Source: Caulobacter henricii (GTDB lineage: Bacteria > Pseudomonadota > Alphaproteobacteria > Caulobacterales > Caulobacteraceae). From it: a DNA stretch of 64,000 nt. The notes under the pieces are model-generated. The model was not told the DNA's origin, ran no database searches, and was given only the letters and a program-made list of their open reading frames with translations. Below, in pieces: positions 1 to 64,000 of this stretch. Where the stretch lies: assembly GCF_001414055.1 (NCBI RefSeq), contig NZ_CP013002.1, positions 930,001 through 994,000 on the forward strand. Reading direction: 5' to 3'. The position numbers and the translations under genes were made by a program. Each line of letters opens with the position of its first letter. Within the stretch, counting starts at the first letter, position 1.

Positions 1-2560
<2,560 letters not shown>

Positions 2561-2672
2561 GTTCTTCAGCCAAACCTATGCAAACGCTCTTTGTAGCTAA
2601 ACATTCGATGTCTTCTTCAACTTGATATAACCAGTGCTCAAAACTACGAGCACTGCATGCATCCTTTTTGCT

Positions 2673-2790
2673 GACCTGGTGGCTATGCCGGGGGTTCCCC
2701 ACCCGATCCCATTCCGAACTCGGTCGTTAAGTCCCCCTGGGCCAATGGTACTTCGTCTCAAGGCGCGGGAGAGTAGGTCGCCGCCAGGTC
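2673..2790 (+). rRNA. 5S ribosomal RNA
   Basis: About 118 nt. The terminal helix is visible as GACCTGG (2673-2679) pairing with CCAGGTC (2784-2790). The loop A-C segment CCCGATCCCATTCCGAACTC (about 2702-2721) is the standard bacterial 5S core. It lies about 110 bp after the 23S 3' end, as expected in an rRNA operon; end positions are uncertain by a few bases. Confidence 0.95.
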
Positions 2791-2863
2791 CGCTAAAAGG
2801 ATGCACTTCAAGTCAATCAAAGTCCAAATCCCTACCTTGCGATCAAATCACTACCCTCTTCGC

Positions 2864-2940
<77 letters not shown>

Positions 2941-3171
2941 AGATCGCTCATTTGGGCTTGTCTCTAGCTCGAGTTGGGTCATCATCGACCCAAGCTGAAG
3001 CTGTGTTTCCGGTTGCAGATCGCGCCGGAAGCGAAAATTTCTGCATTTACCGCATCGTTCTTCGAGAATCTCCGTTCAAATCCCATGGCGCGATCCTTTG
3101 ATTTGCGTCATGAGATGCTATGGAAGGCGCGGGTCGGCAACTGGCCCACGAAAGAGGTTTTTGAGGATAAG

Positions 3172-3714
3172 ATGGCGAACGGTGTCGTTAAGTGGTTCAA
3201 CCCGGCCAAGGGCTTTGGCTTCATTCAGCCCGAGGACGGCGGCCAGGACGTGTTCGTCCACATCGCCGCGGTTGAACGCTCGGGCCTGGCTGGCCTGAAC
3301 GAAGGCGACCAGGTCGCCTATGAACTCGAAGAAGATCGCCGCTCGGGCAAGACCTCGGCCGGCAACCTGCGCGTCACCGGCCAGGGCGCGGCCCCGGCGG
3401 CTCCGCGTCGCCCGGCCGCTCGCGGCTTCGACTCGCCGCGCGGTGGCTATGATGCCCCCCGCGGTGGCGGCTACGGTGGTGGCGGCGGCGGCGGTGGCGG
3501 CGAAGCCGGCACAGGCGTCGTGAAGTGGTTCAACACCACCAAGGGCTTCGGCTTCATCCAGCCCGACAACGGCGGTGGCGATGTGTTCGTGCACATTTCG
3601 GCTGTCGAGCGTGCTGGTCTGCGCGGCCTGAACGAAGGTCAGCAGGTCGGCTACGAATTGGAGCAGGACCGCCGCTCGGGCAAGACCTCGGCCGGTAATC
3701 TCCGGATCCTCTAA
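3172..3714 (+). CDS. cold-shock protein with two cold-shock domains
   Basis: A 180-aa single-stranded nucleic-acid-binding protein. Two cold-shock domains are seen, at about residues 1-68 and 115-180, each starting with VKWFN and carrying the RNP1-type KGFGFIQP and RNP2-type VFVHI motifs. They are joined by an Ala/Pro/Arg then Gly-rich linker with a run of nine glycines. Double-CSD proteins (the CspC/CspD type of Caulobacter) are typical of alphaproteobacteria; most other bacterial Csps have one domain. The ATG at 3172 is preferred because it follows GAGGA and begins the first domain; the frame stays open upstream but without Csp similarity. The 230 bp between the tRNA and this start hold no other gene and may include a long 5' leader. 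A strong hairpin terminator follows. Confidence 0.93.
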
Positions 3715-3772
3715 GGACATCGAGCCCGGCAGGCTGCGCACGGCGCGTTCTGCCTCAAGCTCTCTCCGAACA

Positions 3773-3837
3773 AGGGCCCCGGCGTTGGCCACTGACATCC
3801 GCAAGGGTGCTGGTGGCTGACGTCGGGGCCTTTTTTC
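3773..3837 (+). terminator. intrinsic terminator of the cold-shock gene
   Basis: Long stem GGCCCCGGCGTTGGCCAC (about 3775-3792) pairs with GTGGCTGACGTCGGGGCC (3813-3830), with a few mismatches, and is followed directly by TTTTTT (3831-3836). Classical rho-independent shape on the plus strand. Confidence 0.85.
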
Positions 3838-3862
3838 GTCTGAACGCCTGCCGGCTTTCCGC

Positions 3863-3880
3863 CCTGATGGCGTCATCAGG
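3863..3880. terminator. short hairpin between converging csp and maeB
   Basis: Perfect 7-bp stem CCTGATG / CATCAGG with a GCGT loop. There is no T-tract, so termination is uncertain. It lies in the gap between the csp terminator and the maeB stop, and is flanked by a looser inverted pair (GTCTGAAC at 3838-3845 and GTTCAGAC at 3946-3953). Confidence 0.4.
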
Positions 3881-3959
3881 CCCGTTCTGCACCCGGGCTG
3901 GGTCGAGATGCCAGGACCGCATCGCCCCATCACCCGTGTCAGGCGGTTCAGACTGCGCC

Positions 3960-6257
3960 CTAACCGTTCGCGGCGCGCTCGGCCGCGGCCTGATTGACCG
4001 CCAGGGCCGTGATATTGACGATGCCCCGGGCCGTCACGCTCGGCGTCAGCACGTGCAGCGGACGGCTCATGCCGAGCAGGACCGGACCGACCAGCAGGCC
4101 TTCGGTCGCCGCGCTGAGCAGGGTCAGGGCAATATTGGCGGCATCCAGGGTCGGCATGACCAGGAGATTGGCAGAGCCCTTGAGCGCACTGTCATGCACC
4201 AGGCGATCCCGCAGGGCCTGGGAGAGGGCGGCATCGGCATGCATTTCGCCATCGACTTCGAGCTCGGGCGCCTGCTCCCGGACAATGGCCAGGGCATCGC
4301 GCATCTTGCGGGCGGTCGGTGAGTTGCTTGCCCCGAAGCTGGAGTGGGACAGCAGGGCGGCCTTGGGGGTCAGGCCGAAACGCCGAACCGATTCCGCCGC
4401 CAGCAGGGTCATTTCGGCCACCTGCTCGGCGGTCGGATCAACATTGACGTGGGTGTCGCAGAAGAACAGCGTGCCCCTGTCGAGAATCAGGGCCGAGAGG
4501 GCATAGATCCGGTCGACATTTTCCTGCTTGGGAATGATCGGCAGGACATAGGTCATGTGCTGCCACCAGTCGCCCGAGCCGCCGACCAGGGCAGCGTCTA
4601 CATGGCCGGCCTGCAGCAGCATCGAGGCCGACACGGTCCTGCGATTGGTCACCCGGCGCTCGGCGGCCAGGGGCGGGATGCCGCGACGGCTGACCAGGCC
4701 CTGATAGCGATCGACCAGCGGCGCAAACAGCGCCGTGTCGGCGGCAGGATCGAGAATCTCGACGCGATTGTCGAAATCGAGGCGCAGGCCCATGTCGGTG
4801 GCCTTGGCGATGATCGCCTCACGACGACCGATCAGCACCGGCTGGGCCAGGCCTTCGTCCAGAACGGTCTGGACAGCGCGCAGCACGCGCTCATCCTCGG
4901 CCTCGGCATAGGCCACCCGAATGGTCGAAGCCTTGGTCGCCTTGCGGGCCCGCTCGAAGACCGGTCGCATCAGCTGGCCGGAGCGATAGACGAACAGCTC
5001 CAGTTCCTGCCGGTAGAGGTCGAAATCGGCGATCGGACGGGTGGCGACCCCGGAGTCCATGGCGGCCCGAGCGACGGCCGGGGCGATCTGCAGGATCAGG
5101 CGCGGGTCGAAAGGCTTGGGAATGATGTACTGCGGCCCGAACATCGGCGCGATACCGCCATAGGCACTGGCCACGACTTCGGAGGCCGCGGCCCGGGCCA
5201 GCTCGGCTATGGCCTCGACGGCCGCGACCTTCATGGCCTCATTGATTTCCGAGGCCCCGACATCCAGGGCACCCCGGAAGATGAAGGGGAAACACAGGAC
5301 ATTATTGACCTGGTTGGGATAGTCGCTGCGGCCGGTGGCCATGATCGCGTCAGGGCGGGCGGCGACGACCAGTTCCGGCAGGATCTCCGGCTCGGGATTG
5401 GCCATGGCCAGGATCAGGGGATTGGGGGCCAGCAGCGGCAGCCATTCGGGCTTGAAGACGCGCGGGGCGGACAGGCCCAGGAAGATGTCGGCCCCGGCCA
5501 GCACTTCTGACAGGGTGCGGGCGTCGGTATGGCGGGCATAACGGGCCATGTTGTCGAGCATGTCGGGATCACGGCCCGCATGCACCACGCCCTTGATGTC
5601 CGTCAGGGTCACGTTCTCGACGGGCAGTCCCATCGAGACCAGAAGATCGACACAGGCCAGGGCCGCAGCCCCGGCGCCTGACGTCACCAGCTTGACGTCC
5701 TTCAGGGCCTTGCCCTGGACGAGCAGGGCATTGCGAACGGCGGCGGCGCAGACGATGGCGGTACCGTGCTGGTCGTCATGAAAGACCGGGATCTTCATCC
5801 GCTCGCGCAGCTTGCGCTCGATGATGAAGCATTCCGGGGCCTTGATGTCCTCCAGATTGATGCCGCCGAAGGTGGGCTCCAGAGCCGCGACCACTTCGAT
5901 GAACTTGTCGGGATCTTCCGCGTCGACCTCGATGTCGAAGACGTCGATGCCGGCGAACTTCTTGAACAGGACGGCCTTGCCTTCCATGACCGGCTTGGAG
6001 GCGAGGGGACCGATATTGCCCAGGCCGAGGACGGCCGTGCCGTTGGAGATGACCGCCACCAGATTGCCGCGGGCCGTATAGTCACGGGCCTTGTCGGGAT
6101 CAGCCGCGATCGCTTCGCAGGGTGCGGCGACGCCGGGGGAATAGGCCAGGCCGAGGTCGCGCTGGGTGGCCATGCGCTTGGTGGCTTCGATCGCCAGTTT
6201 TCCGGGCCGCGGCAGACGGTGATAGTCCAGAGCGGCTTTGCGGAAATCCTCGTCCAT
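3960..6257 (-). CDS. maeB: NADP-dependent malic enzyme (MaeB type)
   Basis: A 765-aa enzyme that oxidatively decarboxylates malate to pyruvate with NADP+. Order: malic N-terminal domain (about 20-150, with YSPGVAAPC), NAD(P)-binding malic domain (about 160-430, with the HDDQHGTA motif and the GAGAAA nucleotide fold), then a phosphotransacetylase-like C-terminal domain (about 440-765) typical of the long MaeB form, where it is thought to be regulatory. The length fits the family (about 750-770). The ATG at 6257 is chosen because AAGAGGA lies about 8 nt upstream and the protein starts at [10 protein letters not shown]; a longer upstream frame has no family similarity. Monocistronic, converging on csp. 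Confidence 0.96.
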
Positions 6258-6577
6258 CGTGTTCCTCTTGGCGTCTGCGCGGAGCATCTGGGCGCGACCC
6301 GTCTTGTTTGCGGGCCGTCCGGGTCTTGCTACCGGGGTTGCGCCGGCATTGCCAACCCTATGCGCGAGATGGGGCGGTTTTCTGCAATAGCGGTAACTTT
6401 CAACGGTTTGAACGCGGGCTCTGGTAAGTAATAAATCTATTATATAATGCCTCTCTGGCGAGCACTGACCGCATGGTTCCTCAGCGGCCGGGCCGGGCTT
6501 GTCCGGTTCCGCCCTGAAGCTCTGGACAGGGCGCGCGGGCGGGCCGAGCATCGGCAGCGCGCAAGAGAGGGCAGGGC
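6258..6577. promoter_or_regulatory. divergent promoter region maeB / uraH
   Basis: A 320-bp gap with no gene. It serves maeB (minus) and the uraH-xdhABC-guaD operon (plus). An AT-rich core at 6419-6450 stands out sharply from the surrounding G+C-rich DNA and contains purine-regulon operator site A. A possible -35 element TTGAAC sits at 6408-6413, just before the operator. A reading frame opening at 6499 and running into xdhA has no protein similarity before 6925. Confidence 0.55.
6425..6446. promoter_or_regulatory. predicted purine-regulon operator, site A
   Basis: 22-bp imperfect dyad, plus strand: TAAGT, 12 nt, ATATA. It shares the eight positions that are invariant in all four sites of this window (GT at 4-5, A at 7, AAA at 9-11, TT at 16-17). 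It lies about 130 bp before uraH and just downstream of a possible -35 element. Inferred to be bound by the TetR-family protein encoded at 18141-18821. Confidence 0.65.
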
Positions 6578-6925
6578 ATGACCGGACTGACGACCCATAT
6601 CCTCGACCAGGCGTCCGGCCGCCCGGCGGCCGGGGTTCTGGTCCGGGTGTCGCGCCGCCAGGGCGAGGTGCCCATGCCTCTGGCCGAGGTCCGCACGGAC
6701 CAGGACGGTCGGGCGCGCCTCATCGCGTTCGAAGACCTGACGGTCGGCGGCTATCGCCTCGAGTTTTCCATCGGTGCCCATTTCGCCGCGACAGGCGCAG
6801 CGGTGACGACCCCGCCCTTCCTCGACGTGGTCGTGATCGATTTCGCCGTTTCGAACACCGACCAGCACTGGCATGTGCCCCTGCTGGTCTCGCCCTATGG
6901 CTATTCGACCTATCGGGGCAGCTGA
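6578..6925 (+). CDS. uraH: 5-hydroxyisourate hydrolase (transthyretin-like)
   Basis: 115 aa, the usual size. It hydrolyses 5-hydroxyisourate, the product of urate oxidation, to OHCU. Family signatures are the N-terminal LTTHILDQ (catalytic His) and the C-terminal YSTYRGS, the YRGS tetrapeptide being diagnostic for HIU hydrolases as opposed to transthyretins. The start ATG follows GAGAGGGCAGGGC. First gene of the uraH-xdhA-xdhB-xdhC-guaD operon; its stop overlaps the xdhA start as TGATG, suggesting translational coupling. Operator site A lies upstream. Confidence 0.95.
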   Translation: MTGLTTHILDQASGRPAAGVLVRVSRRQGEVPMPLAEVRTDQDGRARLIAFEDLTVGGYRLEFSIGAHFAATGAAVTTPPFLDVVVIDFAVSNTDQHWHVPLLVSPYGYSTYRGS

Positions 6926-8382
6926 TGGGCGAGCCCGAGAGTCAGGCGACGATCCGCTTTCTCCTGAACGGCCAGGTCCAGGTGGTCCGGGATGTGGATC
7001 CGACCCGCACCGTGCTGGAGCACCTGCGCGGCGATCTGCGGCGGACCGGCAGCAAGGAAGGCTGCGCGGAAGGCGACTGTGGCTCCTGCACGGTCCTAGT
7101 CGGCGAGCCGGACGGCGAGACGGTCAGCTGGCGCGCGGTCAACAGCTGCATCCAGTTCCTGCCCATGCTGCACGGCAAGGCACTGGTGACGGTCGAGGGC
7201 CTGGCGAAGGACGGCGGGCTGCATCCCGTGCAACAGGCTATGGTGGACCAGCACGGCTCACAGTGCGGCTTCTGCACGCCGGGTATCGTCATGTCGCTCT
7301 ACGCCAAGGCGGTGTCGGCCAAGGGCACCAACGCGCCATCGGCCGAGGTGCTGGCAGGTAACCTGTGCCGCTGCACCGGCTATGGTCCGATCCTCGAGGT
7401 CGCCAGGGCGGTCGAAGCGGAGGCCGCGCCGGTGGTCGATCTGTCCGCCGTGGGCGACGGGACCCTGCTGGACCTGTCGTACGACGATCCTGTCCAGGGC
7501 GTGACCCGGCGCTGGCTGGCACCGCGCTCGCTGGACCAGTTGGCGGCAGCCTTCGTCGCTCATCCCGACGCAACGATCATCGCCGGTGCCACCGATGTAG
7601 GCCTGTGGGTCACCAAGCTTCGCCGGCCGTTGAAGACCCTGATCGACATCGGCCAGGTCGCCGAGCTGAAGCGGATCGAGCCTCGCGAGAGCGGTGTCTG
7701 GATCGGGGCGGGCGTCCGCTATGTTGATGCCATGGCGACGCTGGGGGGGCTCTATCCGGAGCTGGGCGCGATGATGCGACGGCTCGGATCGACCCAGGTG
7801 CGCAACAGCGGCACCCTCGGCGGCAACATCGCCAACGGTTCGCCGATCGGCGACATGCCGCCAGCCCTGATCGCGGCTGGCGCGACCCTGGTGCTGAACC
7901 AGGGCGGTGAGCGGCGGCAGATCCCGCTGGAGGCCTTCTTCCTCGATTATGGCCAGCAGGACAGACGGCCCGGCGAGTTTGTCGAGGCGGTGATCGTGCC
8001 GACGCCCGCGCCCGAGCTGGTCTTCAAGGTTTTCAAGCTCTCCAAGCGGTTCGACCAGGACATTTCGGCGGTCTGCGGTGCCTTTGCCCTGAGGATGGAC
8101 GGCGGTGTCGTGACCTCGGCCCGGATCGCCTTCGGTGGCATGGCCGGCACGCCCCGGCGGGCGAGCGGCTGCGAGGCGGCCCTGATCGGCCAGCCGTGGT
8201 CCGAGGCCACGATCGAGGCCGCCATGGCTGCCCTCGATGGCGACTATGCGCCGCTCAGCGACATGCGGGCCTCGGCGGCCTATCGGTCGCTGGCGGCCAG
8301 GAACATGCTGCGCAAGGTCTTCATCGAGACCAGCTCGCCGGACCTCGTCACCCGTGTCGAGCCGGAGAGCGCCCATGGCTGA
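6925..8382 (+). CDS. xdhA: xanthine dehydrogenase small subunit (2Fe-2S and FAD)
   Basis: 485 aa. It passes electrons from the molybdenum site through two [2Fe-2S] clusters to FAD and NAD+. The first cluster motif GCAEGDCGSCTV is near residues 48-59 and the second, QCGFCTPG plus CRCTGYGPI, near 112-155. The FAD domain spans about 190-480, with AGATDVGLW and STQVRNSGTLGGNIANGSP. This is the bacterial two-subunit arrangement. The ATG at 6925 overlaps the uraH stop; an in-frame upstream extension to 6499 lacks similarity. The end overlaps xdhB by 8 nt. Confidence 0.96.
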   Translation: MGEPESQATIRFLLNGQVQVVRDVDPTRTVLEHLRGDLRRTGSKEGCAEGDCGSCTVLVGEPDGETVSWRAVNSCIQFLPMLHGKALVTVEGLAKDGGLHPVQQAMVDQHGSQCGFCTPGIVMSLYAKAVSAKGTNAPSAEVLAGNLCRCTGYGPILEVARAVEAEAAPVVDLSAVGDGTLLDLSYDDPVQGVTRRWLAPRSLDQLAAAFVAHPDATIIAGATDVGLWVTKLRRPLKTLIDIGQVAELKRIEPRESGVWIGAGVRYVDAMATLGGLYPELGAMMRRLGSTQVRNSGTLGGNIANGSPIGDMPPALIAAGATLVLNQGGERRQIPLEAFFLDYGQQDRRPGEFVEAVIVPTPAPELVFKVFKLSKRFDQDISAVCGAFALRMDGGVVTSARIAFGGMAGTPRRASGCEAALIGQPWSEATIEAAMAALDGDYAPLSDMRASAAYRSLAARNMLRKVFIETSSPDLVTRVEPESAHG

Positions 8383-10714
8383 CGCCTCTGCATCCGCGCC
8401 GATCAAACCCTTTCAGGGTGTCCACGCCTCGCTGCCGCATGACAGCGCCGTGCGTCATGTCGCCGGCACGGCCATCTATATCGATGACCTGGCCGAGCCG
8501 GCCGGCATGCTGCATGTCCATATCGGACTGAGCGCCAGGGCCCATGCCCGGATCACCGCGATGGACCTGTCGGCCGTGAGGTCCGCGCCGGGCGTGGTGC
8601 TGGTCCTGACCGCGGACGAAATTCCCGGCGAGAATGATGTCAGCCCGGTGATCCACGACGACAAGCTGTTCGCCACCGACACCGTGACCTATGTCGGCCA
8701 GAGCCTGTTCGCCGTGGCCGCGACCTCGCTGGCCGCCGCCCGCGCGGCCGCCGCCCGGGCTGTGGTGACCTATGAGGATCTGCCGGCCGCGATCGATATC
8801 GCCGCCGCGCGAACGACAGGCCTGACCCTGGAAAACAGCCAGCGCATGGCGCGCGGTGATGCGGCCGCCGTCCTGACGGCCTCGCCCCGCCGGTTGCAGG
8901 GCCGGTTCGTTATCGGTGGCCAGGACCACTTCTATCTCGAGGGGCAGATCGCCCTGGCAACCCCGGGAGAGACCGGCGAGGTCCACGTCTGGTCATCCAC
9001 CCAGCATCCCAGCGAAGTGCAGCATCTGGTGGCTCGCGTGCTGGATCTGCCGCAAAGCGCCGTAACGGTCGAGGTGCGCCGGATGGGCGGCGGATTCGGC
9101 GGCAAGGAGACCCAGGCCTCGCTCTTTGCTGCAGCGGCCGCCCTGGTGGCCGTGAAGACCGGCCGTGCGGCCAAGTGCCGTCCCGACCGTGATGAAGACA
9201 TGATCATGACCGGCAAGCGGCATGATTTCGAGATCGCCTATGATGTCGGCTTCGGCGATGACGGCGTCCTGAGCGGGATTGCCCTGGACCTGGCCTCGCG
9301 TTGCGGTGCGACCACCGACCTGTCGATGGCCATCAACGACCGGGCCATGTTCCATGCCGACAACTGCTATTTCCTGCCGGCGGTCGAGATCGTGTCGCAC
9401 CGGTTCCGCACCCACACCGTCTCCAATACGGCCTTTCGGGGGTTTGGCGGTCCGCAGGGCATGATCGCCATCGAGCGGGTCATGGACGCGGTGGCCCAGG
9501 CCACGGGTCTTGATCCGCTGGAGGTGCGCCGCCGCAATCTCTATGGCGAGCCCGGCCGTGACCTGACGCCCTATCACCAGACCGTTGAGGACAATGTCGC
9601 GCCTCAGCTGTTGGCCGAACTGGCAGCGTCCTGCGACTACGAGGCCCGCCAGCGCCAGATCGACGCATTCAATGCCGCCAGCCCGATCCTCAAAAAGGGC
9701 CTGGCCCTGACGCCGGTCAAGTTCGGCATCTCGTTCACGACCACTCATCTGAACCAGGCCGGGGCCCTGATCCATCTCTATGCCGACGGTTCGATCCTGC
9801 TGAACCATGGCGGCACTGAAATGGGCCAGGGGCTGTTCACCAAGGTGGCCCAGATCGTCGCCGAGGCTTTCCAGGTCGATATCGCGCGGGTCCGCTCGAC
9901 CTCGACCGTGACCGACAAGGTGCCCAATACCTCGGCCACGGCGGCCTCTTCGGGGACGGACCTGAACGGCATGGCGGCGCTCGATGCTGCCAATACGATC
10001 AAGGCCCGCCTGGTTGAGTTCGCCGCGAAAAAATGGGCCTGCGCCGAGGCCGAGGTTGCCTTTACCCGGCAAGGGCTCAAGGCCGGCGATGCGCTGATCC
10101 CGTTCGAAGACCTTTGCCGCCAGGCCTATCTGGCGCGGGTCTCGCTGTCCTCCACCGGCTTCTACGCCACGCCCAAGATTCACTATGACCGCGCCACCCA
10201 TAGCGGCCGCCCCTTCTACTACTTCGCCTATGGCGCGGCCTGCAGCGAAGTGATCATCGATACCCTGAGCGGCGAGATGAAGGTGACGCGGGTCGACATC
10301 CTTCATGATGTCGGCCAGTCGCTGAACCCGGCTCTCGACCTGGGCCAGATCGAGGGCGGCTTCATTCAGGGCATGGGCTGGCTGACTACCGAGGAGCTGG
10401 TGTTTGATCGTGAAGGGCGGCTGCGAACCCACGCGCCCTCGACCTACAAGATTCCGACGATCGGCGACCGACCGGCCCAGATGGACATCCGGCTGTGGGC
10501 GGCCGGCCGCAATGTCGAGGCCACCGTCCACCGCTCCAAGGCCGTGGGCGAGCCGCCCCTGATGCTGGCGATCTCGGTGTTTTCGGCCATTACCCGAGCG
10601 GTGGCCAGCGTGGCGGACCACAGGGTCATGCCGCGCCTGGACGCCCCGGCGACGCCCGAAGCCATCCTGATGGCGGTCGAGGATGTGAAGCGGCGGGCGG
10701 CAGCCCATGGCTAA
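8375..10714 (+). CDS. xdhB: xanthine dehydrogenase large subunit (molybdenum cofactor)
   Basis: 779 aa, the molybdopterin-binding catalytic subunit that hydroxylates hypoxanthine and xanthine to urate. Seen: the N-terminal aldehyde oxidase/xanthine dehydrogenase a/b hammerhead (about 20-130), the cofactor motif RRMGGGFGGKETQ (about 235), AFRGFGGPQG (about 355), GGTEMGQGLF (about 480) and GEPPLMLA near 725, whose Glu is the general base in this family. It overlaps xdhA and xdhC by 8 nt each, consistent with tight coupling. An in-frame start at 8237 would lie wholly inside xdhA and is not used. Confidence 0.97.
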   Translation: MADASASAPIKPFQGVHASLPHDSAVRHVAGTAIYIDDLAEPAGMLHVHIGLSARAHARITAMDLSAVRSAPGVVLVLTADEIPGENDVSPVIHDDKLFATDTVTYVGQSLFAVAATSLAAARAAAARAVVTYEDLPAAIDIAAARTTGLTLENSQRMARGDAAAVLTASPRRLQGRFVIGGQDHFYLEGQIALATPGETGEVHVWSSTQHPSEVQHLVARVLDLPQSAVTVEVRRMGGGFGGKETQASLFAAAAALVAVKTGRAAKCRPDRDEDMIMTGKRHDFEIAYDVGFGDDGVLSGIALDLASRCGATTDLSMAINDRAMFHADNCYFLPAVEIVSHRFRTHTVSNTAFRGFGGPQGMIAIERVMDAVAQATGLDPLEVRRRNLYGEPGRDLTPYHQTVEDNVAPQLLAELAASCDYEARQRQIDAFNAASPILKKGLALTPVKFGISFTTTHLNQAGALIHLYADGSILLNHGGTEMGQGLFTKVAQIVAEAFQVDIARVRSTSTVTDKVPNTSATAASSGTDLNGMAALDAANTIKARLVEFAAKKWACAEAEVAFTRQGLKAGDALIPFEDLCRQAYLARVSLSSTGFYATPKIHYDRATHSGRPFYYFAYGAACSEVIIDTLSGEMKVTRVDILHDVGQSLNPALDLGQIEGGFIQGMGWLTTEELVFDREGRLRTHAPSTYKIPTIGDRPAQMDIRLWAAGRNVEATVHRSKAVGEPPLMLAISVFSAITRAVASVADHRVMPRLDAPATPEAILMAVEDVKRRAAAHG

Positions 10715-11720
10715 CTGGGCACGCGCCGCCCTGGCGCGGATCGATGACAATGACGCCGCGGCCCTGGTCACCGTCCTGGCCACCGAGGGCTCGGCCCCGC
10801 GTGAGGCGGGCACCAAGATGGTCGTCTGGCAGGGCGGCCAGTCCGGCACGATCGGTGGCGGCAATCTGGAACACCAGGCGGCCACCCAGGCCCGCAGGAT
10901 GCTGAGCGAATCCCAGGCCAGCTTCGCGATCCAGGACTATCCGCTGGGTCCGCTGCTGGCCCAGTGCTGCGGCGGGCGCGTGCGGCTGCTGATCGAGCGG
11001 GTCGAGGCGGCCAGTCGCGACTGGCTGACCGACGCCGCCCGCCGCATGGATGCAGCCCAGCCGTTCGAGCTTCGAACGCGCTTTGATCCCGGTCTGCTGG
11101 TCAAGACCATCGTTGCGATTGGCTCGGTTTCCGAGGGGCCGATCGTCAGCTTCGCGGGCGGGCAGGCCTCGGCCCGGGGCGTGCGGCCCGACGTCGGCGA
11201 CCAGCTTGTCGAGCGCAACGAAGCCCCGCGACCGCCGTTGTTGCTGTTCGGGGCCGGCCATGTCGGACAGGCCGTCGCCCTGGCCTTCGCGCCCCTGCCG
11301 TTCCGTCTCTCCTGGTTCGACAGCCGGCCCGAGGCTGCCGACCATGCGGGGGTCACGCGGCTGGATCCGGACGGCATGGCGGAGGCTGCCCGGACGGCCG
11401 GCGGACAGGCCTTTGGCCTGATCATGACCCATGACCATAGCCTGGACTATGCCCTGGCCTCGGCCGGACTGGCGGGCGGCGGCTTTGCCTATCTGGGCCT
11501 GATCGGCTCACGGACCAAGCGCGCCCGGTTCCTCAACCGCTTGCGTGCGGACGGCTTTTCGGACGCCGCGCTGACCCGTCTGACCTGTCCGATCGGCCTG
11601 CCGCACCTGAAGAGCAAGGCCCCGGAGGTGATCGCGGTTTCGGTGGCCGCCGACCTGCTGATGCGCCTGGAGGCGGCCCGCGTTTCCAATGACGAGGACC
11701 TGCCCCGTGCAAGCGTTTAG
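10707..11720 (+). CDS. xdhC: xanthine dehydrogenase accessory protein XdhC
   Basis: 337 aa. XdhC proteins bind the molybdenum cofactor, help convert it to the sulfurated form and insert it into XdhB. N-terminal XdhC/CoxI domain with VLATEGSAPREAG and GTIGGGNLE; C-terminal Rossmann-like domain starting LLLFGAGHVGQAVAL and ending with GLIGSRTKRARF. It starts 8 nt inside xdhB and ends over the guaD start. A cofactor-maturation role is fixed by family and position. Confidence 0.95.
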   Translation: MANWARAALARIDDNDAAALVTVLATEGSAPREAGTKMVVWQGGQSGTIGGGNLEHQAATQARRMLSESQASFAIQDYPLGPLLAQCCGGRVRLLIERVEAASRDWLTDAARRMDAAQPFELRTRFDPGLLVKTIVAIGSVSEGPIVSFAGGQASARGVRPDVGDQLVERNEAPRPPLLLFGAGHVGQAVALAFAPLPFRLSWFDSRPEAADHAGVTRLDPDGMAEAARTAGGQAFGLIMTHDHSLDYALASAGLAGGGFAYLGLIGSRTKRARFLNRLRADGFSDAALTRLTCPIGLPHLKSKAPEVIAVSVAADLLMRLEAARVSNDEDLPRASV

Positions 11721-12990
11721 GGCGTCGATCCTGCATCTGCTGGGCGATCCGACGACCAGTGACGAGGCGGTCGCCTTCCATGCCGACGGCCTGCTGCTGG
11801 TCGAGGACGGCCATGTGGTGGCCTGCGGTGACCATGACGCCCTGCGCGACCTGCTCGGCGATACGCCGGTCGAGGACTTGAGCGGCAAGCTGATTACGCC
11901 TGGCTTCATCGACACCCATATCCATTTCCCGCAGGTCGACATCATCGCAGCCCATGGGGCCCAGCTGCTGGACTGGCTGGAACAGCACACCTTTCCGGCC
12001 GAGGCCGCCTTCGCAGATCCGGCCCACGCCGCCGAAACGGCCGAGTTCTTCGTGCGCGAACTGCTGCGCAACGGCACGACCACGGCCCTGGTGTTCGGCT
12101 CGGTCCACAAGGGTTCGGTGGAGGCCCTGTTCCGGGTGGCCCAGGCCCGCGACATGCGGCTGATCGCCGGCAAGTCCCTGATGGATCGCCATGCGCCCGA
12201 GGGCCTGACCGACACGGTCGAGTCCAGCCGCGCCGACATGGAAAGCCTGATCGCCGACTGGCACGGCAAGGGACGGCTTGGCTATGCGGTCACGCCGCGC
12301 TTCGCCATCAGCTGCAGTGAGGCCCAGCTGACCATGGCCGGCGAGGTTCTCGCCGCCCATCCGGGGGTCTGGATGCAGACCCATCTCTCCGAAAACCCGC
12401 GCGAGATCGCGGAGACGGCGGCCCTGTTTCCCGAGGCCGCGGACTATCTTGATGTCTATGACCGCTTCGGCCTGCTGGGCCCGCGCTCGGTCTTCGCCCA
12501 CTGCGTCCACCTGCAGGGTGAGGCGTTTCAGAGACTGGCGGACAGCGGCGGGGCGGTGGCCTTCTGTCCGACCTCGAACCTGTTTCTCGGCTCGGGCCTG
12601 TTTCCGCTGGAGACCGCCTGCGCCCATGGGGTCAAGGTCGGGATCGGCACCGATGTCGGGGCCGGCACCTCTTTCTCGATCCTCCACACCCTGGGCGAGG
12701 CCTACAAGGTCGGCCAGTTGCGCGGCTCGGCCCTGGATCCGTTCCATGCCCTTTATCTGGCGACCCTAGGTGGGGCGCGGGCCCTGGATCTGGGCGACCG
12801 GATCGGCAATCTGGCACCGGGCAAGGAGGCCGACTTCCTGGTGCTGGACCTTGCGGCTACCCCGCTGCTGGCGCGGCGTCTCGCGGGCGACCGCAGCCTT
12901 GAGAACCGGTTGTTCGCCCTGACCGTGCTCGGCGATGACCGGGTGGTGGAGCGAACCTATCTGGCCGGCGTCGAGCAGCATCGACGGTAG
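11707..12990 (+). CDS. guaD: guanine deaminase
   Basis: About 427 aa. It deaminates guanine to xanthine, feeding XdhAB. Amidohydrolase-superfamily metal motifs: PGFIDTHIHFPQ (about 72-83), a later QTHLSENP and HCVHL, and GTDVGAGTSFS (about 315). The GTG at 11707 is preferred because GAGGA lies 8 nt upstream; an ATG at 11689 in the same frame would overlap xdhC by 32 nt and lacks a clear ribosome site. Last gene of the uraH operon, followed by a small palindromic repeat that may end transcription. Confidence 0.95.
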   Translation: MQAFRASILHLLGDPTTSDEAVAFHADGLLLVEDGHVVACGDHDALRDLLGDTPVEDLSGKLITPGFIDTHIHFPQVDIIAAHGAQLLDWLEQHTFPAEAAFADPAHAAETAEFFVRELLRNGTTTALVFGSVHKGSVEALFRVAQARDMRLIAGKSLMDRHAPEGLTDTVESSRADMESLIADWHGKGRLGYAVTPRFAISCSEAQLTMAGEVLAAHPGVWMQTHLSENPREIAETAALFPEAADYLDVYDRFGLLGPRSVFAHCVHLQGEAFQRLADSGGAVAFCPTSNLFLGSGLFPLETACAHGVKVGIGTDVGAGTSFSILHTLGEAYKVGQLRGSALDPFHALYLATLGGARALDLGDRIGNLAPGKEADFLVLDLAATPLLARRLAGDRSLENRLFALTVLGDDRVVERTYLAGVEQHRR

Positions 12991-13017
12991 GGGCGGGAAG
13001 GCCTATCCTCATGACTT

Positions 13018-13053
13018 GCCCCCTACGGGCCGCTTCGCAGGTCAGGAGGGGGC
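13018..13053. repeat. palindromic intergenic repeat, CCCCCTACGG family
   Basis: 36 nt with GCCCCCT and AGGGGGC ends and the core CTACGGG...GGTCAGG. A related copy is at about 21610-21651. It lies between the convergent stops of guaD and the nucleoside hydrolase gene. Confidence 0.7.
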
Positions 13054-13071
13054 TTGCGGCACTGGCCGAGG

Positions 13072-14028
13072 TTAGGCCCGCATCGTCTCGGCATAGAGCT
13101 TCAGCAGCCCAGCCTCGTCCACCGCCACGGTGACGGCCTGGATCGGCAGGTCGTCCCAGGCTGACGGCCCGAACAGTTCGCCTTCGGCCTTCTGGCAGGT
13201 CTGGCCGAGGGCGATGCCCTCGGTGACCACGCGCACCGAGCCGCGCCGTACCGAAAACAGCGACGGATCGATCACATAGGCCGCCGCCGCCGCGTCGTGC
13301 ACGCAACAGCCGACCACTCCGTCTCGCTCGCCATAGAAGGCGGCATAGGGCTTGGAGATGGCGTTCAGGAACTGGCCCGCCGGGCCGGCTGACGCCTCCA
13401 GGGCATCCATATAGGTCGGCGACATTACCACCTGGGTCGTGACGTCCAGGCTGACTGCGGTCAGGGGCCAGGGGGCGGTGAAGACCTGGTCGGCGGCCTC
13501 GGGATCGTTCCAGATATTGGCTTCGGCGACCGGCGTGACATTGCCGGGCTTGCCGGCCAGGCCGAACGCCCCGCCCATGATCACCACGGCCTTCAGCAGC
13601 CGGGTGACCTCAGGGTCGGCCTGCAGGGCCAGGGCCAGGTTGGTCAGGGGGCCGACAGCGACCAGGGTCACTTCGCCGGGATACTGTCGCGCGATGTCGA
13701 TGATGGCCTGATGGGCCGGCTTGGCTTCAGGCTGGGCCGGAACAAGACCTGTCAGCTCCACGTCGCCCAGACCGTTCTCGCCGTGCACGAAGGTGGGCGA
13801 GGGGTTGCGGGGGCGGGTCAGCGGCTTTTCGGTGCCCTTGTAGATCGGTGCCGTCAGGCCGAAACGCTGCTTCAGATAGAGCGCGTTGCGGGTCGTGGTC
13901 TCGATGTCGGCATTGCCGTAGATCGTGGTGATGGCCAGCAGGTCGAGGTCTGGGCTGGCCTCGATGAACAGCAGGGCCATGGCATCGTCGATGCCGGGAT
14001 CAGTGTCGAAAATGATCTTGTGCGTCAT
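13072..14028 (-). CDS. inosine/uridine-preferring nucleoside hydrolase
   Basis: 318 aa. It cleaves nucleosides to base and ribose, supplying purine bases. The N-terminal calcium-binding signature IIFDTDPGIDDA is clear (about 5-16), followed by the family strand LLAITTIYGNA (about 31-41); later the central LVAVGPLTNLALAL and VIMGGAF are seen. The His-Asp near residue 243 (CCVHDAAAAAYV) fits the catalytic region. Start codon ATG, 9 bp after hpxZ, so it is the fourth gene of the hpxXYZ operon. Substrate preference cannot be told from sequence. Confidence 0.93.
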   Translation of the reverse strand: MTHKIIFDTDPGIDDAMALLFIEASPDLDLLAITTIYGNADIETTTRNALYLKQRFGLTAPIYKGTEKPLTRPRNPSPTFVHGENGLGDVELTGLVPAQPEAKPAHQAIIDIARQYPGEVTLVAVGPLTNLALALQADPEVTRLLKAVVIMGGAFGLAGKPGNVTPVAEANIWNDPEAADQVFTAPWPLTAVSLDVTTQVVMSPTYMDALEASAGPAGQFLNAISKPYAAFYGERDGVVGCCVHDAAAAAYVIDPSLFSVRRGSVRVVTEGIALGQTCQKAEGELFGPSAWDDLPIQAVTVAVDEAGLLKLYAETMRA

Positions 14029-14037
14029 GGGCAGGCT

Positions 14038-14454
14038 CTAGCGGTTTTCGGGCAGGGAGGCGAGGCGCTGGTCGGCCCCGGCCTGCAGGATGGAGACGTG
14101 GGCGGAGGCGATCTTCCAGCCCTCGGCGGTGCGGATCCAGGTCTGGCTTTGGCGGCCGATGCTCTCGGCCCCCTCGCGCCGGAACTCGACATGGGCGATG
14201 GCGAGGTCGGACCCGAAGGTGGTGATCTCGGTGCGGAGCCGGGTCCGCAAGGGAGAACCGCCGGCGCGCCCCTTGCGGAAAGCGGCAATGGCTTCAAAGC
14301 CATAGAGGTTTTCAGCGACCCCCAGCCGGACCGTGTGCGGCGAATTCCAGAAGGCCCCGTCGAGGGCTTCGAGGTCATTGCCCATCAGCGCGGTCTCATA
14401 GGCGTCGACCGCCGCTGTCACGGCCGCCAGGGCCACAGGATCGTTGAGGATCAC
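14038..14454 (-). CDS. hpxZ: HpxZ/AtzH-like protein (DUF3225, SnoaL fold)
   Basis: 138 aa with an NTF2/SnoaL-like fold: an acidic helix-rich start, FWNSPHTVRLGVAENLYG, then the strand-rich end SQTWIRTAEGWKIASAHVS. Close in character to HpxZ of Klebsiella purine catabolism and AtzH of the cyanuric acid pathway; both accompany an AtzE-type amidase and their exact role is unsettled. The start is a GTG whose GTGA overlaps the end of hpxY by 4 nt. An upstream extension of the frame is the shadow of hpxY. Confidence 0.85.
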   Translation of the reverse strand: MILNDPVALAAVTAAVDAYETALMGNDLEALDGAFWNSPHTVRLGVAENLYGFEAIAAFRKGRAGGSPLRTRLRTEITTFGSDLAIAHVEFRREGAESIGRQSQTWIRTAEGWKIASAHVSILQAGADQRLASLPENR

Positions 14455-15845
14455 GGCAGGTCTCCCGGCGGATGGGCGGCCACGACGCCCAGGCGTTGCA
14501 GGCGCAGACCCGCAGCCAGGGCCAGATCCTCGCGCCAGGCCGGTGCGATGATCTGGACGCCGATCGGCAGCTGGCCCGGACGGTTGACCGGTGCGGCCAG
14601 CACCGGCAGGCCGGCATAGCTGATCGGCTGGGTAAAGACGCCGAGGTTCTTGCGCACCGATACCCTCTGGCCGCCCATCTCCATCTCGGTCTGGCCGATC
14701 GGCGGCGCCGGGCACACCGAGGACGGGGCCAGCAGAATGTCAAACTGCGCGAAGGCGCGGCGGACCTCGTCGCGGAAGAGGGTGCGATAGCGGCGGGCGG
14801 CGTCCGCGAGGCTGGCCGGCAGCAGGGCCCCAGCCAGGAGCCGGTCACGGACCGCCGGATCAAAGTCCATCGCCGCAGAGCGCAGGTCGGCCAGGTGCAG
14901 GTGCGCAGCCTCGACCGGGGTCAGGCAGAAGGCGGCCGCCCGGGCTGCCTGGGCCCCCGGCAGGATCACGCGATCCCGGGCGTCCAGCGCCTTGGCGACG
15001 ATGTCGAGTGTTTCCAGCACCTCGGGAAAGGCCCCTTGGGCAAACCAGCCGCCCAGTATCCCGACCCGCAAGGGGCCGTCGGCCAGGGCCGTGATTCTGT
15101 CCGACACCGGCTCGGCGGCGCGCGTGCAGATTGCGTCACCTTCCACGTCGGGCCCCTGCATCAGGTCATAGGCCAGGGCCAGATCCTCGACCGAGCGGGC
15201 GAAGGCACCGGCATGGTCCAGGCTCTCGACGAACGGGAAGACGCCCTGGCGCGACAGCCGGCCATAGGTGGGCTTGAGGCCAAACACCCCGCATAGGCTG
15301 GCGGGGATGCGGACCGAGCCATTGGTGTCCGAGCCCAGGGTCAGGGGCACCAGGCCCGCCGCCACGGCTGCCGCCGAACCACCTGATGATCCGCCGGCAA
15401 TCCGGGTCAGGTCATGGGGATTGCGGGTCGGGCCGTCATGGGCGTTCTCGGTGACGAAGCCATAGGCGAACTCGTCCATGTTCAGCGCGCCGACCAGTAT
15501 GGCCCCGGCCGCTTCCAGGCGCTGGACCAGGGTGGCGTCATGGGTTGGCGGAGCGGCCTGGCGACGGATCTTCGAGCCGGCCAGGGTCGGCAGACCCTCG
15601 ATGTCGAACAGGTTCTTTACCGCGAAGGGCACCCCGGCCATGGGCCCAACCGGATCGCCGGCGGCGAGGGCGGCGTCAATCCTGTCCGCCCGGGCGAGGG
15701 CCCGGTCGGTGAGCACCGCCGTAAAGGCATTGATCGCAGCCTGGCTTTGGTCAATGCCGGCCAGGGTCGCCTCGGTCACGGCGCGGGCCGTGCGGCGACC
15801 GCTGCGGACCTGGCCGGCGATCTCGACGAGGCTGGCAAAGGTCAT
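14451..15845 (-). CDS. hpxY: AtzE/HpxY-family amidase
   Basis: 464-aa amidase-signature hydrolase. The Ser-cisSer-Lys triad is visible: Lys in VPFAVKNLFD (about 78), Ser in GGSSGGSAAAVA (about 153) and the nucleophile in GSDTNGSVRIPA (about 177). Together with a GatC-like small partner (hpxX) and an AtzH-like protein, this is the layout of atzG-atzE-atzH and hpxX-hpxY-hpxZ. In Klebsiella those genes serve oxalurate/oxamate use at the end of purine breakdown. Here pucG supplies oxalurate, so hydrolysis of oxalurate or a derivative is the best inference; 1-carboxybiuret-type substrates remain possible. ATGA overlap with hpxX. Confidence 0.88.
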   Translation of the reverse strand: MTFASLVEIAGQVRSGRRTARAVTEATLAGIDQSQAAINAFTAVLTDRALARADRIDAALAAGDPVGPMAGVPFAVKNLFDIEGLPTLAGSKIRRQAAPPTHDATLVQRLEAAGAILVGALNMDEFAYGFVTENAHDGPTRNPHDLTRIAGGSSGGSAAAVAAGLVPLTLGSDTNGSVRIPASLCGVFGLKPTYGRLSRQGVFPFVESLDHAGAFARSVEDLALAYDLMQGPDVEGDAICTRAAEPVSDRITALADGPLRVGILGGWFAQGAFPEVLETLDIVAKALDARDRVILPGAQAARAAAFCLTPVEAAHLHLADLRSAAMDFDPAVRDRLLAGALLPASLADAARRYRTLFRDEVRRAFAQFDILLAPSSVCPAPPIGQTEMEMGGQRVSVRKNLGVFTQPISYAGLPVLAAPVNRPGQLPIGVQIIAPAWREDLALAAGLRLQRLGVVAAHPPGDLP

Positions 15846-16060
15846 GGCGTGAAGGTCTCGGGGGCATCGTCGCCGGCCTCGGCCAGAGCGGTGACGAAGA
15901 CCGCGGCCTGCAGGCGCAGCAGGGACAGGTTCTCGCCGATGGCCTGTAGCGTCGGCTCCGGCAGGGTCAGGTCCAGCTCCGCCGCCCGGGTCAGGGCAAA
16001 GGCGGCGACCTCGTCGTCCCTGAGGTTCAGAAAGGCATTGAGCGCCACATCGATCGCCAT
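15842..16060 (-). CDS. hpxX: HpxX/AtzG-like small subunit (DUF4089, GatC-like)
   Basis: 72 aa, mostly helical, with LQAIGENLSLLRLQAAVF in the middle and an acidic end. AtzG-type proteins resemble GatC and wrap around the AtzE amidase as an obligate partner. The ATG at 16060 is chosen, with GGGAGAG about 11-17 nt upstream; a TTG in the same frame at 16078 is possible. Its stop overlaps the hpxY start as ATGA. First gene of hpxX-hpxY-hpxZ-nucleoside hydrolase. Operator site B lies 16 bp before the start. Confidence 0.82.
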   Translation of the reverse strand: MAIDVALNAFLNLRDDEVAAFALTRAAELDLTLPEPTLQAIGENLSLLRLQAAVFVTALAEAGDDAPETFTP

Positions 16061-16075
16061 GGAGGGGCGCTCTCC

Positions 16076-16097
16076 CAAGTAAGAAAATTCTTCATAT
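16076..16097. promoter_or_regulatory. predicted purine-regulon operator, site B
   Basis: Plus strand: CAAGT, 12 nt (AAGAAAATTCTT), CATAT. It keeps all eight invariant positions of the motif. It lies 16-37 bp upstream of the hpxX ATG, where it would overlap or sit just downstream of the promoter, consistent with repression. Confidence 0.65.
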
Positions 16098-16275
16098 ACC
16101 GGCGGCGCGCGCCGACGCTAGTCTTGCCGCAAGCCCACGCCCCGGTGCGCCGGGACGCCCACGCGCAAGACAGTTCGGCCAGCCATCGCCTGCCAGACAG
16201 GCACTGCGCCCCCCATGGTCCGCAAGCCGACACCCAGGCCTTGGCACCCGATCACATTCCGGTGCGAGATTGCCG

Positions 16276-16297
16276 GGTGTAATAAAGGGCTTACTTA
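16276..16297. promoter_or_regulatory. predicted purine-regulon operator, site C
   Basis: Plus strand: GGTGT, 12 nt (AATAAAGGGCTT), ACTTA, immediately before the ATG at 16298. All eight invariant positions are kept. The only Shine-Dalgarno-like stretch of the downstream gene (AAAGGG) lies inside the site. Confidence 0.7.
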
Positions 16298-17245
16298 ATG
16301 CACCACCGGCTTGCTTCCACCCCCGAGACCATCCGCTTTGGCATGTTCGATGCGGCCTTCGACCCGGTCCTGACCATTGCTTCGGGCGACAGCGTCACCT
16401 TTGAGTGCGTGTCCGGCGGTGTCGAGGTAATGCCGGCACCGGGCAGCGGCCTGAGCATTCCGCCGGCCCTGCAGGCCATCCACGACGCCAGGCCCGAGCG
16501 GATCGGGCCCCACATCCTGACCGGCCCGGTGGCCATCGCCGGGGCCGAGCCGGGCGACACCCTGGAGGTGCGGATCGAGGCGGTGGAGCCCAACAACGAC
16601 TGGGGCTATTGCGCCGTCCGCCCCCTGGCCGGGACCCTGCCGGAGGACTTCTCCGAACGCTATGTCAGCCATATCGCGGTCGATCGCGCGACGGGGACCT
16701 GCAAGCCCGACTGGGGGCCGACCCTGCCGCTGAAGCCGTTTTTCGGCACCATGGGCGTGGCCCCGCCGGCCCGCTATGGCCGCCTGTCCAGCCGCGAGCC
16801 GCGCGAGCACGGCGGCAATATGGACAACAAGGAGCTGGGGGCCGGCGCGACCCTGTTCCTGCCGGTCTGGGTTCCGGGCGCCAACTTCTCGGTCGGCGAC
16901 GGCCATGGCCGCCAGGGCGATGGCGAGGTCTGCGTCAATGCGCTGGAGATGGGCCTGACCGGGACCTTCACCTTCGTGCTGCACAAGGCGGCCGATCTGG
17001 GCGTGGCGATCTGGCCGCGCGCCGAGACCCCGACCCACTACATCGTCATGGGCTTCCACGAGGATCTCGACCTGGCGATGAAACAGGCCCTGCGCGGCAT
17101 GATCGACTTCATCACCGCCCGCTCGGCCCTGACCAGCGTCCAGGCCTACCAGTTCTGCTCCCTGGCCGTGGACTTCCGCGTCACCCAGACGGTGAATGGC
17201 GAGAAGGGCGTGCATGGCATGCTGGAGAAGGGTGTGCTTTTCTGA
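16298..17245 (+). CDS. acetamidase/formamidase family amidase (FmdA/AmdA)
   Basis: 315 aa. The family hydrolyses short amides such as formamide and acetamide to ammonia and the acid. Seen: IASGDSVTFECVSGG near the start, HILTGPVAIAGAEPGDTL (about 70-87), NMDNKELGAGATLFLPV (about 170) and the signature GDGHGRQGDGEV (about 205). The length fits. It is a single gene on the plus strand with purine operator C abutting its start, so its substrate is probably made in purine breakdown: oxamate, formamide or a carbamoyl compound are candidates. It could supply the step done by HpxW elsewhere; that is inference only. Confidence 0.9.
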   Translation: MHHRLASTPETIRFGMFDAAFDPVLTIASGDSVTFECVSGGVEVMPAPGSGLSIPPALQAIHDARPERIGPHILTGPVAIAGAEPGDTLEVRIEAVEPNNDWGYCAVRPLAGTLPEDFSERYVSHIAVDRATGTCKPDWGPTLPLKPFFGTMGVAPPARYGRLSSREPREHGGNMDNKELGAGATLFLPVWVPGANFSVGDGHGRQGDGEVCVNALEMGLTGTFTFVLHKAADLGVAIWPRAETPTHYIVMGFHEDLDLAMKQALRGMIDFITARSALTSVQAYQFCSLAVDFRVTQTVNGEKGVHGMLEKGVLF

Positions 17246-17337
17246 TCCGGCCCTGTGGACGTCCATCGGGCCCGATGCCCCATAAGGCAAGATGGATGTC
17301 GATCCAGGGTGCCGGCCCTGTCCGAAGAGGTTCCCGC

Positions 17338-18012
17338 ATGAAAAAGTCGATAGCCCTTGCGCTCTTCCTGGCCTTCGCTGCCTGTTCGCCCAAGCCGGCC
17401 AATGACAAGGCCGCGGTGCCAGCCGTGGCCAAGCCCGCGCCGGTCAGTGTCCCGGCCGGGGCCTACACGCTGGACAAGAGCCATGCGAGCCTTGTGTTCA
17501 AGCTCAGCCATCTGGGGTTTTCGAACTACACGGCCAGCTTTGGCGAGTTCGATGCCAAGCTGACCTTTGATCCGGCCAGGCCCGAGACCAGCACGCTGGA
17601 GGCCACGATCGATCCGCGCTCCCTGACGCTGCCGACGCCGCCGGCCGGGTTCAAGGACGAACTGCTCGGCCCCCAATGGCTGAACGCCAGGCAGCATCCG
17701 GCCATCACCTTCAGATCGACCAAGGTCGAGGTGACCGGCGCTGACACGGCCAAGATAACCGGCGACTTTGCCCTGAACGGCGTCACCAGGCCGGTGGTGT
17801 TGGAGGCGAAATTCAACGGTGGCTATGCCGGTCACCCGATGGATCCGAACGCCCGCATCGGCTTCTCGGCCACGGGCACCTTCAAGCGTTCGGACTTCGG
17901 CATCGCCTATGGCGTGCCCGCGCCCGGCACGACCATGGGCGTGGGCGATCAGGTGGCTGTGGCCATCGAAACCGAGTTCAGCGGCCCGCCGCTGGCGGCG
18001 GCGGCGAAGTAG
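17338..18012 (+). CDS. YceI-family lipoprotein
   Basis: 224 aa. Signal peptide at 1-16 ending LAFAAC, a plausible lipobox with Cys16. Next come a Pro/Ala/Lys-rich tether and a YceI lipocalin-like barrel (about 40-215), with YTLDKSHASLVFKLSHLGFS and, later, SATGTFKRSDFGIAYGVP. YceI proteins bind long isoprenoid or amphiphilic ligands in the periplasm; no enzymatic role is assigned. GAGG lies upstream of the ATG at 17338. No clear tie to the purine genes beyond position. Confidence 0.88.
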   Translation: MKKSIALALFLAFAACSPKPANDKAAVPAVAKPAPVSVPAGAYTLDKSHASLVFKLSHLGFSNYTASFGEFDAKLTFDPARPETSTLEATIDPRSLTLPTPPAGFKDELLGPQWLNARQHPAITFRSTKVEVTGADTAKITGDFALNGVTRPVVLEAKFNGGYAGHPMDPNARIGFSATGTFKRSDFGIAYGVPAPGTTMGVGDQVAVAIETEFSGPPLAAAAK

Positions 18013-18016
18013 GGCA

Positions 18017-18135
18017 AAAGATCCTCCCCTTTCGGGGGAGGCGGCCCGGAGGGCCGGAGGGGGCTTGCTCGGCCAAGCTCCAAAAGGCCCCCTCAGTCGC
18101 TATGCGACAGCTCCCCCAAAGGGGGAGCATCTTTC
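18017..18135. repeat. compound palindromic intergenic repeat
   Basis: Nested hairpins: CTCCCC/GGGGGAG, CGGCCC/GGGCCG, AGGGGGC...GCCCCCT, GTCGC/GCGAC, CTCCCCC/GGGGGAG, framed by AAAGAT at 18017-18022 and ATCTTT at 18129-18134. It sits between convergent yceI and tetR stops. A shorter related piece is at about 21670-21716. Likely a multi-copy element that also acts as a bidirectional terminator. Confidence 0.75.
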
Positions 18136-18140
18136 CGTTC

Positions 18141-18821
18141 CTAGCGCTGTCCCGCCGTCAGATAGCCCTCGAGCACGGCCAGGGCATGGGCCAGCCGGGC
18201 CTTTCGCCACTCGGCGGTGCTCATGTCGGTGTCCAGGGTGGCCGACAGGGAATAGCCGTTGGCGAGGTGGAAGCGGCTCATGGCGGCGATGGTCACATAG
18301 ATCTGGACGGGGTCGAGATCGGGGCGGAACAGGCCCTGTTTCTGGCCACTGTCGATCAGACGCTCGATGGTCCGGCGCAGCGGAAAGGCGGTCTCGGTGA
18401 CGACCCGCGACTGGGCCGCGAACTTGCCGTGCATCAGGTTTTCATTGCGCAGCAGGCCCTCGAACTTCGGGTTCTTCTCGAAGTAGTTGAAGGTGAAGCG
18501 CTGCAGCGCCAGCAGGCCGTCGAGGGGCTTGTCGAAGTCGATCTTCAGCTCGGCCTCGCGGGCCCGCAGGTCGACATAGGCGGCCTCGAGAACGGCCAGG
18601 TACAGGCCCTTCTTGTCGCCGAAATAGTGGTAGAGCATGCGGATATTGCACTTGGCCGCCTTGACGATCCGCTCGATCCGGGCCCCGGCAAAGCCGGCCT
18701 GGGAGAACTCCTTGAGGGCCGCGGCGAGGATGGCCTTGCGGGTGCGCTCGGCATCGCGCTTGCGCGGGACGCGAAGGCTTTCCACGAGGTCAGGCGTGTC
18801 GAGCACGGCGGCTTCGGTCAC
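18141..18821 (-). CDS. TetR-family regulator, candidate repressor of the purine regulon
   Basis: 226 aa. N-terminal TetR helix-turn-helix at about 22-70 (KAILAAALKEFSQAGFAGAR ... NIRMLYHYFGDKKGLY). The C-terminal ligand domain includes NYFEKNPKFEGLLRNENLMHG and looks like the RutR/TetR_C group, though assignment is tentative. Its ATG overlaps the puuD stop (ATGA), so it is the last gene of allC-pucG-puuE-uraD-puuD-tetR. That position, and the 22-bp dyad of a size typical for TetR operators at four purine promoters, make it the likely regulator, sensing a pathway intermediate. Autoregulation through site D would follow. Confidence 0.85.
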   Translation of the reverse strand: MTEAAVLDTPDLVESLRVPRKRDAERTRKAILAAALKEFSQAGFAGARIERIVKAAKCNIRMLYHYFGDKKGLYLAVLEAAYVDLRAREAELKIDFDKPLDGLLALQRFTFNYFEKNPKFEGLLRNENLMHGKFAAQSRVVTETAFPLRRTIERLIDSGQKQGLFRPDLDPVQIYVTIAAMSRFHLANGYSLSATLDTDMSTAEWRKARLAHALAVLEGYLTAGQR

Positions 18822-20005
18822 TGAATCTTGGCTCCCTGCTTGATCCAGGCGCCCAGCTGGGCACGCTCGACGTCAGTCATGCCGGTCTCGTTGCCGAGCG
18901 GCATGCTGTTTGTGGCTACCGCACGTTCGTGAATTTTCGACGCATAGGTCCGGATGTGTTCGGGGGTGTCGAACACGGCGCCGCTGGGCGGGGCGGGGAA
19001 GCCCTTGTGGGTGGGCGTTGCGGCGTGGCAGGTCGTGCAGTGCTTCTGAACAATGGCCTCGGCGGTCGCGAACGGCACGGGCGACATCGCCGCGGCCTCT
19101 GCCTTTGGCTTGCCGCTGGCGATCACGCTGACGGCGAAGATCAGCATGGCCCCGTAGAACAGGTACTCGTGCCGGATCTGGCCCGAGTGTTTCAGGATGA
19201 AGAAGTAGCGGATCGACACCCCGCCGGCACTGATCAGGGCCAGCAGCAGCCAGGCCAGGGGATGGCCTGTCACGGCGGGATAGTGGTTGCTGATCATGAT
19301 GAAGATGACCGGCAGGGTCATGTGGGTGTTGTGCACCGAGCGCTGCTTGCCCATCGCCCCCAGGCGCGGATCAACCGGGCGGCCGGCCAGCATGTCGGCG
19401 ACGATCCGGCGCTGGTTGGGGATGATGATCAGGAAGACATTTCCGACCATGCAGGTGCCGATGATCGCGCCCACATGGATGAAGGCCCCGCGGTCGGTGA
19501 AGATCTGGGTCAGGGCCCAGGTCGCCGCCGTCAGGGACAGGAACCAGGCGATTCCAAACAGGCGCGGACGGTTGCCCAGGGGCGAGCGGCACAGGGCCTC
19601 ATAGACCAGCAGCCCGCCGAAGATGAAGGCCAGGCCGGTGGCGATGGCGGCACCCGGGTTGAAGGCGTGTTTGGCCGTGTCGATCAGATAGACCGGGGCC
19701 CCGACATAGTAGAGCACGATCAGCAGGGCGAAGCCCGACAGCCAGGTGGTGTAGGCCTCCCATTTGAACCAGTGCAGGTGGTCGGGCATGTGCGGCGGGG
19801 CCGTCATGTACTTCTGCGAATGGTAGAAGCCGCCGCCGTGCACGGCCCACAGCTCGCCCTTCACCCCGGCCTTGGCCGGGACAGGGTCGCGCAGATTATT
19901 GTCCAGCCAGACGAAATAGAAAGACGCCCCGATCCAGGCGACACCGGCGATCACATGCAGCCAGCGCAGGCACAGGCTGGCCCAGGCAGCGAAATCATAG
20001 TCCAT
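18818..20005 (-). CDS. puuD: membrane urate hydroxylase PuuD with cytochrome c domain
   Basis: 395 aa. It oxidises urate to 5-hydroxyisourate at the inner membrane without making H2O2, passing electrons to its own heme and the respiratory chain. Residues 1-300 hold about eight hydrophobic segments (first WLHVIAGVAWIGASFYFVW) with conserved His residues. The C-terminal domain (about 315-395) has the heme site KHCTTCHA and a later NSMPLGNETGMT giving the Met ligand. It replaces soluble UraO/PucLM here, and no other urate oxidase is seen. It overlaps uraD (TGATG) and tetR (ATGA). Confidence 0.94.
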   Translation of the reverse strand: MDYDFAAWASLCLRWLHVIAGVAWIGASFYFVWLDNNLRDPVPAKAGVKGELWAVHGGGFYHSQKYMTAPPHMPDHLHWFKWEAYTTWLSGFALLIVLYYVGAPVYLIDTAKHAFNPGAAIATGLAFIFGGLLVYEALCRSPLGNRPRLFGIAWFLSLTAATWALTQIFTDRGAFIHVGAIIGTCMVGNVFLIIIPNQRRIVADMLAGRPVDPRLGAMGKQRSVHNTHMTLPVIFIMISNHYPAVTGHPLAWLLLALISAGGVSIRYFFILKHSGQIRHEYLFYGAMLIFAVSVIASGKPKAEAAAMSPVPFATAEAIVQKHCTTCHAATPTHKGFPAPPSGAVFDTPEHIRTYASKIHERAVATNSMPLGNETGMTDVERAQLGAWIKQGAKIQ

Positions 20006-20529
20006 CAGGACCTCACCGCGTCGGTCAGGCGGAGTCTGGAGATATGGCCGATCTGGGTGATCGCTTCGGCGATTTCCTGGTCCTGATCATTCGCAAGCCG
20101 TGCCTGCATGGCGGCCAGGATCGAGGTCTTGTCGTTCAGCCGGACGGCGATGATGAACGGAAAGCCGAAACGGGCGGCATAGGCGGCGTTCAGGGTGTGG
20201 AAGCGCTCGAACTCCTCCGGAGTCAGGCGGTCCAGGCCGGCGCTGGCCTGTTCGGCATGGCTTTCGGCGGTCAGCGCCTTGGCGACCGCGGCCTTGCCGG
20301 CCAGCTCCGGGTGAGCGCGGATCAGGGCCAGCTTGTCGGCGGTGGAGGCGGCGTCCAGCACGGCCATCATGCCGGCATGCATGCCCTCCAGGCTCTCGAA
20401 AGGCCGTTCGTCCCAGGCGCGCTCAACCACCCAGGGCGAGAGCTCGAACGCAAAGCCCAAGGCGGTGGTGAAGCCGGTCCGATTCATGCTGTTGAGCAGA
20501 TTCAACGAAAGGGGAGGGGCTGAGCTCAT
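20005..20529 (-). CDS. uraD: OHCU decarboxylase
   Basis: 174 aa. It decarboxylates 2-oxo-4-hydroxy-4-carboxy-5-ureidoimidazoline to S-allantoin. Family marks: FELSPWVVERAWDERPF near 32-48, LALIRAHPELAGKAA (about 75-89, containing the catalytic His), and the C-terminal FIIAVRLNDK followed by EIAEAITQIGHISRLRL. The ATG at 20529 is chosen; a frame extension to 20580 would be encoded by one arm of the perfect inverted repeat next to it and is an artefact. It overlaps puuD by one base. Confidence 0.94.
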   Translation of the reverse strand: MSSAPPLSLNLLNSMNRTGFTTALGFAFELSPWVVERAWDERPFESLEGMHAGMMAVLDAASTADKLALIRAHPELAGKAAVAKALTAESHAEQASAGLDRLTPEEFERFHTLNAAYAARFGFPFIIAVRLNDKTSILAAMQARLANDQDQEIAEAITQIGHISRLRLTDAVRS

Positions 20530-20550
20530 GCTGTGAGCTCCCCAAATCCC

Positions 20551-20661
20551 GTCATCCCGCGCCTCGTGCGCGGGACCCATGGTTCAGCTTCCACGTGAGA
20601 GCGTGATCTTCCCCGCACCTGCGACAGACAAATGGGTCCCGCGCACGAGGCGCGGGATGAC
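20551..20661. repeat. perfect 30-bp inverted repeat
   Basis: Arm GTCATCCCGCGCCTCGTGCG... at 20551-20580 and its exact reverse complement at 20632-20661, 30 of 30 matching, with 51 bp between. It sits between uraD and puuE inside the catabolic operon. No open frame or transposase is present, so it is a non-autonomous palindromic element (REP/BIME-like or MITE-like). Confidence 0.9.
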
Positions 20662-20680
20662 GGGGGAATATTGGAAGCGC

Positions 20681-21595
20681 TCATTTGGAGGCCACCTCAT
20701 ACGGATGCGTATTCAGCCAGTGCCGGGCGATATCGATCCGCCGGGCCACCCAGACCTTGTCGTGGGCCATCACATGCTCGAGGAAGCGCCGGAGACCCAG
20801 GATCCGTCCGGGCTTGCCGACCACGCGGCAGTGCAGGCCGATGCTCATCATCTTCGGCGCGGTCTCGCCCTCGACATAGAGGGCGTCGAAGGCGTCGCGC
20901 AGATAGGTGAAAAAGTGCTCGCCGGTGTTGAAGCCCTGGGCCGCCGTGAAGCGCATGTCGTTGGCTTCCAGCGTGTAGGGCACGATCAGCTGCGGGCGGC
21001 CGTGCTGGGCGTCGTAGTAGGGCAGGTCGTCGGCATAGCTGTCGGCGTCATAGACGAAGCCGCCGTCCTGGGCGATCAGCCGCGCGGTGTTGGGGCTGGT
21101 GCGGCCCTGATACCAGCCCAGCGGTCGCTCGCCGGTCAGGCGGGTCTGGATCTCGATGGCCTTGCCGATGTGCTCCAGTTCCTTGTCGGGCGTGAAATGC
21201 TGGTAGTCGATCCAGCGATAGCCGTGGCTGGCGATTTCCCAGCCGGACTCCATCATCGCCTCGACCGCGTCGGGATGGCGCTCCATCGCCTGGGCGACGC
21301 CGAACACGGTCAGCGGCAGGCCCAGCTCGTCGAACAGCCGGCGGATGCGCCAGAACCCGGCCCGCGAGCCGTATTCGTAGAGGCTCTCCATCGACATGTT
21401 GCGCATGCCCTCGATGGGCTGGGCCCCGACCATTTCCGACAGGAAGAACTCGGAGGCGGGGTCGCCATGCAGGATCGAGCGCTCGGCGCCTTCCTCGTAG
21501 TTGAGGACGAACTGAACGGCGATCCGGGCGCCGCTAGGCCATTGGGCGTGGGGCGGGGTGGCGCCGTAGCCGATGAGGTCGCGGGGGTAGGTCAT
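20681..21595 (-). CDS. puuE: allantoinase PuuE (polysaccharide-deacetylase fold)
   Basis: 304 aa. It hydrolyses allantoin to allantoate. This is the cofactor-independent PuuE type rather than the amidohydrolase AllB. Motifs include QFVLNYEEGAERSILHGD (about 28-45), FGVAQAMERHP, GWEIASHGYRWIDYQ (about 118-132), GWYQGRTSPNT and IGLHCRVVGKPGR near 250. The length matches the family. Start ATG at 21595. It lies between two intergenic repeats but in line with uraD and pucG. Confidence 0.94.
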   Translation of the reverse strand: MTYPRDLIGYGATPPHAQWPSGARIAVQFVLNYEEGAERSILHGDPASEFFLSEMVGAQPIEGMRNMSMESLYEYGSRAGFWRIRRLFDELGLPLTVFGVAQAMERHPDAVEAMMESGWEIASHGYRWIDYQHFTPDKELEHIGKAIEIQTRLTGERPLGWYQGRTSPNTARLIAQDGGFVYDADSYADDLPYYDAQHGRPQLIVPYTLEANDMRFTAAQGFNTGEHFFTYLRDAFDALYVEGETAPKMMSIGLHCRVVGKPGRILGLRRFLEHVMAHDKVWVARRIDIARHWLNTHPYEVASK

Positions 21596-21608
21596 CGTGA
21601 TTTCATCT

Positions 21609-21716
21609 GCCCCCTACGGGGGCGGACGACCGCGCAGCGGTCAGGTGGGGGCGAGTGGTCGCCACGACTGGCCCCCTCCGCGCCTTCGGCGCTCCTCCCC
21701 CGGAGGGGGAAGATGA
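21609..21716. repeat. tandem pair of palindromic intergenic repeats
   Basis: The first unit (about 21609-21651) reads GCCCCCTACGGGGG ... GGTCAGGTGGGGGC and belongs with the copy at 13018-13053. The second (about 21670-21716) reads GGCCCCCTCCGCG ... CTCCCCCGGAGGGGGAAGAT and resembles parts of 18017-18135. They fill the puuE-pucG junction. Confidence 0.75.
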
Positions 21717-21731
21717 ACCTTGCCCTATCCA

Positions 21732-22955
21732 TCACGAATACACCTTCGCCGCCGCATCGACTCCAGCCCCCGGCGTCGCCGAGAAGCCCTCCCACCGCAG
21801 CACCGCCTCCAGGGCTGCCAGGGTGGTCAGCACCGCGTGTTTGCGGGCATTGACCCCCATCGCCCCGATCCGCCAGATCTTGCCGGTCAGCGGGCCGAAC
21901 GCCGTGCCGATCTCGATCTCGAATTCGGTGCGCATGCGGGCCCGCACGCGGTCGCCGTCGATGCCGGCCGGGATCCAGATGCCGGTGACGTTGGTCATCT
22001 TGTGGGCCGGGTCGCCGTAGACGCTCAAACCCATCGCCTCGACCCCGGCGACCACGGCGGCGCCGGCCGAGGCGTGGCGGGCGAAGCGGGCGTCCAGGCC
22101 CTCCTCCAGCGCGACGCGGGCGCATTCGCGGGCGGCGTAGAGCATGCTGGCCGCCTCGGTGTGGTGGTTCAGGCGCTTGTCGGACCAGTAGTCCATGATC
22201 ATCGCCAGGTCGAAATAGTTGGAGGCGATGCGGCGGCCCGCGCCGCTGACCGCGCCCGCCGTGGCGATGCCACGCTCGACATGCTTGCGGCCGGCGATGT
22301 GCTCGGCGGCACGGTCGCTGATCGTGATCGGGGCCGAGCCCGACGGACCGCCCAGGCACTTCTGCAGGCCGGCGGTGACGATGTCGGCCTGCCACTGGTC
22401 CACCGGACACGGCATGCCGGCCAGGGTGGCGGTGGCGTCGACATAGAGCAGGGCGTCATGCCGGCGGCAGATCTCGCCGATGGCCTCGATCGGCTGGGCC
22501 ATGGTGGTCGAGGTGTCGCCGTGCACGCAGGCCACCAGGCGCGGCTTGACCCGCGCCACGGCGTCTTCGACGGCCTGAGGATCGATGACCTTGCCCCATT
22601 CGCCCTCGACCAGGGTGACCCTGGCGTCGCAGCGCTCGGCGATCTCGGACAGCAGAAGACCAAAGCGGCCGGCATTGACCACCACCACGTCGTCGCCCGG
22701 GGCCAGCACCGAGACCAGGGCCGCCTCGATCCCGGCGCGCGAAGTGCCGTCGACCAGGAAGGTCCAGCGGTTCTGCGTCTGGAAGACCTGGCGGTACAGG
22801 GCCATGGTCTCGTTCATATAGCCGGTGAATTCCGGGTCGAACTGGCCCAGCAACTGGACGGACATGGCGCGCAGCACGCGCGGATGCACATTGATCGGGC
22901 CGGGGCCCATCAGCAGGCGGGGCGGGTGGTCGAGGTCTTTGAAAGTGTCGGTCAT
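21732..22955 (-). CDS. pucG: (S)-ureidoglycine-glyoxylate aminotransferase
   Basis: 407-aa class V PLP aminotransferase. It moves the amino group of ureidoglycine to glyoxylate, giving oxalurate and glycine. Seen: LMGPGPINVHPRVLRAMS (about 15), DGTSRAGIEAAL (about 69), VHGDTSTTM (about 144) and the PLP lysine in TAGLQKCLGGPSG (about 190-202). Alanine-glyoxylate transaminases are close relatives, but position between allC and puuE favours PucG. The ATG at 22955 begins MTDTFKDLDHPPRLL; the open frame upstream is a shadow of allC. Confidence 0.9.
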   Translation of the reverse strand: MTDTFKDLDHPPRLLMGPGPINVHPRVLRAMSVQLLGQFDPEFTGYMNETMALYRQVFQTQNRWTFLVDGTSRAGIEAALVSVLAPGDDVVVVNAGRFGLLLSEIAERCDARVTLVEGEWGKVIDPQAVEDAVARVKPRLVACVHGDTSTTMAQPIEAIGEICRRHDALLYVDATATLAGMPCPVDQWQADIVTAGLQKCLGGPSGSAPITISDRAAEHIAGRKHVERGIATAGAVSGAGRRIASNYFDLAMIMDYWSDKRLNHHTEAASMLYAARECARVALEEGLDARFARHASAGAAVVAGVEAMGLSVYGDPAHKMTNVTGIWIPAGIDGDRVRARMRTEFEIEIGTAFGPLTGKIWRIGAMGVNARKHAVLTTLAALEAVLRWEGFSATPGAGVDAAAKVYS

Positions 22956-22980
22956 GTCGTCTTCGTTCTCGGGCGGCCCT

Positions 22981-23068
22981 CGCCCTTCGACGGGCTCAGG
23001 ATGAGGGCTACGGACAGGTCCTTGAGGCAGGGCATTCGAGATCCTCACCCTGAGCCTGTCGAAGGGCG
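22981..23068. repeat. inverted repeat of the CCCTTCGACAGGCTCAGG family
   Basis: Arm 22981-23006 and arm 23043-23068, 24 of 26 positions complementary, 36 bp apart. The second arm overlaps the 3' end of allC and provides its stop codon. This motif family is common between genes in G+C-rich alphaproteobacteria. Confidence 0.85.
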
Positions 23069-24442
23069 TGGATCTCGGTCCGCCAGCCTCTCCACGAACG
23101 CCAGCATCGCCTGCGCCGCCAGGGCACAATCGGCCTCGGTGACGGACTCGGCCGGATTGTGGCTGATCCCGCCCTCGCAGCGGATGAACAGCATGGCGGT
23201 GGGGCAGAGGTCGGCCATCACCATGGCGTCGTGGCCCGCCCCGCTGGGCAGGCGGCGGACGGGCAGGCCGAGGTCGCCGACGGCCGATTCCAGCAGGGCC
23301 GTGAGATCCGGATCGCAGGGACTCTCGTCCAGGGCCTGCATCAGGGTGACAGTGGCCGTCAGGCCCCGCCGCGCGGCGATGGTGTGGATCTCGGTGGTGA
23401 TGGCCTCGACCGCCGCGTCGCGGGTCGCCGAGGTCTCGGCGCGGATGTCCATCGAGAATTCGACGGCGCCGGGAATGACGTTGAAGGCGCCGGGCAGGGC
23501 AGTCATGCGGCCGACCGTGCCGACCAGGTTGTCGGTCCCGGCCCGACAGATCCGCTCCAGGGCCAGGATGCACTCGGCGGCGGCGGGGCCGGGGTCCTTG
23601 CGCAGAGGCATGGGCGTGGTGCCGGCATGACCGGCCATGCCGGAGATCCGTACCATCAGCCGCTTCTGGGCCGCGATGGCGGTGACGACACCCAGGGCCA
23701 GGCCCTCGGCCTCCAGAACCGGGCCCTGCTCGATATGGGCTTCCAGAAAGGCGATGACGTCCGACGGCTTGCGGGCCGCCTCGGTGATCCGGGCCGGGTC
23801 GAGTCCGAAGGCGGTGAAGGCCTGCGCCAGGGTCACCCCCTCGGCGTCGATCATGCCCAGCACGGCGGCCGGATCCAGCGTGCCGGCCACGGCACGGCTG
23901 CAGCTCATCGAGGCGGCGAAGCGCGAGCCCTCCTCGTCGCCGAACGCGATGACCTCGAGGGCGAAGGGCAGGCGGCGGCCGGCATCGTGCAGGGCCTCGA
24001 TCAGGTCTACCCCCAGCAGGATCCCCAGCGGCCCATCATAGCGTCCGCCGTTGCGGACGCTGTCGATGTGCGAGCCGATCAGCAGGGCCGGAGCGTCGGG
24101 ACTGGCACCCTCATAGCGGCCGATCAGATTGCCGGCGGCGTCGCGGCGCACCGTCATGCCGGCTTCAGTGATCCACAGGCTGAGGGTGTCGAGGGCGGCG
24201 TCATGGGCGGGGCTCAGAAAGCGGCGCGTCAGCTGGCCGTCGACCTCGCTATAGGGCGGGACGCCCAGCAGGTCGCAACGCGCCTTGGCCCTGCCGCCCA
24301 TGTCAAACGCCCCCGTCACGCCGGTTTGACTCCGCTCCACAGCCCCGCTTGCCGTGGCGACCTTGGTAGCGCAGGCTGGGGTCAGCCGCGCGGCCCAGGG
24401 CAGGCGCAGGGCTGCATGGCCCGGCAATGCCTCGACAGGCAC
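23045..24442 (-). CDS. allC: allantoate amidohydrolase (M20 family)
   Basis: 465 aa. It hydrolyses allantoate to ureidoglycine, CO2 and ammonia. M20 zinc ligands are visible: the His and Asp in GSHIDSVRNGGRYDG (about 121-135), the Glu pair in GDEEGSRF (about 169) and the His in AHIEQGPVLEAEG (about 235). Homologous N-carbamoyl-amino-acid hydrolases are the alternative, but context fixes allantoate. The ATG at 24442 fits operator D 26 bp upstream. The last seven residues RPSTGSG and the stop come from a palindromic repeat, so the natural C-terminus has been altered or extended. First gene of the minus-strand operon. Confidence 0.92.
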   Translation of the reverse strand: MPVEALPGHAALRLPWAARLTPACATKVATASGAVERSQTGVTGAFDMGGRAKARCDLLGVPPYSEVDGQLTRRFLSPAHDAALDTLSLWITEAGMTVRRDAAGNLIGRYEGASPDAPALLIGSHIDSVRNGGRYDGPLGILLGVDLIEALHDAGRRLPFALEVIAFGDEEGSRFAASMSCSRAVAGTLDPAAVLGMIDAEGVTLAQAFTAFGLDPARITEAARKPSDVIAFLEAHIEQGPVLEAEGLALGVVTAIAAQKRLMVRISGMAGHAGTTPMPLRKDPGPAAAECILALERICRAGTDNLVGTVGRMTALPGAFNVIPGAVEFSMDIRAETSATRDAAVEAITTEIHTIAARRGLTATVTLMQALDESPCDPDLTALLESAVGDLGLPVRRLPSGAGHDAMVMADLCPTAMLFIRCEGGISHNPAESVTEADCALAAQAMLAFVERLADRDPRPSTGSG

Positions 24443-24468
24443 CAGACCTTGCGGCCGGTGCCTGCGAA

Positions 24469-24490
24469 TAAGTCATAAACCACTTACTTA
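24469..24490. promoter_or_regulatory. predicted purine-regulon operator, site D
   Basis: The best copy: TAAGT, 12 nt (CATAAACCACTT), ACTTA, with perfectly complementary outer pentamers. It lies 26-47 bp upstream of the allC ATG, in a short AT-rich stretch that also adjoins the end of the anti-sigma gene. Confidence 0.75.
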
Positions 24491-24497
24491 GCGGGGC

Positions 24498-25220
24498 CTA
24501 GGCCTTGACGAACTTGCCGATCGCGCGGACCGAGCCGGTGGCCACGCCGGTCGGGGCACCGCCGGGGGGTTCGTCAGTCACCGCCAGGGTCGCCGTATAG
24601 GTCCCACCGCCGCGCAGGCCGGCGGGCAGGGCGATCTGGATCGGAGCGTCGGTCGGGATCATGCCCAGGGAGATGGCCTTCTGGCCCTCGGGGATGATCC
24701 ACAGTTCCGGCGCCCGGCCCTCGGGCATGTCCATCGCCACCGGCGTCAGGATCAGCTTGTCGGTCGCATGGTCGAGGGTGGCGATCAGGGCCGGCTGGTT
24801 CGAGGCCGGATCATTGATCAGGGCGACCTCGGCCGCCGCCGGGGTGGCGGGCGCTATGGCCGGAACGGGGGCTGTGCGCGGGGTCATGATCAGGGCCGCG
24901 ACGCTGGCCGCTGCCAAGGCCAGGGCCCCGACCGAGACGCCACGCCAGACACTGACATTGTTCCAGAGGGGCGGCTTGCTGCGTTCGCCGACCAGGCTGG
25001 CGATCCGGGGCCACAGGCCGGCGGACGGTTCCACCGCCTGGATATCGGCCGAGAGCGGGCTCAGGCGGGCTTCCCACCATTGCACGGCGCGGGCGAAGGC
25101 GGGCTCGGCGGCGATCTTGCGCCGGGCCTCGGCCCGTTCCTCGGCATCGAGCACGCCCAGGACATATTCGCCGGCCAGGGGGCGTTCGTCTTCGAGTTCG
25201 GTGACGGGGGTGTCGGTCAT
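24498..25220 (-). CDS. anti-sigma factor, RskA type
   Basis: 240 aa. The N-terminal cytoplasmic part (1-90) has LAGEYVLGVLDAEERAEARR, the opening typical of RskA/anti-sigma-K zinc-less anti-sigma domains. One membrane segment follows at about 91-113 (GVSVGALALAAASVAALIM), then a periplasmic RskA domain with PEGRAPELWIIPEGQKAISLG. It would hold the ECF sigma factor encoded just upstream inactive until a membrane or periplasmic signal. The ATG at 25220 overlaps the sigma stop (ATGA); a GTG at 25232 is possible. Confidence 0.9.
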   Translation of the reverse strand: MTDTPVTELEDERPLAGEYVLGVLDAEERAEARRKIAAEPAFARAVQWWEARLSPLSADIQAVEPSAGLWPRIASLVGERSKPPLWNNVSVWRGVSVGALALAAASVAALIMTPRTAPVPAIAPATPAAAEVALINDPASNQPALIATLDHATDKLILTPVAMDMPEGRAPELWIIPEGQKAISLGMIPTDAPIQIALPAGLRGGGTYTATLAVTDEPPGGAPTGVATGSVRAIGKFVKA

Positions 25221-25771
25221 GCTTCGAGACACGCGCGAAGGCTGATCAGGCTGCGCCGGATCCAGCTTTTCATCGTGCCCAGGGGAACGCCGATCATCTG
25301 GGCCAGGGCATCATAGGTGACGCCTTCGAAGAAGGCGGTGCGGACGGCGCCGGCATGCTTGGGGTCCAACTGGTCCAGACAGCCGTTGAGGCGCAGGCGG
25401 TCTTCGTCGGTCTCGACCAGGGTCGAGGCGAGGGGGGCTGTATCGGGCAGGGCTTCGGCTTCCTCGACGCCCGCCATCACCCGGCCGCCGCGGGCCCGCA
25501 GCTTGTCGATCGAGCGGTTGCGGGCCATCGACACCAGCCAGGTGATCGGGCTGGCCTTTTCGGGATCAAAGCGGTCGGCCTTGTTCCAGACGGAAAGATA
25601 CACATCCTGCAGCACGTCTTCCGCCTCCTCGCGGTCGTTCAAGATACGGAGGCAGACGCCAAACAGTTTCGCCGAGGTGTGGCGGTAGACGTACTTCAGG
25701 GCGTCGGAATCACGATTGGTGACGCGGGCGATGGCCCGGGAAAGCAAGGCTCTACTGGTATCGGCATCCAT
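25217..25771 (-). CDS. ECF RNA polymerase sigma factor
   Basis: 184 aa. Sigma region 2 at about 25-90 (KLFGVCLRILNDREEAEDVLQDVYLSVW, then ARNRSIDKLRARGGR); region 4 at about 130-180, with the helix-turn-helix FFEGVTYDALAQMIGVPLGTMKSWIRRSL. AGGAA precedes the ATG by about 10 nt. Transcribed with its anti-sigma. Upstream on the same strand lie cfa-like and DUF2177 genes, and divergently an amine oxidase and DUF1365; these accompany sigmaE-ChrR photooxidative-stress systems in other alphaproteobacteria, so they are likely targets. Confidence 0.94.
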   Translation of the reverse strand: MDADTSRALLSRAIARVTNRDSDALKYVYRHTSAKLFGVCLRILNDREEAEDVLQDVYLSVWNKADRFDPEKASPITWLVSMARNRSIDKLRARGGRVMAGVEEAEALPDTAPLASTLVETDEDRLRLNGCLDQLDPKHAGAVRTAFFEGVTYDALAQMIGVPLGTMKSWIRRSLISLRACLEA

Positions 25772-25845
25772 CGATCGGTCGTTCCTGCGGTCCTATGTCG
25801 CACGACGGTGGCATGGCACCGGAACGCGCGCAATCGTTGTCGAGG

Positions 25846-26247
25846 TCAGCGTGTCGCGCGCAGGGCCAGGAAGCCGACCGAGGCGGCGACGGTGGTGACA
25901 AATGTCCCCCAGCTCAGGTCGATCAGGGTGATGGTCGTGGACCAAACCTTGAGGGTCGCCTGGTTGGTCAGGTCATAGGTGGCATAGGCGCAGAAGCCGA
26001 ACACGGCGGCATGGACCAGCAGCCGCTTCCAGCTGTTGTTCTCGGCAGCCGGCAGGATGGCCAGCACGAAAACGCCGGTCAGATAGATCAGATAGAAGGC
26101 CACGGCGGCCGGCAGGTTGACCGTGTCGGCCATGATCTCGCCGATCACGGGGCGATAGAGCCGCGAGGCCGACAGGGTCAGCCAGATCATGTCCAGCACC
26201 AGAAAGGCGGCGCCGGTGGCGAGGTATCCGTAAACGTAGCGCTTCAT
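25846..26247 (-). CDS. DUF2177 membrane protein
   Basis: 133 aa with four hydrophobic segments: about 8-26 (LATGAAFLVLDMIWLTLSA), 46-66, 77-92 and 106-127. DUF2177 proteins have no known activity but recur next to cfa-like and DUF1365 genes under ECF sigma control. The N-terminal DMIWLTL is a family feature. It begins one base after the cfa-like stop and ends 75 bp before the sigma gene, so it is probably part of the same transcript. Confidence 0.88.
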   Translation of the reverse strand: MKRYVYGYLATGAAFLVLDMIWLTLSASRLYRPVIGEIMADTVNLPAAVAFYLIYLTGVFVLAILPAAENNSWKRLLVHAAVFGFCAYATYDLTNQATLKVWSTTITLIDLSWGTFVTTVAASVGFLALRATR

Positions 26248-26248
26248 C

Positions 26249-27286
26249 TCAGTGCCCCTGGCTCACTGGCCGCAATCGGTAGTGGCTAACGCCCCATTCT
26301 TCGCCGCCCCGATGACCAAACAGGCCTGAGGTTGCCAGAAAGAACAAGCGCCAGCGCCGACGCCAGACGGTGGCGTGCTGTCCATAAACGCGTTCGAGCA
26401 CTGGATCGATGCGCGCGCGGTTGGCGTCGAAGTTCTCCAGCCACTGATCGGCGGTACGGGCATAGTGCGCGCCGCTCCACCGCCAGTCCTGCTCGATCGT
26501 GAACAGGTCCGGAAACTGGCCGGGCAGATCATGGCTGGGCATGACGCCGCCGGTGAAGAAGTACTGGGCGATCCAGTCGGCCGGATCGTCGACATCAAAG
26601 CGGTAGGGCGCGTTCCGGTGCGTGAAGATGTGCAGGAACAGCAGGCCATCCGGCTTCAGCCAGCCGTTCACCCGGGTCAGCAGGGCGCGCCAGTTGGACA
26701 TGTGCTCGAACATCTCCACCGACACCACGCGGTCGAAGCGCTGCTCAGTGGTGAAGTCGTTCATGTCGGCGGTGATCACCGTCAGGTTGCCAAGACCCAG
26801 GGCGGCGGCGCGGGCCTCGATAAAGGCGCGCTGCGAGGCGGAATTGGAGACGGAGGTGATCTGCGAGCGGGGGAAGCGGCGGGCCATCCAGAGGGACAGC
26901 GATCCCCAGCCGCAGCCCAGCTCCAGCACCGCCTGACCGTCCTGCAGATCGGCATGGGCCTCGGTTTCCAGCAGGGCGTTGGTCTCGCCCGCGGCCAGGT
27001 CACCCTTCAGGTCCGGATACAGCCCGCTGGAGTATTTCAGGTTCGGACCCAGCACGACCTCGAAGAACGCGGCCGGCAGCTCATAGTGCTGGGCATTGGC
27101 CGCGTCGGTGTGGGTGGCGATCGGATGCTGGTCCATGGTCGCGGCAAAGGCGGTGGCGGCGTCGGCGGGGGCCTTGGCCAGCCGGCGGCGGGCGTCGCCG
27201 ACCAGGAACTGGATCGCGGCCCGGGAGATCACGTCCGGCACGGGCGTGTCCTCAAAGGCATGGATGGCGGCCTTGACCAGGCTCAT
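26249..27286 (-). CDS. cyclopropane-fatty-acid-synthase-like methyltransferase
   Basis: 345 aa, an SAM-dependent methyltransferase of the CFA synthase/mycolic acid family that modifies double bonds of membrane phospholipid acyl chains. It lacks most of the N-terminal lipid-binding part of full CFA synthase (about 380 aa). Motifs: HYELPAAFFEVVLGPNLKYSSG (opening), SAM motif I VLELGCGWGSLSLWMA (about 119-134), SVEMFEHM (about 189), HIFTHRNAPYRF. First gene of the minus-strand sigma cluster, divergent from the amine oxidase. Confidence 0.92.
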   Translation of the reverse strand: MSLVKAAIHAFEDTPVPDVISRAAIQFLVGDARRRLAKAPADAATAFAATMDQHPIATHTDAANAQHYELPAAFFEVVLGPNLKYSSGLYPDLKGDLAAGETNALLETEAHADLQDGQAVLELGCGWGSLSLWMARRFPRSQITSVSNSASQRAFIEARAAALGLGNLTVITADMNDFTTEQRFDRVVSVEMFEHMSNWRALLTRVNGWLKPDGLLFLHIFTHRNAPYRFDVDDPADWIAQYFFTGGVMPSHDLPGQFPDLFTIEQDWRWSGAHYARTADQWLENFDANRARIDPVLERVYGQHATVWRRRWRLFFLATSGLFGHRGGEEWGVSHYRLRPVSQGH

Positions 27287-27419
27287 GCGGGGTCCTCGCG
27301 CGGAAACAACCTGGCTGAGCTACGGGAAACCCGCTTCGCCGGATGCGTCCGCGTCCAAATCTTCCCCGGCTCCGTAACTGGAGCACCAAGCCGTCAAGTC
27401 CGTTCCAGGGATCCTTCAT

Positions 27420-28760
27420 TTGTCCGCGCCCCCTTCGACCCCGCGCCTGAAGATTGCCGTGATCGGTTCCGGTATCTCCGGCCTGTCCTCCGCCTGGCTG
27501 CTGTCCAAGCGCCACGACGTGACCCTGTACGAGGCCGACAGCCGGCTGGGCGGCCACGCCAATACGGTGACGGTCGGCGATGTCGCGGTGGATACCGGCT
27601 TCATCGTCTATAACGAGCCCAACTATCCCAACCTGACGGCGCTGTTCGACCATCTGGACGTGCCCACCGTCGACAGCGACATGTCGTTTGGCGTGTCCCT
27701 GGATCAGGGCGCGCTGGAGTACAGCAGCAACAATCTGCTGGCCCAGAAGCGCAACGCTCTGAACCCGCGCTATCTGAAGATGCTGCTGGACGTCACCCGC
27801 TTCTACAGGAACGGCGTGCGCGACCTCGCGGCACTGGAGAAGGACGGATCCTGCCGGCTGGACGACTATCTGCGCCAGCAGGGCTTTGGCCGCGCCTTTG
27901 CGGAGGATCACCTTCTGCCCCAGGCGGCCGCCATCTGGTCGGCCTCGATGACCGACATCCGCGAGTTTCCGGCCTCGGCCCTGCTGCGCTTCTTCGACAA
28001 TCACGGGCTGATGCTGCCGATCGACAAGCGGCCCATCTGGCGGACGGTCGTGGGCGGAAGCCAGGCCTATGTTGCGCGCCTGGCCGGAGCCTTTCAGGGC
28101 CAGATCCTGCTGGGGCGTCCCGTGCGCAGGATCGTGCGGGGGGGCGATCAAGTGGCGGTGCAGGACGAGACCGGCGACACCCGCCGCTTCGACCAGGTGG
28201 TGATCGGGGCCCATGCCGACCAGGCCCTGGCCATGCTGGACGCCCCGACCGCGGACGAGACCGAAGTGCTGGGCGCCTTCCGCTACAGCCGCAACCGCGC
28301 CGTCCTGCACCGCGATGCCGGCCTGATGCCGCGTCGCAAGGCTGCCTGGGCCAGCTGGAACCATGTCGGACGCCGGGCGGGCCTGGGCGCGGGCGGGGTA
28401 ACCTACTGGATGAACCAGCTGCAGCCCCTGGGCGTTACGGACCCCTTCTTCCTGTCCCTGAATCCCGAACATACGCCGCGTGAGGATGTCGTCCTGCACG
28501 ACCAGGTCTATGAGCACCCGCTGTTCGATGGCCCGGCCATGCTGGCCCAGCGCCGGCTCTGGTCGCTGCAGGGGCGTGACCGGGTCTGGTTCTGCGGCGC
28601 CTATTTCGGGTCCGGCTTCCATGAGGATGGCCTGCAGGCCGGCCTGGCCGTGGCCGAGCAGCTGGGGGGCGATGCGCGCCCCTGGACTGTCCGGGAGCCC
28701 TCAGGCCGCATCCATGTCGACTCCACGACCGGAGAGGCCGAGCGAGACCTGGCGGCATGA
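27420..28760 (+). CDS. FAD-dependent amine oxidase-like protein
   Basis: 446 aa. Dinucleotide fold IAVIGSGISGLSSAWLLSK (about 12-30), then EADSRLGGHANTV and DTGFIVYNEPNYPNL, typical of the COG2907 group of flavin amine oxidase-like proteins, whose substrate is unknown. The C-terminal FAD motif is near FCGAYFGSGFHEDGLQAG (about 400). The start is a TTG at 27420, about 9 nt after AGGGA; no ATG lies near the fold. It overlaps the next gene by 4 nt. The gene is a regular neighbour of cfa-like and DUF1365 genes and may act on lipids in photooxidative stress. Confidence 0.9.
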   Translation: MSAPPSTPRLKIAVIGSGISGLSSAWLLSKRHDVTLYEADSRLGGHANTVTVGDVAVDTGFIVYNEPNYPNLTALFDHLDVPTVDSDMSFGVSLDQGALEYSSNNLLAQKRNALNPRYLKMLLDVTRFYRNGVRDLAALEKDGSCRLDDYLRQQGFGRAFAEDHLLPQAAAIWSASMTDIREFPASALLRFFDNHGLMLPIDKRPIWRTVVGGSQAYVARLAGAFQGQILLGRPVRRIVRGGDQVAVQDETGDTRRFDQVVIGAHADQALAMLDAPTADETEVLGAFRYSRNRAVLHRDAGLMPRRKAAWASWNHVGRRAGLGAGGVTYWMNQLQPLGVTDPFFLSLNPEHTPREDVVLHDQVYEHPLFDGPAMLAQRRLWSLQGRDRVWFCGAYFGSGFHEDGLQAGLAVAEQLGGDARPWTVREPSGRIHVDSTTGEAERDLAA

Positions 28761-29536
28761 CCCAGACCAGGCTCTATGTCGGTCAAGTGAAGCACGAGCG
28801 GGTTCGGCCCCGGCGTCACCGGCTGAGCTATGGGATCTTCATGCTGCTGCTGGACCTTGATGATCTCGAGGCCCTGGACCGGCGGTTGAAGCTGTTCTCG
28901 CTGGCACGCTTCAATCTGATGTCCTTCCATGCCGACGATCATGCTGACGAGCCGGGTATCGGCGTGAAGGCGAGTGTGCTGGCCAGGCTGGCCGAGCGCG
29001 GCATCGATCTGCCGGACGCGCGCGTGTCCCTGTTGTGCATGCCGCGGGTTCTGGGCCACGGCTTCAATCCGCTCAGCGTCTATTTCTGCCGCGACGCCCA
29101 GGGTCGGCTGGTGGCCATCGTCCATGCGGTGCGCAACACCTTTGGCCAGAGGCACGACTATGTCCTGCCGGTGCATGGCGAGCGCGGCGGCTGGGTACGT
29201 CAGGCCAGTGACAAGATCTTCCACGTCTCGCCGTTCATGCCGATGGACCTGCGCTACGTCTTCGAGATCGCGGTGCCGGCCGAGACCACCCATGTCGGCA
29301 TCGACGTCTTCGACGCCGACGGCCTGATGCTGTCGGCCAGCTTTGACGGCCGGCGGGTCGCCCTGACGGACAAGACCCTGCTGCTCGCCCTGGTCAGTCA
29401 TCCGTTGCAGGTGCTGGGCATCCTGGCCGGCATTCACTGGGAGGCCCTGAAAATGCTGCTGAAGGGGTTTGGCCTGTTCCCGTCGCCCTCGCCCTCGGGG
29501 CTCGCCAGGCCCAGGGCCGGCGAGGACGCCGCCTGA
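28757..29536 (+). CDS. DUF1365 family protein
   Basis: 259 aa of unknown activity. Family marks: LYVGQVKHERVRPRRHRLSY at the start, LLCMPRVLGHGFNPLSVYFC (about 93-112) and VSPFMPMDLRYVFE (about 157). The N-terminal part is strand-rich and basic; the C-terminal residues 210-235 are hydrophobic. It overlaps the amine oxidase stop (ATGA), so the two are co-translated. The pair recurs beside cfa-like genes, suggesting a membrane-lipid process. Confidence 0.9.
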   Translation: MTQTRLYVGQVKHERVRPRRHRLSYGIFMLLLDLDDLEALDRRLKLFSLARFNLMSFHADDHADEPGIGVKASVLARLAERGIDLPDARVSLLCMPRVLGHGFNPLSVYFCRDAQGRLVAIVHAVRNTFGQRHDYVLPVHGERGGWVRQASDKIFHVSPFMPMDLRYVFEIAVPAETTHVGIDVFDADGLMLSASFDGRRVALTDKTLLLALVSHPLQVLGILAGIHWEALKMLLKGFGLFPSPSPSGLARPRAGEDAA

Positions 29537-29560
29537 ACCGCCGAGGCCCGGAGGGCAGGA

Positions 29561-30982
29561 TCAGGCCTGCCGCCAGGCGTCGAGATCGGCCAGGGCCCGC
29601 AGGCTCATCAGACGCTTCTTGGCCCGACCGCGCTCCTTGAGCGGGATCTTCACACCGTCTTCGCCGGTCTTCGGTGCCTCCATGGGCGGCAGAAGGCCAT
29701 AGTTGATATTCATCGGCTGGAAGCTGGTCTTGCCTCCCTCAATCTCGCCCGGGATATGGCCGCCGGTCACATGCTCGACCAGGGCCCCGAGGGCGGTGGT
29801 GGCCGGCGGGGCCTCCAGGGTCTGGCCCAGACGATCCGCGGCGGCGAAGCGTCCGGCCAGCAGGCCCGTGGCGGCGCTTTCGACATAGCCCTCGACCCCG
29901 GTCATCTGGCCGGCGAAGCGCAGGCGCGGGGCCAGCTTCATCCGCAGGGACCGGTCCAGCAGGCGCGGACTGTTGATGAAGGTGTTGCGGTGCAGGCCGC
30001 CCAGGCGCGCGAACTGGGCATCTTTCAGGCCCGGGATCATCCGGAAGACCTCGGCCTGTGCCCCGTGCTTCAGCTTGGTCTGGAAGCCGACCATGTTCCA
30101 CAGGGTGCCCAGGGCATTGTCCTGGCGTAGCTGGACAATGGCGTAGGACTTGACCAGGGGATCGCGCGGATTGGTCAGGCCGACAGGCTTCATCGGGCCA
30201 TGGCGCAGGGTCTCGCGACCGCGCTCGGCCATGACCTCGATCGGCAGGCAGCCGTCGAAATAGGGCACATGCTCCCAGTCCTTGAACTCGGCCTTGGGGC
30301 CGGCGATCAGGGCATCGACGAAGGCCTCATATTCGGCCTTGTTCATGGGCAGGTTGATATAGGCGGCGGCGTCGCCGCCGGGACCTTCCTTGTCATAGCG
30401 CGACTGGCGCCAGGCGACGTCCATGTCGATCGAGTCGAGATGGATGATCGGGGCGATGGCGTCGAAGAAGGACAGCTGCCCCTCTCCGGACAGGTCGAGG
30501 ATGGCGTCGGCCAGGGCCGGCGAGGTCAGGGGGCCGGTGGCGACCACGACATTGTCCCAGTCCTCCGGCGGCAGGCCGGCAATTTCCTCGCGCTGGATCG
30601 TGACCAGGGGGTGGGCTTGAAGGCGACGGGTGACCTCGGCCGAGAAGCCGTCGCGGTCGACGGCCAGGGCCCCACCGGCGGGAACCTGATGCTGGTCGGC
30701 GGCCGACAGGATCAGGGAGTCCAGCCTGCGCATCTCGGCATGCAGCAGGCCGACAGCGTTGAACTGCCAGTCATCGGAGCGGAACGAGTTAGAGCAGACC
30801 ATCTCGGCCAGGCCGTCGGTGTGGTGGGCCTCGGTGCGGACAGGGCCCGACGGCTCATCGCGCCGCATTTCGTGCAGGACCACGGGCACGCCCGCGCTGG
30901 CGATCTGCCAGGCCGCTTCGGAACCGGCGAGGCCGCCGCCGATGACGTGAACCGGCTTTAGGGGGGAGGTCTGAGTGCTCAT
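29561..30982 (-). CDS. trmFO: tRNA m5U54 methyltransferase TrmFO (folate/FAD)
   Basis: 473 aa. It methylates U54 of tRNA to ribothymidine using methylenetetrahydrofolate and reduced FAD. The N-terminal FAD-binding [14 protein letters not shown] (about 13-26), then [21 protein letters not shown] and [14 protein letters not shown], are hallmarks, as is the later [18 protein letters not shown] (about 365). The ATG at 30982 has GGAGG about 12-15 nt upstream; earlier in-frame codons at 30994 and 31012 sit badly to it. Monocistronic; its stop is 24 bp from the DUF1365 stop, convergent. Confidence 0.95.
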
Positions 30983-31082
30983 GGGCGACCTCATACCTCC
31001 GGCTGTCGCCAAGTGAAACCTGGGTGTAGGCTCTCATGAAAACCCACGTATGGCGCGTGCGGCGGACAGGGGGGAACTACAG

Positions 31083-32033
31083 ATGGCCAAGATCTCGGTG
31101 ACGGGTTCGGCATTGGCAGGGTTTGGCGTCATTGCCCGGCAGCCTGGAGCAGTTTTGATCTGGGGCGTGGTCATGCTGATCCTGTCCCTGGCCCCGGTTC
31201 TGGCCCTGATCCCCCTCATGGGCCCCGAGCTCATGAAGACGATCGCCGCCCTGATGCAGACCCAGTCGGGGGAGCTCGATCCGGACTCGATCAGCCAGAT
31301 GATGCAGTTGCAGTCCGGCCTGATGCTGATCCAGGTCGGCGGCTGGCTGTGGGGCACCTTCATCAAGGCCCTGATCTGCTCGGCCATCTTCCGCGCAGTG
31401 CTTGAGCCGGCTCAGTCGCGCGGTGCCTTTCTGCGACTGGGGCCCCAGGAGCTGTGGCTCGCCCTGCTGTTCCTGGTGGTGAGTGTCCTGGCCTATATCG
31501 TGGCGGTGCTCGCCTCCATCGGCGTGCTGGTGCCGGCCCTGGTCGTCGGCCTGAGCAGCGGGCCGCAGGGTCAGGGCGCGGCGGCCGGCGTGCTGACGGG
31601 CTTTGGTCTGGCCTTTGTGGCCGTCCTGCTACTGATCTGGCTGGCGCTGCGGCTTTCGCTGGCCGCGCCCATGACCTTCGCGGACCGCCAGTTCCGGCTG
31701 TTTGAATCCTGGGCCCTGACGCGCGGCTCGACCTGGCGCCTGCTGGGCGTGGCGGTGCTGAGCCTGCTGATCCTGTTGGTTCTCGAACTGATCCTCGCCG
31801 GTGTGGTGCTGAGCGCGCTCTTTATGGCGGGCGGTCCGCCGGTCTGGCTGTCGGATCCCCAGGCCGTGCAGGCCTTCCTCGCCCGGCCGCCGCTGGATCT
31901 TCTGCGCTCGACCTGGCCCTGGCTGGCCGTGATCGGCCTGGTCTGGTCGGTGATCGGGCCGGGACTGTTCGCCATCGTCTGCGCGCCCTGGGCCGCAGCC
32001 TATCGGGACCTGACCCGCCAGCCGGGGACCTGA
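31083..32033 (+). CDS. multi-pass membrane protein, paralogue 1 of 4
   Basis: 316 aa, about six membrane segments (about 24-48, 90-110, 130-155, 175-200, 230-260, 285-305). Family unknown to me with certainty; it resembles the membrane domain of glycerophosphodiester phosphodiesterases (PF10110-like). Two motifs are shared with the three paralogues downstream: FLRLGPQELWLALLF after the second helix, and LRLSLAAPMTF followed by SWALTRGSTWRLLG. The ATG at 31083 follows GGGGGAACTACAG; the earlier in-frame ATG at 31050 is less likely. Confidence 0.8.
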   Translation: MAKISVTGSALAGFGVIARQPGAVLIWGVVMLILSLAPVLALIPLMGPELMKTIAALMQTQSGELDPDSISQMMQLQSGLMLIQVGGWLWGTFIKALICSAIFRAVLEPAQSRGAFLRLGPQELWLALLFLVVSVLAYIVAVLASIGVLVPALVVGLSSGPQGQGAAAGVLTGFGLAFVAVLLLIWLALRLSLAAPMTFADRQFRLFESWALTRGSTWRLLGVAVLSLLILLVLELILAGVVLSALFMAGGPPVWLSDPQAVQAFLARPPLDLLRSTWPWLAVIGLVWSVIGPGLFAIVCAPWAAAYRDLTRQPGT

Positions 32034-32082
32034 CGCGGCGCCGGCGCCACTTAGATCGCAAAATCGCATCCTGATCGCCGGC

Positions 32083-32108
32083 ACGCGTCGCAACCTGGCG
32101 CGACGCGT
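32083..32108. other. perfect 9-bp hairpin between membrane paralogues
   Basis: ACGCGTCGC (32083-32091) and GCGACGCGT (32100-32108) with an 8-nt loop, no T-tract. It lies 54 bp before the second paralogue, so it could be part of its leader or an operator. Confidence 0.5.
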
Positions 32109-32161
32109 CGTAAACAGACGGCTCCGCGCGACTCGGGCGGAGCGGTTCGAAAGGGCGTGCC

Positions 32162-32956
32162 ATGACGGATGGATCGGTCGCGATCGGGGCGACCGTTCGG
32201 GCGGGGGTCGCAGGGCTCGGGCCGTCGGTCCGCGCCTGCTGGGGGGCCTTGCTGGTCGCCGTTGTGCTCAGCGTCGTGAGTCGCCAGTTGCCGCCGGGCC
32301 TTGGCCTTGTCGCCCTGCTGGGCGAGATCGCCGCCGTGGCCCTGGCCTGTGGCGCACTCTACCGCAACGCCTTTGGCCGGGCTTCGGGACTGGCCGGCCT
32401 GCGCTGGGGACAGGACGAGTGGCGCTTGCTCGGCGTTCAGGCCCTGGTCGGGGTCTTCCTGTTCGTGGTGGCGACCGTCCTCCTGCTTGTGGTCGGGGCC
32501 ATAGCCCTGGGCGTGGCGCGGGCCAATGCGCCGGGTTTCGATGCCACCTCATCCCAGGCCTGGCAGGACGCCCTGGCCGGATCGGGACCGGGAACCCTGG
32601 TGGCCGGGGCGGCACCACTGGTGGGCCTTGGCCTGCTGATCTGGCTGGGCCTGCGCCTGTCCCTGGCGGCGGCGGCCTCGGTGGATCAGTCGGGCGTGCG
32701 GGTGCTGAGCGCCTTTCCCCTGACGCGCGGTGCCAGCCTGCAGGTTTTTGTCGCCGGCCTGGTGCTGGCGGCACCGATCGCCGGCCTGATGGCGGTGCTC
32801 AACCTGCTCGGACGCTGGACCGGACCGGGCCTTGACGGCGGGCTTGCCGCCTTCTGCGCGATCTTCGGCTATGTCTATCTGGCGCCGGTCTGGACCAGCG
32901 CGCTCGTCCATGTGTACCGCCAGCGCCAGCCCGCGGCCCCCCTGCAGGAAGTCTAG
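32162..32956 (+). CDS. multi-pass membrane protein, paralogue 2 of 4
   Basis: 264 aa, about six hydrophobic segments, no signal peptide. Carries the family motifs LRWGQDEWRLLGVQAL (about 80-95) and LRLSLAAAASV followed by AFPLTRGASLQVF (about 166-200), the second with a weaker WRLLG box. Shorter extracytoplasmic loops than paralogue 1. Its stop codon abuts the ATG of paralogue 3 with no gap, so the two are one operon. Function unknown. Confidence 0.8.
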   Translation: MTDGSVAIGATVRAGVAGLGPSVRACWGALLVAVVLSVVSRQLPPGLGLVALLGEIAAVALACGALYRNAFGRASGLAGLRWGQDEWRLLGVQALVGVFLFVVATVLLLVVGAIALGVARANAPGFDATSSQAWQDALAGSGPGTLVAGAAPLVGLGLLIWLGLRLSLAAAASVDQSGVRVLSAFPLTRGASLQVFVAGLVLAAPIAGLMAVLNLLGRWTGPGLDGGLAAFCAIFGYVYLAPVWTSALVHVYRQRQPAAPLQEV

Positions 32957-33832
32957 ATGACCGCCCTTTCGCCGATCAATGCTGCCCTGGAGGGTGTGCG
33001 AACCATGCGTCGGCATCCGGTCGTGGTGCTGGCCTGGGCCGGATTCTCGCTGGTCATGCTGCCCTTGCTGGGCCTGCTGGCCAAGATCGTCCTCAGCGAG
33101 CAGGATCGCATGAACCTGGCTCTGCGGCCGTCATCGGCCGACCCGCGCGAGATCCTCGACTTCGTTTCGCGCCTCGGCGGCGTCATGGTCCTGCTGATCC
33201 TGCTGGCCCTGGTGCTCGGCGCGATCCTGTCGGCGGCGATCATGCGATCGGTGCTGCATCCCGAGGATCGGCGCTTTGCCTATCTCCGCCTGGGTCGCGA
33301 GGAGCTGCGCCTGCTGGGCGTGTCGGTGATCACCTGGGCTGCGGCCCTGATGGTGACCATCATTCCGGGCGGGGTCCTGGCCCTCGGGACGGCGCTGCTG
33401 GCGGAAACGCCGATCGGCGGCTGGTTCACCTTTCTCGGCGGACTGACGGTGATCGGCCTGTCCACCTGGGTGGCGGTACGACTGTCCCTGCTGGCCCCGC
33501 ATGCCTTTCTGAGCGGCCATATCGATCCGCGCGCCGCCTGGCTGGTCACCCATGGCCAGTTCTGGCGGCTGCTGGCCACCATTGCCGTGGTCATCGTGCT
33601 CTGCGTGCTGATGTCGATCCTGGGGGCCACGGTCTCCAGCCTGGTCGGGGCCCTGATCGCCGGCGGGCTGGAAGACCCGATCGCCGGCGGCGCTGCAGCC
33701 AGCCATCCGCGCCTGATCCTGGCCCTGCTGGCCAATCTGCTGCTGGCCCCGGTGTTCCTGACCCTTCAGGCCGTCCTCGTCACCTCTGCGCCGGCCGCGG
33801 CCCTTCGCCAGCTGATGGCAGCCAAGGCCTAG
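32957..33832 (+). CDS. multi-pass membrane protein, paralogue 3 of 4
   Basis: 291 aa, about six hydrophobic segments. Opens INAALEGVRTMRRHPVVVLA, close in pattern to paralogues 1 and 4 (SAxxAFxxxRxHPxxV type). Motifs: YLRLGREELRLLGVSVI (about 110-126) and VRLSLLAPHAF followed by AWLVTHGQFWRLL (about 174-205). Probably an integral membrane protein handling lipids or transport, but no activity can be assigned. Followed by a small repeat and the convergent GST gene. Confidence 0.8.
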   Translation: MTALSPINAALEGVRTMRRHPVVVLAWAGFSLVMLPLLGLLAKIVLSEQDRMNLALRPSSADPREILDFVSRLGGVMVLLILLALVLGAILSAAIMRSVLHPEDRRFAYLRLGREELRLLGVSVITWAAALMVTIIPGGVLALGTALLAETPIGGWFTFLGGLTVIGLSTWVAVRLSLLAPHAFLSGHIDPRAAWLVTHGQFWRLLATIAVVIVLCVLMSILGATVSSLVGALIAGGLEDPIAGGAAASHPRLILALLANLLLAPVFLTLQAVLVTSAPAAALRQLMAAKA

Positions 33833-33846
33833 GCTTCACCCATACT

Positions 33847-33878
33847 CCGCTCTCCCCGGCTTTCGCCGGGAAGAGCGG
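33847..33878. repeat. palindromic repeat, CCGCTCTCCCCGG family
   Basis: CCGCTCTCCCCGG and CCGGGAAGAGCGG around a CTTTCG centre (32 bp), between the convergent stops of membrane paralogue 3 and the GST gene. It is the same core as each arm of the large inverted repeat at 59135-59263. Confidence 0.75.
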
Positions 33879-33884
33879 AAAATT

Positions 33885-34499
33885 TCAGGCAGCAGCGCTG
33901 GGTCGCGATCCCACGCGCTCGCGCCAAGCGCCCAGATGCGGCGTGCCCTCCGGCACCTCCAGGCCGATGAAGCTGGCGAAGTCGAGCGTGGTCTGGGCCA
34001 CGATGTCGGCGATGGAATAGGTCTCTCCGGCGATGAAGGCACGGCCGTCGGCGAGTTCGCGATCCAGCCACTTCATGGCCCTGGCCACGGTTTCGCGGTT
34101 GGACTCGCCGAAGTCCTTGTTCTGCGTCAGCAGGGCGGCCGTGAGCGGATGGGCGTGACGCCAGAACATGCCGACCGGGATCAGCAGCTGGAATTCGATG
34201 CGCCGCACCCACATATCGATCTGGGCCTGCTCCAGGGCGGTGGTTCCAAACAGCGGCGGCTGCGGATGCAGGGCTTCGAGATAGCGGCAGATCGCGACGC
34301 TCTCGCTGATCATGGTGCCGTCATCGAGTTCGAGGGTCGGAACCTGTCCCAGGCTGTTGCGGGCCTTGTGCTCGGGTGACTTGTGGCCGCCCTGGCGCAT
34401 GCCGATCCGGATCTCCGGCAGGTCGATGCCCTTCTCGGCCAGGAAGATCCGCACCCGGCGGGGATTGGGCGCGGGGTTGGCTTCGCCATAGAGCTTCAT
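33885..34499 (-). CDS. glutathione S-transferase family protein
   Basis: 204 aa. N-terminal thioredoxin-like domain (1-78), with LYGEANPAPNPRRVRIFLAE, the cis-Pro in GQVPTLELDDG and the glutathione-contacting Glu-Ser in TMISESVAICRYLE. The all-helical C-terminal domain (about 90-200) has FIAGETYSIADIVAQTTLDF. It likely conjugates glutathione to electrophiles or has a related redox role; substrate unknown. It sits on the minus strand inside the run of four plus-strand membrane paralogues, splitting the third from the fourth. Confidence 0.92.
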   Translation of the reverse strand: MKLYGEANPAPNPRRVRIFLAEKGIDLPEIRIGMRQGGHKSPEHKARNSLGQVPTLELDDGTMISESVAICRYLEALHPQPPLFGTTALEQAQIDMWVRRIEFQLLIPVGMFWRHAHPLTAALLTQNKDFGESNRETVARAMKWLDRELADGRAFIAGETYSIADIVAQTTLDFASFIGLEVPEGTPHLGAWRERVGSRPSAAA

Positions 34500-34676
34500 A
34501 GAGACCTCCCGGGTGTGCGGCGCTGACGGCCGCCATTCAAACAGATGTTAGAGTTGCCGCGCCGTACGGAGCAACCCGCATTCGCTTCAGGGTCGAATTC
34601 GGTGCCCTGGCTCTGTTGAAGCGCCGCGAACCTTGTTACGCCTAGGCGCGAACCATCCCGTTCTGCCGAGGGTACC

Positions 34677-35594
34677 ATGTCCAAGTTCTCCGCCTCCGAC
34701 GCCGCCTTTGTCGGCTTCCGGCTCGTGAGGGAGCACCCGCGCACTGTGGCGGTGTGGGCCGTGCTGATGACGGTGCTGTCCCTGATGACCAGCACCCTGA
34801 CGATCCAGCTGGCCGGTCCGCAGCTGAACGAGTTCATGGCGCTCAGCGCTGACAACTCGGTCGCACCGGAGGAGATGCTGCGGATCATGGGCGGCCTGGC
34901 CCCGCTGATGGTGTTCTCCGTGCTCTACAGCCTGGCGCTCTATGCAGTGACCCTGGCGGCGGTGAATCGCATCGTGCTGCGCCCTGATGACAGCCGCTCG
35001 GCCTTTCTGCGGTTCGGCGCGGACGAACTGCGCCAGGCCGGCACGCTGATCCTGGTCAACCTGATCTTCCTGGCGGTCTATATCCTGGGCATCCTGATCT
35101 CGGCGGTCCTGATCGGGGTCGGGGTGGCCGCCGGAGGCGGTCCCATTGCCGGACTGACGGGCCTGGTCAGCTTTGTCGGCGTGGCCCTCCTGATGATCTT
35201 TGTCGCCGTCCGGCTGTCCTTCGCCTCGACCCTGACCTTTGATACCGGCCGGATCGCCATCCGGGCGTCCTGGGCGATGACCAAGGGCCATGTCGGAGCC
35301 CTGCTCGGGGCCTATCTCCTGGCGGTCGTGATGGCCGTGATCGTCTATCTGCTGGTCATGACCATCGTCGCCGCCATCGGGGTGATCGCCTCGGGGGGCA
35401 TTACCGGTCTTGGCGGTCTGTTCGAGCCGGACATGAGCTCGCTGGAGACCTTCTTTACCCCGATCGGCATCACCCGGGCCCTGTTTGCGGGCGTGATCTC
35501 GGTGCTGACCTCGCTGATCGTCTTCTCGCCGGCTCCGGAAATCTACCGGATCCTCAAGGCGGGGGGCGTGGAGCCGGTGGCGACGAGCGTCTAG
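34677..35594 (+). CDS. multi-pass membrane protein, paralogue 4 of 4
   Basis: 305 aa, about six hydrophobic segments (about 22-42, 78-100, 122-148, 156-180, 210-245, 275-298). Opens FSASDAAFVGFRLVREHPRT. Family motifs: FLRFGADELRQAGTLIL (about 108-124) and VRLSFASTLTF followed by SWAMTKGHVGALLG (about 178-208). It has its own 177-bp upstream region and is likely transcribed alone. Function unknown; same family as the genes at 31083, 32162 and 32957. Confidence 0.8.
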   Translation: MSKFSASDAAFVGFRLVREHPRTVAVWAVLMTVLSLMTSTLTIQLAGPQLNEFMALSADNSVAPEEMLRIMGGLAPLMVFSVLYSLALYAVTLAAVNRIVLRPDDSRSAFLRFGADELRQAGTLILVNLIFLAVYILGILISAVLIGVGVAAGGGPIAGLTGLVSFVGVALLMIFVAVRLSFASTLTFDTGRIAIRASWAMTKGHVGALLGAYLLAVVMAVIVYLLVMTIVAAIGVIASGGITGLGGLFEPDMSSLETFFTPIGITRALFAGVISVLTSLIVFSPAPEIYRILKAGGVEPVATSV

Positions 35595-35599
35595 CCACC

Positions 35600-35628
35600 C
35601 CGCTCCCCCCGGCGACAGCCGGGGAGGG
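35600..35628. repeat. palindromic repeat, CCGGCGACAGCCGG core
   Basis: CCGCTCCCCCCGGCGACAGCCGGGGAGGG, a diverged member of the CCGCTCTCCCCGG family, right after the stop of membrane paralogue 4. Confidence 0.6.
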
Positions 35629-35636
35629 CAGGGCTT

Positions 35637-35667
35637 CTGATGATCGCTCCAGAGAAGCGATCATCAG
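35637..35667. terminator. perfect 12-bp hairpin at the uvrA 3' end
   Basis: CTGATGATCGCT (35637-35648) pairs exactly with AGCGATCATCAG (35656-35667), loop of 7 nt, two bases from the uvrA stop and between convergent genes. No long T-run follows on either strand, so it may act as a processing or stabilising hairpin as much as a terminator. Confidence 0.6.
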
Positions 35668-35669
35668 GA

Positions 35670-38582
<2,913 letters not shown>

Positions 38583-38661
38583 GTGTTCCGGAACGCAGGG
38601 GCTGGCATGAGGGTGCCGCGCAGCGGCTATATGTAGGGCTCGGGGCCGGCAGTTAACACAA

Positions 38662-38676
38662 GAACAAGGTGGGAAC
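38662..38676 (-). promoter_or_regulatory. LexA (SOS) box upstream of uvrA
   Basis: GAAC-AAGGTGG-GAAC on the plus strand, equal to GTTC-N7-GTTC read toward uvrA. This is the exact alphaproteobacterial LexA consensus, including Caulobacter. It lies 80-94 bp before the uvrA ATG, in promoter range. Confidence 0.8.
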
Positions 38677-38824
38677 AAACGCCCGGAGGTCGTCCTGTGC
38701 CAGCCTGCTGCCAGAAGGTGTCAGCAGGCTGGCGCCATGAGGGGCGTGGTTTCCGGGCCTTAACCGCCTTTGAAAGCGTGATCTTCAACAGTGTACGGTT
38801 CAATGCGCTCAAACGGAGCGCGAC

Positions 38825-39004
38825 ATGAGCAAGGCTGCCAAGCCCGCCAAGGCTGACAAACAGGAAAAGGGCAAGCAGGCGATCCGCGACGCCAGCGGGA
38901 ACCTTCAGACTGGCAAGCCCCGCTCAGTCTTTGTTGATTTCATGGTGTTCATCGGCGGCGTCGGGTCTCTGATCTACGTGTTCAATACCATCGCGCCGAA
39001 CTAG
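38825..39004 (+). CDS. 59-residue small membrane protein, unknown function
   Basis: A short frame with good coding signals: GGAG about 7 nt before the ATG, G+C-rich third positions and a stop at 39002. Residues 1-34 are strongly basic and polar (Lys/Ala/Gln-rich, MSKAAKPAKADKQEKGKQ), then one hydrophobic helix at about 35-54 (SVFVDFMVFIGGVGSLIYVF), giving a predicted single-pass protein with a cytoplasmic basic tail. It lies alone between uvrA and the ABC-F gene, followed by an imperfect hairpin at about 39011-39054. I do not recognise a family. Confidence 0.65.
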   Translation: MSKAAKPAKADKQEKGKQAIRDASGNLQTGKPRSVFVDFMVFIGGVGSLIYVFNTIAPN

Positions 39005-39091
39005 GCTCGCCAGCGACCCGGGCGGCTTCGGCTTGCCCAAGGCCGCCGGTCGCCTTAAAGAGCCCGGCCAGATCCCCTGAAGGAGACTCCC

Positions 39092-39196
39092 ATGATCAGA
39101 GCAACGGAAGACCGCTTCGTCCGTCCCGTTTCCCTGACCCTGGATCGTCATGTCTGCCTTCATCACGCTGGATTCCGTCGCCGCCGTCACGCCTGA
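39092..39196 (+). CDS. possible 34-codon leader peptide of the ABC-F gene
   Basis: ATG at 39092 preceded at 6 nt by AAGGAG, the strongest ribosome site in this stretch. The frame encodes a 34-residue basic peptide (MIRATEDRFVRPVSLTLDRH..., ending in four Arg then His-Ala) and stops 47 nt inside the ABC-F gene in another frame. The ABC-F start itself has only a weak site. Some ABC-F genes are controlled by translation of an upstream leader; this one could be similar, but the frame might be fortuitous. Confidence 0.35.
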   Translation: MIRATEDRFVRPVSLTLDRHVCLHHAGFRRRRHA

Positions 39197-40736
39197 CGGC
39201 CGCCCTCTTTTCGAAAACCTTGATCTCGCCGTCGGTGTCGAGCGCATCGGCCTCGTCGGCCGCAATGGCGTCGGCAAGTCGACCCTGCTGGACATCATGG
39301 CAGGGGACCGCGCCCCGGCGGCCGGCACCGTAACCCGCACCGGCAGCCTGGCCCGGCTCGACCAGAGCCCGGCGCGCTCGTCCGACGATCGGCTCGTGGA
39401 CCTGCTGGGCGTGGGTCCGGACTGGGACCGGCTGGCCCGGATTGAAGCCGGTCAGGCGGATGACGCCGACCTGTCGGATGCCGACTGGGACCTGCCGGGC
39501 CGCATCGCCCAGGCCCTGGCCGAAGCCGGGCTGCCGGATCTGGACCCAGAGCGTCCGGCCCTGTCCCTGTCGGGTGGCCAGGCCACGCGGGCGGCCCTGG
39601 CCCGGCTTCTGCTGGCCCGGCCAGACGTTCTGCTTCTGGATGAACCGACCAACAATCTCGATGCCGCCGCCCGCGAGGGTGTGATCAGGGTCATTGATCG
39701 CTGGAAGGGCGGGGTGGTGGTGGTCAGCCACGACCGGGCCCTGCTGCGCGGCCTCGACCGGATCGTCGAGCTGTCGTCCCTCGGCGCGCGCACCTATGGC
39801 GGTGGATACGACCTCTATGTCGAACGGCGGGACGAGGAGGCCGCTGCGGCCTCGCGCGACCTGGACCGGGCGGATCAGGAGGCTCACCGCGTGGCCCGGG
39901 ACGCCCAGGCCGCCCGCGAACGCAAGGCGCGACGCGATGCCGCCGGCAAACGATCCGCCGCCAAGGGCGGCGCGCCGAAGATCGTCCTCGGGGCCATGGC
40001 CGAGCGGGCGGAGCTGTCGGGTGCGCGCGAGGGGCGCCTGGCCCAGCGCCTGGCCGCCGAGGCCGCCGAGGCGAGATCAGAGGCTGTAGCCCGGGTCGAA
40101 CGCCACAGGACCCTGTCCTTCGACCTGCCATCCACCCAGTTGTCACCGGGAAAGCCGGTGCTGGCGTTCGAGGCGGTTGCCTTTGGCTGGCCGGGCGGAC
40201 CTCCACTGATATCCGGCCTGTCCTTCCAGATCGTCGGACCGGAGCGTGTGGCGATCCCGGGCAGCAATGGTACCGGCAAGACCACCCTGATCCGGCTGGC
40301 GGCCGGTGATCTGGAGCCTTCGCGCGGCGCGATCCGCCGCGGCGTCCCGATGGCCGTGCTGGATCAGCGGGCCGCCGTTCTGGATGACGGTCAGACGATC
40401 CTCGAGAACTTCCGGCGACTGAATTCGCGCGCTTCGGCCAATGAAGGCCATGCCGCCCTGGCCCGGTTCCTGTTTCGCAATGCTGGGGCCCACCAGCGTG
40501 TCGGAACCCTCAGTGGCGGCGAGCGCCTGCGCGCGGCCCTGGCCTGCGTCCTGTCCGCCGAGGTGCCGCCGCAGTTGCTGATCCTCGACGAGCCGACGAA
40601 CCACCTGGACATCGCCTCGATCGAGGCGGTTGAGGCGGCCCTGATGAGCTTTGACGGGGCCCTGCTGGTGGTCAGCCATGACGCCGATTTTCTGACCGCC
40701 ATCGGGATCGAGCGCGAGATCACCCTGGGGCGGTGA
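39150..40736 (+). CDS. ABC-F family ATPase
   Basis: 528 aa with two soluble ABC modules and no membrane segments, as in ABC-F translation factors. Module 1: GRNGVGKST (about 38-46), LSGGQATRAALA (about 147), LLLDEPTNNLD (about 169). The inter-domain linker (about 225-310) is Ala/Arg/Glu-rich and charged, predicted helical. Module 2: GSNGTGKTTL (about 370), LSGGERLRAALA, LILDEPTNHLD (about 478). Such proteins enter the ribosomal E site to relieve stalled complexes or antibiotic block. Nearest types would be YheS/Uup-like, with a shorter C-terminus. Confidence 0.93.
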   Translation: MSAFITLDSVAAVTPDGRPLFENLDLAVGVERIGLVGRNGVGKSTLLDIMAGDRAPAAGTVTRTGSLARLDQSPARSSDDRLVDLLGVGPDWDRLARIEAGQADDADLSDADWDLPGRIAQALAEAGLPDLDPERPALSLSGGQATRAALARLLLARPDVLLLDEPTNNLDAAAREGVIRVIDRWKGGVVVVSHDRALLRGLDRIVELSSLGARTYGGGYDLYVERRDEEAAAASRDLDRADQEAHRVARDAQAARERKARRDAAGKRSAAKGGAPKIVLGAMAERAELSGAREGRLAQRLAAEAAEARSEAVARVERHRTLSFDLPSTQLSPGKPVLAFEAVAFGWPGGPPLISGLSFQIVGPERVAIPGSNGTGKTTLIRLAAGDLEPSRGAIRRGVPMAVLDQRAAVLDDGQTILENFRRLNSRASANEGHAALARFLFRNAGAHQRVGTLSGGERLRAALACVLSAEVPPQLLILDEPTNHLDIASIEAVEAALMSFDGALLVVSHDADFLTAIGIEREITLGR

Positions 40737-40878
40737 TCTCTGGCTTCGTCTTCGTGGGTCCAAAGGTGAGGCTTGCACAAGGCCGTGCGGGCGCTTCTGT
40801 TTGGGGGGGGCAGGATCAGGCCCATGGGCCTGTAGCGGCTTGCCTGCGGATTTCACCAGGCGAAAGGTCTCTGGAACG

Positions 40879-41523
40879 ATGTGCAACCTCTACGCCATGC
40901 GGCGCACCCAGACCGAGATCGTCGCCCTGACCCGGGTCCTGTTGCAGAAGGTCAATCAGGCGGAGCTGCCGGGCATTTTTCCCGACTATGCCGCCCCGAT
41001 CGTGCGGCAGTCCGCCGAAGGTGAACGCGAGCTGGTCCAGGCCCGTTGGGGCATGCCCTCGCCGCAGTTTGCCCTCGAGGGCAAGAAGACCGATCCGGGT
41101 GTGACCAATATCCGCAACACCAAGAGTCCGCACTGGCGGCGGTGGCTGGGGACGGAGCATCGCTGCCTGGTGCCCTTCACCAGTTTCAGCGAGTTCAACA
41201 AGGCCGAGGGCGGCGACATCTGGTTTGCCCTGGCGGAGGATCGTCCCCTGGCGGTGTTTGCCGGGATCTGGACCTCGTGGACCAGTGTCCGAAAGCTCAA
41301 GGAGGGCGAGGTGACGACCGACCTGTTCGGCTTCCTGACCACCGAGCCCAATGCCGAGGTCGGGGCCATCCACCCCAAGGCCATGCCGGTTATCCTGACC
41401 ACCGAAGCCGAACGCGAGACCTGGCTGAACGCGCCTTGGCCTGAGGCTTCGGCGCTTCAGAAGCCTCTGCCGGACGGGGCGCTGCAGATCGTGGCGCGCG
41501 GCGGCAAGCGGGATGACGGCTGA
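40879..41523 (+). CDS. SOS-response-associated peptidase (YedK/HMCES, SRAP)
   Basis: 214 aa. SRAP proteins form a DNA-protein crosslink at abasic sites in single-stranded DNA through Cys2, shielding them. Seen: the obligatory MCNLYAM start with Cys2 exposed after Met removal, the Asn in GVTNIRNTKSPHW (about 73-85), RCLVPFTSFSEF (about 96-107; SEF where YEW is common) and the His in AIHPKAMPVILT (about 166). The ATG at 40879 is certain because Cys2 is catalytic. No LexA-like box is seen upstream despite the family name. Confidence 0.93.
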   Translation: MCNLYAMRRTQTEIVALTRVLLQKVNQAELPGIFPDYAAPIVRQSAEGERELVQARWGMPSPQFALEGKKTDPGVTNIRNTKSPHWRRWLGTEHRCLVPFTSFSEFNKAEGGDIWFALAEDRPLAVFAGIWTSWTSVRKLKEGEVTTDLFGFLTTEPNAEVGAIHPKAMPVILTTEAERETWLNAPWPEASALQKPLPDGALQIVARGGKRDDG

Positions 41524-41563
41524 GGGTCGGCTGCGGCCATCCGGACCCAGCCTTCAACGATGA

Positions 41564-42166
41564 TCACGGGGTGTCTTCCATGGGGGAAGGTTTGCCGGCC
41601 GCCAGGGCCGTAACCCGGACCAGAAGCCGGATGGCCGCCAGATAGTCCGCCTCGGTGCGGGTTTCATACTTCACGCCGGCGGCGGTGACGGAGAGGAAGC
41701 TGGCAAAGGCCCCCGGTCCGCCGAAGGCGTCGATCCGGGCTCCTTCTTTCGCCGCCGCTTCGGCGCGCTGAACCAGTATGGCGCTGAATCCGGCATCGAG
41801 CCGGGTTGCGGCGGCCCTGGCCAGTTCGGCATCCAGGTCGAACAACTCGGCCCCGTGCGGCGTTGCCCGCATCAGGCGGAAGAAGCGCAGATCCTTGGCC
41901 AGGATGGTCGCTTCCAGGTTTTCGGCGAAGGTGAGGTCGTCGCGCCAGGCGGCCTCGGCCCCGGCCAGGGCGTCATCGATTACCGCATCGGCCAGGGCTT
42001 CGAACACGGCCCGCTTGTCGGCGAAACGCAGATAGAGGGTCGCCCGCGCCACGCCGGCCTCGCGGGCGATGTCGGCCATGCTGGTGCGCTTGAAGCTGTG
42101 ACGTCCGAACAGGGTCAGGGCCGCATCGAGAATACGTCTTACGTTGTTGTCAGACACTATAGACAT
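41564..42166 (-). CDS. TetR-family transcriptional regulator
   Basis: 200 aa. TetR helix-turn-helix at about 8-55 (RRILDAALTLFGRHSFKRTS, then MADIAREAGVARATLYLRFADK). The C-terminal domain is of the AefR-like kind (FRLMRATPHGAELFDLD). The ATG at 42166 begins MSIVSDNN; earlier in-frame starts run into the divergent reductase. The 48-bp gap to that gene includes TGTC-N10-GACA, a possible operator, so this regulator probably controls itself and the reductase. Confidence 0.9.
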   Translation of the reverse strand: MSIVSDNNVRRILDAALTLFGRHSFKRTSMADIAREAGVARATLYLRFADKRAVFEALADAVIDDALAGAEAAWRDDLTFAENLEATILAKDLRFFRLMRATPHGAELFDLDAELARAAATRLDAGFSAILVQRAEAAAKEGARIDAFGGPGAFASFLSVTAAGVKYETRTEADYLAAIRLLVRVTALAAGKPSPMEDTP

Positions 42167-42214
42167 AATTTGTCCAATATGATCGGATTGGCTCTCGACA
42201 CAAGGGGTGCTGTG

Positions 42215-43249
42215 ATGACCGACAAGGGCGTGGTGCTGGTAACCGGAGGGTCTGGCTATATCGCGGGCTTCTGCATTGGCCAGCTTTTGAATGAGGGCTG
42301 GACGGTCCGGACGACGGTTCGCAATCTCGCGCGGGAAGCCGAGGTCCGGGCGAGCATCGCCAAGCTGAGCCCGCACGGGAACCGGCTCAGCGTGTTTGCC
42401 GCCGACCTCAATGCCGACGGCGGCTGGCGCGAGGCGGCTGAAGGCTGCGTCGGCGTGCTGCATGTTGCCTCGCCCTTGCCCTCGGCCAATCCCAAGGATG
42501 ATGACGAACTGATCCGCCCCGCCCGCGACGGGGCCCTTCGGGTGCTCAAGGCGTCGCGCGACGCGGGGGTCAAGCGCGTGGTGATGACCTCGTCTACCGC
42601 AGCCGTCTGCTATGGCTTTGGCGGGCGGACCGAGCCCTTCACCGAGGCCGACTGGTCAGATCCCACCGACCGCAGCGACTCCTCGGCCTATGAGCGGTCG
42701 AAGATGATCGCCGAGCGGGCCGCCTGGGCCTGGCTCGAGGCCGAAGGGGGCGCGCTGGAACTGGTCACCATCTGTCCGGGCGCCGTCCTTGGGCCGGTGC
42801 TCGGCCGTGACTTCTCGGCCTCGATCGACATCGTCAAGAAGCTGCTGGACGGCTCCGTCCCCGGCCTGCCGCGCTTTGGCTGGCCGCTGGTCGATGTCCG
42901 CGACATCGCCGACCTGCATGTGCGGGCCCTGGCGGCCCCGCATGCTGCGGGCCGGCGCTATATCGGGGCGGGCGACTTCAGCTGGATGGCCGAGATCGCC
43001 GAGGTCCTGCGTCGCGATCTGCCCGGGGCCGGTGCCCGGGTCCCGAAGATGAAACTGGCCGACGGCCTTGTCCGCCTGACCGCCATTTTTGATCCGGTCA
43101 TCCGCGAGAGGCTGTTCGAGCTAGGCAAGCAGAGGCCGGTCTCGGCGCAGAGGGCCAAGGACGAGCTCGGCTGGAAGCCGAGGTCGAACCGCGAGATGAT
43201 CCTCGACACGGCCAGAAGCCTGATCGCCGAAGGCCTGATCAAGGCTTAG
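42215..43249 (+). CDS. NAD(P)-dependent epimerase/aldehyde reductase (extended SDR)
   Basis: 344 aa. Rossmann GxxGxxA-type motif VTGGSGYIAGFCIGQLL (about 9-25) and active-site YERSK (SSAYERSKMIAER, about 155-167) with Ser in MTSSTAAVCYG (about 127). Similar to dihydroflavonol-4-reductase/aldehyde-reductase-like enzymes that reduce carbonyls with NADPH; substrate unknown. AAGGGG precedes the ATG at 42215 by 9-14 nt. Divergent from the TetR gene, which likely represses it. Confidence 0.92.
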   Translation: MTDKGVVLVTGGSGYIAGFCIGQLLNEGWTVRTTVRNLAREAEVRASIAKLSPHGNRLSVFAADLNADGGWREAAEGCVGVLHVASPLPSANPKDDDELIRPARDGALRVLKASRDAGVKRVVMTSSTAAVCYGFGGRTEPFTEADWSDPTDRSDSSAYERSKMIAERAAWAWLEAEGGALELVTICPGAVLGPVLGRDFSASIDIVKKLLDGSVPGLPRFGWPLVDVRDIADLHVRALAAPHAAGRRYIGAGDFSWMAEIAEVLRRDLPGAGARVPKMKLADGLVRLTAIFDPVIRERLFELGKQRPVSAQRAKDELGWKPRSNREMILDTARSLIAEGLIKA

Positions 43250-43262
43250 GGCGGCCCCTGCC

Positions 43263-43742
43263 TCAGGCTGCCGATGGAGCGGGGTCGATGCGGGCCACGA
43301 AGCAGCCGTGGCCGGCATTGTGGGCATGGACATAGGCCGCGCCGGCTGTCGCCAGCTGACGCGTGATCGCGGTTTCCAGGCCATCGCCCATGGCCACTTC
43401 GGCGCTCAGGAGCAGGCCGTCAGCGCTGAAGGCCCGCAGGGCGATCGGACGGCCGCGCATGGCCGATGGGAGGGTGTCGCGGCCGCTCCAGGTCTCTGAG
43501 GCGGACTGGCTGACATAGATGGCATAGGCCGATCGATAGGGCGTGTCGGCCGGCTGATGTTCGTAGTTCAGCAGCAGGATGGTCTCGCCGGGCTCGGCAT
43601 CGCGCAGGCCGATGCGGCAGGGAAAGCCCGGCTTGGCGGTGGCGACCCGTCGCAGGATGCCCCGTGCCGCGAGGGCTTCGGTGTCGAGATCGAACAGGGG
43701 GCGGAAGTCTTCGACCGGCAGGCCGGAAATCGTGAAGGGCAT
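43263..43742 (-). CDS. DUF1203 family protein
   Basis: 159 aa, no signal peptide or membrane segment. Family marks: FPCRIGLRDAEPGETILLLNYEHQP (central part) and the terminal AYVHAHNAGHGCFVARIDPAP. The cluster of His residues and one Cys near the C-terminus suggests metal or nucleophile chemistry, but no function is known. It stands alone, 13 bp from the convergent reductase stop. Confidence 0.88.
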   Translation of the reverse strand: MPFTISGLPVEDFRPLFDLDTEALAARGILRRVATAKPGFPCRIGLRDAEPGETILLLNYEHQPADTPYRSAYAIYVSQSASETWSGRDTLPSAMRGRPIALRAFSADGLLLSAEVAMGDGLETAITRQLATAGAAYVHAHNAGHGCFVARIDPAPSAA

Positions 43743-43830
43743 GGGGCGGTTCCATGGGGGGGGAATGACCTCCCCCTGATGCCCCGCCGCCCTGCCGGTT
43801 CTCCACCCGATCCTTGCGGCGATAGACCCG

Positions 43831-44277
43831 CTAGGCCTTCTTGTTCAGGGTGATGGCGGTGCCGCTGGAGACCGGATTGTTCATCCGCGCGCCGGCACCA
43901 TAGCCCGCCGCCGGGGCCCGCTGGTTGGCGATTTCCTCGGCCACGGCCTTGACCAGACCTTCGGTGACGGTTCGAGCCGCGTTCAGGGCCCGGGCCTGAC
44001 GGGCCAGGACAGCGTCGAAGGCTTCGGTGGCGCGCACCAGGCGCTGGCGAAGTCCTGCATCCGCACCGGAGATCAGGGCGATATTGGCGCGCACCCGCGC
44101 CGACTCGTGCCGGTAGAGATTGGCCAGCTTGGCCGTCTCCTCGACATACTGCGCCGCGTCCTGGGGCCGGCGGGCTTCGAAGGCCGTGGCCTCCTTGGCG
44201 ATCAGGTCGGTCAGGCGTTCGGTCAGCAGGACCAGTTGGTCGACACGGTCGTTGGGATCGGTGGCGGCGAGGGCCAT
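43831..44277 (-). CDS. flbY: flagellar protein FlbY (FlgN-like)
   Basis: 148 aa, mostly helical, with long amphipathic stretches (VDQLVLLTERLTDLIAKEA near 13-31; ATEAFDAVLARQARALNAAR later) and a flexible Gly/Asn-rich C-terminus. Matches the Caulobacter FlbY protein encoded after flgI and flgJ. FlgN-type proteins chaperone hook-associated proteins, and FlbY may act similarly. Starts 3 bp after the flgJ stop; last gene of the flgI-flgJ-flbY operon. Confidence 0.85.
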   Translation of the reverse strand: MALAATDPNDRVDQLVLLTERLTDLIAKEATAFEARRPQDAAQYVEETAKLANLYRHESARVRANIALISGADAGLRQRLVRATEAFDAVLARQARALNAARTVTEGLVKAVAEEIANQRAPAAGYGAGARMNNPVSSGTAITLNKKA

Positions 44278-44279
44278 GA

Positions 44280-44591
44280 CTAGTCTTTCAACCCTTGAAG
44301 CTTGAGCATTTCACGCTGGACGGTGCTGGCCAGACCGATGCCGCCGGCCTTGGAGACTTCCTTGGCCATGGACTCGGTGAGCAGCGACTTGAACATTTCC
44401 TCGGCCTGTCCGCCGCCGAAGGGCTCGGAGGTTTTCACGCCGGCAAACATCGACTGCATCATCACCGACAGGAACGAGGCCTCGAAGGTCTGGGCCGTTT
44501 CCTGGATCTTGCCGCGCTTGGCCAGCTCTGCGGCCGACGGCGGCGGGGCGATGGTGTCGATCGGTGAGGCGATGGCGGTGAGGGGGCTCAT
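44280..44591 (-). CDS. flgJ: flagellar rod-binding protein (FlgJ N-terminal type)
   Basis: 103 aa. Only the rod-assembly domain is present: [21 protein letters not shown] (about 31-51) and [22 protein letters not shown] (about 67-88). It lacks the C-terminal muramidase domain of enterobacterial FlgJ; this is normal in Caulobacter and many alphaproteobacteria, where a separate enzyme opens the wall. The ATG at 44591 overlaps the flgI stop (TGATG); a GTG one codon earlier is possible. Confidence 0.92.
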
Positions 44592-45703
44592 CACATCACC
44601 TCGATATCAGCTTGCAGCGCGCCGGCGGCCTTCACCGCCTGCAGGATCGAGATCATGTCGCGCGGGGTGACGCCCAGGGCGTTGAGACCGCCGACCAGGC
44701 TCTTCAGCGAGGCTCCGGCGTTCAGGGTGAGCAACTGCTTGCCCTTTTCCTCTTCGACACTGACCGTTGATTGCGGGACCACGGCGGTCTGGCCCTGGCT
44801 GAACGGGGCGGGCTGGCTGACCGCCGGGCTTTCCTGCACCGAGATGGTCAGATTGCCCTGGGCGATGGCCACCTGGCTGATCCGCACGTCGTCGCCCATG
44901 ACGATGACGCCGGCCACTTCGTCGATGATCACCTTGGCCGGGCCGTCGGGCTCGACCTCAAGGTTCTCGATCGCAGTGATGAAGCTGATCATGTCCATGT
45001 TGGCCGGAGGCCGCACGGCGACGATGGTCGGGTTCTGGGCCTGGGCGCTGTAGGGGAAGCGGCCGTTGATGACGTCGGAGATTCGGCGCGAGGTGGTGAA
45101 GTCGGGGTTGCGCAGGGTCATGCGCAACTCTTCCATGTTCACCATCTGGAAGCCGGTTTCCTTTTCGATGATGCCGCCGGCGGCGATCCGGCCGGCGGTG
45201 GGCACGCCCTTGCTGATCGAGCTGCCGGAGGCCCCGCCCGCCGAGACCGAGCCGGTCTGGACGCTGCCCTGGGCCACAGCATAGGTCTGGCCGTCCGCGC
45301 CCTGCAGGCTGGTGACCAGAAGGGTGCCGCCCAGCAGGCTCTTGGCGTCGCCCAGGGTGGAGACGCTGACATCCATCTTCGCGCCGGGCGCGGCGAAGGC
45401 CGGCAGATTGGCGGTGACCATCACCGAGGCGACGTTCTTGGTGTTCAGATTGGCGTTGCGAACATTGACGCCCTGGCGCTCGAGCATGGCCTCAAGGCTC
45501 TGCTTGGTCATGGGCGCATTGCGCAGGCTGTCGCCCGAGCCGTTCAGCCCGACCACAATGCCATAGCCGATCAGCTGGTTGTCACGCACGCCTTCGAACG
45601 AGACGATGTCCTTGATCCGTGACTTGGCGAACGACGGCCCGGCCGCCAGGGCAAAGGCGGTGGCGGCGAGCAAGAAAACGGTGCGCAAACGTGAACGCGA
45701 CAT
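44591..45703 (-). CDS. flgI: flagellar P-ring protein FlgI
   Basis: 370 aa. It forms the periplasmic P ring of the basal body. Signal peptide 1-25 (cut after GPSFA), then [32 protein letters not shown], the FlgI opening. Later come [30 protein letters not shown] and the C-terminal [21 protein letters not shown]. The ATG at 45703 follows AGGAT; the frame open upstream is not coding. A sigma-54-like promoter lies 39-55 bp upstream, fitting a class III flagellar gene. Confidence 0.96.
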
Positions 45704-45715
45704 GGCTATCCTGAC

Positions 45716-45733
45716 GTGGGGAGATGTCCCCAC
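45716..45733. other. palindrome in the flgI leader
   Basis: GTGGGGAGATGTCCCCAC, with GTGGGGA/TCCCCAC arms and a short centre. It lies 13-30 bp before the flgI start and just after the predicted sigma-54 promoter, so the leader RNA would fold next to the ribosome site. Confidence 0.5.
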
Positions 45734-45741
45734 CCGCTCCC

Positions 45742-45758
45742 ATGCCAAAAGCGGGCCA
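45742..45758 (-). promoter_or_regulatory. sigma-54-type promoter of flgI-flgJ-flbY
   Basis: Read toward flgI: TGGCCCGCTTTTGGCAT, with the invariant GG-N10-GC and a good match to TGGCACG-N4-TTGCA. The predicted start point is about 30 bp before the flgI ATG. Caulobacter P-ring and other late basal-body genes are known to be sigma-54 dependent. Confidence 0.65.
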
Positions 45759-45837
45759 ATCTCAAAGGCTTGAGTCGTAAGGCTTTGTGCGTTTTGCCGC
45801 AGGCCCCTAGGTGCCCTTCGGCAGATTCTGCCCGGCA

Positions 45838-45852
45838 TTAACCATACTTCAA
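45838..45852 (+). promoter_or_regulatory. CtrA-like box upstream of fliX
   Basis: TTAA-CCATACT-TCAA, one mismatch from TTAA-N7-TTAA. It lies 72-86 bp before the fliX ATG. Early (class II) flagellar genes of Caulobacter, fliX included, are activated by CtrA. Confidence 0.6.
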
Positions 45853-45923
45853 GCGGCCGGACCGACTATGGTGCGACGAAGGGACTTCTGACTCGTCCCG
45901 GGTGCTGTGGAGTTGCGGTCGCC

Positions 45924-46352
45924 ATGAAGGTTTCGAGCACGGGGGGCGTGGGCGCGAGCGGCGCATCGCGGGCCAAAGCTTCGGGCAGCGGTGCCAGCTT
46001 TTCGCTGCCCTCGGTCGGGGCCGCCAGCAGCGCGGCCGGCGTTGTCCAGGCGGGCGGTGTGGCCGGGTTAGGCTCGCTCGACGCGCTTCTGGCCCTGCAG
46101 GCCATGGGCGATCCCCTGGAGCGCCGCAAGCGGGCGGTCCGGCGGGCCGACGGCATTCTGGACATCCTGGGCGAGGTGAAGCTCGCCTTGCTTGATGGCG
46201 ATGTGTCCGCCGCCACGCTCGACCGACTGACCCGCGCCATCCGCGAGCAGCGCGATTCGACCGATGATCCCCGGCTCGAGGGCGTGCTCAACGAGATCGA
46301 GACCCGGGCAGCGGTCGAAAAAGCCAAGCTGGAACAGGCCCGGCGTGCCTGA
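45924..46352 (+). CDS. fliX: flagellar assembly regulator FliX
   Basis: 142 aa. In Caulobacter FliX couples completion of early flagellar structures to activation of the sigma-54 regulator FlbD, so it links to the promoter across the intergenic gap. The N-terminal 50 residues are Gly/Ser/Ala-rich (MKVSSTGGVGASGASRAKAS); the conserved core includes LDALLALQAMGDPLERRKRA (about 52-71) and TDDPRLEGVLNEIETRAAVE (about 112-131). Divergent from flgI as in Caulobacter crescentus. Start ATG at 45924. Confidence 0.94.
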   Translation: MKVSSTGGVGASGASRAKASGSGASFSLPSVGAASSAAGVVQAGGVAGLGSLDALLALQAMGDPLERRKRAVRRADGILDILGEVKLALLDGDVSAATLDRLTRAIREQRDSTDDPRLEGVLNEIETRAAVEKAKLEQARRA

Positions 46353-46514
46353 TGCAACGGGCGACGACCACGGACGATGGCCGGGTTCATGCCTCCTGCG
46401 AATTCAAGGTCTTGCCCCTGGCCGGTTCGCCTGAATCTGCAACGCCAGTCGGGCACGTCTGGCGCGAACGAGGCGAGTTTTCCGGAACTGAACGCGCCAC
46501 TCACGCGAGGTTCA

Positions 46515-46542
46515 TTGAACACGGCTATTCTTTTGGTATAAG
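46515..46542 (+). promoter_or_regulatory. sigma-70-like promoter of dksA
   Basis: TTGAAC (46515-46520), 16 bp, TATAAG (46537-46542), in an AT-richer stretch. Predicted start near 46549, about 39 nt before the dksA ATG. Confidence 0.55.
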
Positions 46543-46587
46543 CACCCGGCCTGTTCAGGGCGGAGTTCATTGGGGCGTGAGGCGTTA

Positions 46588-47016
46588 ATGCAAACGGCCA
46601 CTGTTCTAGTTGGTAAAAGCAACTATCGGCCTTCCGAGGGCGAAGAGTTTATGAATGCGCGGCAGCTTGAGTACTTCAAGCAAAAGCTGCTGGACTGGAA
46701 GGACGAGATCCTCCGCGAATCCCGCGAGACGGTGGCCCATCTCCAGAAAGAAACCGAAAATCACGCCGATCTGGCCGATCGCGCGTCTTCGGAAACCGAC
46801 CGGGCGCTGGAACTGCGCACCCGTGACCGTCAACGGAAGCTGATCTCCAAGATCGACCAGGCCCTGCGCCGCGTCGAGGACGGCTCCTATGGCTATTGCG
46901 AGGAAACCGGCGAACCGATCGGCCTGGCCCGGCTTGAGGCTCGCCCTACGGCGACCCTGAGCCTGGAAGCCCAGGAGCGTCACGAGCGCCGCGAACGCGT
47001 GCACCGCGACGACTGA
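46588..47016 (+). CDS. dksA: RNA polymerase-binding transcription factor DksA
   Basis: 142 aa. It binds the secondary channel of RNA polymerase and, with ppGpp, shifts transcription in starvation. Coiled-coil around 28-85 (RQLEYFKQKLLDWKDEIL ... HLQKETENHADLADRASSETD), then the C-terminal finger region. Only one of the four usual zinc cysteines remains (YGYCEETGEPIGLARLEARP); the CxxC partner and the second pair are Thr, Ala/Thr and Ser/Glu. Such single-Cys forms are known in alphaproteobacteria. The ATG at 46588 (MQTATVLVGKSNYRP) is chosen. Ends in a strong terminator. Confidence 0.94.
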   Translation: MQTATVLVGKSNYRPSEGEEFMNARQLEYFKQKLLDWKDEILRESRETVAHLQKETENHADLADRASSETDRALELRTRDRQRKLISKIDQALRRVEDGSYGYCEETGEPIGLARLEARPTATLSLEAQERHERRERVHRDD

Positions 47017-47042
47017 TCGGCCTCAAGGCCTCTGTGTTTCAA

Positions 47043-47078
47043 GACGGCCCCGGGGGAAACCCCGGGGCCGTCATTCGT
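47043..47078 (+). terminator. intrinsic terminator of dksA
   Basis: Perfect 13-bp stem GACGGCCCCGGGG / CCCCGGGGCCGTC with a GAAA tetraloop (47043-47072), followed by a T-containing tail. Confidence 0.85.
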
Positions 47079-47194
47079 TTGAGGGGCTGCATGCCTGATG
47101 GGCAGACCAGGGCTCGGCCGCCGCCATCTCCCGGCCGCCCTTTACCTGGCTCAAGGAGTCGGGTGCACTGACCCCGCCGTCCTGGGGACCCCTG

Positions 47195-48808
47195 ATGATC
47201 AAACACCTGCTTTGCGCCCTGGCGCTGTCCTGGACCGTGGCGGCTTCCTGCCAGGCCCAGACTGTCGATCTGGATAAGGCGACGATCGCCCAGCTGCGGG
47301 CAGCGATGGACGCGGGGCAGCTGACCAGCGAGCGGCTGGTCCGGCTCAGCCTGGCCCGCATGGACGCCTATGACGACAAGGGCCCGCAGATCAATGCGGT
47401 GATCACCCGCAATCCCCGCGCCCTGGCCGAGGCGCGCGCCCTGGATGCAGAGCTGAAGGCCAAGGGCCGTCGCTCGCCCCTGCATGGCATTCCGGTGGTG
47501 CTGAAGGACAATTTCGACACCGCAGACCTCGCCACCACGGGCGGCTCGATCTTTCTGGAGGGTTCGATTCCGCCGGATGATGCCTTTCTGGTCAAAAAGC
47601 TGCGCGAGGCGGGGGCCGTGATCCTGGCCAAGGTCAATCTGTCCGAATTCGCCTCGGGCGGAGCCTATAGCTCGCTGGGCGGCCAGACCCGCAACCCGCA
47701 TGATCTGCTGCGCTCGCCCCTGGGATCGTCCGGGGGCACGGGGGCGGCCATAGCGGCAGGCTATGCGCCGCTGGGGCTGGGTACCGATACGGGGGGCTCA
47801 GTGCGCTGGCCGGCGGCGGCCAACGGCATCGTTGGGCTGCGACCCACCCACGGGTTGCTGAGCCGTGACGGTATTATTCCCCTGTCGCTCAGTTTCGATA
47901 CCGCCGGTCCCCTGGCGCGCAATGTCTCGGACGTCGCGGTCGCCCTGGGCCTGCTCGCCGGTGTGGATCCGGCCGACCCGGCAACGGCGAAGAGCCAGGG
48001 CAGGGCCCAGACGGACTACACACCCTATCTGAAGGCCGACGCCCTGAAGGGCGTGCGGATCGGCGTGGCGCGCGACTTCATGGGCCAGGATGCGGAGTTT
48101 GACTGGGTGATGGAGGCCTCCATCGCCGTGATGAAGGCGGCTGGCGCGACGATCGTCGATGTCCGCCTGCCCAGATGGCTGATCGAGTCCAAGGGCGAGT
48201 TCTATTCTGCGGTTCGGATGTCAGAGTTCCCGGTCCAGCTGCAGGCCTATCTGGCGACCCTCAAGCCCGGCTATCCCAGGACCCTGGACGAGATGATCGA
48301 GCGGTCCTATCGCCTGCCGGCCCCCCGCCCGGATGGGGCTGGACCCAATGCGACGCGGTGGTCGCTGCTGCGGCGGGAGCAGGCCTCCGTCGCCCTGACC
48401 GACCCTGCCTATACCGCTGTCCGCGACCAGGCCCTGCCGCTGGTTGTCGCCGCCCTCGACGGCGTATTCACGGCCAACAGGCTCGACGCCATCATCTATC
48501 CGCCTCTGGCGGAGCGTCCCGAACTGATCAGCCGCACCGGTGGGACGCGAGCGGCGACGCCCGGCGGCGGGGCCTCCAGCGGCACCAATCTCGCCAGCCT
48601 GTCGGGCTTCCCCGAACTGGTTGTCCCGGCCGGTTTCACCACTGATCAACTGCCCGTCGGCCTGTCGTTCATCGGCCGCGCCTTCGACGAGGGCAAGATC
48701 CTGGGGATCGGCTATGCGTTCGAACAGGCTACCCAGGCGCGACGACAGCCGGTGCATACGCCGCCGCTGAAGGGGGAGGCTCTGTCCATCGGTGCAAGGA
48801 AACCCTGA
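47195..48808 (+). CDS. exported amidase (amidase signature family)
   Basis: 537 aa. Signal peptide 1-22 (MIKHLLCALALSWTVAASCQ, cut near QA-QT). The triad is present: Lys in GIPVVLKDNFD (about 101), Ser in LGSSGGTGAAIA (about 178) and Ser in GTDTGGSVRWPA (about 202). The C-terminal VPAGFTTDQLPVGLSFIGR is typical. Secreted amidase-signature enzymes act on peptide amides or other periplasmic amides; the substrate is unknown. It is distinct from the cytoplasmic HpxY at 14451. Monocistronic after the dksA terminator. Confidence 0.9.
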   Translation: MIKHLLCALALSWTVAASCQAQTVDLDKATIAQLRAAMDAGQLTSERLVRLSLARMDAYDDKGPQINAVITRNPRALAEARALDAELKAKGRRSPLHGIPVVLKDNFDTADLATTGGSIFLEGSIPPDDAFLVKKLREAGAVILAKVNLSEFASGGAYSSLGGQTRNPHDLLRSPLGSSGGTGAAIAAGYAPLGLGTDTGGSVRWPAAANGIVGLRPTHGLLSRDGIIPLSLSFDTAGPLARNVSDVAVALGLLAGVDPADPATAKSQGRAQTDYTPYLKADALKGVRIGVARDFMGQDAEFDWVMEASIAVMKAAGATIVDVRLPRWLIESKGEFYSAVRMSEFPVQLQAYLATLKPGYPRTLDEMIERSYRLPAPRPDGAGPNATRWSLLRREQASVALTDPAYTAVRDQALPLVVAALDGVFTANRLDAIIYPPLAERPELISRTGGTRAATPGGGASSGTNLASLSGFPELVVPAGFTTDQLPVGLSFIGRAFDEGKILGIGYAFEQATQARRQPVHTPPLKGEALSIGARKP

Positions 48809-49178
48809 GCCTCGGGCCCGGCGTATCGCGAGTGTTTGGGCGACTGATCCTTGGTCTGACGAAAATGGGTGAGGTTCGAATGGCCCTGGATGCAGGCGTG
48901 GGGCGATGCTTTTAGGTTCTGCCGGGCTGGAAAGTAGAGTGCGTTGCGACCTTGACTAATGTGTAGGTCTCAATTCATGCGTGTGGATACTTGGAGTCGT
49001 GTCAAAATGCAGATGCTAGGTCCATCTACAAACCATGAGCCGCCTGCCAGTTTGCGTGTTCCCTAAAGCCTCGAACGGCCCCAGTCTGAGGCCTAACGGT
49101 GACAAGAGGCTTGCTCGCCGGTGCAATCAGTAGCTTGAAGTCTTTGGCCTGTAGGCTCCCCCCTCAAGCGAGGATTTA
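48809..49178. other. 370-bp intergenic region without a gene
   Basis: Holds no frame with coding character and no repeat or hairpin I can identify. It is less G+C-rich than its surroundings, notably 48950-49050. It presumably carries the promoter of the histidine kinase gene, whose ribosome site GAGGA lies at about 49169-49173. Confidence 0.5.
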
Positions 49179-51884
49179 ATGAGTTTGGATGAGCCCGAGC
49201 GCTGGTTCACTCAGGCCGGCAGGCTGACGCCGGTCGGGGCGTGGGCCTATGACGTGCAGGCCGGGCAATTCCACTGGTCGCAAGAGGCCCTTCACATTCT
49301 GGGGCGGCCATCGGTCCCGCCCGAAGAGACTCTGGACGCTTTTCTGAACGGCTGCGCTCCCCAAGAGCGACCCGCTCTGGTCCTAGCCCTGCAACGGGCC
49401 CATCAGCATGGCCACGCTCTTGAGCATCAGTTCGCCATGGACGGTCCTGATGGAGCCGCGAGGCTGCTGGCGCTCAGGGGCGCTGGCCAGCGCGAGGCTG
49501 ACGGCTCGATCGCCGTCCTCTACGGCACCGTGCAGGACGTCACGCATCTCCAGCTCTCTGACGCTCAACTCCGCGCCAGCGAAGCCCGGCACCGGCTGAT
49601 TGTCGAGAACAGCCAGGATCCGGTTTTGTGGGTTGGTGGCAGTGGCGGAATCGAGTTCGCGTCGCCGTCCATCCAGCGGTGGGGTTTTCGGTCAAAAGAT
49701 CTGGTCGGGCAACGATTAGGGACCTTCCTTCACCCGGAGGATCGACATGGGGTGCTGGGCTGGTTCGATGGATTGATTGCGGGCCAGGTTGAGGACGACA
49801 CCGGGCTTCATGCGTTCCGCTGCCTCGACGCCAGCGGTCAGGCGATCTGGCTTGAGGCCAGACCGGGCGTGGTCCGCGACAGCGGGGGCCAGATCTCCGG
49901 TGTTGTATTGACGCTTCATGACGTCACCCAGAGGCGGGAGCTGGAGCGCACCACGCGGGAACAGGCCGAACTGGTGGAAGCCGCGTTTCAGCAGGCGGTC
50001 TCCGGCAAGGCGCTTCTCGATCTGGACTTGCGCTGCCTCAAGGTCAATCCGGCCCTCTGTACGATGGTCGGCCTGGCTGAGGCTGACCTGATCCAGACCC
50101 GATTCGAACGCCTTATGCACCCTGACGAAGTTGGCGTGGCGGAGGAGGGCGTGGCCCGGCTCCGGAGCGGAGAGATCCGCAGCTACCAAGTGGACCGCCG
50201 TTACCGTCACACCAATGGCTCCTATGTGCCGGTGCGCGTGAGTGTGTCTTTGGTTCGCGATTTTGAAGGTTCAACCCAGCACCTGCTGGTCGAGGCTGAG
50301 GATCGGTCGGAGTATGTCGCCGCCAGTGCGGCTCGCCGCGAAAGTGAGGCGCTCTATCGGTTGCTGGCCGAAAACATCGGGGACATCGTTATAAAGAACA
50401 ATATTGATGGAATAATTGAATATGTATCTCCATCAATAAAACGTCTTACGGGTCTCGATCCGGACAAGTGGATCGGAAAACACCTGAATGACCGTATCGT
50501 TGTCGACAAGGAATTCCGTACGCCCAAGTTTACCGAGAACGAAAAGCCGTTGCCAACGGGGCGTGATAACGAGTTTCAATACCGTCGGGCAGATGGGTCC
50601 ATGGGCTGGGTACAGAGCAATCCAACAATCCTTCGCGAACCGGATGGCCGTCCGGCCGGGATGATGTCGGTCCTGCGCGACGTGACCGAACGTCGGGCGA
50701 TCGAGGACGAGTTGCGGCGCAAGACCGCCGAGGCCGAAGCGGCCGTGCAGGCCAAAGCCGAATTTCTGGCGAATATGAGCCACGAGATCAGGACGCCGCT
50801 AACGGCCGTTATCGGTTTTGGCGACCTGCTGGCCAAGATGTTGGAACTCCCTGAAAAGGCGCAACTCTATGCCCAGCGGATCGCCAGTTCTGGCGAGGCT
50901 CTGCTGGGGATCGTCAACAGTGTCCTGGACTTTTCCCGGGTGGAGGCCGGTGAGGTTGAACTGCAGCGCCAGTCGACCGATCCGATGGATCTGGCGAGCC
51001 AGATTCTCGACCAGTTCCGGGACAAGGCGGCAGCCAAGGGTTTGGCCCTGTCCCTCGAGGTCGAGGAGCCGCTTCCCGCTGCGGTGCTGGCCGACCGGGG
51101 GCGCCTCGGGCAAGTGATTACCAACCTGCTGGCCAACGCGATCAAGTTTACGCGCCAGGGCGGGATTACGATTCGGCTCGGCTATGATCTGTCAGACCAG
51201 AGCCTCCACGTTTCAGTGGTCGATACCGGAATCGGAATTCCACCGGGACAGTGCGGGCGACTCTTTGAACGCTTTACCCAGATCGATGGTTCGCACACCC
51301 GTCAGTTTGGCGGGGTTGGCCTGGGCCTGGCTATTTCGCGCGGCCTTGTCGAGGTCATGGGCGGGGAAATCCGGGTCGAGAGCGAGGAAGGTGTGGGTTC
51401 GACCTTCCGGTTTACGGTGCATGCCCCGGTCGACATCTCCGGCCAGGACAGCACCGCCGATGTTGCGCAGAACCATGATGTCGAGGCGATCCGGATTCTG
51501 GTCGTCGACGATGTGGCTGTGAACCGCGAACTGATCGCAGCGATGCTGGAGCCATTTCAGCTGAGGCTGACGGAGGCCGAAGATGGTCAGGCTGCGATCG
51601 ATACCGCTGATCGCGAGCCCTTCGACCTGATCCTGATGGATCTCCAGATGCCCCGCATGAACGGGTTGTCGGCGACAAAGATCATTCGGGCCCGATCGAA
51701 ACTGAACAGCCGGACGCCGATCCTTGCCCTGAGTGCCAACGTACTCCCGCAGCATGTGGACGAATGCCTCTGCGCCGGAATGAACGACCATGTCGGCAAG
51801 CCGATCAATGCCGGGGAGCTGCTCAGCAAGATCGAGCAGTGGACGCGGTCCGAAGATCCCGGGGCTGAGCCGTCCAGCACCTGA
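49179..51884 (+). CDS. multi-PAS hybrid sensor histidine kinase
   Basis: 901 aa, no membrane segment, so a cytoplasmic sensor. Four PAS-like domains (about 10-125, 135-255, 268-380, 392-505), a short coiled coil, HisKA with FLANMSHEIRTPLTAVIGF (phospho-His about 538), HATPase with NLLANAIKFT, DTGIGIPPG and GGVGLGLAISRGLVEVMGG, then a receiver (about 770-890) with VVDDVAVNRE, phospho-Asp in LILMDLQMPRMNG and Lys in VGKPIN. It signals to an unknown phosphotransferase or to a regulator such as the lone receiver at 52576. An AT-rich patch at 50391-50450 in the fourth PAS is out of keeping with the rest. Confidence 0.94.
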   Translation: MSLDEPERWFTQAGRLTPVGAWAYDVQAGQFHWSQEALHILGRPSVPPEETLDAFLNGCAPQERPALVLALQRAHQHGHALEHQFAMDGPDGAARLLALRGAGQREADGSIAVLYGTVQDVTHLQLSDAQLRASEARHRLIVENSQDPVLWVGGSGGIEFASPSIQRWGFRSKDLVGQRLGTFLHPEDRHGVLGWFDGLIAGQVEDDTGLHAFRCLDASGQAIWLEARPGVVRDSGGQISGVVLTLHDVTQRRELERTTREQAELVEAAFQQAVSGKALLDLDLRCLKVNPALCTMVGLAEADLIQTRFERLMHPDEVGVAEEGVARLRSGEIRSYQVDRRYRHTNGSYVPVRVSVSLVRDFEGSTQHLLVEAEDRSEYVAASAARRESEALYRLLAENIGDIVIKNNIDGIIEYVSPSIKRLTGLDPDKWIGKHLNDRIVVDKEFRTPKFTENEKPLPTGRDNEFQYRRADGSMGWVQSNPTILREPDGRPAGMMSVLRDVTERRAIEDELRRKTAEAEAAVQAKAEFLANMSHEIRTPLTAVIGFGDLLAKMLELPEKAQLYAQRIASSGEALLGIVNSVLDFSRVEAGEVELQRQSTDPMDLASQILDQFRDKAAAKGLALSLEVEEPLPAAVLADRGRLGQVITNLLANAIKFTRQGGITIRLGYDLSDQSLHVSVVDTGIGIPPGQCGRLFERFTQIDGSHTRQFGGVGLGLAISRGLVEVMGGEIRVESEEGVGSTFRFTVHAPVDISGQDSTADVAQNHDVEAIRILVVDDVAVNRELIAAMLEPFQLRLTEAEDGQAAIDTADREPFDLILMDLQMPRMNGLSATKIIRARSKLNSRTPILALSANVLPQHVDECLCAGMNDHVGKPINAGELLSKIEQWTRSEDPGAEPSST

Positions 51885-51904
51885 CGAGACCAAGGCTCAA
51901 TCAT

Positions 51905-52519
51905 TTACCACAGGGTCTTTGCAGCCCGCTCTGGCCAGCCGCGGTCATAGGCCTCGCCCCCGACCTCACCGGCCGTGACTGCCGCCAGCATGGCCCCCGG
52001 TGAGGGCAGGGTGGCCGGATCGACCTGGCTTTCGGCCTTCCACAGCCCGGACCGCACGATGGCCCGGGCACACTGGAAATAGGCCTCCTGCACGGTGATC
52101 ACCATGGCACTGCGCGGGGCCTGGCCGTCGACGGCGAAACTGGCCAGCAGGGCGGGGTCAGCACTGATCACCGCCTGGCCATTGACCCGGAAGGTCGTGC
52201 CCGAGCCCGGGATCAGGAACAGCAGGGCGACCCGGGGATCCCGCACCACATTGCGCAGGCTGTCGAGGCGGTTGTTGCCGCGACGGTCAGGCAGGATCAG
52301 GGTCTGTGGATCAGCGACGCGCACAAAGCCCGGCCTGTCGCCGCGCGGACTGCAATCCAGGCCCTCGGGGCCGAGTGTCGCCAGGGCGACAAAGGGCGAG
52401 GCCTCGATCAGGGTCCGATAGTGTGGGGTAATGGTCGTTGACACCTTGACCAGGGCCGCGCTGACGGGCGGGGTGTCATAGAGCGCGTCCAGCGCCTCGA
52501 GGCTGTCGATCACGCTCAT
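51905..52519 (-). CDS. FMN-dependent PPOX-type flavoprotein
   Basis: 204 aa with a pyridoxamine-phosphate-oxidase-like split barrel: FVALATLGPEGLDCSPRGDRPG (about 47-68), PDRRGNNRLDSLRNVVRDPR (about 81-100), VALLFLIPGSGTTFRVNG. Matches the family of stand-alone FMN or F420 PPOX proteins (MSMEG_1061-type) of unknown substrate. The ATG at 52519 has a near-perfect AGGAGGG 7 nt upstream; an ATG at 52534 is not used. It converges on the histidine kinase gene. Confidence 0.88.
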   Translation of the reverse strand: MSVIDSLEALDALYDTPPVSAALVKVSTTITPHYRTLIEASPFVALATLGPEGLDCSPRGDRPGFVRVADPQTLILPDRRGNNRLDSLRNVVRDPRVALLFLIPGSGTTFRVNGQAVISADPALLASFAVDGQAPRSAMVITVQEAYFQCARAIVRSGLWKAESQVDPATLPSPGAMLAAVTAGEVGGEAYDRGWPERAAKTLW

Positions 52520-52575
52520 GGTGCCCTCCTGCATCCGGGGCTGAGCCTAGAGGTCCGGCGCGCCCGGCGAAAGCG

Positions 52576-52938
52576 TCAGGCGGTAAAGACTCGCGCGCAA
52601 GCCTCGGCGAGGTGGCGCGGCGAGATCGGCTTGCCGACCACGGGCGGCTCGCGGCCTCGCACCAGTTCGGCATTGCCGGTGACATAGACGACCGGGATAT
52701 CGCCTAGCTGTTGCTGGATGGCTTCGACCGCCTCGACCCCGGTGCCGCCGACGATGCGATAATCCGCTGTGATCAGGTCCGGACGCCGAGCCATGGCCTT
52801 CTTCAGGGCGTCCTGCGGGCTTTCGGCGATGTCGAAGCTGGTAAAGCCCTGTTCAGCCAGCAGGGCTTCCATCTCGAAGGCGATCAAAATCTCGTCCTCG
52901 ATGATCAGGGCATGTCGGGCTTTCATGTGCACGGTCAT
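52576..52938 (-). CDS. single-domain response regulator
   Basis: 120-aa receiver with no output domain. Acidic pocket ALIIEDEILIAFEME (about 10-24), phospho-acceptor Asp in PDLITADYRIVGGTG (about 59), Thr in VYVTGN (about 90) and Lys in VVGKPIS (about 103). It would relay or buffer phosphate in a phosphorelay, or bind a partner directly. The hybrid kinase 0.7 kb away is a possible partner but is on the other strand. Confidence 0.92.
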   Translation of the reverse strand: MTVHMKARHALIIEDEILIAFEMEALLAEQGFTSFDIAESPQDALKKAMARRPDLITADYRIVGGTGVEAVEAIQQQLGDIPVVYVTGNAELVRGREPPVVGKPISPRHLAEACARVFTA

Positions 52939-53207
52939 TTGCCGCCGCCTTCATTAACGTCCCGTCCTAACTTCAACGCCCGGCCAAGCTTGCGCGCCAG
53001 TCTCATTTTCGTGATCTGACGAATTATTGCCTCAATCAGTGGCCCTGTCCCAGATTCTGCGGGCTGGTTCCCCAGTCTGGGTAGGCGACGCGGTGGGGCG
53101 ATCCGCGCTATGCAGGTGAAAAGTCCGAAGCAGGACGGCGGGAGATGGCGATTGTCCGTCGCTGCCGTCATGCTTGCGGCCCAGTTCAGCGCAGGAATCG
53201 CCCAGTC

Positions 53208-54017
53208 ATGTCTCAAGACGCCCCCCTGATCCTGACCGAAAAGCGCGGTCACATCGCCATCCTCACCCTGAACCGTCCCGAGGCCATGAACGCCCTGGGG
53301 GCGCCCGGCGACGGCGACCAGGTGGCGGCCGCCTGCGAGGCGATCAATGATGACCAGGATATCCGCTGCGTGATTCTGACCGGCGCGGGCCGGGCCTTCT
53401 CGGCCGGCGGCGACGTCAAGGCGATGAAGGCCCGCGAGGGCGCGTTCGGCGGCAATGGCGTCAAGGTCCGCGACGGCTATCGCAAGAACATCCACCGCAT
53501 CGTCCGCGCCATCTATGGCCTGGAGGTTCCCTCGATCGCCGCCGTTAATGGCGCGGCCATCGGCCTGGGCTGCGACGTGGCCTGCATGACCGACATCCGC
53601 ATCGGGGCCGACACCGCCAAGTTCGGCGTCACCTTCCTGAAACTGGGCCTGATTCCCGGCGACGGCGGGGCCTGGCTGATGCCGCGCACCATCGGCATGA
53701 GCCGAGCCGCCGAGCTGCTGTTCACCGGCGACGTCATCGACGCGGCCAAGGCCGCCGAATGGGGCCTGATCAGCAAGGCCGTGCCGGCCGACACCCTCAT
53801 GGATGAAGCCCTGGCCCTGGCCACGCGGATTGCGGCCCAGCCGCCGCACGCCCTGCGCATGGCCAAGAGCCTGCTCAAGCACGGCACGACCGCCAGCTAC
53901 GACACCCTGATGGAGATGAGCGCGGCCGCCCAGGCCATCGCCCACCACACCGAGGACCACATGGAAGGCGTCGACGCGATCCTCGAAAAGCGCGCGCCGG
54001 TGTTCAAGGGCGCCTGA
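53208..54017 (+). CDS. enoyl-CoA hydratase/isomerase family protein
   Basis: 269-aa crotonase-fold protein. It likely hydrates or isomerises an acyl-CoA in fatty-acid or aromatic degradation. The oxyanion-hole segments RAFSAGGDVKAMKAR (about 63-77) and VNGAAIGLGCDVACMTDIR (about 117-135) are clear. Acid residues at the usual positions (LGLIPGDGGAWLMPRTIG, about 146-163) include Asp rather than the first catalytic Glu, so isomerase-like chemistry is possible. The ATG at 53208 begins MSQDAPLILTEKRG; the next gene starts 4 bp after its stop. Confidence 0.92.
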   Translation: MSQDAPLILTEKRGHIAILTLNRPEAMNALGAPGDGDQVAAACEAINDDQDIRCVILTGAGRAFSAGGDVKAMKAREGAFGGNGVKVRDGYRKNIHRIVRAIYGLEVPSIAAVNGAAIGLGCDVACMTDIRIGADTAKFGVTFLKLGLIPGDGGAWLMPRTIGMSRAAELLFTGDVIDAAKAAEWGLISKAVPADTLMDEALALATRIAAQPPHALRMAKSLLKHGTTASYDTLMEMSAAAQAIAHHTEDHMEGVDAILEKRAPVFKGA

Positions 54018-54021
54018 GGTC

Positions 54022-54672
54022 ATGGGCAAGGAAGCGCGGGGCGTCTGGGGCCATCTGTCGGACGGGGACTGCGAGGGCAAGCTCCTGTGGGAGTTTCCCA
54101 AGCTGATCTTCCGCGGAGCCCATCGCGGCATCTATCAGGGCCACGCCCTGCGCTACATCAAGGTCGAGGGCAATGACCTCGTCCTGAACGACGGCACCCG
54201 GTTCGAGCTGGAGCCGGGCGAAGCCGACAAGTGGCTGCACGCCATCCTCAACCCGCCGGGGCGGCTGGACAAGCTGGGCGTCAAGCCCGGCCAGACGGTC
54301 GTGGTGCTGGCGCTTGAGGATGAAGAGTTCCTGGAAGAGCTCTCCACCCGGGTCGAGCCCGTCGAGGCCGAGGAGGACATCGACCTGCTGTTCCTCGGCG
54401 TCGAGGACCTGGCCGATTTCGATCAGCTGGAAGACCTGATCGGCGGGCTGGGTCCCAAGGGCGCGATCTGGATCGTGGCCCAGAAGGGCAAGGGCGCGCC
54501 GCTGAAGGACACCGAGATCCTGGCCGCCGCGCGCGGTCAGGGTCTGGTCGACACCAAGGTCTGCAGCTTCTCCAAGACCCATTCGGCCCTGCGCTTCGTC
54601 AAGCGCAAGGCCGGTCCGCCGGCAGCGAGCAAGCCGGTCGAGGATGACGCCGGCTTCGACGACGAGATCTGA
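54022..54672 (+). CDS. DUF3052-like protein with an extra N-terminal domain
   Basis: 216 aa. Residues 88-200 match the DUF3052 pattern: LDKLGVKPGQTVVVLALEDEEF, then LLFLGVEDLADFDQLEDLI, KGAIWIVAQKGKGAPLKDTEI and VDTKVCSFSKTHSALRFVKRK. The first 85 residues (GVWGHLSDGDCEGKLLWEF ... RFELEPGEADKWLHAILNPP) form a separate domain I do not recognise. The end is acidic and flexible. Function unknown; probably cytosolic. It follows the hydratase by 4 bp, so the two are likely co-transcribed. Confidence 0.82.
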   Translation: MGKEARGVWGHLSDGDCEGKLLWEFPKLIFRGAHRGIYQGHALRYIKVEGNDLVLNDGTRFELEPGEADKWLHAILNPPGRLDKLGVKPGQTVVVLALEDEEFLEELSTRVEPVEAEEDIDLLFLGVEDLADFDQLEDLIGGLGPKGAIWIVAQKGKGAPLKDTEILAAARGQGLVDTKVCSFSKTHSALRFVKRKAGPPAASKPVEDDAGFDDEI

Positions 54673-54687
54673 GGGCAGGGAAGGGCG

Positions 54688-55539
54688 ATGTTTCCAGTCC
54701 GGCGCATTCGTCCTTCCCGGCTTCTCGCCCCCTATGTGAAGGCGTTCGAGGAGCGCAGCCGCAGACTGGACGCCACGGTGGTGCTGCGCCCGCTGCCAGC
54801 ACGGACCGAGCAGTTCCTCGAATTCTATCTCGCCGACCGCTATCGGGTGCGTGACATCGCGTCCGGGGCGGTAGAGGCCGCGCCAGACATCGTTCTGGTC
54901 GGGCTGCAGACCTATCGCCGGGTCGATGTGCTGCTCGGCGGGGACCTCAACCTATTCACGATCCAGTTCACGCCGACCGGCTTTTCCAGTCTGTTTGGTC
55001 AGGCTGCGGCCTCGCTCACCGACAGGGCCCATGACGGCCGGGATGTCCTGGGTTCGGAGATCGCCCTGATCGCCGAACAGCTGGAGGCGGCACCGGATCT
55101 CGCGGCCCGGGCGGCCATTGCCGAGGCCTGGCTGGGCGGCAGGGCGATCCCTCTGACGGCCGACCCCATTGCCTGGGCGGCGCGCCGCATGACGGCCCTG
55201 CACGGCAGCGTCCGTGTGGCAGACCTGGCCGAGGCCGTGGACCTGGGCGAGCGCCAGTTCGAGCGGCGGTTCACCCGGGCGGTTGGGGTCTCGCCCAAGC
55301 GCTATGCCCGGGTCCTGCGGTTCCGCGAGGCCCTGCGCCTGAAGGCTGAAGGGGCCGAACCGAGCTGGGCGGCGGTGGCCCAGGCGGCGGGCTATGTCGA
55401 TCAGGCCCACATGATCCACGAGTTCAGGGCCCTGGCCGGCGACACGCCCGAGCGTCTGCTGGCGACCATGGCCCCGGCTCTGGAAACCGTTCTGCCGGGT
55501 GTCGGAAATCTACAATCGGGCCGAAACGCGACCGCCTAG
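54688..55539 (+). CDS. AraC-family transcriptional regulator
   Basis: 283 aa. The N-terminal region (1-165) is a beta-rich ligand domain of the DUF6597 kind (VLRPLPARTEQFLEFYLADRY, then NLFTIQFTPTGFSSLFGQ). C-terminal AraC-type double helix-turn-helix (about 180-260), with VADLAEAVDLGERQFERRFT and VAQAAGYVDQAHMIHEFRALAG. It starts 15 bp after the DUF3052-like gene and may be in the same transcript. The next gene, encoding a SnoaL-like protein, could be a target. Confidence 0.9.
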   Translation: MFPVRRIRPSRLLAPYVKAFEERSRRLDATVVLRPLPARTEQFLEFYLADRYRVRDIASGAVEAAPDIVLVGLQTYRRVDVLLGGDLNLFTIQFTPTGFSSLFGQAAASLTDRAHDGRDVLGSEIALIAEQLEAAPDLAARAAIAEAWLGGRAIPLTADPIAWAARRMTALHGSVRVADLAEAVDLGERQFERRFTRAVGVSPKRYARVLRFREALRLKAEGAEPSWAAVAQAAGYVDQAHMIHEFRALAGDTPERLLATMAPALETVLPGVGNLQSGRNATA

Positions 55540-55574
55540 TCTGCCCGCCATCGAGCATGGCTGGAGCTGGACGG

Positions 55575-56084
55575 ATGATCGAACGACGCGCCTTGCTGAC
55601 GATGGGGGGATTGGCGATGACGGGATTGGCCGGCACGGCCCAGGCGGCCGGAGACGGGGTGGCGGAGATCGAGGCCCTGGTGAAGTCGCTGCTGGCGGCC
55701 TGGAACGCCACGGACGCCGACGCCTATGCCGATCACTTCTGGCCCGACGCCAGCTGGGTCAATGTCGTGGGCATGCACTGGCGCGGCCGCGATCAGGTGG
55801 CCTTCGCCCACCGGCTGTTCCTGTCGACCATCTTCAAGGACTGCAAGCAGACCCTGGTCTCGATCGAGGCACGGGCCGTAGCGCCGGGCGTGGCCCTGGC
55901 GGTGGTGACCATGATCCAGGACGCCTACACCACGCCGGACGGCAACAGGATGCCCGAGGCCCATGACCGCCTCAGCCTGACGGCGGTGCAGCGGGAGGGA
56001 CGCTGGCTGCTGATCCATGGCCACAACACCATCATCAACCCCCAGGCGGCCAATAACGACCCGGTCCTGCGGATGCCGCACTGA
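55575..56084 (+). CDS. exported SgcJ/EcaC-type SnoaL-like protein
   Basis: 169 aa. Signal peptide about 1-25 (MIERRALLTMGGLAMTGLAG, cut after AQA), with an Arg pair that hints at the Tat route. The remaining NTF2/SnoaL-fold domain begins VAEIEALVKSLLAAWNATDADA and ends with GRWLLIHGHNTIINP; it matches the SgcJ/EcaC group, whose members have ligand-binding or unproven enzymatic roles. The ATG at 55575 has GGAG upstream at about 9 nt; an ATG at 55557 is possible. Confidence 0.87.
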   Translation: MIERRALLTMGGLAMTGLAGTAQAAGDGVAEIEALVKSLLAAWNATDADAYADHFWPDASWVNVVGMHWRGRDQVAFAHRLFLSTIFKDCKQTLVSIEARAVAPGVALAVVTMIQDAYTTPDGNRMPEAHDRLSLTAVQREGRWLLIHGHNTIINPQAANNDPVLRMPH

Positions 56085-56131
56085 CCTTGTCGGCCCCCGC
56101 CGGGCCCTGGCGGTGCGTCTGATCAGAGGGC

Positions 56132-57307
56132 CTAGGCCAGGTCCCCACAGGCCGCGCAGAAGGCGTCCAGGTCGGCCTCGTCGTGATAGATCGACAGGCC
56201 GATGCGCAGCACGTCGTCGCGAACGTCAACCACCACGCCCCGGGCCGCGAGGGCTGTTTTCCAGGTCTGGGCGTCAGGATGGCGCAGGGCCAGGAAGCGG
56301 GCCTGCGGCCCGTTCCCGGGCGGGTTCACGATGACGGCGTCCTTCAGAGGTCCGGCTGTGCCGGCGGCGATCCGGGTCAGCAGGCTCCGCTGAAGGCCCG
56401 CCACATGTTCGGCCACGGCGGCCGTGGTCAGGGCTTCGGCTTCCAGCATCTGCCCCGCTGCCACGAAGCGGTAGAGACCCGACGGATCAAAGGTCGCACC
56501 CAGGAATCGGCTGGCGTCGCGCGCATAGCCCACCCCGCCGGGCGGGCCTTCGAGGTCGCCGAACTCGGCGTACCAGCCGGTCAGGGCCGGGCGCGGACCA
56601 AAGCCGGGCGGGGCGTGCAGGAAGGCCGCGCCTTCGCCCGCCATGGCGTATTTGTAGCCGCCGGCGACATAGAAGATCCGGTCGGCCACGCCCGACAGGT
56701 CGGTCGGTACGGCCCGGTAGCCGTGATAGCCGTCGACCACCACCCACGGCCCCTCGGGCCGGGCCAGATCGGCCAGGTCCCAGACGCGATCGAAGACATA
56801 GCCGCTCTTGAAGAACACGTGGCTGACGAAGATCAGGTCGAAATCGCCCGCGCGTGCGGTCGCCAGGAAGCGTTCCGCGAAGTCCGGCCCATCGGCCTCC
56901 ACCAGGGTCAGCGTGATTTCGCCGGCCTCGACCCAGCGCTGGGCCTGGCGGCGGAACGAGTGGAATTCGCCGTCGGTCGACAGCACCCGGACGGGCCGCC
57001 TGTCGATCGCTGACAGAAGCACGGTCAGCAGGGCGTGAGTATTGGGCGCGAAGACGACGCTGTCGGGCGAGGGCAGGGCGAGCTCGCGTGCGACCAGGGC
57101 TTGCGCGGCCGGATAGACCTCGCCCAGCGCCTTGTCCCACTTGTGGTCGGCCAGGCCGGCGGCGTCCTCCCAGGCCTCGATCTGGGCAGCCAGGGTGACG
57201 TCTGGCCACAGGTGATGACTGTGGGCGGCCATGTGCAGCCGGCCCCCGTCCGAAGCCATGGGCGCGGACAGGGCCCGCGAGAAAAGGTCCTTGCGCGCGC
57301 CTTTCAC
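56132..57307 (-). CDS. class V aminotransferase-fold enzyme, kynureninase-like
   Basis: 391 aa, PLP-dependent. The PLP lysine is probably in YVAGGYKYAMAGEGAAFLH (about 221), with VVVDGYHGYRAVP (Asp, about 200-212) and VFAPNTHALLTVLLSA (about 82-97). Position right behind tryptophan dioxygenase, with a 4-nt GTGA overlap, suggests cleavage of kynurenine or its N-formyl form to an anthranilate and alanine. The sequence is not a textbook KynU (it opens LHMAAHSHHLWPDVT), so a different beta-elimination or aminotransfer reaction is possible. Start GTG at 57307. Confidence 0.75.
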   Translation of the reverse strand: MKGARKDLFSRALSAPMASDGGRLHMAAHSHHLWPDVTLAAQIEAWEDAAGLADHKWDKALGEVYPAAQALVARELALPSPDSVVFAPNTHALLTVLLSAIDRRPVRVLSTDGEFHSFRRQAQRWVEAGEITLTLVEADGPDFAERFLATARAGDFDLIFVSHVFFKSGYVFDRVWDLADLARPEGPWVVVDGYHGYRAVPTDLSGVADRIFYVAGGYKYAMAGEGAAFLHAPPGFGPRPALTGWYAEFGDLEGPPGGVGYARDASRFLGATFDPSGLYRFVAAGQMLEAEALTTAAVAEHVAGLQRSLLTRIAAGTAGPLKDAVIVNPPGNGPQARFLALRHPDAQTWKTALAARGVVVDVRDDVLRIGLSIYHDEADLDAFCAACGDLA

Positions 57308-58095
57308 AGCTTGGTTCTCAGCGACCACAGCTCGGGGAAGGCGCGGCGGCGCAGGGTGCTGGCCAGATAGCCGATGCCGTCCGTGCCCCCCGTGCCCGGC
57401 CGGCCGCCTATGATCCGCTCGACGGTCAGGACGTGCTTGTGGCGCCAGGTGACCAGGGCGTCGTCCAGGTCGACCAGCTTCTCGGCCAGTTGATACAGCT
57501 CCCAATAGCGCTGGGTGTCACGATAGACCTCCAGCCAGGCCGCCTCCACCTCGGGCGAAGGGGCGTAGGTCTCGGCAAAGTCGCGATTCAGTACCGCATC
57601 CGGCACGGCCAGGCCGGCCTTGGCCAGCTGGGCGATGGCCACATCATAGAGGCTGGGCGCATTCAGGGCCGCTTCGAGTTGCGCCAGGCCGTCAGAGCCC
57701 TCGGCGTGGAACTTCAGGAAGCTCTGGTCCTTCAGGCCCAGCAGGTATTCCAGGGTGCGGAACTGATGCGACTGGAAGCCCGAGCTTGAGCCCAGGTCGT
57801 TGCGGAAGCTCAGATAGTCGGCCGGGGTCATCGTCGCCAGAACGTCCCAGGACAGGGTCATCACCGTCTGGATCCGCGACACCCGGGCCAGGGCCTTGTA
57901 GGCGGGCTCGACATCGCCGTCCGCGATCAGCTGCTTGGCCAGGAGCACCTCGTGGATGATCTCCTTGAGCCACAGCTCTTTAACCTGGTGGATGACGATG
58001 AAAAGCATCTCGTCATGACGGTCGCTCCGCGGCTGCTGGGCTGCGAGCAGTTGGTCCAGCGCCAGGTAGCGCGCATAGGTCATGTCTTGGGTCAT
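57304..58095 (-). CDS. kynA: tryptophan 2,3-dioxygenase
   Basis: 263 aa. Heme enzyme that opens the indole ring of tryptophan to N-formylkynurenine. Diagnostic: MTYARYLALDQLLAAQ (about 5-20), DEMLFIVIHQVKELWLKEI (about 28-46, with the distal His), GSSSGFQSHQFRTLEYLLG (about 101-119) and WRHKHVLTVERIIGGRPGTGGT (about 215-236, with the heme-ligand His). No arylformamidase (KynB) is in the window. Its promoter region (58096-58248) is shared with a divergent DMT transporter and holds a hairpin. Confidence 0.95.
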   Translation of the reverse strand: MTQDMTYARYLALDQLLAAQQPRSDRHDEMLFIVIHQVKELWLKEIIHEVLLAKQLIADGDVEPAYKALARVSRIQTVMTLSWDVLATMTPADYLSFRNDLGSSSGFQSHQFRTLEYLLGLKDQSFLKFHAEGSDGLAQLEAALNAPSLYDVAIAQLAKAGLAVPDAVLNRDFAETYAPSPEVEAAWLEVYRDTQRYWELYQLAEKLVDLDDALVTWRHKHVLTVERIIGGRPGTGGTDGIGYLASTLRRRAFPELWSLRTKL

Positions 58096-58140
58096 GACGC
58101 GATCCTAGGTAGTTCGGAGGGGCACATTTTTCCTTGTTTG

Positions 58141-58157
58141 CGGGGAATTTTTCCCCG
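58141..58157. promoter_or_regulatory. palindrome in the kynA / transporter divergent region
   Basis: CGGGGAATTTTTCCCCG: a 7-bp perfect stem with a TTT centre, in an AT-rich island among G+C-rich DNA, 46 bp before kynA and 92 bp before the transporter gene. Candidate operator for a kynurenine- or tryptophan-responsive regulator; not a typical terminator as no gene ends here. Confidence 0.45.
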
Positions 58158-58248
58158 AGCGCGGAATGATGTTTCGCCACATCCACGGAAAGCGGAACAA
58201 GTGGTCTCGGCCCTCGCCAAGCTCCGCCGAATGCGGCAGGAAGCGGCC

Positions 58249-59121
58249 ATGAACCGCTTTGCCATTCTCGCCCTGGTCCTGGCCGGGCTTTCCTGGGGGC
58301 TGGGCTTTCCGCTGGGCAAGCTGGTCCTGCGCGAAACCGACGCCGCCCACATGGTGCTGCTGCGGTTCGCCGTCGCCGCCGTGGCGGCGGCCCCCTTCGC
58401 CCTGTGGACGGCCGAGGCGCGGGCCCTGTTCCGCTCGCCCGTCGTGCTGCTGGCCGGCGGGCTCTATGGCCTGGCCTTCATGGTGCAGTTCGAAGGCCTG
58501 GCCCATGTCAGCGTGACCCTGGCGGCGCTTCTGGTCGGGGCCATGCCGGCCCTGATCGCGGTCAGCGCCCGCTTTTTCGGGGAGCGGGTCAGCCGTGCCT
58601 CGTGGGCGGGGGTGGTCGCCGCGACGCTCGGCGCGTCCCTGATCGCCGGCAAGCCCGACGGTGCCGGCTCGCCGCTGGGGGTGGCGCTATCGGTCGCCTC
58701 GCTGTTCGTCTTCCTGGCCTGGCTGATCGTCATGCGCCGCGCGCCCAAGGTCCAGGCCCCCCTGGCCATACCGGCGGTGACCATGATCGTGGCCACAGCC
58801 GCCATCCTGCCGGTCGCCTGGCTGATGCACGGTCCGCCCAAGCTGGACCTCAGCCCCGTGGCCTGGTCCTGCATCATCGGCCAGGGGGTGGTGGCGACCC
58901 TGCTGGCCACGGCAGCCTGGCAATATGGCTCCGCCCGGGTCGGAGCCGCCACTGCCGGGGTCTTCATCAATATCGAGCCGCTGATGGGCGCGGTGATCGG
59001 GGTGATGCTGTTCGGCGACCACCTGACCCTGGCCCTCTTCGCCGGCGGCTTGCTGATCCTTCTCGGCAGCTTCGTCGTCGTGTTGGGCGAGGGGAAGGCG
59101 GACAAGGTGGAGGCTGTGTAG
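58249..59121 (+). CDS. EamA/DMT-family membrane transporter
   Basis: 290 aa, ten predicted membrane helices in two EamA repeats. First repeat opens LALVLAGLSWGLGFPLGKLVL; second carries FINIEPLMGAVIGVMLFGDH near 250. Such proteins export or import small metabolites. AGGAAG lies 8-13 nt before the ATG at 58249; an ATG at 58231 is less well placed. Divergent from kynA, so export of tryptophan or kynurenine products is a reasonable guess. Followed by a large inverted repeat. Confidence 0.9.
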   Translation: MNRFAILALVLAGLSWGLGFPLGKLVLRETDAAHMVLLRFAVAAVAAAPFALWTAEARALFRSPVVLLAGGLYGLAFMVQFEGLAHVSVTLAALLVGAMPALIAVSARFFGERVSRASWAGVVAATLGASLIAGKPDGAGSPLGVALSVASLFVFLAWLIVMRRAPKVQAPLAIPAVTMIVATAAILPVAWLMHGPPKLDLSPVAWSCIIGQGVVATLLATAAWQYGSARVGAATAGVFINIEPLMGAVIGVMLFGDHLTLALFAGGLLILLGSFVVVLGEGKADKVEAV

Positions 59122-59134
59122 CCACACTCAAAAT

Positions 59135-59263
59135 CCGCTCTCCCCGGCGAAAGCCGGGGCCCAGATTCAGCCTGAGCGTTTGGGGATGACGCGCCTATTG
59201 CCCAAGCCCTTTCGACACCGCGCAGGGCTCGATCTGGGCCCCGGCTTTCGCCGGGGAGAGCGG
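59135..59263. repeat. perfect 32-bp inverted repeat
   Basis: Arm 59135-59166, beginning CCGCTCTCCCCGGCGAAAGC, and its exact reverse complement 59232-59263, 32 of 32, with 65 bp between. Each arm is itself palindromic (CCGGCGAAAGCCGG). It sits between the convergent stops of the transporter and monooxygenase genes. Single-unit relatives are at 33847-33878 and 35600-35628. Confidence 0.9.
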
Positions 59264-59276
59264 GAACGGAGAGACT

Positions 59277-60746
59277 CTAAGCCGCTTCCTTCGCCTTCTT
59301 CTTCTCAAACCGCATCGCCCCGTCATCGACCCGGCCCATCTTCAGGGCCATCAGGTCGAGGGCATAGTTCTGATAGGCCTTCCAGGGCTTCTTGACGCCC
59401 TGCTTGGGGAACTTGGCCATGGCCCGCTGGACGTAGCCTGACGAGAAGTCCAGCCAGGGTTCGACGTCCATGCCGGCCTCGTCCTGGCGGGCCACGCAGG
59501 TGTCCAGACCATTGCGGGCCATGTGGTTGATCAGCTTGCAGACATACTCGCTGGTCAGGTCGGCCTTCAGGGTCCAGGAGGCGTTGGTATAGCCGAAGGC
59601 GGAGGCCAGGTTCGGCACGTCGCTGAACATCATGCCCTTGTAGCTCATCGACTGCGAAAGGTCGGCGACCTTGCCGTCAACCACCAGTTCCATGCCGCTG
59701 AGCAGCTGCATCTGCAGGCCCGTGGCGGTGACCACCACATCGGCGTCGAGGGTCTTGCCGGACTTCAGTTTCAGGCCGGTCGGGGTGAAGGTCTCGATAT
59801 GGTCGGTGACCACCGAGGCCTTGCCGCCCTTGAGGGCGTCGAACAGGTCGGCGTCGGGCACCAGGCACAGGCGCTGGTCCCAGGGATTGTAGCGGGGCGT
59901 GAAGTGGGTGGCGACGTCGTAGTCGGGCCCCAGATGTTCGCGCACCAGACCAATAAGCCTCTCCTTGGTCTTTTCCGGCTTGTTGCGGGCGATGTTGAAG
60001 AACAGCATCTGCATTAGCACGTTCTTCCAGCGCGTGATGCCATAGGCGGTCATGGCCGGCAGCTTGGACCGCAGCCAGTTGGCGATGCCGTCCTCGGCCG
60101 GGCGCGAGACCACATAGGTCGGCGAGCGCTGCAGCATGGTGACGTGGCTGGCGGTCCTGGCCATTTCCGGCACCAGGGTGACGGCCGTGGCACCGCTGCC
60201 GATCACCACCACCTGCTTGCCGGCATAGTCGAGGTCCGAGGGCCAGTGCTGCGGATGCACGATCCGGCCGCCGAAGCTTTCGACCCCGGCAAACTCGGGC
60301 GTATAGCCGGCGGCATAGTCGTAATAGCCGGCGCACATATAGAGGAAGCTGCAGCTGACGCTGACGCTCGTGCCCTGATGCTCGGCCTCGACGGTCCAGG
60401 TGGCGGTCTCCGACGACCAGCTGGCCCGTTTGACGTGATGGCCGTAGCGGATCTTCTTGTCGATGCCGTACTCGGACGCCGTTTCACGCACATAGTTCAG
60501 GATCGAGGGGCCGTCGGCGATGGCCTTGGCCTCGCGCCAGGGCTTGAAGGAGTAGCCCAGGGTGTACATGTCGCTGTCCGAGCGGATGCCCGGATAGCGG
60601 AACAGGTCCCAAGTGCCGCCGATCGCTTCGCGGCCTTCGAGAATGGCGTAGGTCTTGCCCGGGCAGTTGGCCTGCAGGTGATAGCCCGCGCCGATACCGG
60701 ACAGGCCCGCGCCCACAATCAGTACGTCGAAGTGCTCGGTCGCCAT
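59277..60746 (-). CDS. flavin-containing monooxygenase, Baeyer-Villiger type
   Basis: 489 aa. FAD fold VLIVGAGLSGIGAGYHLQ (about 9-26) and second dinucleotide fold QVVVIGSGATAVTLVPEM (about 179-196). Between them lies FGGRIVHPQHWP (about 157-168), a match to the FxGxxxHxxxWP fingerprint of Baeyer-Villiger monooxygenases and related FMOs. It would insert oxygen into ketones, or oxidise N or S, with NADPH. C-terminus Lys-rich (MRFEKKKAKEAA). Substrate unknown. Alone on its strand, 163 bp from a divergent DMT transporter. Confidence 0.93.
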   Translation of the reverse strand: MATEHFDVLIVGAGLSGIGAGYHLQANCPGKTYAILEGREAIGGTWDLFRYPGIRSDSDMYTLGYSFKPWREAKAIADGPSILNYVRETASEYGIDKKIRYGHHVKRASWSSETATWTVEAEHQGTSVSVSCSFLYMCAGYYDYAAGYTPEFAGVESFGGRIVHPQHWPSDLDYAGKQVVVIGSGATAVTLVPEMARTASHVTMLQRSPTYVVSRPAEDGIANWLRSKLPAMTAYGITRWKNVLMQMLFFNIARNKPEKTKERLIGLVREHLGPDYDVATHFTPRYNPWDQRLCLVPDADLFDALKGGKASVVTDHIETFTPTGLKLKSGKTLDADVVVTATGLQMQLLSGMELVVDGKVADLSQSMSYKGMMFSDVPNLASAFGYTNASWTLKADLTSEYVCKLINHMARNGLDTCVARQDEAGMDVEPWLDFSSGYVQRAMAKFPKQGVKKPWKAYQNYALDLMALKMGRVDDGAMRFEKKKAKEAA

Positions 60747-60909
60747 GCCGTGTCCCGTCCCTGGTGCATCGGTCCGGCTGTCCCGGACGCCTTGTTATCT
60801 GATCAGCGTTCACCAACAAACGACCGTTTTGACTCAGCGTCAACCGCGACACGCCTGCGCCCTGTCGGTTTTCATTGCGCACGGTCATAGGTCGCGCGTA
60901 TTGCGGGGC

Positions 60910-61803
60910 ATGTCCCTGCGCGATTTCGGTGTCCTGATCCTGATCTGCCTGGTCTGGGCGGGCAACAACATCATCTCGAAGATCGTGGTCGCTCACTGGG
61001 GCGTGCCGCCCCTGGCCTATGCGGCCGTGCGGTTCGGACTGGTGGCTCTGGTCACCCTGCCTTGGCTGCTGCCGGCCCCGCGTCCGGTGTGGCGGCTGGT
61101 GCTGGTGGCCCTGCTGATGGGGGCAGGCAATTTCGCCCTGCTGTTCATGGGCTTCAAGACCGCCTCGCCCTCGGCGGCCTCGGTGATCATCCAGCTGGGC
61201 GTGCCGTTCACGACGATCCTGTCGGTCATCATTCTGGGCGAGCGCATCCGCTGGAAACGCGGCCTCGGCATTGCGCTCACCCTGTCGGGCGCAGTGGTGG
61301 TGATGTGGAGCCCGCACGGGCTGGAACTGTCGGCCGGCCTGTGGCTGATCGCGGCGGCGGCCTTCACGGGCTCACTGGGCGCTGTGATGATGAAGCAGAT
61401 GGAAGGCGTGCGGCCCCTGCAGTTCCAGGCCTGGGTCGGCTTCTCGTCGGTCTGGCCGCTGCTGGCCCTGAGCGGCCTGACCGAACCCGGCGCGGCCGGC
61501 GCGGCCCTTAATGCCGGCTGGCCCTTCGTGGCGGCGGTGGTGTTCTCGGCCCTGGTGGTCTCGGTGGTGGGCCACACGGCCTATTACGGCCTGATCCAGA
61601 AGTATGAGGCCAATCTGATTGCGCCCTTGACCCTGATGACACCGCTGATGACCATCGGTCTGGGCGTGCTGATCACCCACGACCATTTCGACCTGCGCAT
61701 GGGCATAGGCACCGCCCTGGCCCTGTTTGGCGTGCTGATCATCGCCCTGCGCAAGAACCAGGTGATGCCGTTATTGATGCTGATGAGGAACCGCATCCAA
61801 TGA
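60910..61803 (+). CDS. EamA/DMT-family membrane transporter
   Basis: 297 aa, ten predicted helices in two EamA repeats, opening MSLRDFGVLILICLVWAGNN. The second repeat has QKYEANLIAPLTLMTPLMTI near 235-254. Exports or imports small molecules; substrate unknown. It overlaps the AmpD-like gene by 4 nt (ATGA), which raises the possibility of a cell-wall fragment or amino-acid substrate. The ATG at 60910 starts the first helix; upstream in-frame codons are not family-like. Confidence 0.9.
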   Translation: MSLRDFGVLILICLVWAGNNIISKIVVAHWGVPPLAYAAVRFGLVALVTLPWLLPAPRPVWRLVLVALLMGAGNFALLFMGFKTASPSAASVIIQLGVPFTTILSVIILGERIRWKRGLGIALTLSGAVVVMWSPHGLELSAGLWLIAAAAFTGSLGAVMMKQMEGVRPLQFQAWVGFSSVWPLLALSGLTEPGAAGAALNAGWPFVAAVVFSALVVSVVGHTAYYGLIQKYEANLIAPLTLMTPLMTIGLGVLITHDHFDLRMGIGTALALFGVLIIALRKNQVMPLLMLMRNRIQ

Positions 61804-62525
61804 GCCTGCTCCTCGTCGAGGCCCCGTCGCCCAATTTCGACGCCCGCAAGGCCGTGCCCGACTGTGTGATCCTGCACTATACGGGCATGGAGACCGGCGA
61901 GGCCGCGATCGAGCGCCTGCGCGATCCCGAAGCCAAGGTCTCGGCGCACTACTGTGTCGAGGAAGACGGCCGCATCTTCCGCCTGGTGGCCGAGGAGCGC
62001 CGGGCCTGGCACGCCGGGGCGGCCTTCTGGAAGGGCGTCAAGGACATCAACTCGGCTTCGATCGGCATCGAGATCGTCAATCCCGGCCACGAGTTCGGCT
62101 ATCGGCCGTTCCCCGACGCCCAGATCGCCGCAGTGATCAACCTGCTGGCCGATGTCCGCTCGCGCTGGATGATCCCGGACTCGCGGATTCTCGGCCATTC
62201 CGACATCGCCCCGGCCCGCAAGATCGACCCGGGCGAGCTCTTCCCCTGGAAGCGCCTTGCCGAAAGCGGTCACGGCCTGTGGATCGAGCCGCCCCCGTCG
62301 CCCGGCGCGCCCCTGGGCGAGGGCGAGGAGGGCACCGGCGTTTTTGCGCTGCAGGCCGGCCTGACCCGCCTGGGCTATGACTGTGCCCCGACCGGCAAGT
62401 ATGACGCCTGGACCACCACCGTGGTGAGCGCCTTCCAGCGCCACTGGCTGCAGACCCGCTTTGACGGCATCGCCGACGGCGAGACCCGGGCGCGGCTGGT
62501 GGGGCTTCTGAGGGCCGGGGACTGA
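61800..62525 (+). CDS. N-acetylmuramoyl-L-alanine amidase, AmpD/AmiD type
   Basis: 241 aa. Amidase_2 domain (about 18-155) with zinc ligands in CVILHYTGM (His about 26) and LGHSDIAPARKIDPGELFPW (His about 138 and Asp about 148), plus the active-site segment INSASIGIEIVNPG. C-terminal peptidoglycan-binding domain (about 180-238) with ALQAGLTRLGYD and FQRHWLQTRFDGIADGETRA. It cleaves between MurNAc and the stem peptide. No signal peptide, so probably cytosolic recycling of anhydro-muropeptides. Overlaps both neighbours. Confidence 0.93.
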   Translation: MSLLLVEAPSPNFDARKAVPDCVILHYTGMETGEAAIERLRDPEAKVSAHYCVEEDGRIFRLVAEERRAWHAGAAFWKGVKDINSASIGIEIVNPGHEFGYRPFPDAQIAAVINLLADVRSRWMIPDSRILGHSDIAPARKIDPGELFPWKRLAESGHGLWIEPPPSPGAPLGEGEEGTGVFALQAGLTRLGYDCAPTGKYDAWTTTVVSAFQRHWLQTRFDGIADGETRARLVGLLRAGD

Positions 62526-63130
62526 TGCATCCGGCCAGGCTGTTCAGGGTCGAGGACAGGGGACCGCTGCTCGCCTTCCTGCGCGCCCATCCCTTCGTGA
62601 CCCTGGCCGCCAGCGTCGGCGGCCGCCCGATGATCGCCCAGGCCCCGGTCGTGGTGCGCCAGATGCACGACGAACTGGTCATCGACTTCCATCTGTCGCG
62701 CGCCAATGCCCTGGCCCCGCACCTCGTCCAGGGGTTCCGGGCCGTGATGCTGGCCACCGGCGAAGACGCCTATGTCAGCCCCGACTGGTACGAGAGCGCC
62801 GACCAGGTGCCGACCTGGAACTATCTCTCGGTCGAGGCCGAGGGCTCGGTGGCCGTACTCGACGAGGCCGAGCTGATCGCCCAGCTCGACACCCTGTCCG
62901 AGCAGGAAGAGGCGCGCTTGGCCCCCAAGCCCCTGTGGACCCGCCACAAGATGGCCCCCGGAAAGTTCGAGGCCATGCTGCGCGGCATCATCGGCGGGCG
63001 ACTGTTCGTCGACCGGCTGGAAGGCACCTTCAAGCTGTCGCAGAACAAGTCCGAGGCCGACCGGCTGGGCGCGGCCAGGGGGCTGGGCAAGCACCCCCTG
63101 GCCAAGATGATGCGTCAGGCTGGGGCCTGA
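62525..63130 (+). CDS. PaiB-family FMN-binding protein
   Basis: 201 aa. FMN-binding split-barrel of the PaiB type: FLRAHPFVTLAASVGGRPMIAQAP (N-terminal), VSPDWYESADQVPTWNYLSV (about 80-99, the family signature) and the C-terminal FKLSQNKSEADRLGA. PaiB of Bacillus represses sporulation and protease genes; in proteobacteria the role is unknown and DNA binding is unproven. TGATG overlap with the amidase gene, so it is third in the transporter-amidase-paiB operon. Confidence 0.92.
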   Translation: MHPARLFRVEDRGPLLAFLRAHPFVTLAASVGGRPMIAQAPVVVRQMHDELVIDFHLSRANALAPHLVQGFRAVMLATGEDAYVSPDWYESADQVPTWNYLSVEAEGSVAVLDEAELIAQLDTLSEQEEARLAPKPLWTRHKMAPGKFEAMLRGIIGGRLFVDRLEGTFKLSQNKSEADRLGAARGLGKHPLAKMMRQAGA

Positions 63131-63155
63131 GGCGCAGCGCCCTGCCGGGGGCGGC

Positions 63156-64000
63156 TCAGGGCCGGGCCGGGTTCGCCTCGCAGAAGCGCACAATGGCGTC
63201 GAAGACGCGCTGCGGATCTTCCAGCTCGGGCGTGTGACCCAGGTCGTCAAAGGTCACGCAGGCCGCATCCGGCCGCAGGCGCTGGATGGAATGCGCATTG
63301 TCGGCGGGGTGGGAGCGATCGGCGGCCCCCCAGATCGACAGCAGGGGCTGGTCAGGGCAGGGCAGCTCGACCTCGGGGTCCATGTAGCACTGGTAGGCGC
63401 TGGCCAGAGACCATTGGGCGCCGTGCTGGAAGGACCGCTCGGCACACCGGCAGAGCTCGTCGATCATGGCCGTCTTGCCGACCGAGAGCGCGTACCAGTC
63501 CGGCATGCGTTTCGGTGCCATGCGGCGCATGGCGACATGGCCCAGGACCGGCGTCGCCAGAATGCCCTTGGGATCGCGGGCGGCCTTCCAGACCCTGAAG
63601 GCTGCGACATCGCCGGCCTGCAGCAGGGTCAGGCGGGAGACGAGCTCGGGATGGCGCGCGGCAATGTCGACGGCGGCATGACCGGCGACGCAGGAAAAGG
63701 CCAGGATGGCGCCGGGCCCGGCCACGGCCTGCAGGAAGATCGCCAGGTCGTCATGGGTTTCGCGGAACCCGAAGCGATAGTCCCCGGCCGCAGCCGAGAA
63801 GCCCATTGCCGGCAGTTCAAACGCAATTACGCGGAAGCGCTGGGCGAAGGTCGCGATCAGGGCGTCATAGACTTCCAGCGTCATCGGCGGATCGACGCTG
63901 AAGACGATCGTTGGGCCCTGGCCGGCCTCGCGATAGCGGTACTGCACCTTGGGCGACCGGAAGAACCGTATGCCGTCCGAGGCGCTGGCCGGCCAGCCTT
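63156..64000 (-). CDS. alpha/beta hydrolase, probably 5'-truncated by the window
   Basis: At least 263 aa. Alpha/beta-hydrolase pattern: VFSVDPPMTLEVYDALIATF, FRVIAFELPAMGFSAA, nucleophile elbow LAFSCVAGHAAVDIAA (Ser replaced by Cys or shifted: the usual GxSxG reads AFSCVAG), LLSIWGAADRSHPADN (acid) and FDDLGHTPELEDPQRV (His). A GTG at 63947 could be the start, but the frame stays open to the edge and encodes GIRFFRSPKVQYRYREAG, which looks like genuine protein, so the true start is probably outside. Substrate unknown. Confidence 0.8.
   Translation of the reverse strand, partial: GWPASASDGIRFFRSPKVQYRYREAGQGPTIVFSVDPPMTLEVYDALIATFAQRFRVIAFELPAMGFSAAAGDYRFGFRETHDDLAIFLQAVAGPGAILAFSCVAGHAAVDIAARHPELVSRLTLLQAGDVAAFRVWKAARDPKGILATPVLGHVAMRRMAPKRMPDWYALSVGKTAMIDELCRCAERSFQHGAQWSLASAYQCYMDPEVELPCPDQPLLSIWGAADRSHPADNAHSIQRLRPDAACVTFDDLGHTPELEDPQRVFDAIVRFCEANPARP

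What the first reader, a model, noticed from the sequence alone, without database searches (positions are those of the whole stretch)
16276..17245. FmdA-family amidase inside the purine regulon, possibly replacing HpxW
PucG makes oxalurate; hpxXYZ homologues are present, but the oxamate amidohydrolase HpxW (gamma-glutamyltransferase-like) of Klebsiella is absent from the window. A lone acetamidase/formamidase gene sits beside hpxX and carries operator C directly before its ATG. The simplest reading is that it handles a small amide formed in the pathway, such as oxamate or formamide.
Basis: inference. Interest (0 to 1): 0.7.

Follow-up and report, generated by a model that had tools for sequence, protein, structure and literature searches.

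The report
Formamidase-type enzyme replacing oxamate hydrolase HpxW
In Caulobacter and its relatives a gene of the acetamidase/formamidase family sits inside the uric-acid-breakdown regulon exactly where the usual last enzyme (the oxamate-splitting HpxW) is missing, which makes it the best candidate for an unrelated enzyme that does the same job.

Summary
Window 16298-17245 (+) encodes a 315-aa FmdA_AmdA protein, divergent from hpxXYZ, with a conserved operator (16277-16296) ending one base before its ATG. The genome has four gamma-glutamyltransferase paralogues, none in the HpxW clade. In 299 Caulobacteraceae genomes, all 47 with an fmdA orthologue have hpxZ. Of 58 hpxZ genomes, 47 have fmdA, 9 have true HpxW, none has both and 2 have neither. 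In one genus the corresponding uricolysis operon carries hpxW instead of fmdA. A second, different locus type (TetR, FAD oxidase, cupin, isochorismatase, hpxYZ) also exists in an hpxW version and in fmdA versions. In 50 other genomes with the fmdA subfamily, 32 have hpxZ and none of those 32 has HpxW. The likeliest reading is a non-orthologous replacement of HpxW: oxamate to oxalate plus ammonia. Activity is inferred, not shown. Limits: most non-Caulobacter copies are not next to hpx genes, 43 of 60 other hpxZ genomes have neither enzyme, the lineages are not independent, and the broader FmdA family does co-occur with HpxW.

The parts
16277..16296 (+). operator (GTAA-N8-TTAC palindrome) overlapping the ribosome-binding region of fmdA
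   Evidence: same offset from the ATG in 18 of 24 upstream regions
16298..17245 (+). fmdA-type amidase, 315 aa, proposed oxamate amidohydrolase
16077..16096 (.). operator before hpxX
   Evidence: kept in Caulobacter loci
15842..16060 (-). hpxX-like small ORF (72 aa from ATG); identity by position only
   Evidence: no Pfam match
14451..15845 (-). hpxY (AtzE-family amidase)
   Evidence: TIGR02715 706 bits
14038..14454 (-). hpxZ
   Evidence: NF033625 161 bits, cut-off 135
13072..14028 (-). nucleoside hydrolase downstream of hpxZ
   Evidence: PF01156
17338..18012 (+). YceI-like protein downstream of fmdA, link uncertain
   Evidence: PF04264
18141..18821 (-). TetR-family regulator (TetR_C_29), proposed to bind the operators
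   Evidence: homologues at the fmdA/hpxYZ locus L169 and at the hpxW locus L072
18818..20005 (-). puuD membrane urate oxidase
   Evidence: PF06181
20005..20580 (-). uraD (OHCU decarboxylase), read from sequence; not run through a family library
   Evidence: own knowledge
20681..21595 (-). puuE allantoinase, read from sequence; not run through a family library
   Evidence: own knowledge
21732..22955 (-). pucG-like aminotransferase (ureidoglycine to oxalurate)
   Evidence: and aminotransferase matches; specific name from own knowledge
23045..24442 (-). M20 hydrolase, presumed allantoate amidohydrolase
   Evidence: PF01546
24470..24489 (.). operator before the M20-pucG-puuE-uraD-puuD-tetR gene run
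   Evidence: kept in relatives

Best explanation
The gene encodes an FmdA/AmdA-fold amidase recruited into the uricolysis regulon as a non-orthologous replacement of HpxW. Inferred route: urate, via PuuD, UraD and PuuE, to allantoate; M20 hydrolase to ureidoglycine; PucG to oxalurate; HpxXY removes the terminal carbamoyl nitrogen to leave oxamate; the FmdA-type enzyme hydrolyses oxamate to oxalate and ammonia, freeing the last purine nitrogen. A TetR-family repressor encoded with puuD is proposed to hold hpxXYZ, fmdA and the M20-pucG-puuE operon off through GTAA-N8-TTAC operators. Shown here: gene identity, operator conservation, co-occurrence with hpxZ, mutual exclusion with HpxW. Inferred: the substrate, each step of the route, and the regulator-operator pairing.
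For: 47/47 fmdA orthologues co-occur with hpxZ; 43 of the 44 pairs on one contig sit 1.7-1.9 kb apart, divergent. Of 58 hpxZ genomes: 47 fmdA, 9 HpxW, 0 both. In genus g277 (L158-L161, L163, L165) the corresponding operon is hpxY-hpxW-M20-pucG-puuE-hpxZ-uraD with no fmdA. HpxWs of this kind have Klebsiella HpxW (5hft) as best solved match. A second locus type (FAD oxidase, CocE-like hydrolase, cupin, isochorismatase, hpxYZ, TetR) carries HpxW in L072 and FmdA in L169; the related L205 has cupin, isochorismatase, hpxY, hpxZ and fmdA head to tail. Outside the family, 32 of 50 genomes with the subfamily have hpxZ (class background 52 of 387) and 0 of the 32 have HpxW. Conserved operator. Motif residues of GGN-D and GDGH--QGDGE are invariant across the FmdAs compared.
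Against: No activity data. Genomes are related, so counts are not independent; the hpx-linked FmdAs fall in one supported 18-row clade. Most subfamily members in Acetobacteraceae are not next to hpx genes. Broader FmdA (48-59% identity) occurs alongside HpxW in several genomes. 43 of 60 other hpxZ genomes have neither enzyme, so HpxW's step may be met otherwise or hpxZ may serve other routes. GGT4 of this genome (L004) is nearest 2nlz, an acylase-named GGT relative; PMC5270733 suggested a Bacillus GGT-type protein (YwrD) as an HpxW counterpart, so a GGT outside the HpxW clade could have oxamate activity. No oxalyl-CoA decarboxylase over cut-off was found, so the fate of oxalate is open.
Confidence: 0.68

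Rival explanations
1. The FmdA-type enzyme belongs to the HpxXYZ route but acts at another point, for example on oxalurate itself or on the N-carboxylated product of HpxXY before it loses CO2, so that the net result equals HpxXY plus HpxW.
For: The linkage is to hpxXYZ as a unit in two locus types; exclusion with HpxW only shows that the end result is equivalent.
Against: HpxY is kept beside hpxZ in the fmdA loci examined, so the step before oxamate is already provided for.
Confidence: 0.15
2. An ordinary formamidase/acetamidase for nitrogen scavenging that happens to be co-regulated with purine breakdown.
For: Family membership; close relatives in Acetobacteraceae stand in unrelated surroundings.
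Against: 47/47 co-occurrence with hpxZ and no HpxW, and recurrence in a second hpx locus type, are not expected of a general scavenging enzyme; it scores 72 bits against a cut-off of 500 for the formamidase equivalog.
Confidence: 0.12
3. The exclusion is lineage history only: one ancestor lost hpxW and carried fmdA along, without functional replacement; another paralogue (such as GGT4) does the oxamate step.
For: One clade of hpx-linked FmdA; four GGT paralogues in the genome.
Against: The second locus type with hpxW and fmdA versions, and the hpxZ-positive, HpxW-negative pattern in non-Caulobacter genomes. No operator near any of the four GGT genes.
Confidence: 0.05

Closest known systems
HpxW, oxamate amidohydrolase of Klebsiella (PDB 5hft; cited in PMC5270733)
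   Same: Proposed reaction and place in the hpxXYZ/oxalurate route
   Different: HpxW is a gamma-glutamyltransferase-type enzyme (two chains in 5hft); this is FmdA/AmdA family and fold, with no sequence or fold relation found
FmdA_AmdA acetamidase/formamidase family (PF03069; PDB 3b9t, 2f4l, 2ii1, 3tkk)
   Same: Sequence family, predicted fold (Foldseek E down to 5e-25), conserved motifs
   Different: Located in a purine regulon, tied to hpxXYZ; far below the formamidase equivalog cut-off
E. coli AllFGH oxamic transcarbamylase branch (PMC11326118)
   Same: Another way from oxalurate to oxamate
   Different: There oxamate is not metabolised further; no FmdA or HpxW step

Membership tests
FmdA_AmdA (PF03069) | Profile score over the curated cut-off | tested here: met
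   125.3 bits, cut-off 27
FmdA_AmdA (PF03069) | Acetamidase/formamidase fold | tested here: met
   AlphaFold2 model pLDDT 84; all 16 PDB matches at E<=0.001 belong to this family. Whole-chain rmsd was mostly about 12 A, so the relative placing of parts of the model is not reliable
Formamidase FmdA equivalog (NF045496) | Score over 500 bits | tested here: not met
   72.2 bits
HpxW | GGT-type sequence within the HpxW clade | tested here: not met
   The protein is of another family; HpxWs form their own 100/100 clade without any GGT of this genome
Oxamate amidohydrolase (function) | Hydrolysis of oxamate | not testable with these tools
   Needs an enzyme assay
hpxXYZ oxalurate module | AtzE-type HpxY and HpxZ together | tested here: met
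   Both over cut-off
hpxXYZ oxalurate module | Small HpxX subunit | tested here: inconclusive
   A 72-aa ORF in the right place overlapping hpxY, but no profile match even at E 10

The most novel reading that the evidence does not exclude
A subfamily of FmdA/AmdA amidases is a second, unrelated class of oxamate amidohydrolase that has displaced HpxW in Caulobacter and in many Acetobacteraceae with hpxXYZ.
Probability: 0.6. Interest if true: 0.6.

Novelty: new variant of a known kind. Interest (0 to 1): 0.56.

Why it matters
If true, it fills the last gap of purine-nitrogen recovery in Caulobacter (the control genome of C. vibrioides rings for both HpxZ and FmdA), gives a real substrate to part of a family annotated only as acetamidase/formamidase, and supplies a clear case of non-orthologous gene displacement that a single enzyme assay can confirm or kill. 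I found no paper in the open library linking FmdA to oxamate or to uricolysis, but most subscription papers are not held.

Tried and rejected
Looked for FmdA within about 9 kb of hpxZ in 60 class-level hpxZ loci: none. Looked for a general exclusion between any FmdA and HpxW: rejected, since 48-59% FmdA coexists with HpxW in several genomes. Looked for gene context of the Acetobacteraceae copies: cytochrome-oxidase, methionine-salvage-like and other unrelated neighbours, named from sequence by eye. Looked for an oxalyl-CoA decarboxylase: none over cut-off. Compared residues of hpx-linked against other FmdAs: T151 and E170, among others, stand out, but without a reliable ligand pose I draw no conclusion. 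The Klebsiella HpxW paper was not held.

Full report
The observation. The window lies in a 3.96-Mb, two-contig genome that groups with Caulobacter. ORF 16298-17245 (+) is a 315-aa FmdA_AmdA protein and the only member of that family in the genome. It is divergent from hpxX-hpxY-hpxZ (15842-16060, 14451-15845, 14038-14454, all -). HpxY is AtzE-type (706 bits) and HpxZ passes its curated cut-off; HpxX is assigned by position, no profile matched. On the other side lie a YceI-like gene, a TetR regulator, puuD, and genes read as uraD, puuE, pucG and an M20 hydrolase.

The operator. AAGTAAG-N6-CTTACTT (up to 3 mismatches) occurs four times in 64 kb against 0.09 expected: before hpxX (16077), before fmdA (16277, ending one base before the ATG), before the M20-pucG-puuE-uraD-puuD-tetR run (24470), and at 519, in what looks like rRNA, probably chance. 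The core GTAA-N8-TTAC sits at one fixed offset from the fmdA start in 18 of 24 upstream regions, and the hpxX and M20 sites recur in relatives. In the six regions without it, the start may be misplaced or the locus rearranged; in some such loci a copy lies near hpxZ instead.

HpxW is missing. The genome has four GGT genes. True HpxWs, taken from hpx loci L042 and L159, have Klebsiella HpxW 5hft as best solved match. The GGTs checked directly, L003 and L004, match other GGTs better. In a tree the HpxWs form one 100/100 clade without any of the four. No operator lies near these genes. L004 is nearest 2nlz; PMC5270733 suggested a Bacillus GGT-type protein, YwrD, as an HpxW counterpart, so L004 is the one internal rival I would test.

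The co-occurrence test. In 299 Caulobacteraceae genomes, FmdA orthologues at 74% identity or more number 47, with a gap down to one recombinant-looking 62% copy and then 49%. HpxZ over cut-off is in 58, HpxW in 15. All 47 fmdA genomes have hpxZ; of 58 hpxZ genomes, 47 have fmdA, 9 HpxW, none both, 2 neither. One of the two (G487) breaks off at a contig end where hpxW would lie. Where both genes are on one contig (44), they are on opposite strands, 1.7-1.9 kb apart in 43. Fisher p for exclusion among hpxZ genomes is 5e-9, but relatedness makes that figure nominal.

Replacement in place. In genus g277 the corresponding operon reads hpxY-hpxW-M20-pucG-puuE-hpxZ-uraD with xdh genes beside it and no fmdA. 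A second kind of locus, with FAD-linked oxidase, CocE-like hydrolase, cupin, isochorismatase-type hydrolase, hpxYZ and TetR, has HpxW in L072 but FmdA in L169; L205 is a related version with TetR, cupin, isochorismatase, hpxY, hpxZ and fmdA. In L205 hpxY, hpxZ and fmdA follow head to tail, and operator-like sites lie upstream.

Outside the family. A scan of bacterial genomes found the subfamily at 63-73% identity, chiefly in Acetobacteraceae and relatives, mostly in unrelated surroundings. Of 50 of these genomes, 32 have hpxZ over cut-off, against 52 of 387 in the class sample. HpxW at 50% or more occurs in one of the 50, which has no hpxZ. Pooled with Caulobacteraceae, 0 of 79 hpxZ genomes with this FmdA have HpxW, against 25 of 70 without it (samples drawn differently, so nominal). 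The limits: broader FmdA (48-59%) does coexist with HpxW, and 43 of 60 class-level hpxZ genomes have neither, so hpxZ is not a marker of this route alone.

Evolution and structure. Hpx-linked FmdAs fall in one supported 18-row clade (95/88) that also holds copies not next to hpx genes; one of the latter (L269) comes from a genome that has hpxZ and no HpxW. The model (pLDDT 84) matches only FmdA/AmdA structures at E<=0.001. Motif residues of GGN-D and GDGH--QGDGE are invariant in all FmdAs compared, so the protein looks catalytically competent.

Mechanism and verdict. From established knowledge of the pathway, PucG gives oxalurate, HpxXY oxamate, and HpxW hydrolyses oxamate to oxalate and ammonia (HpxW activity as cited in PMC5270733). 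The anatomy and the exclusion pattern make the FmdA-type enzyme the likely stand-in for that last step. The reaction, the regulator-operator pairing and the fate of oxalate remain inferences.

Noticed in passing
L205:5724-10948; L169:4345-12400; L072:2900-17000: A second hpx locus type: FAD-linked oxidase, CocE-like hydrolase, cupin, isochorismatase-type hydrolase, hpxYZ and TetR (not all in each), with hpxW or fmdA; its substrate is unknown.
   Followed up: partly
L171:5966-6901: In G676 (fragmented genome) the fmdA C-terminal half is near-identical to Caulobacter while the N-terminal half differs; recombination or assembly chimera.
   Followed up: no
L226, L234, L235, L239, L255 around the fmdA match: In several Acetobacteraceae-type loci the fmdA relative is flanked by amidase-signature genes in the same direction.
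   Followed up: no
window 519-538: A near-perfect operator match in a region that looks like rRNA at the start of the window; probably chance.
   Followed up: partly
L038-L097: hpxZ, often with an AtzE-type amidase, occurs in many alphaproteobacteria without HpxW or this FmdA, so hpxXYZ may serve routes other than uricolysis.
   Followed up: partly
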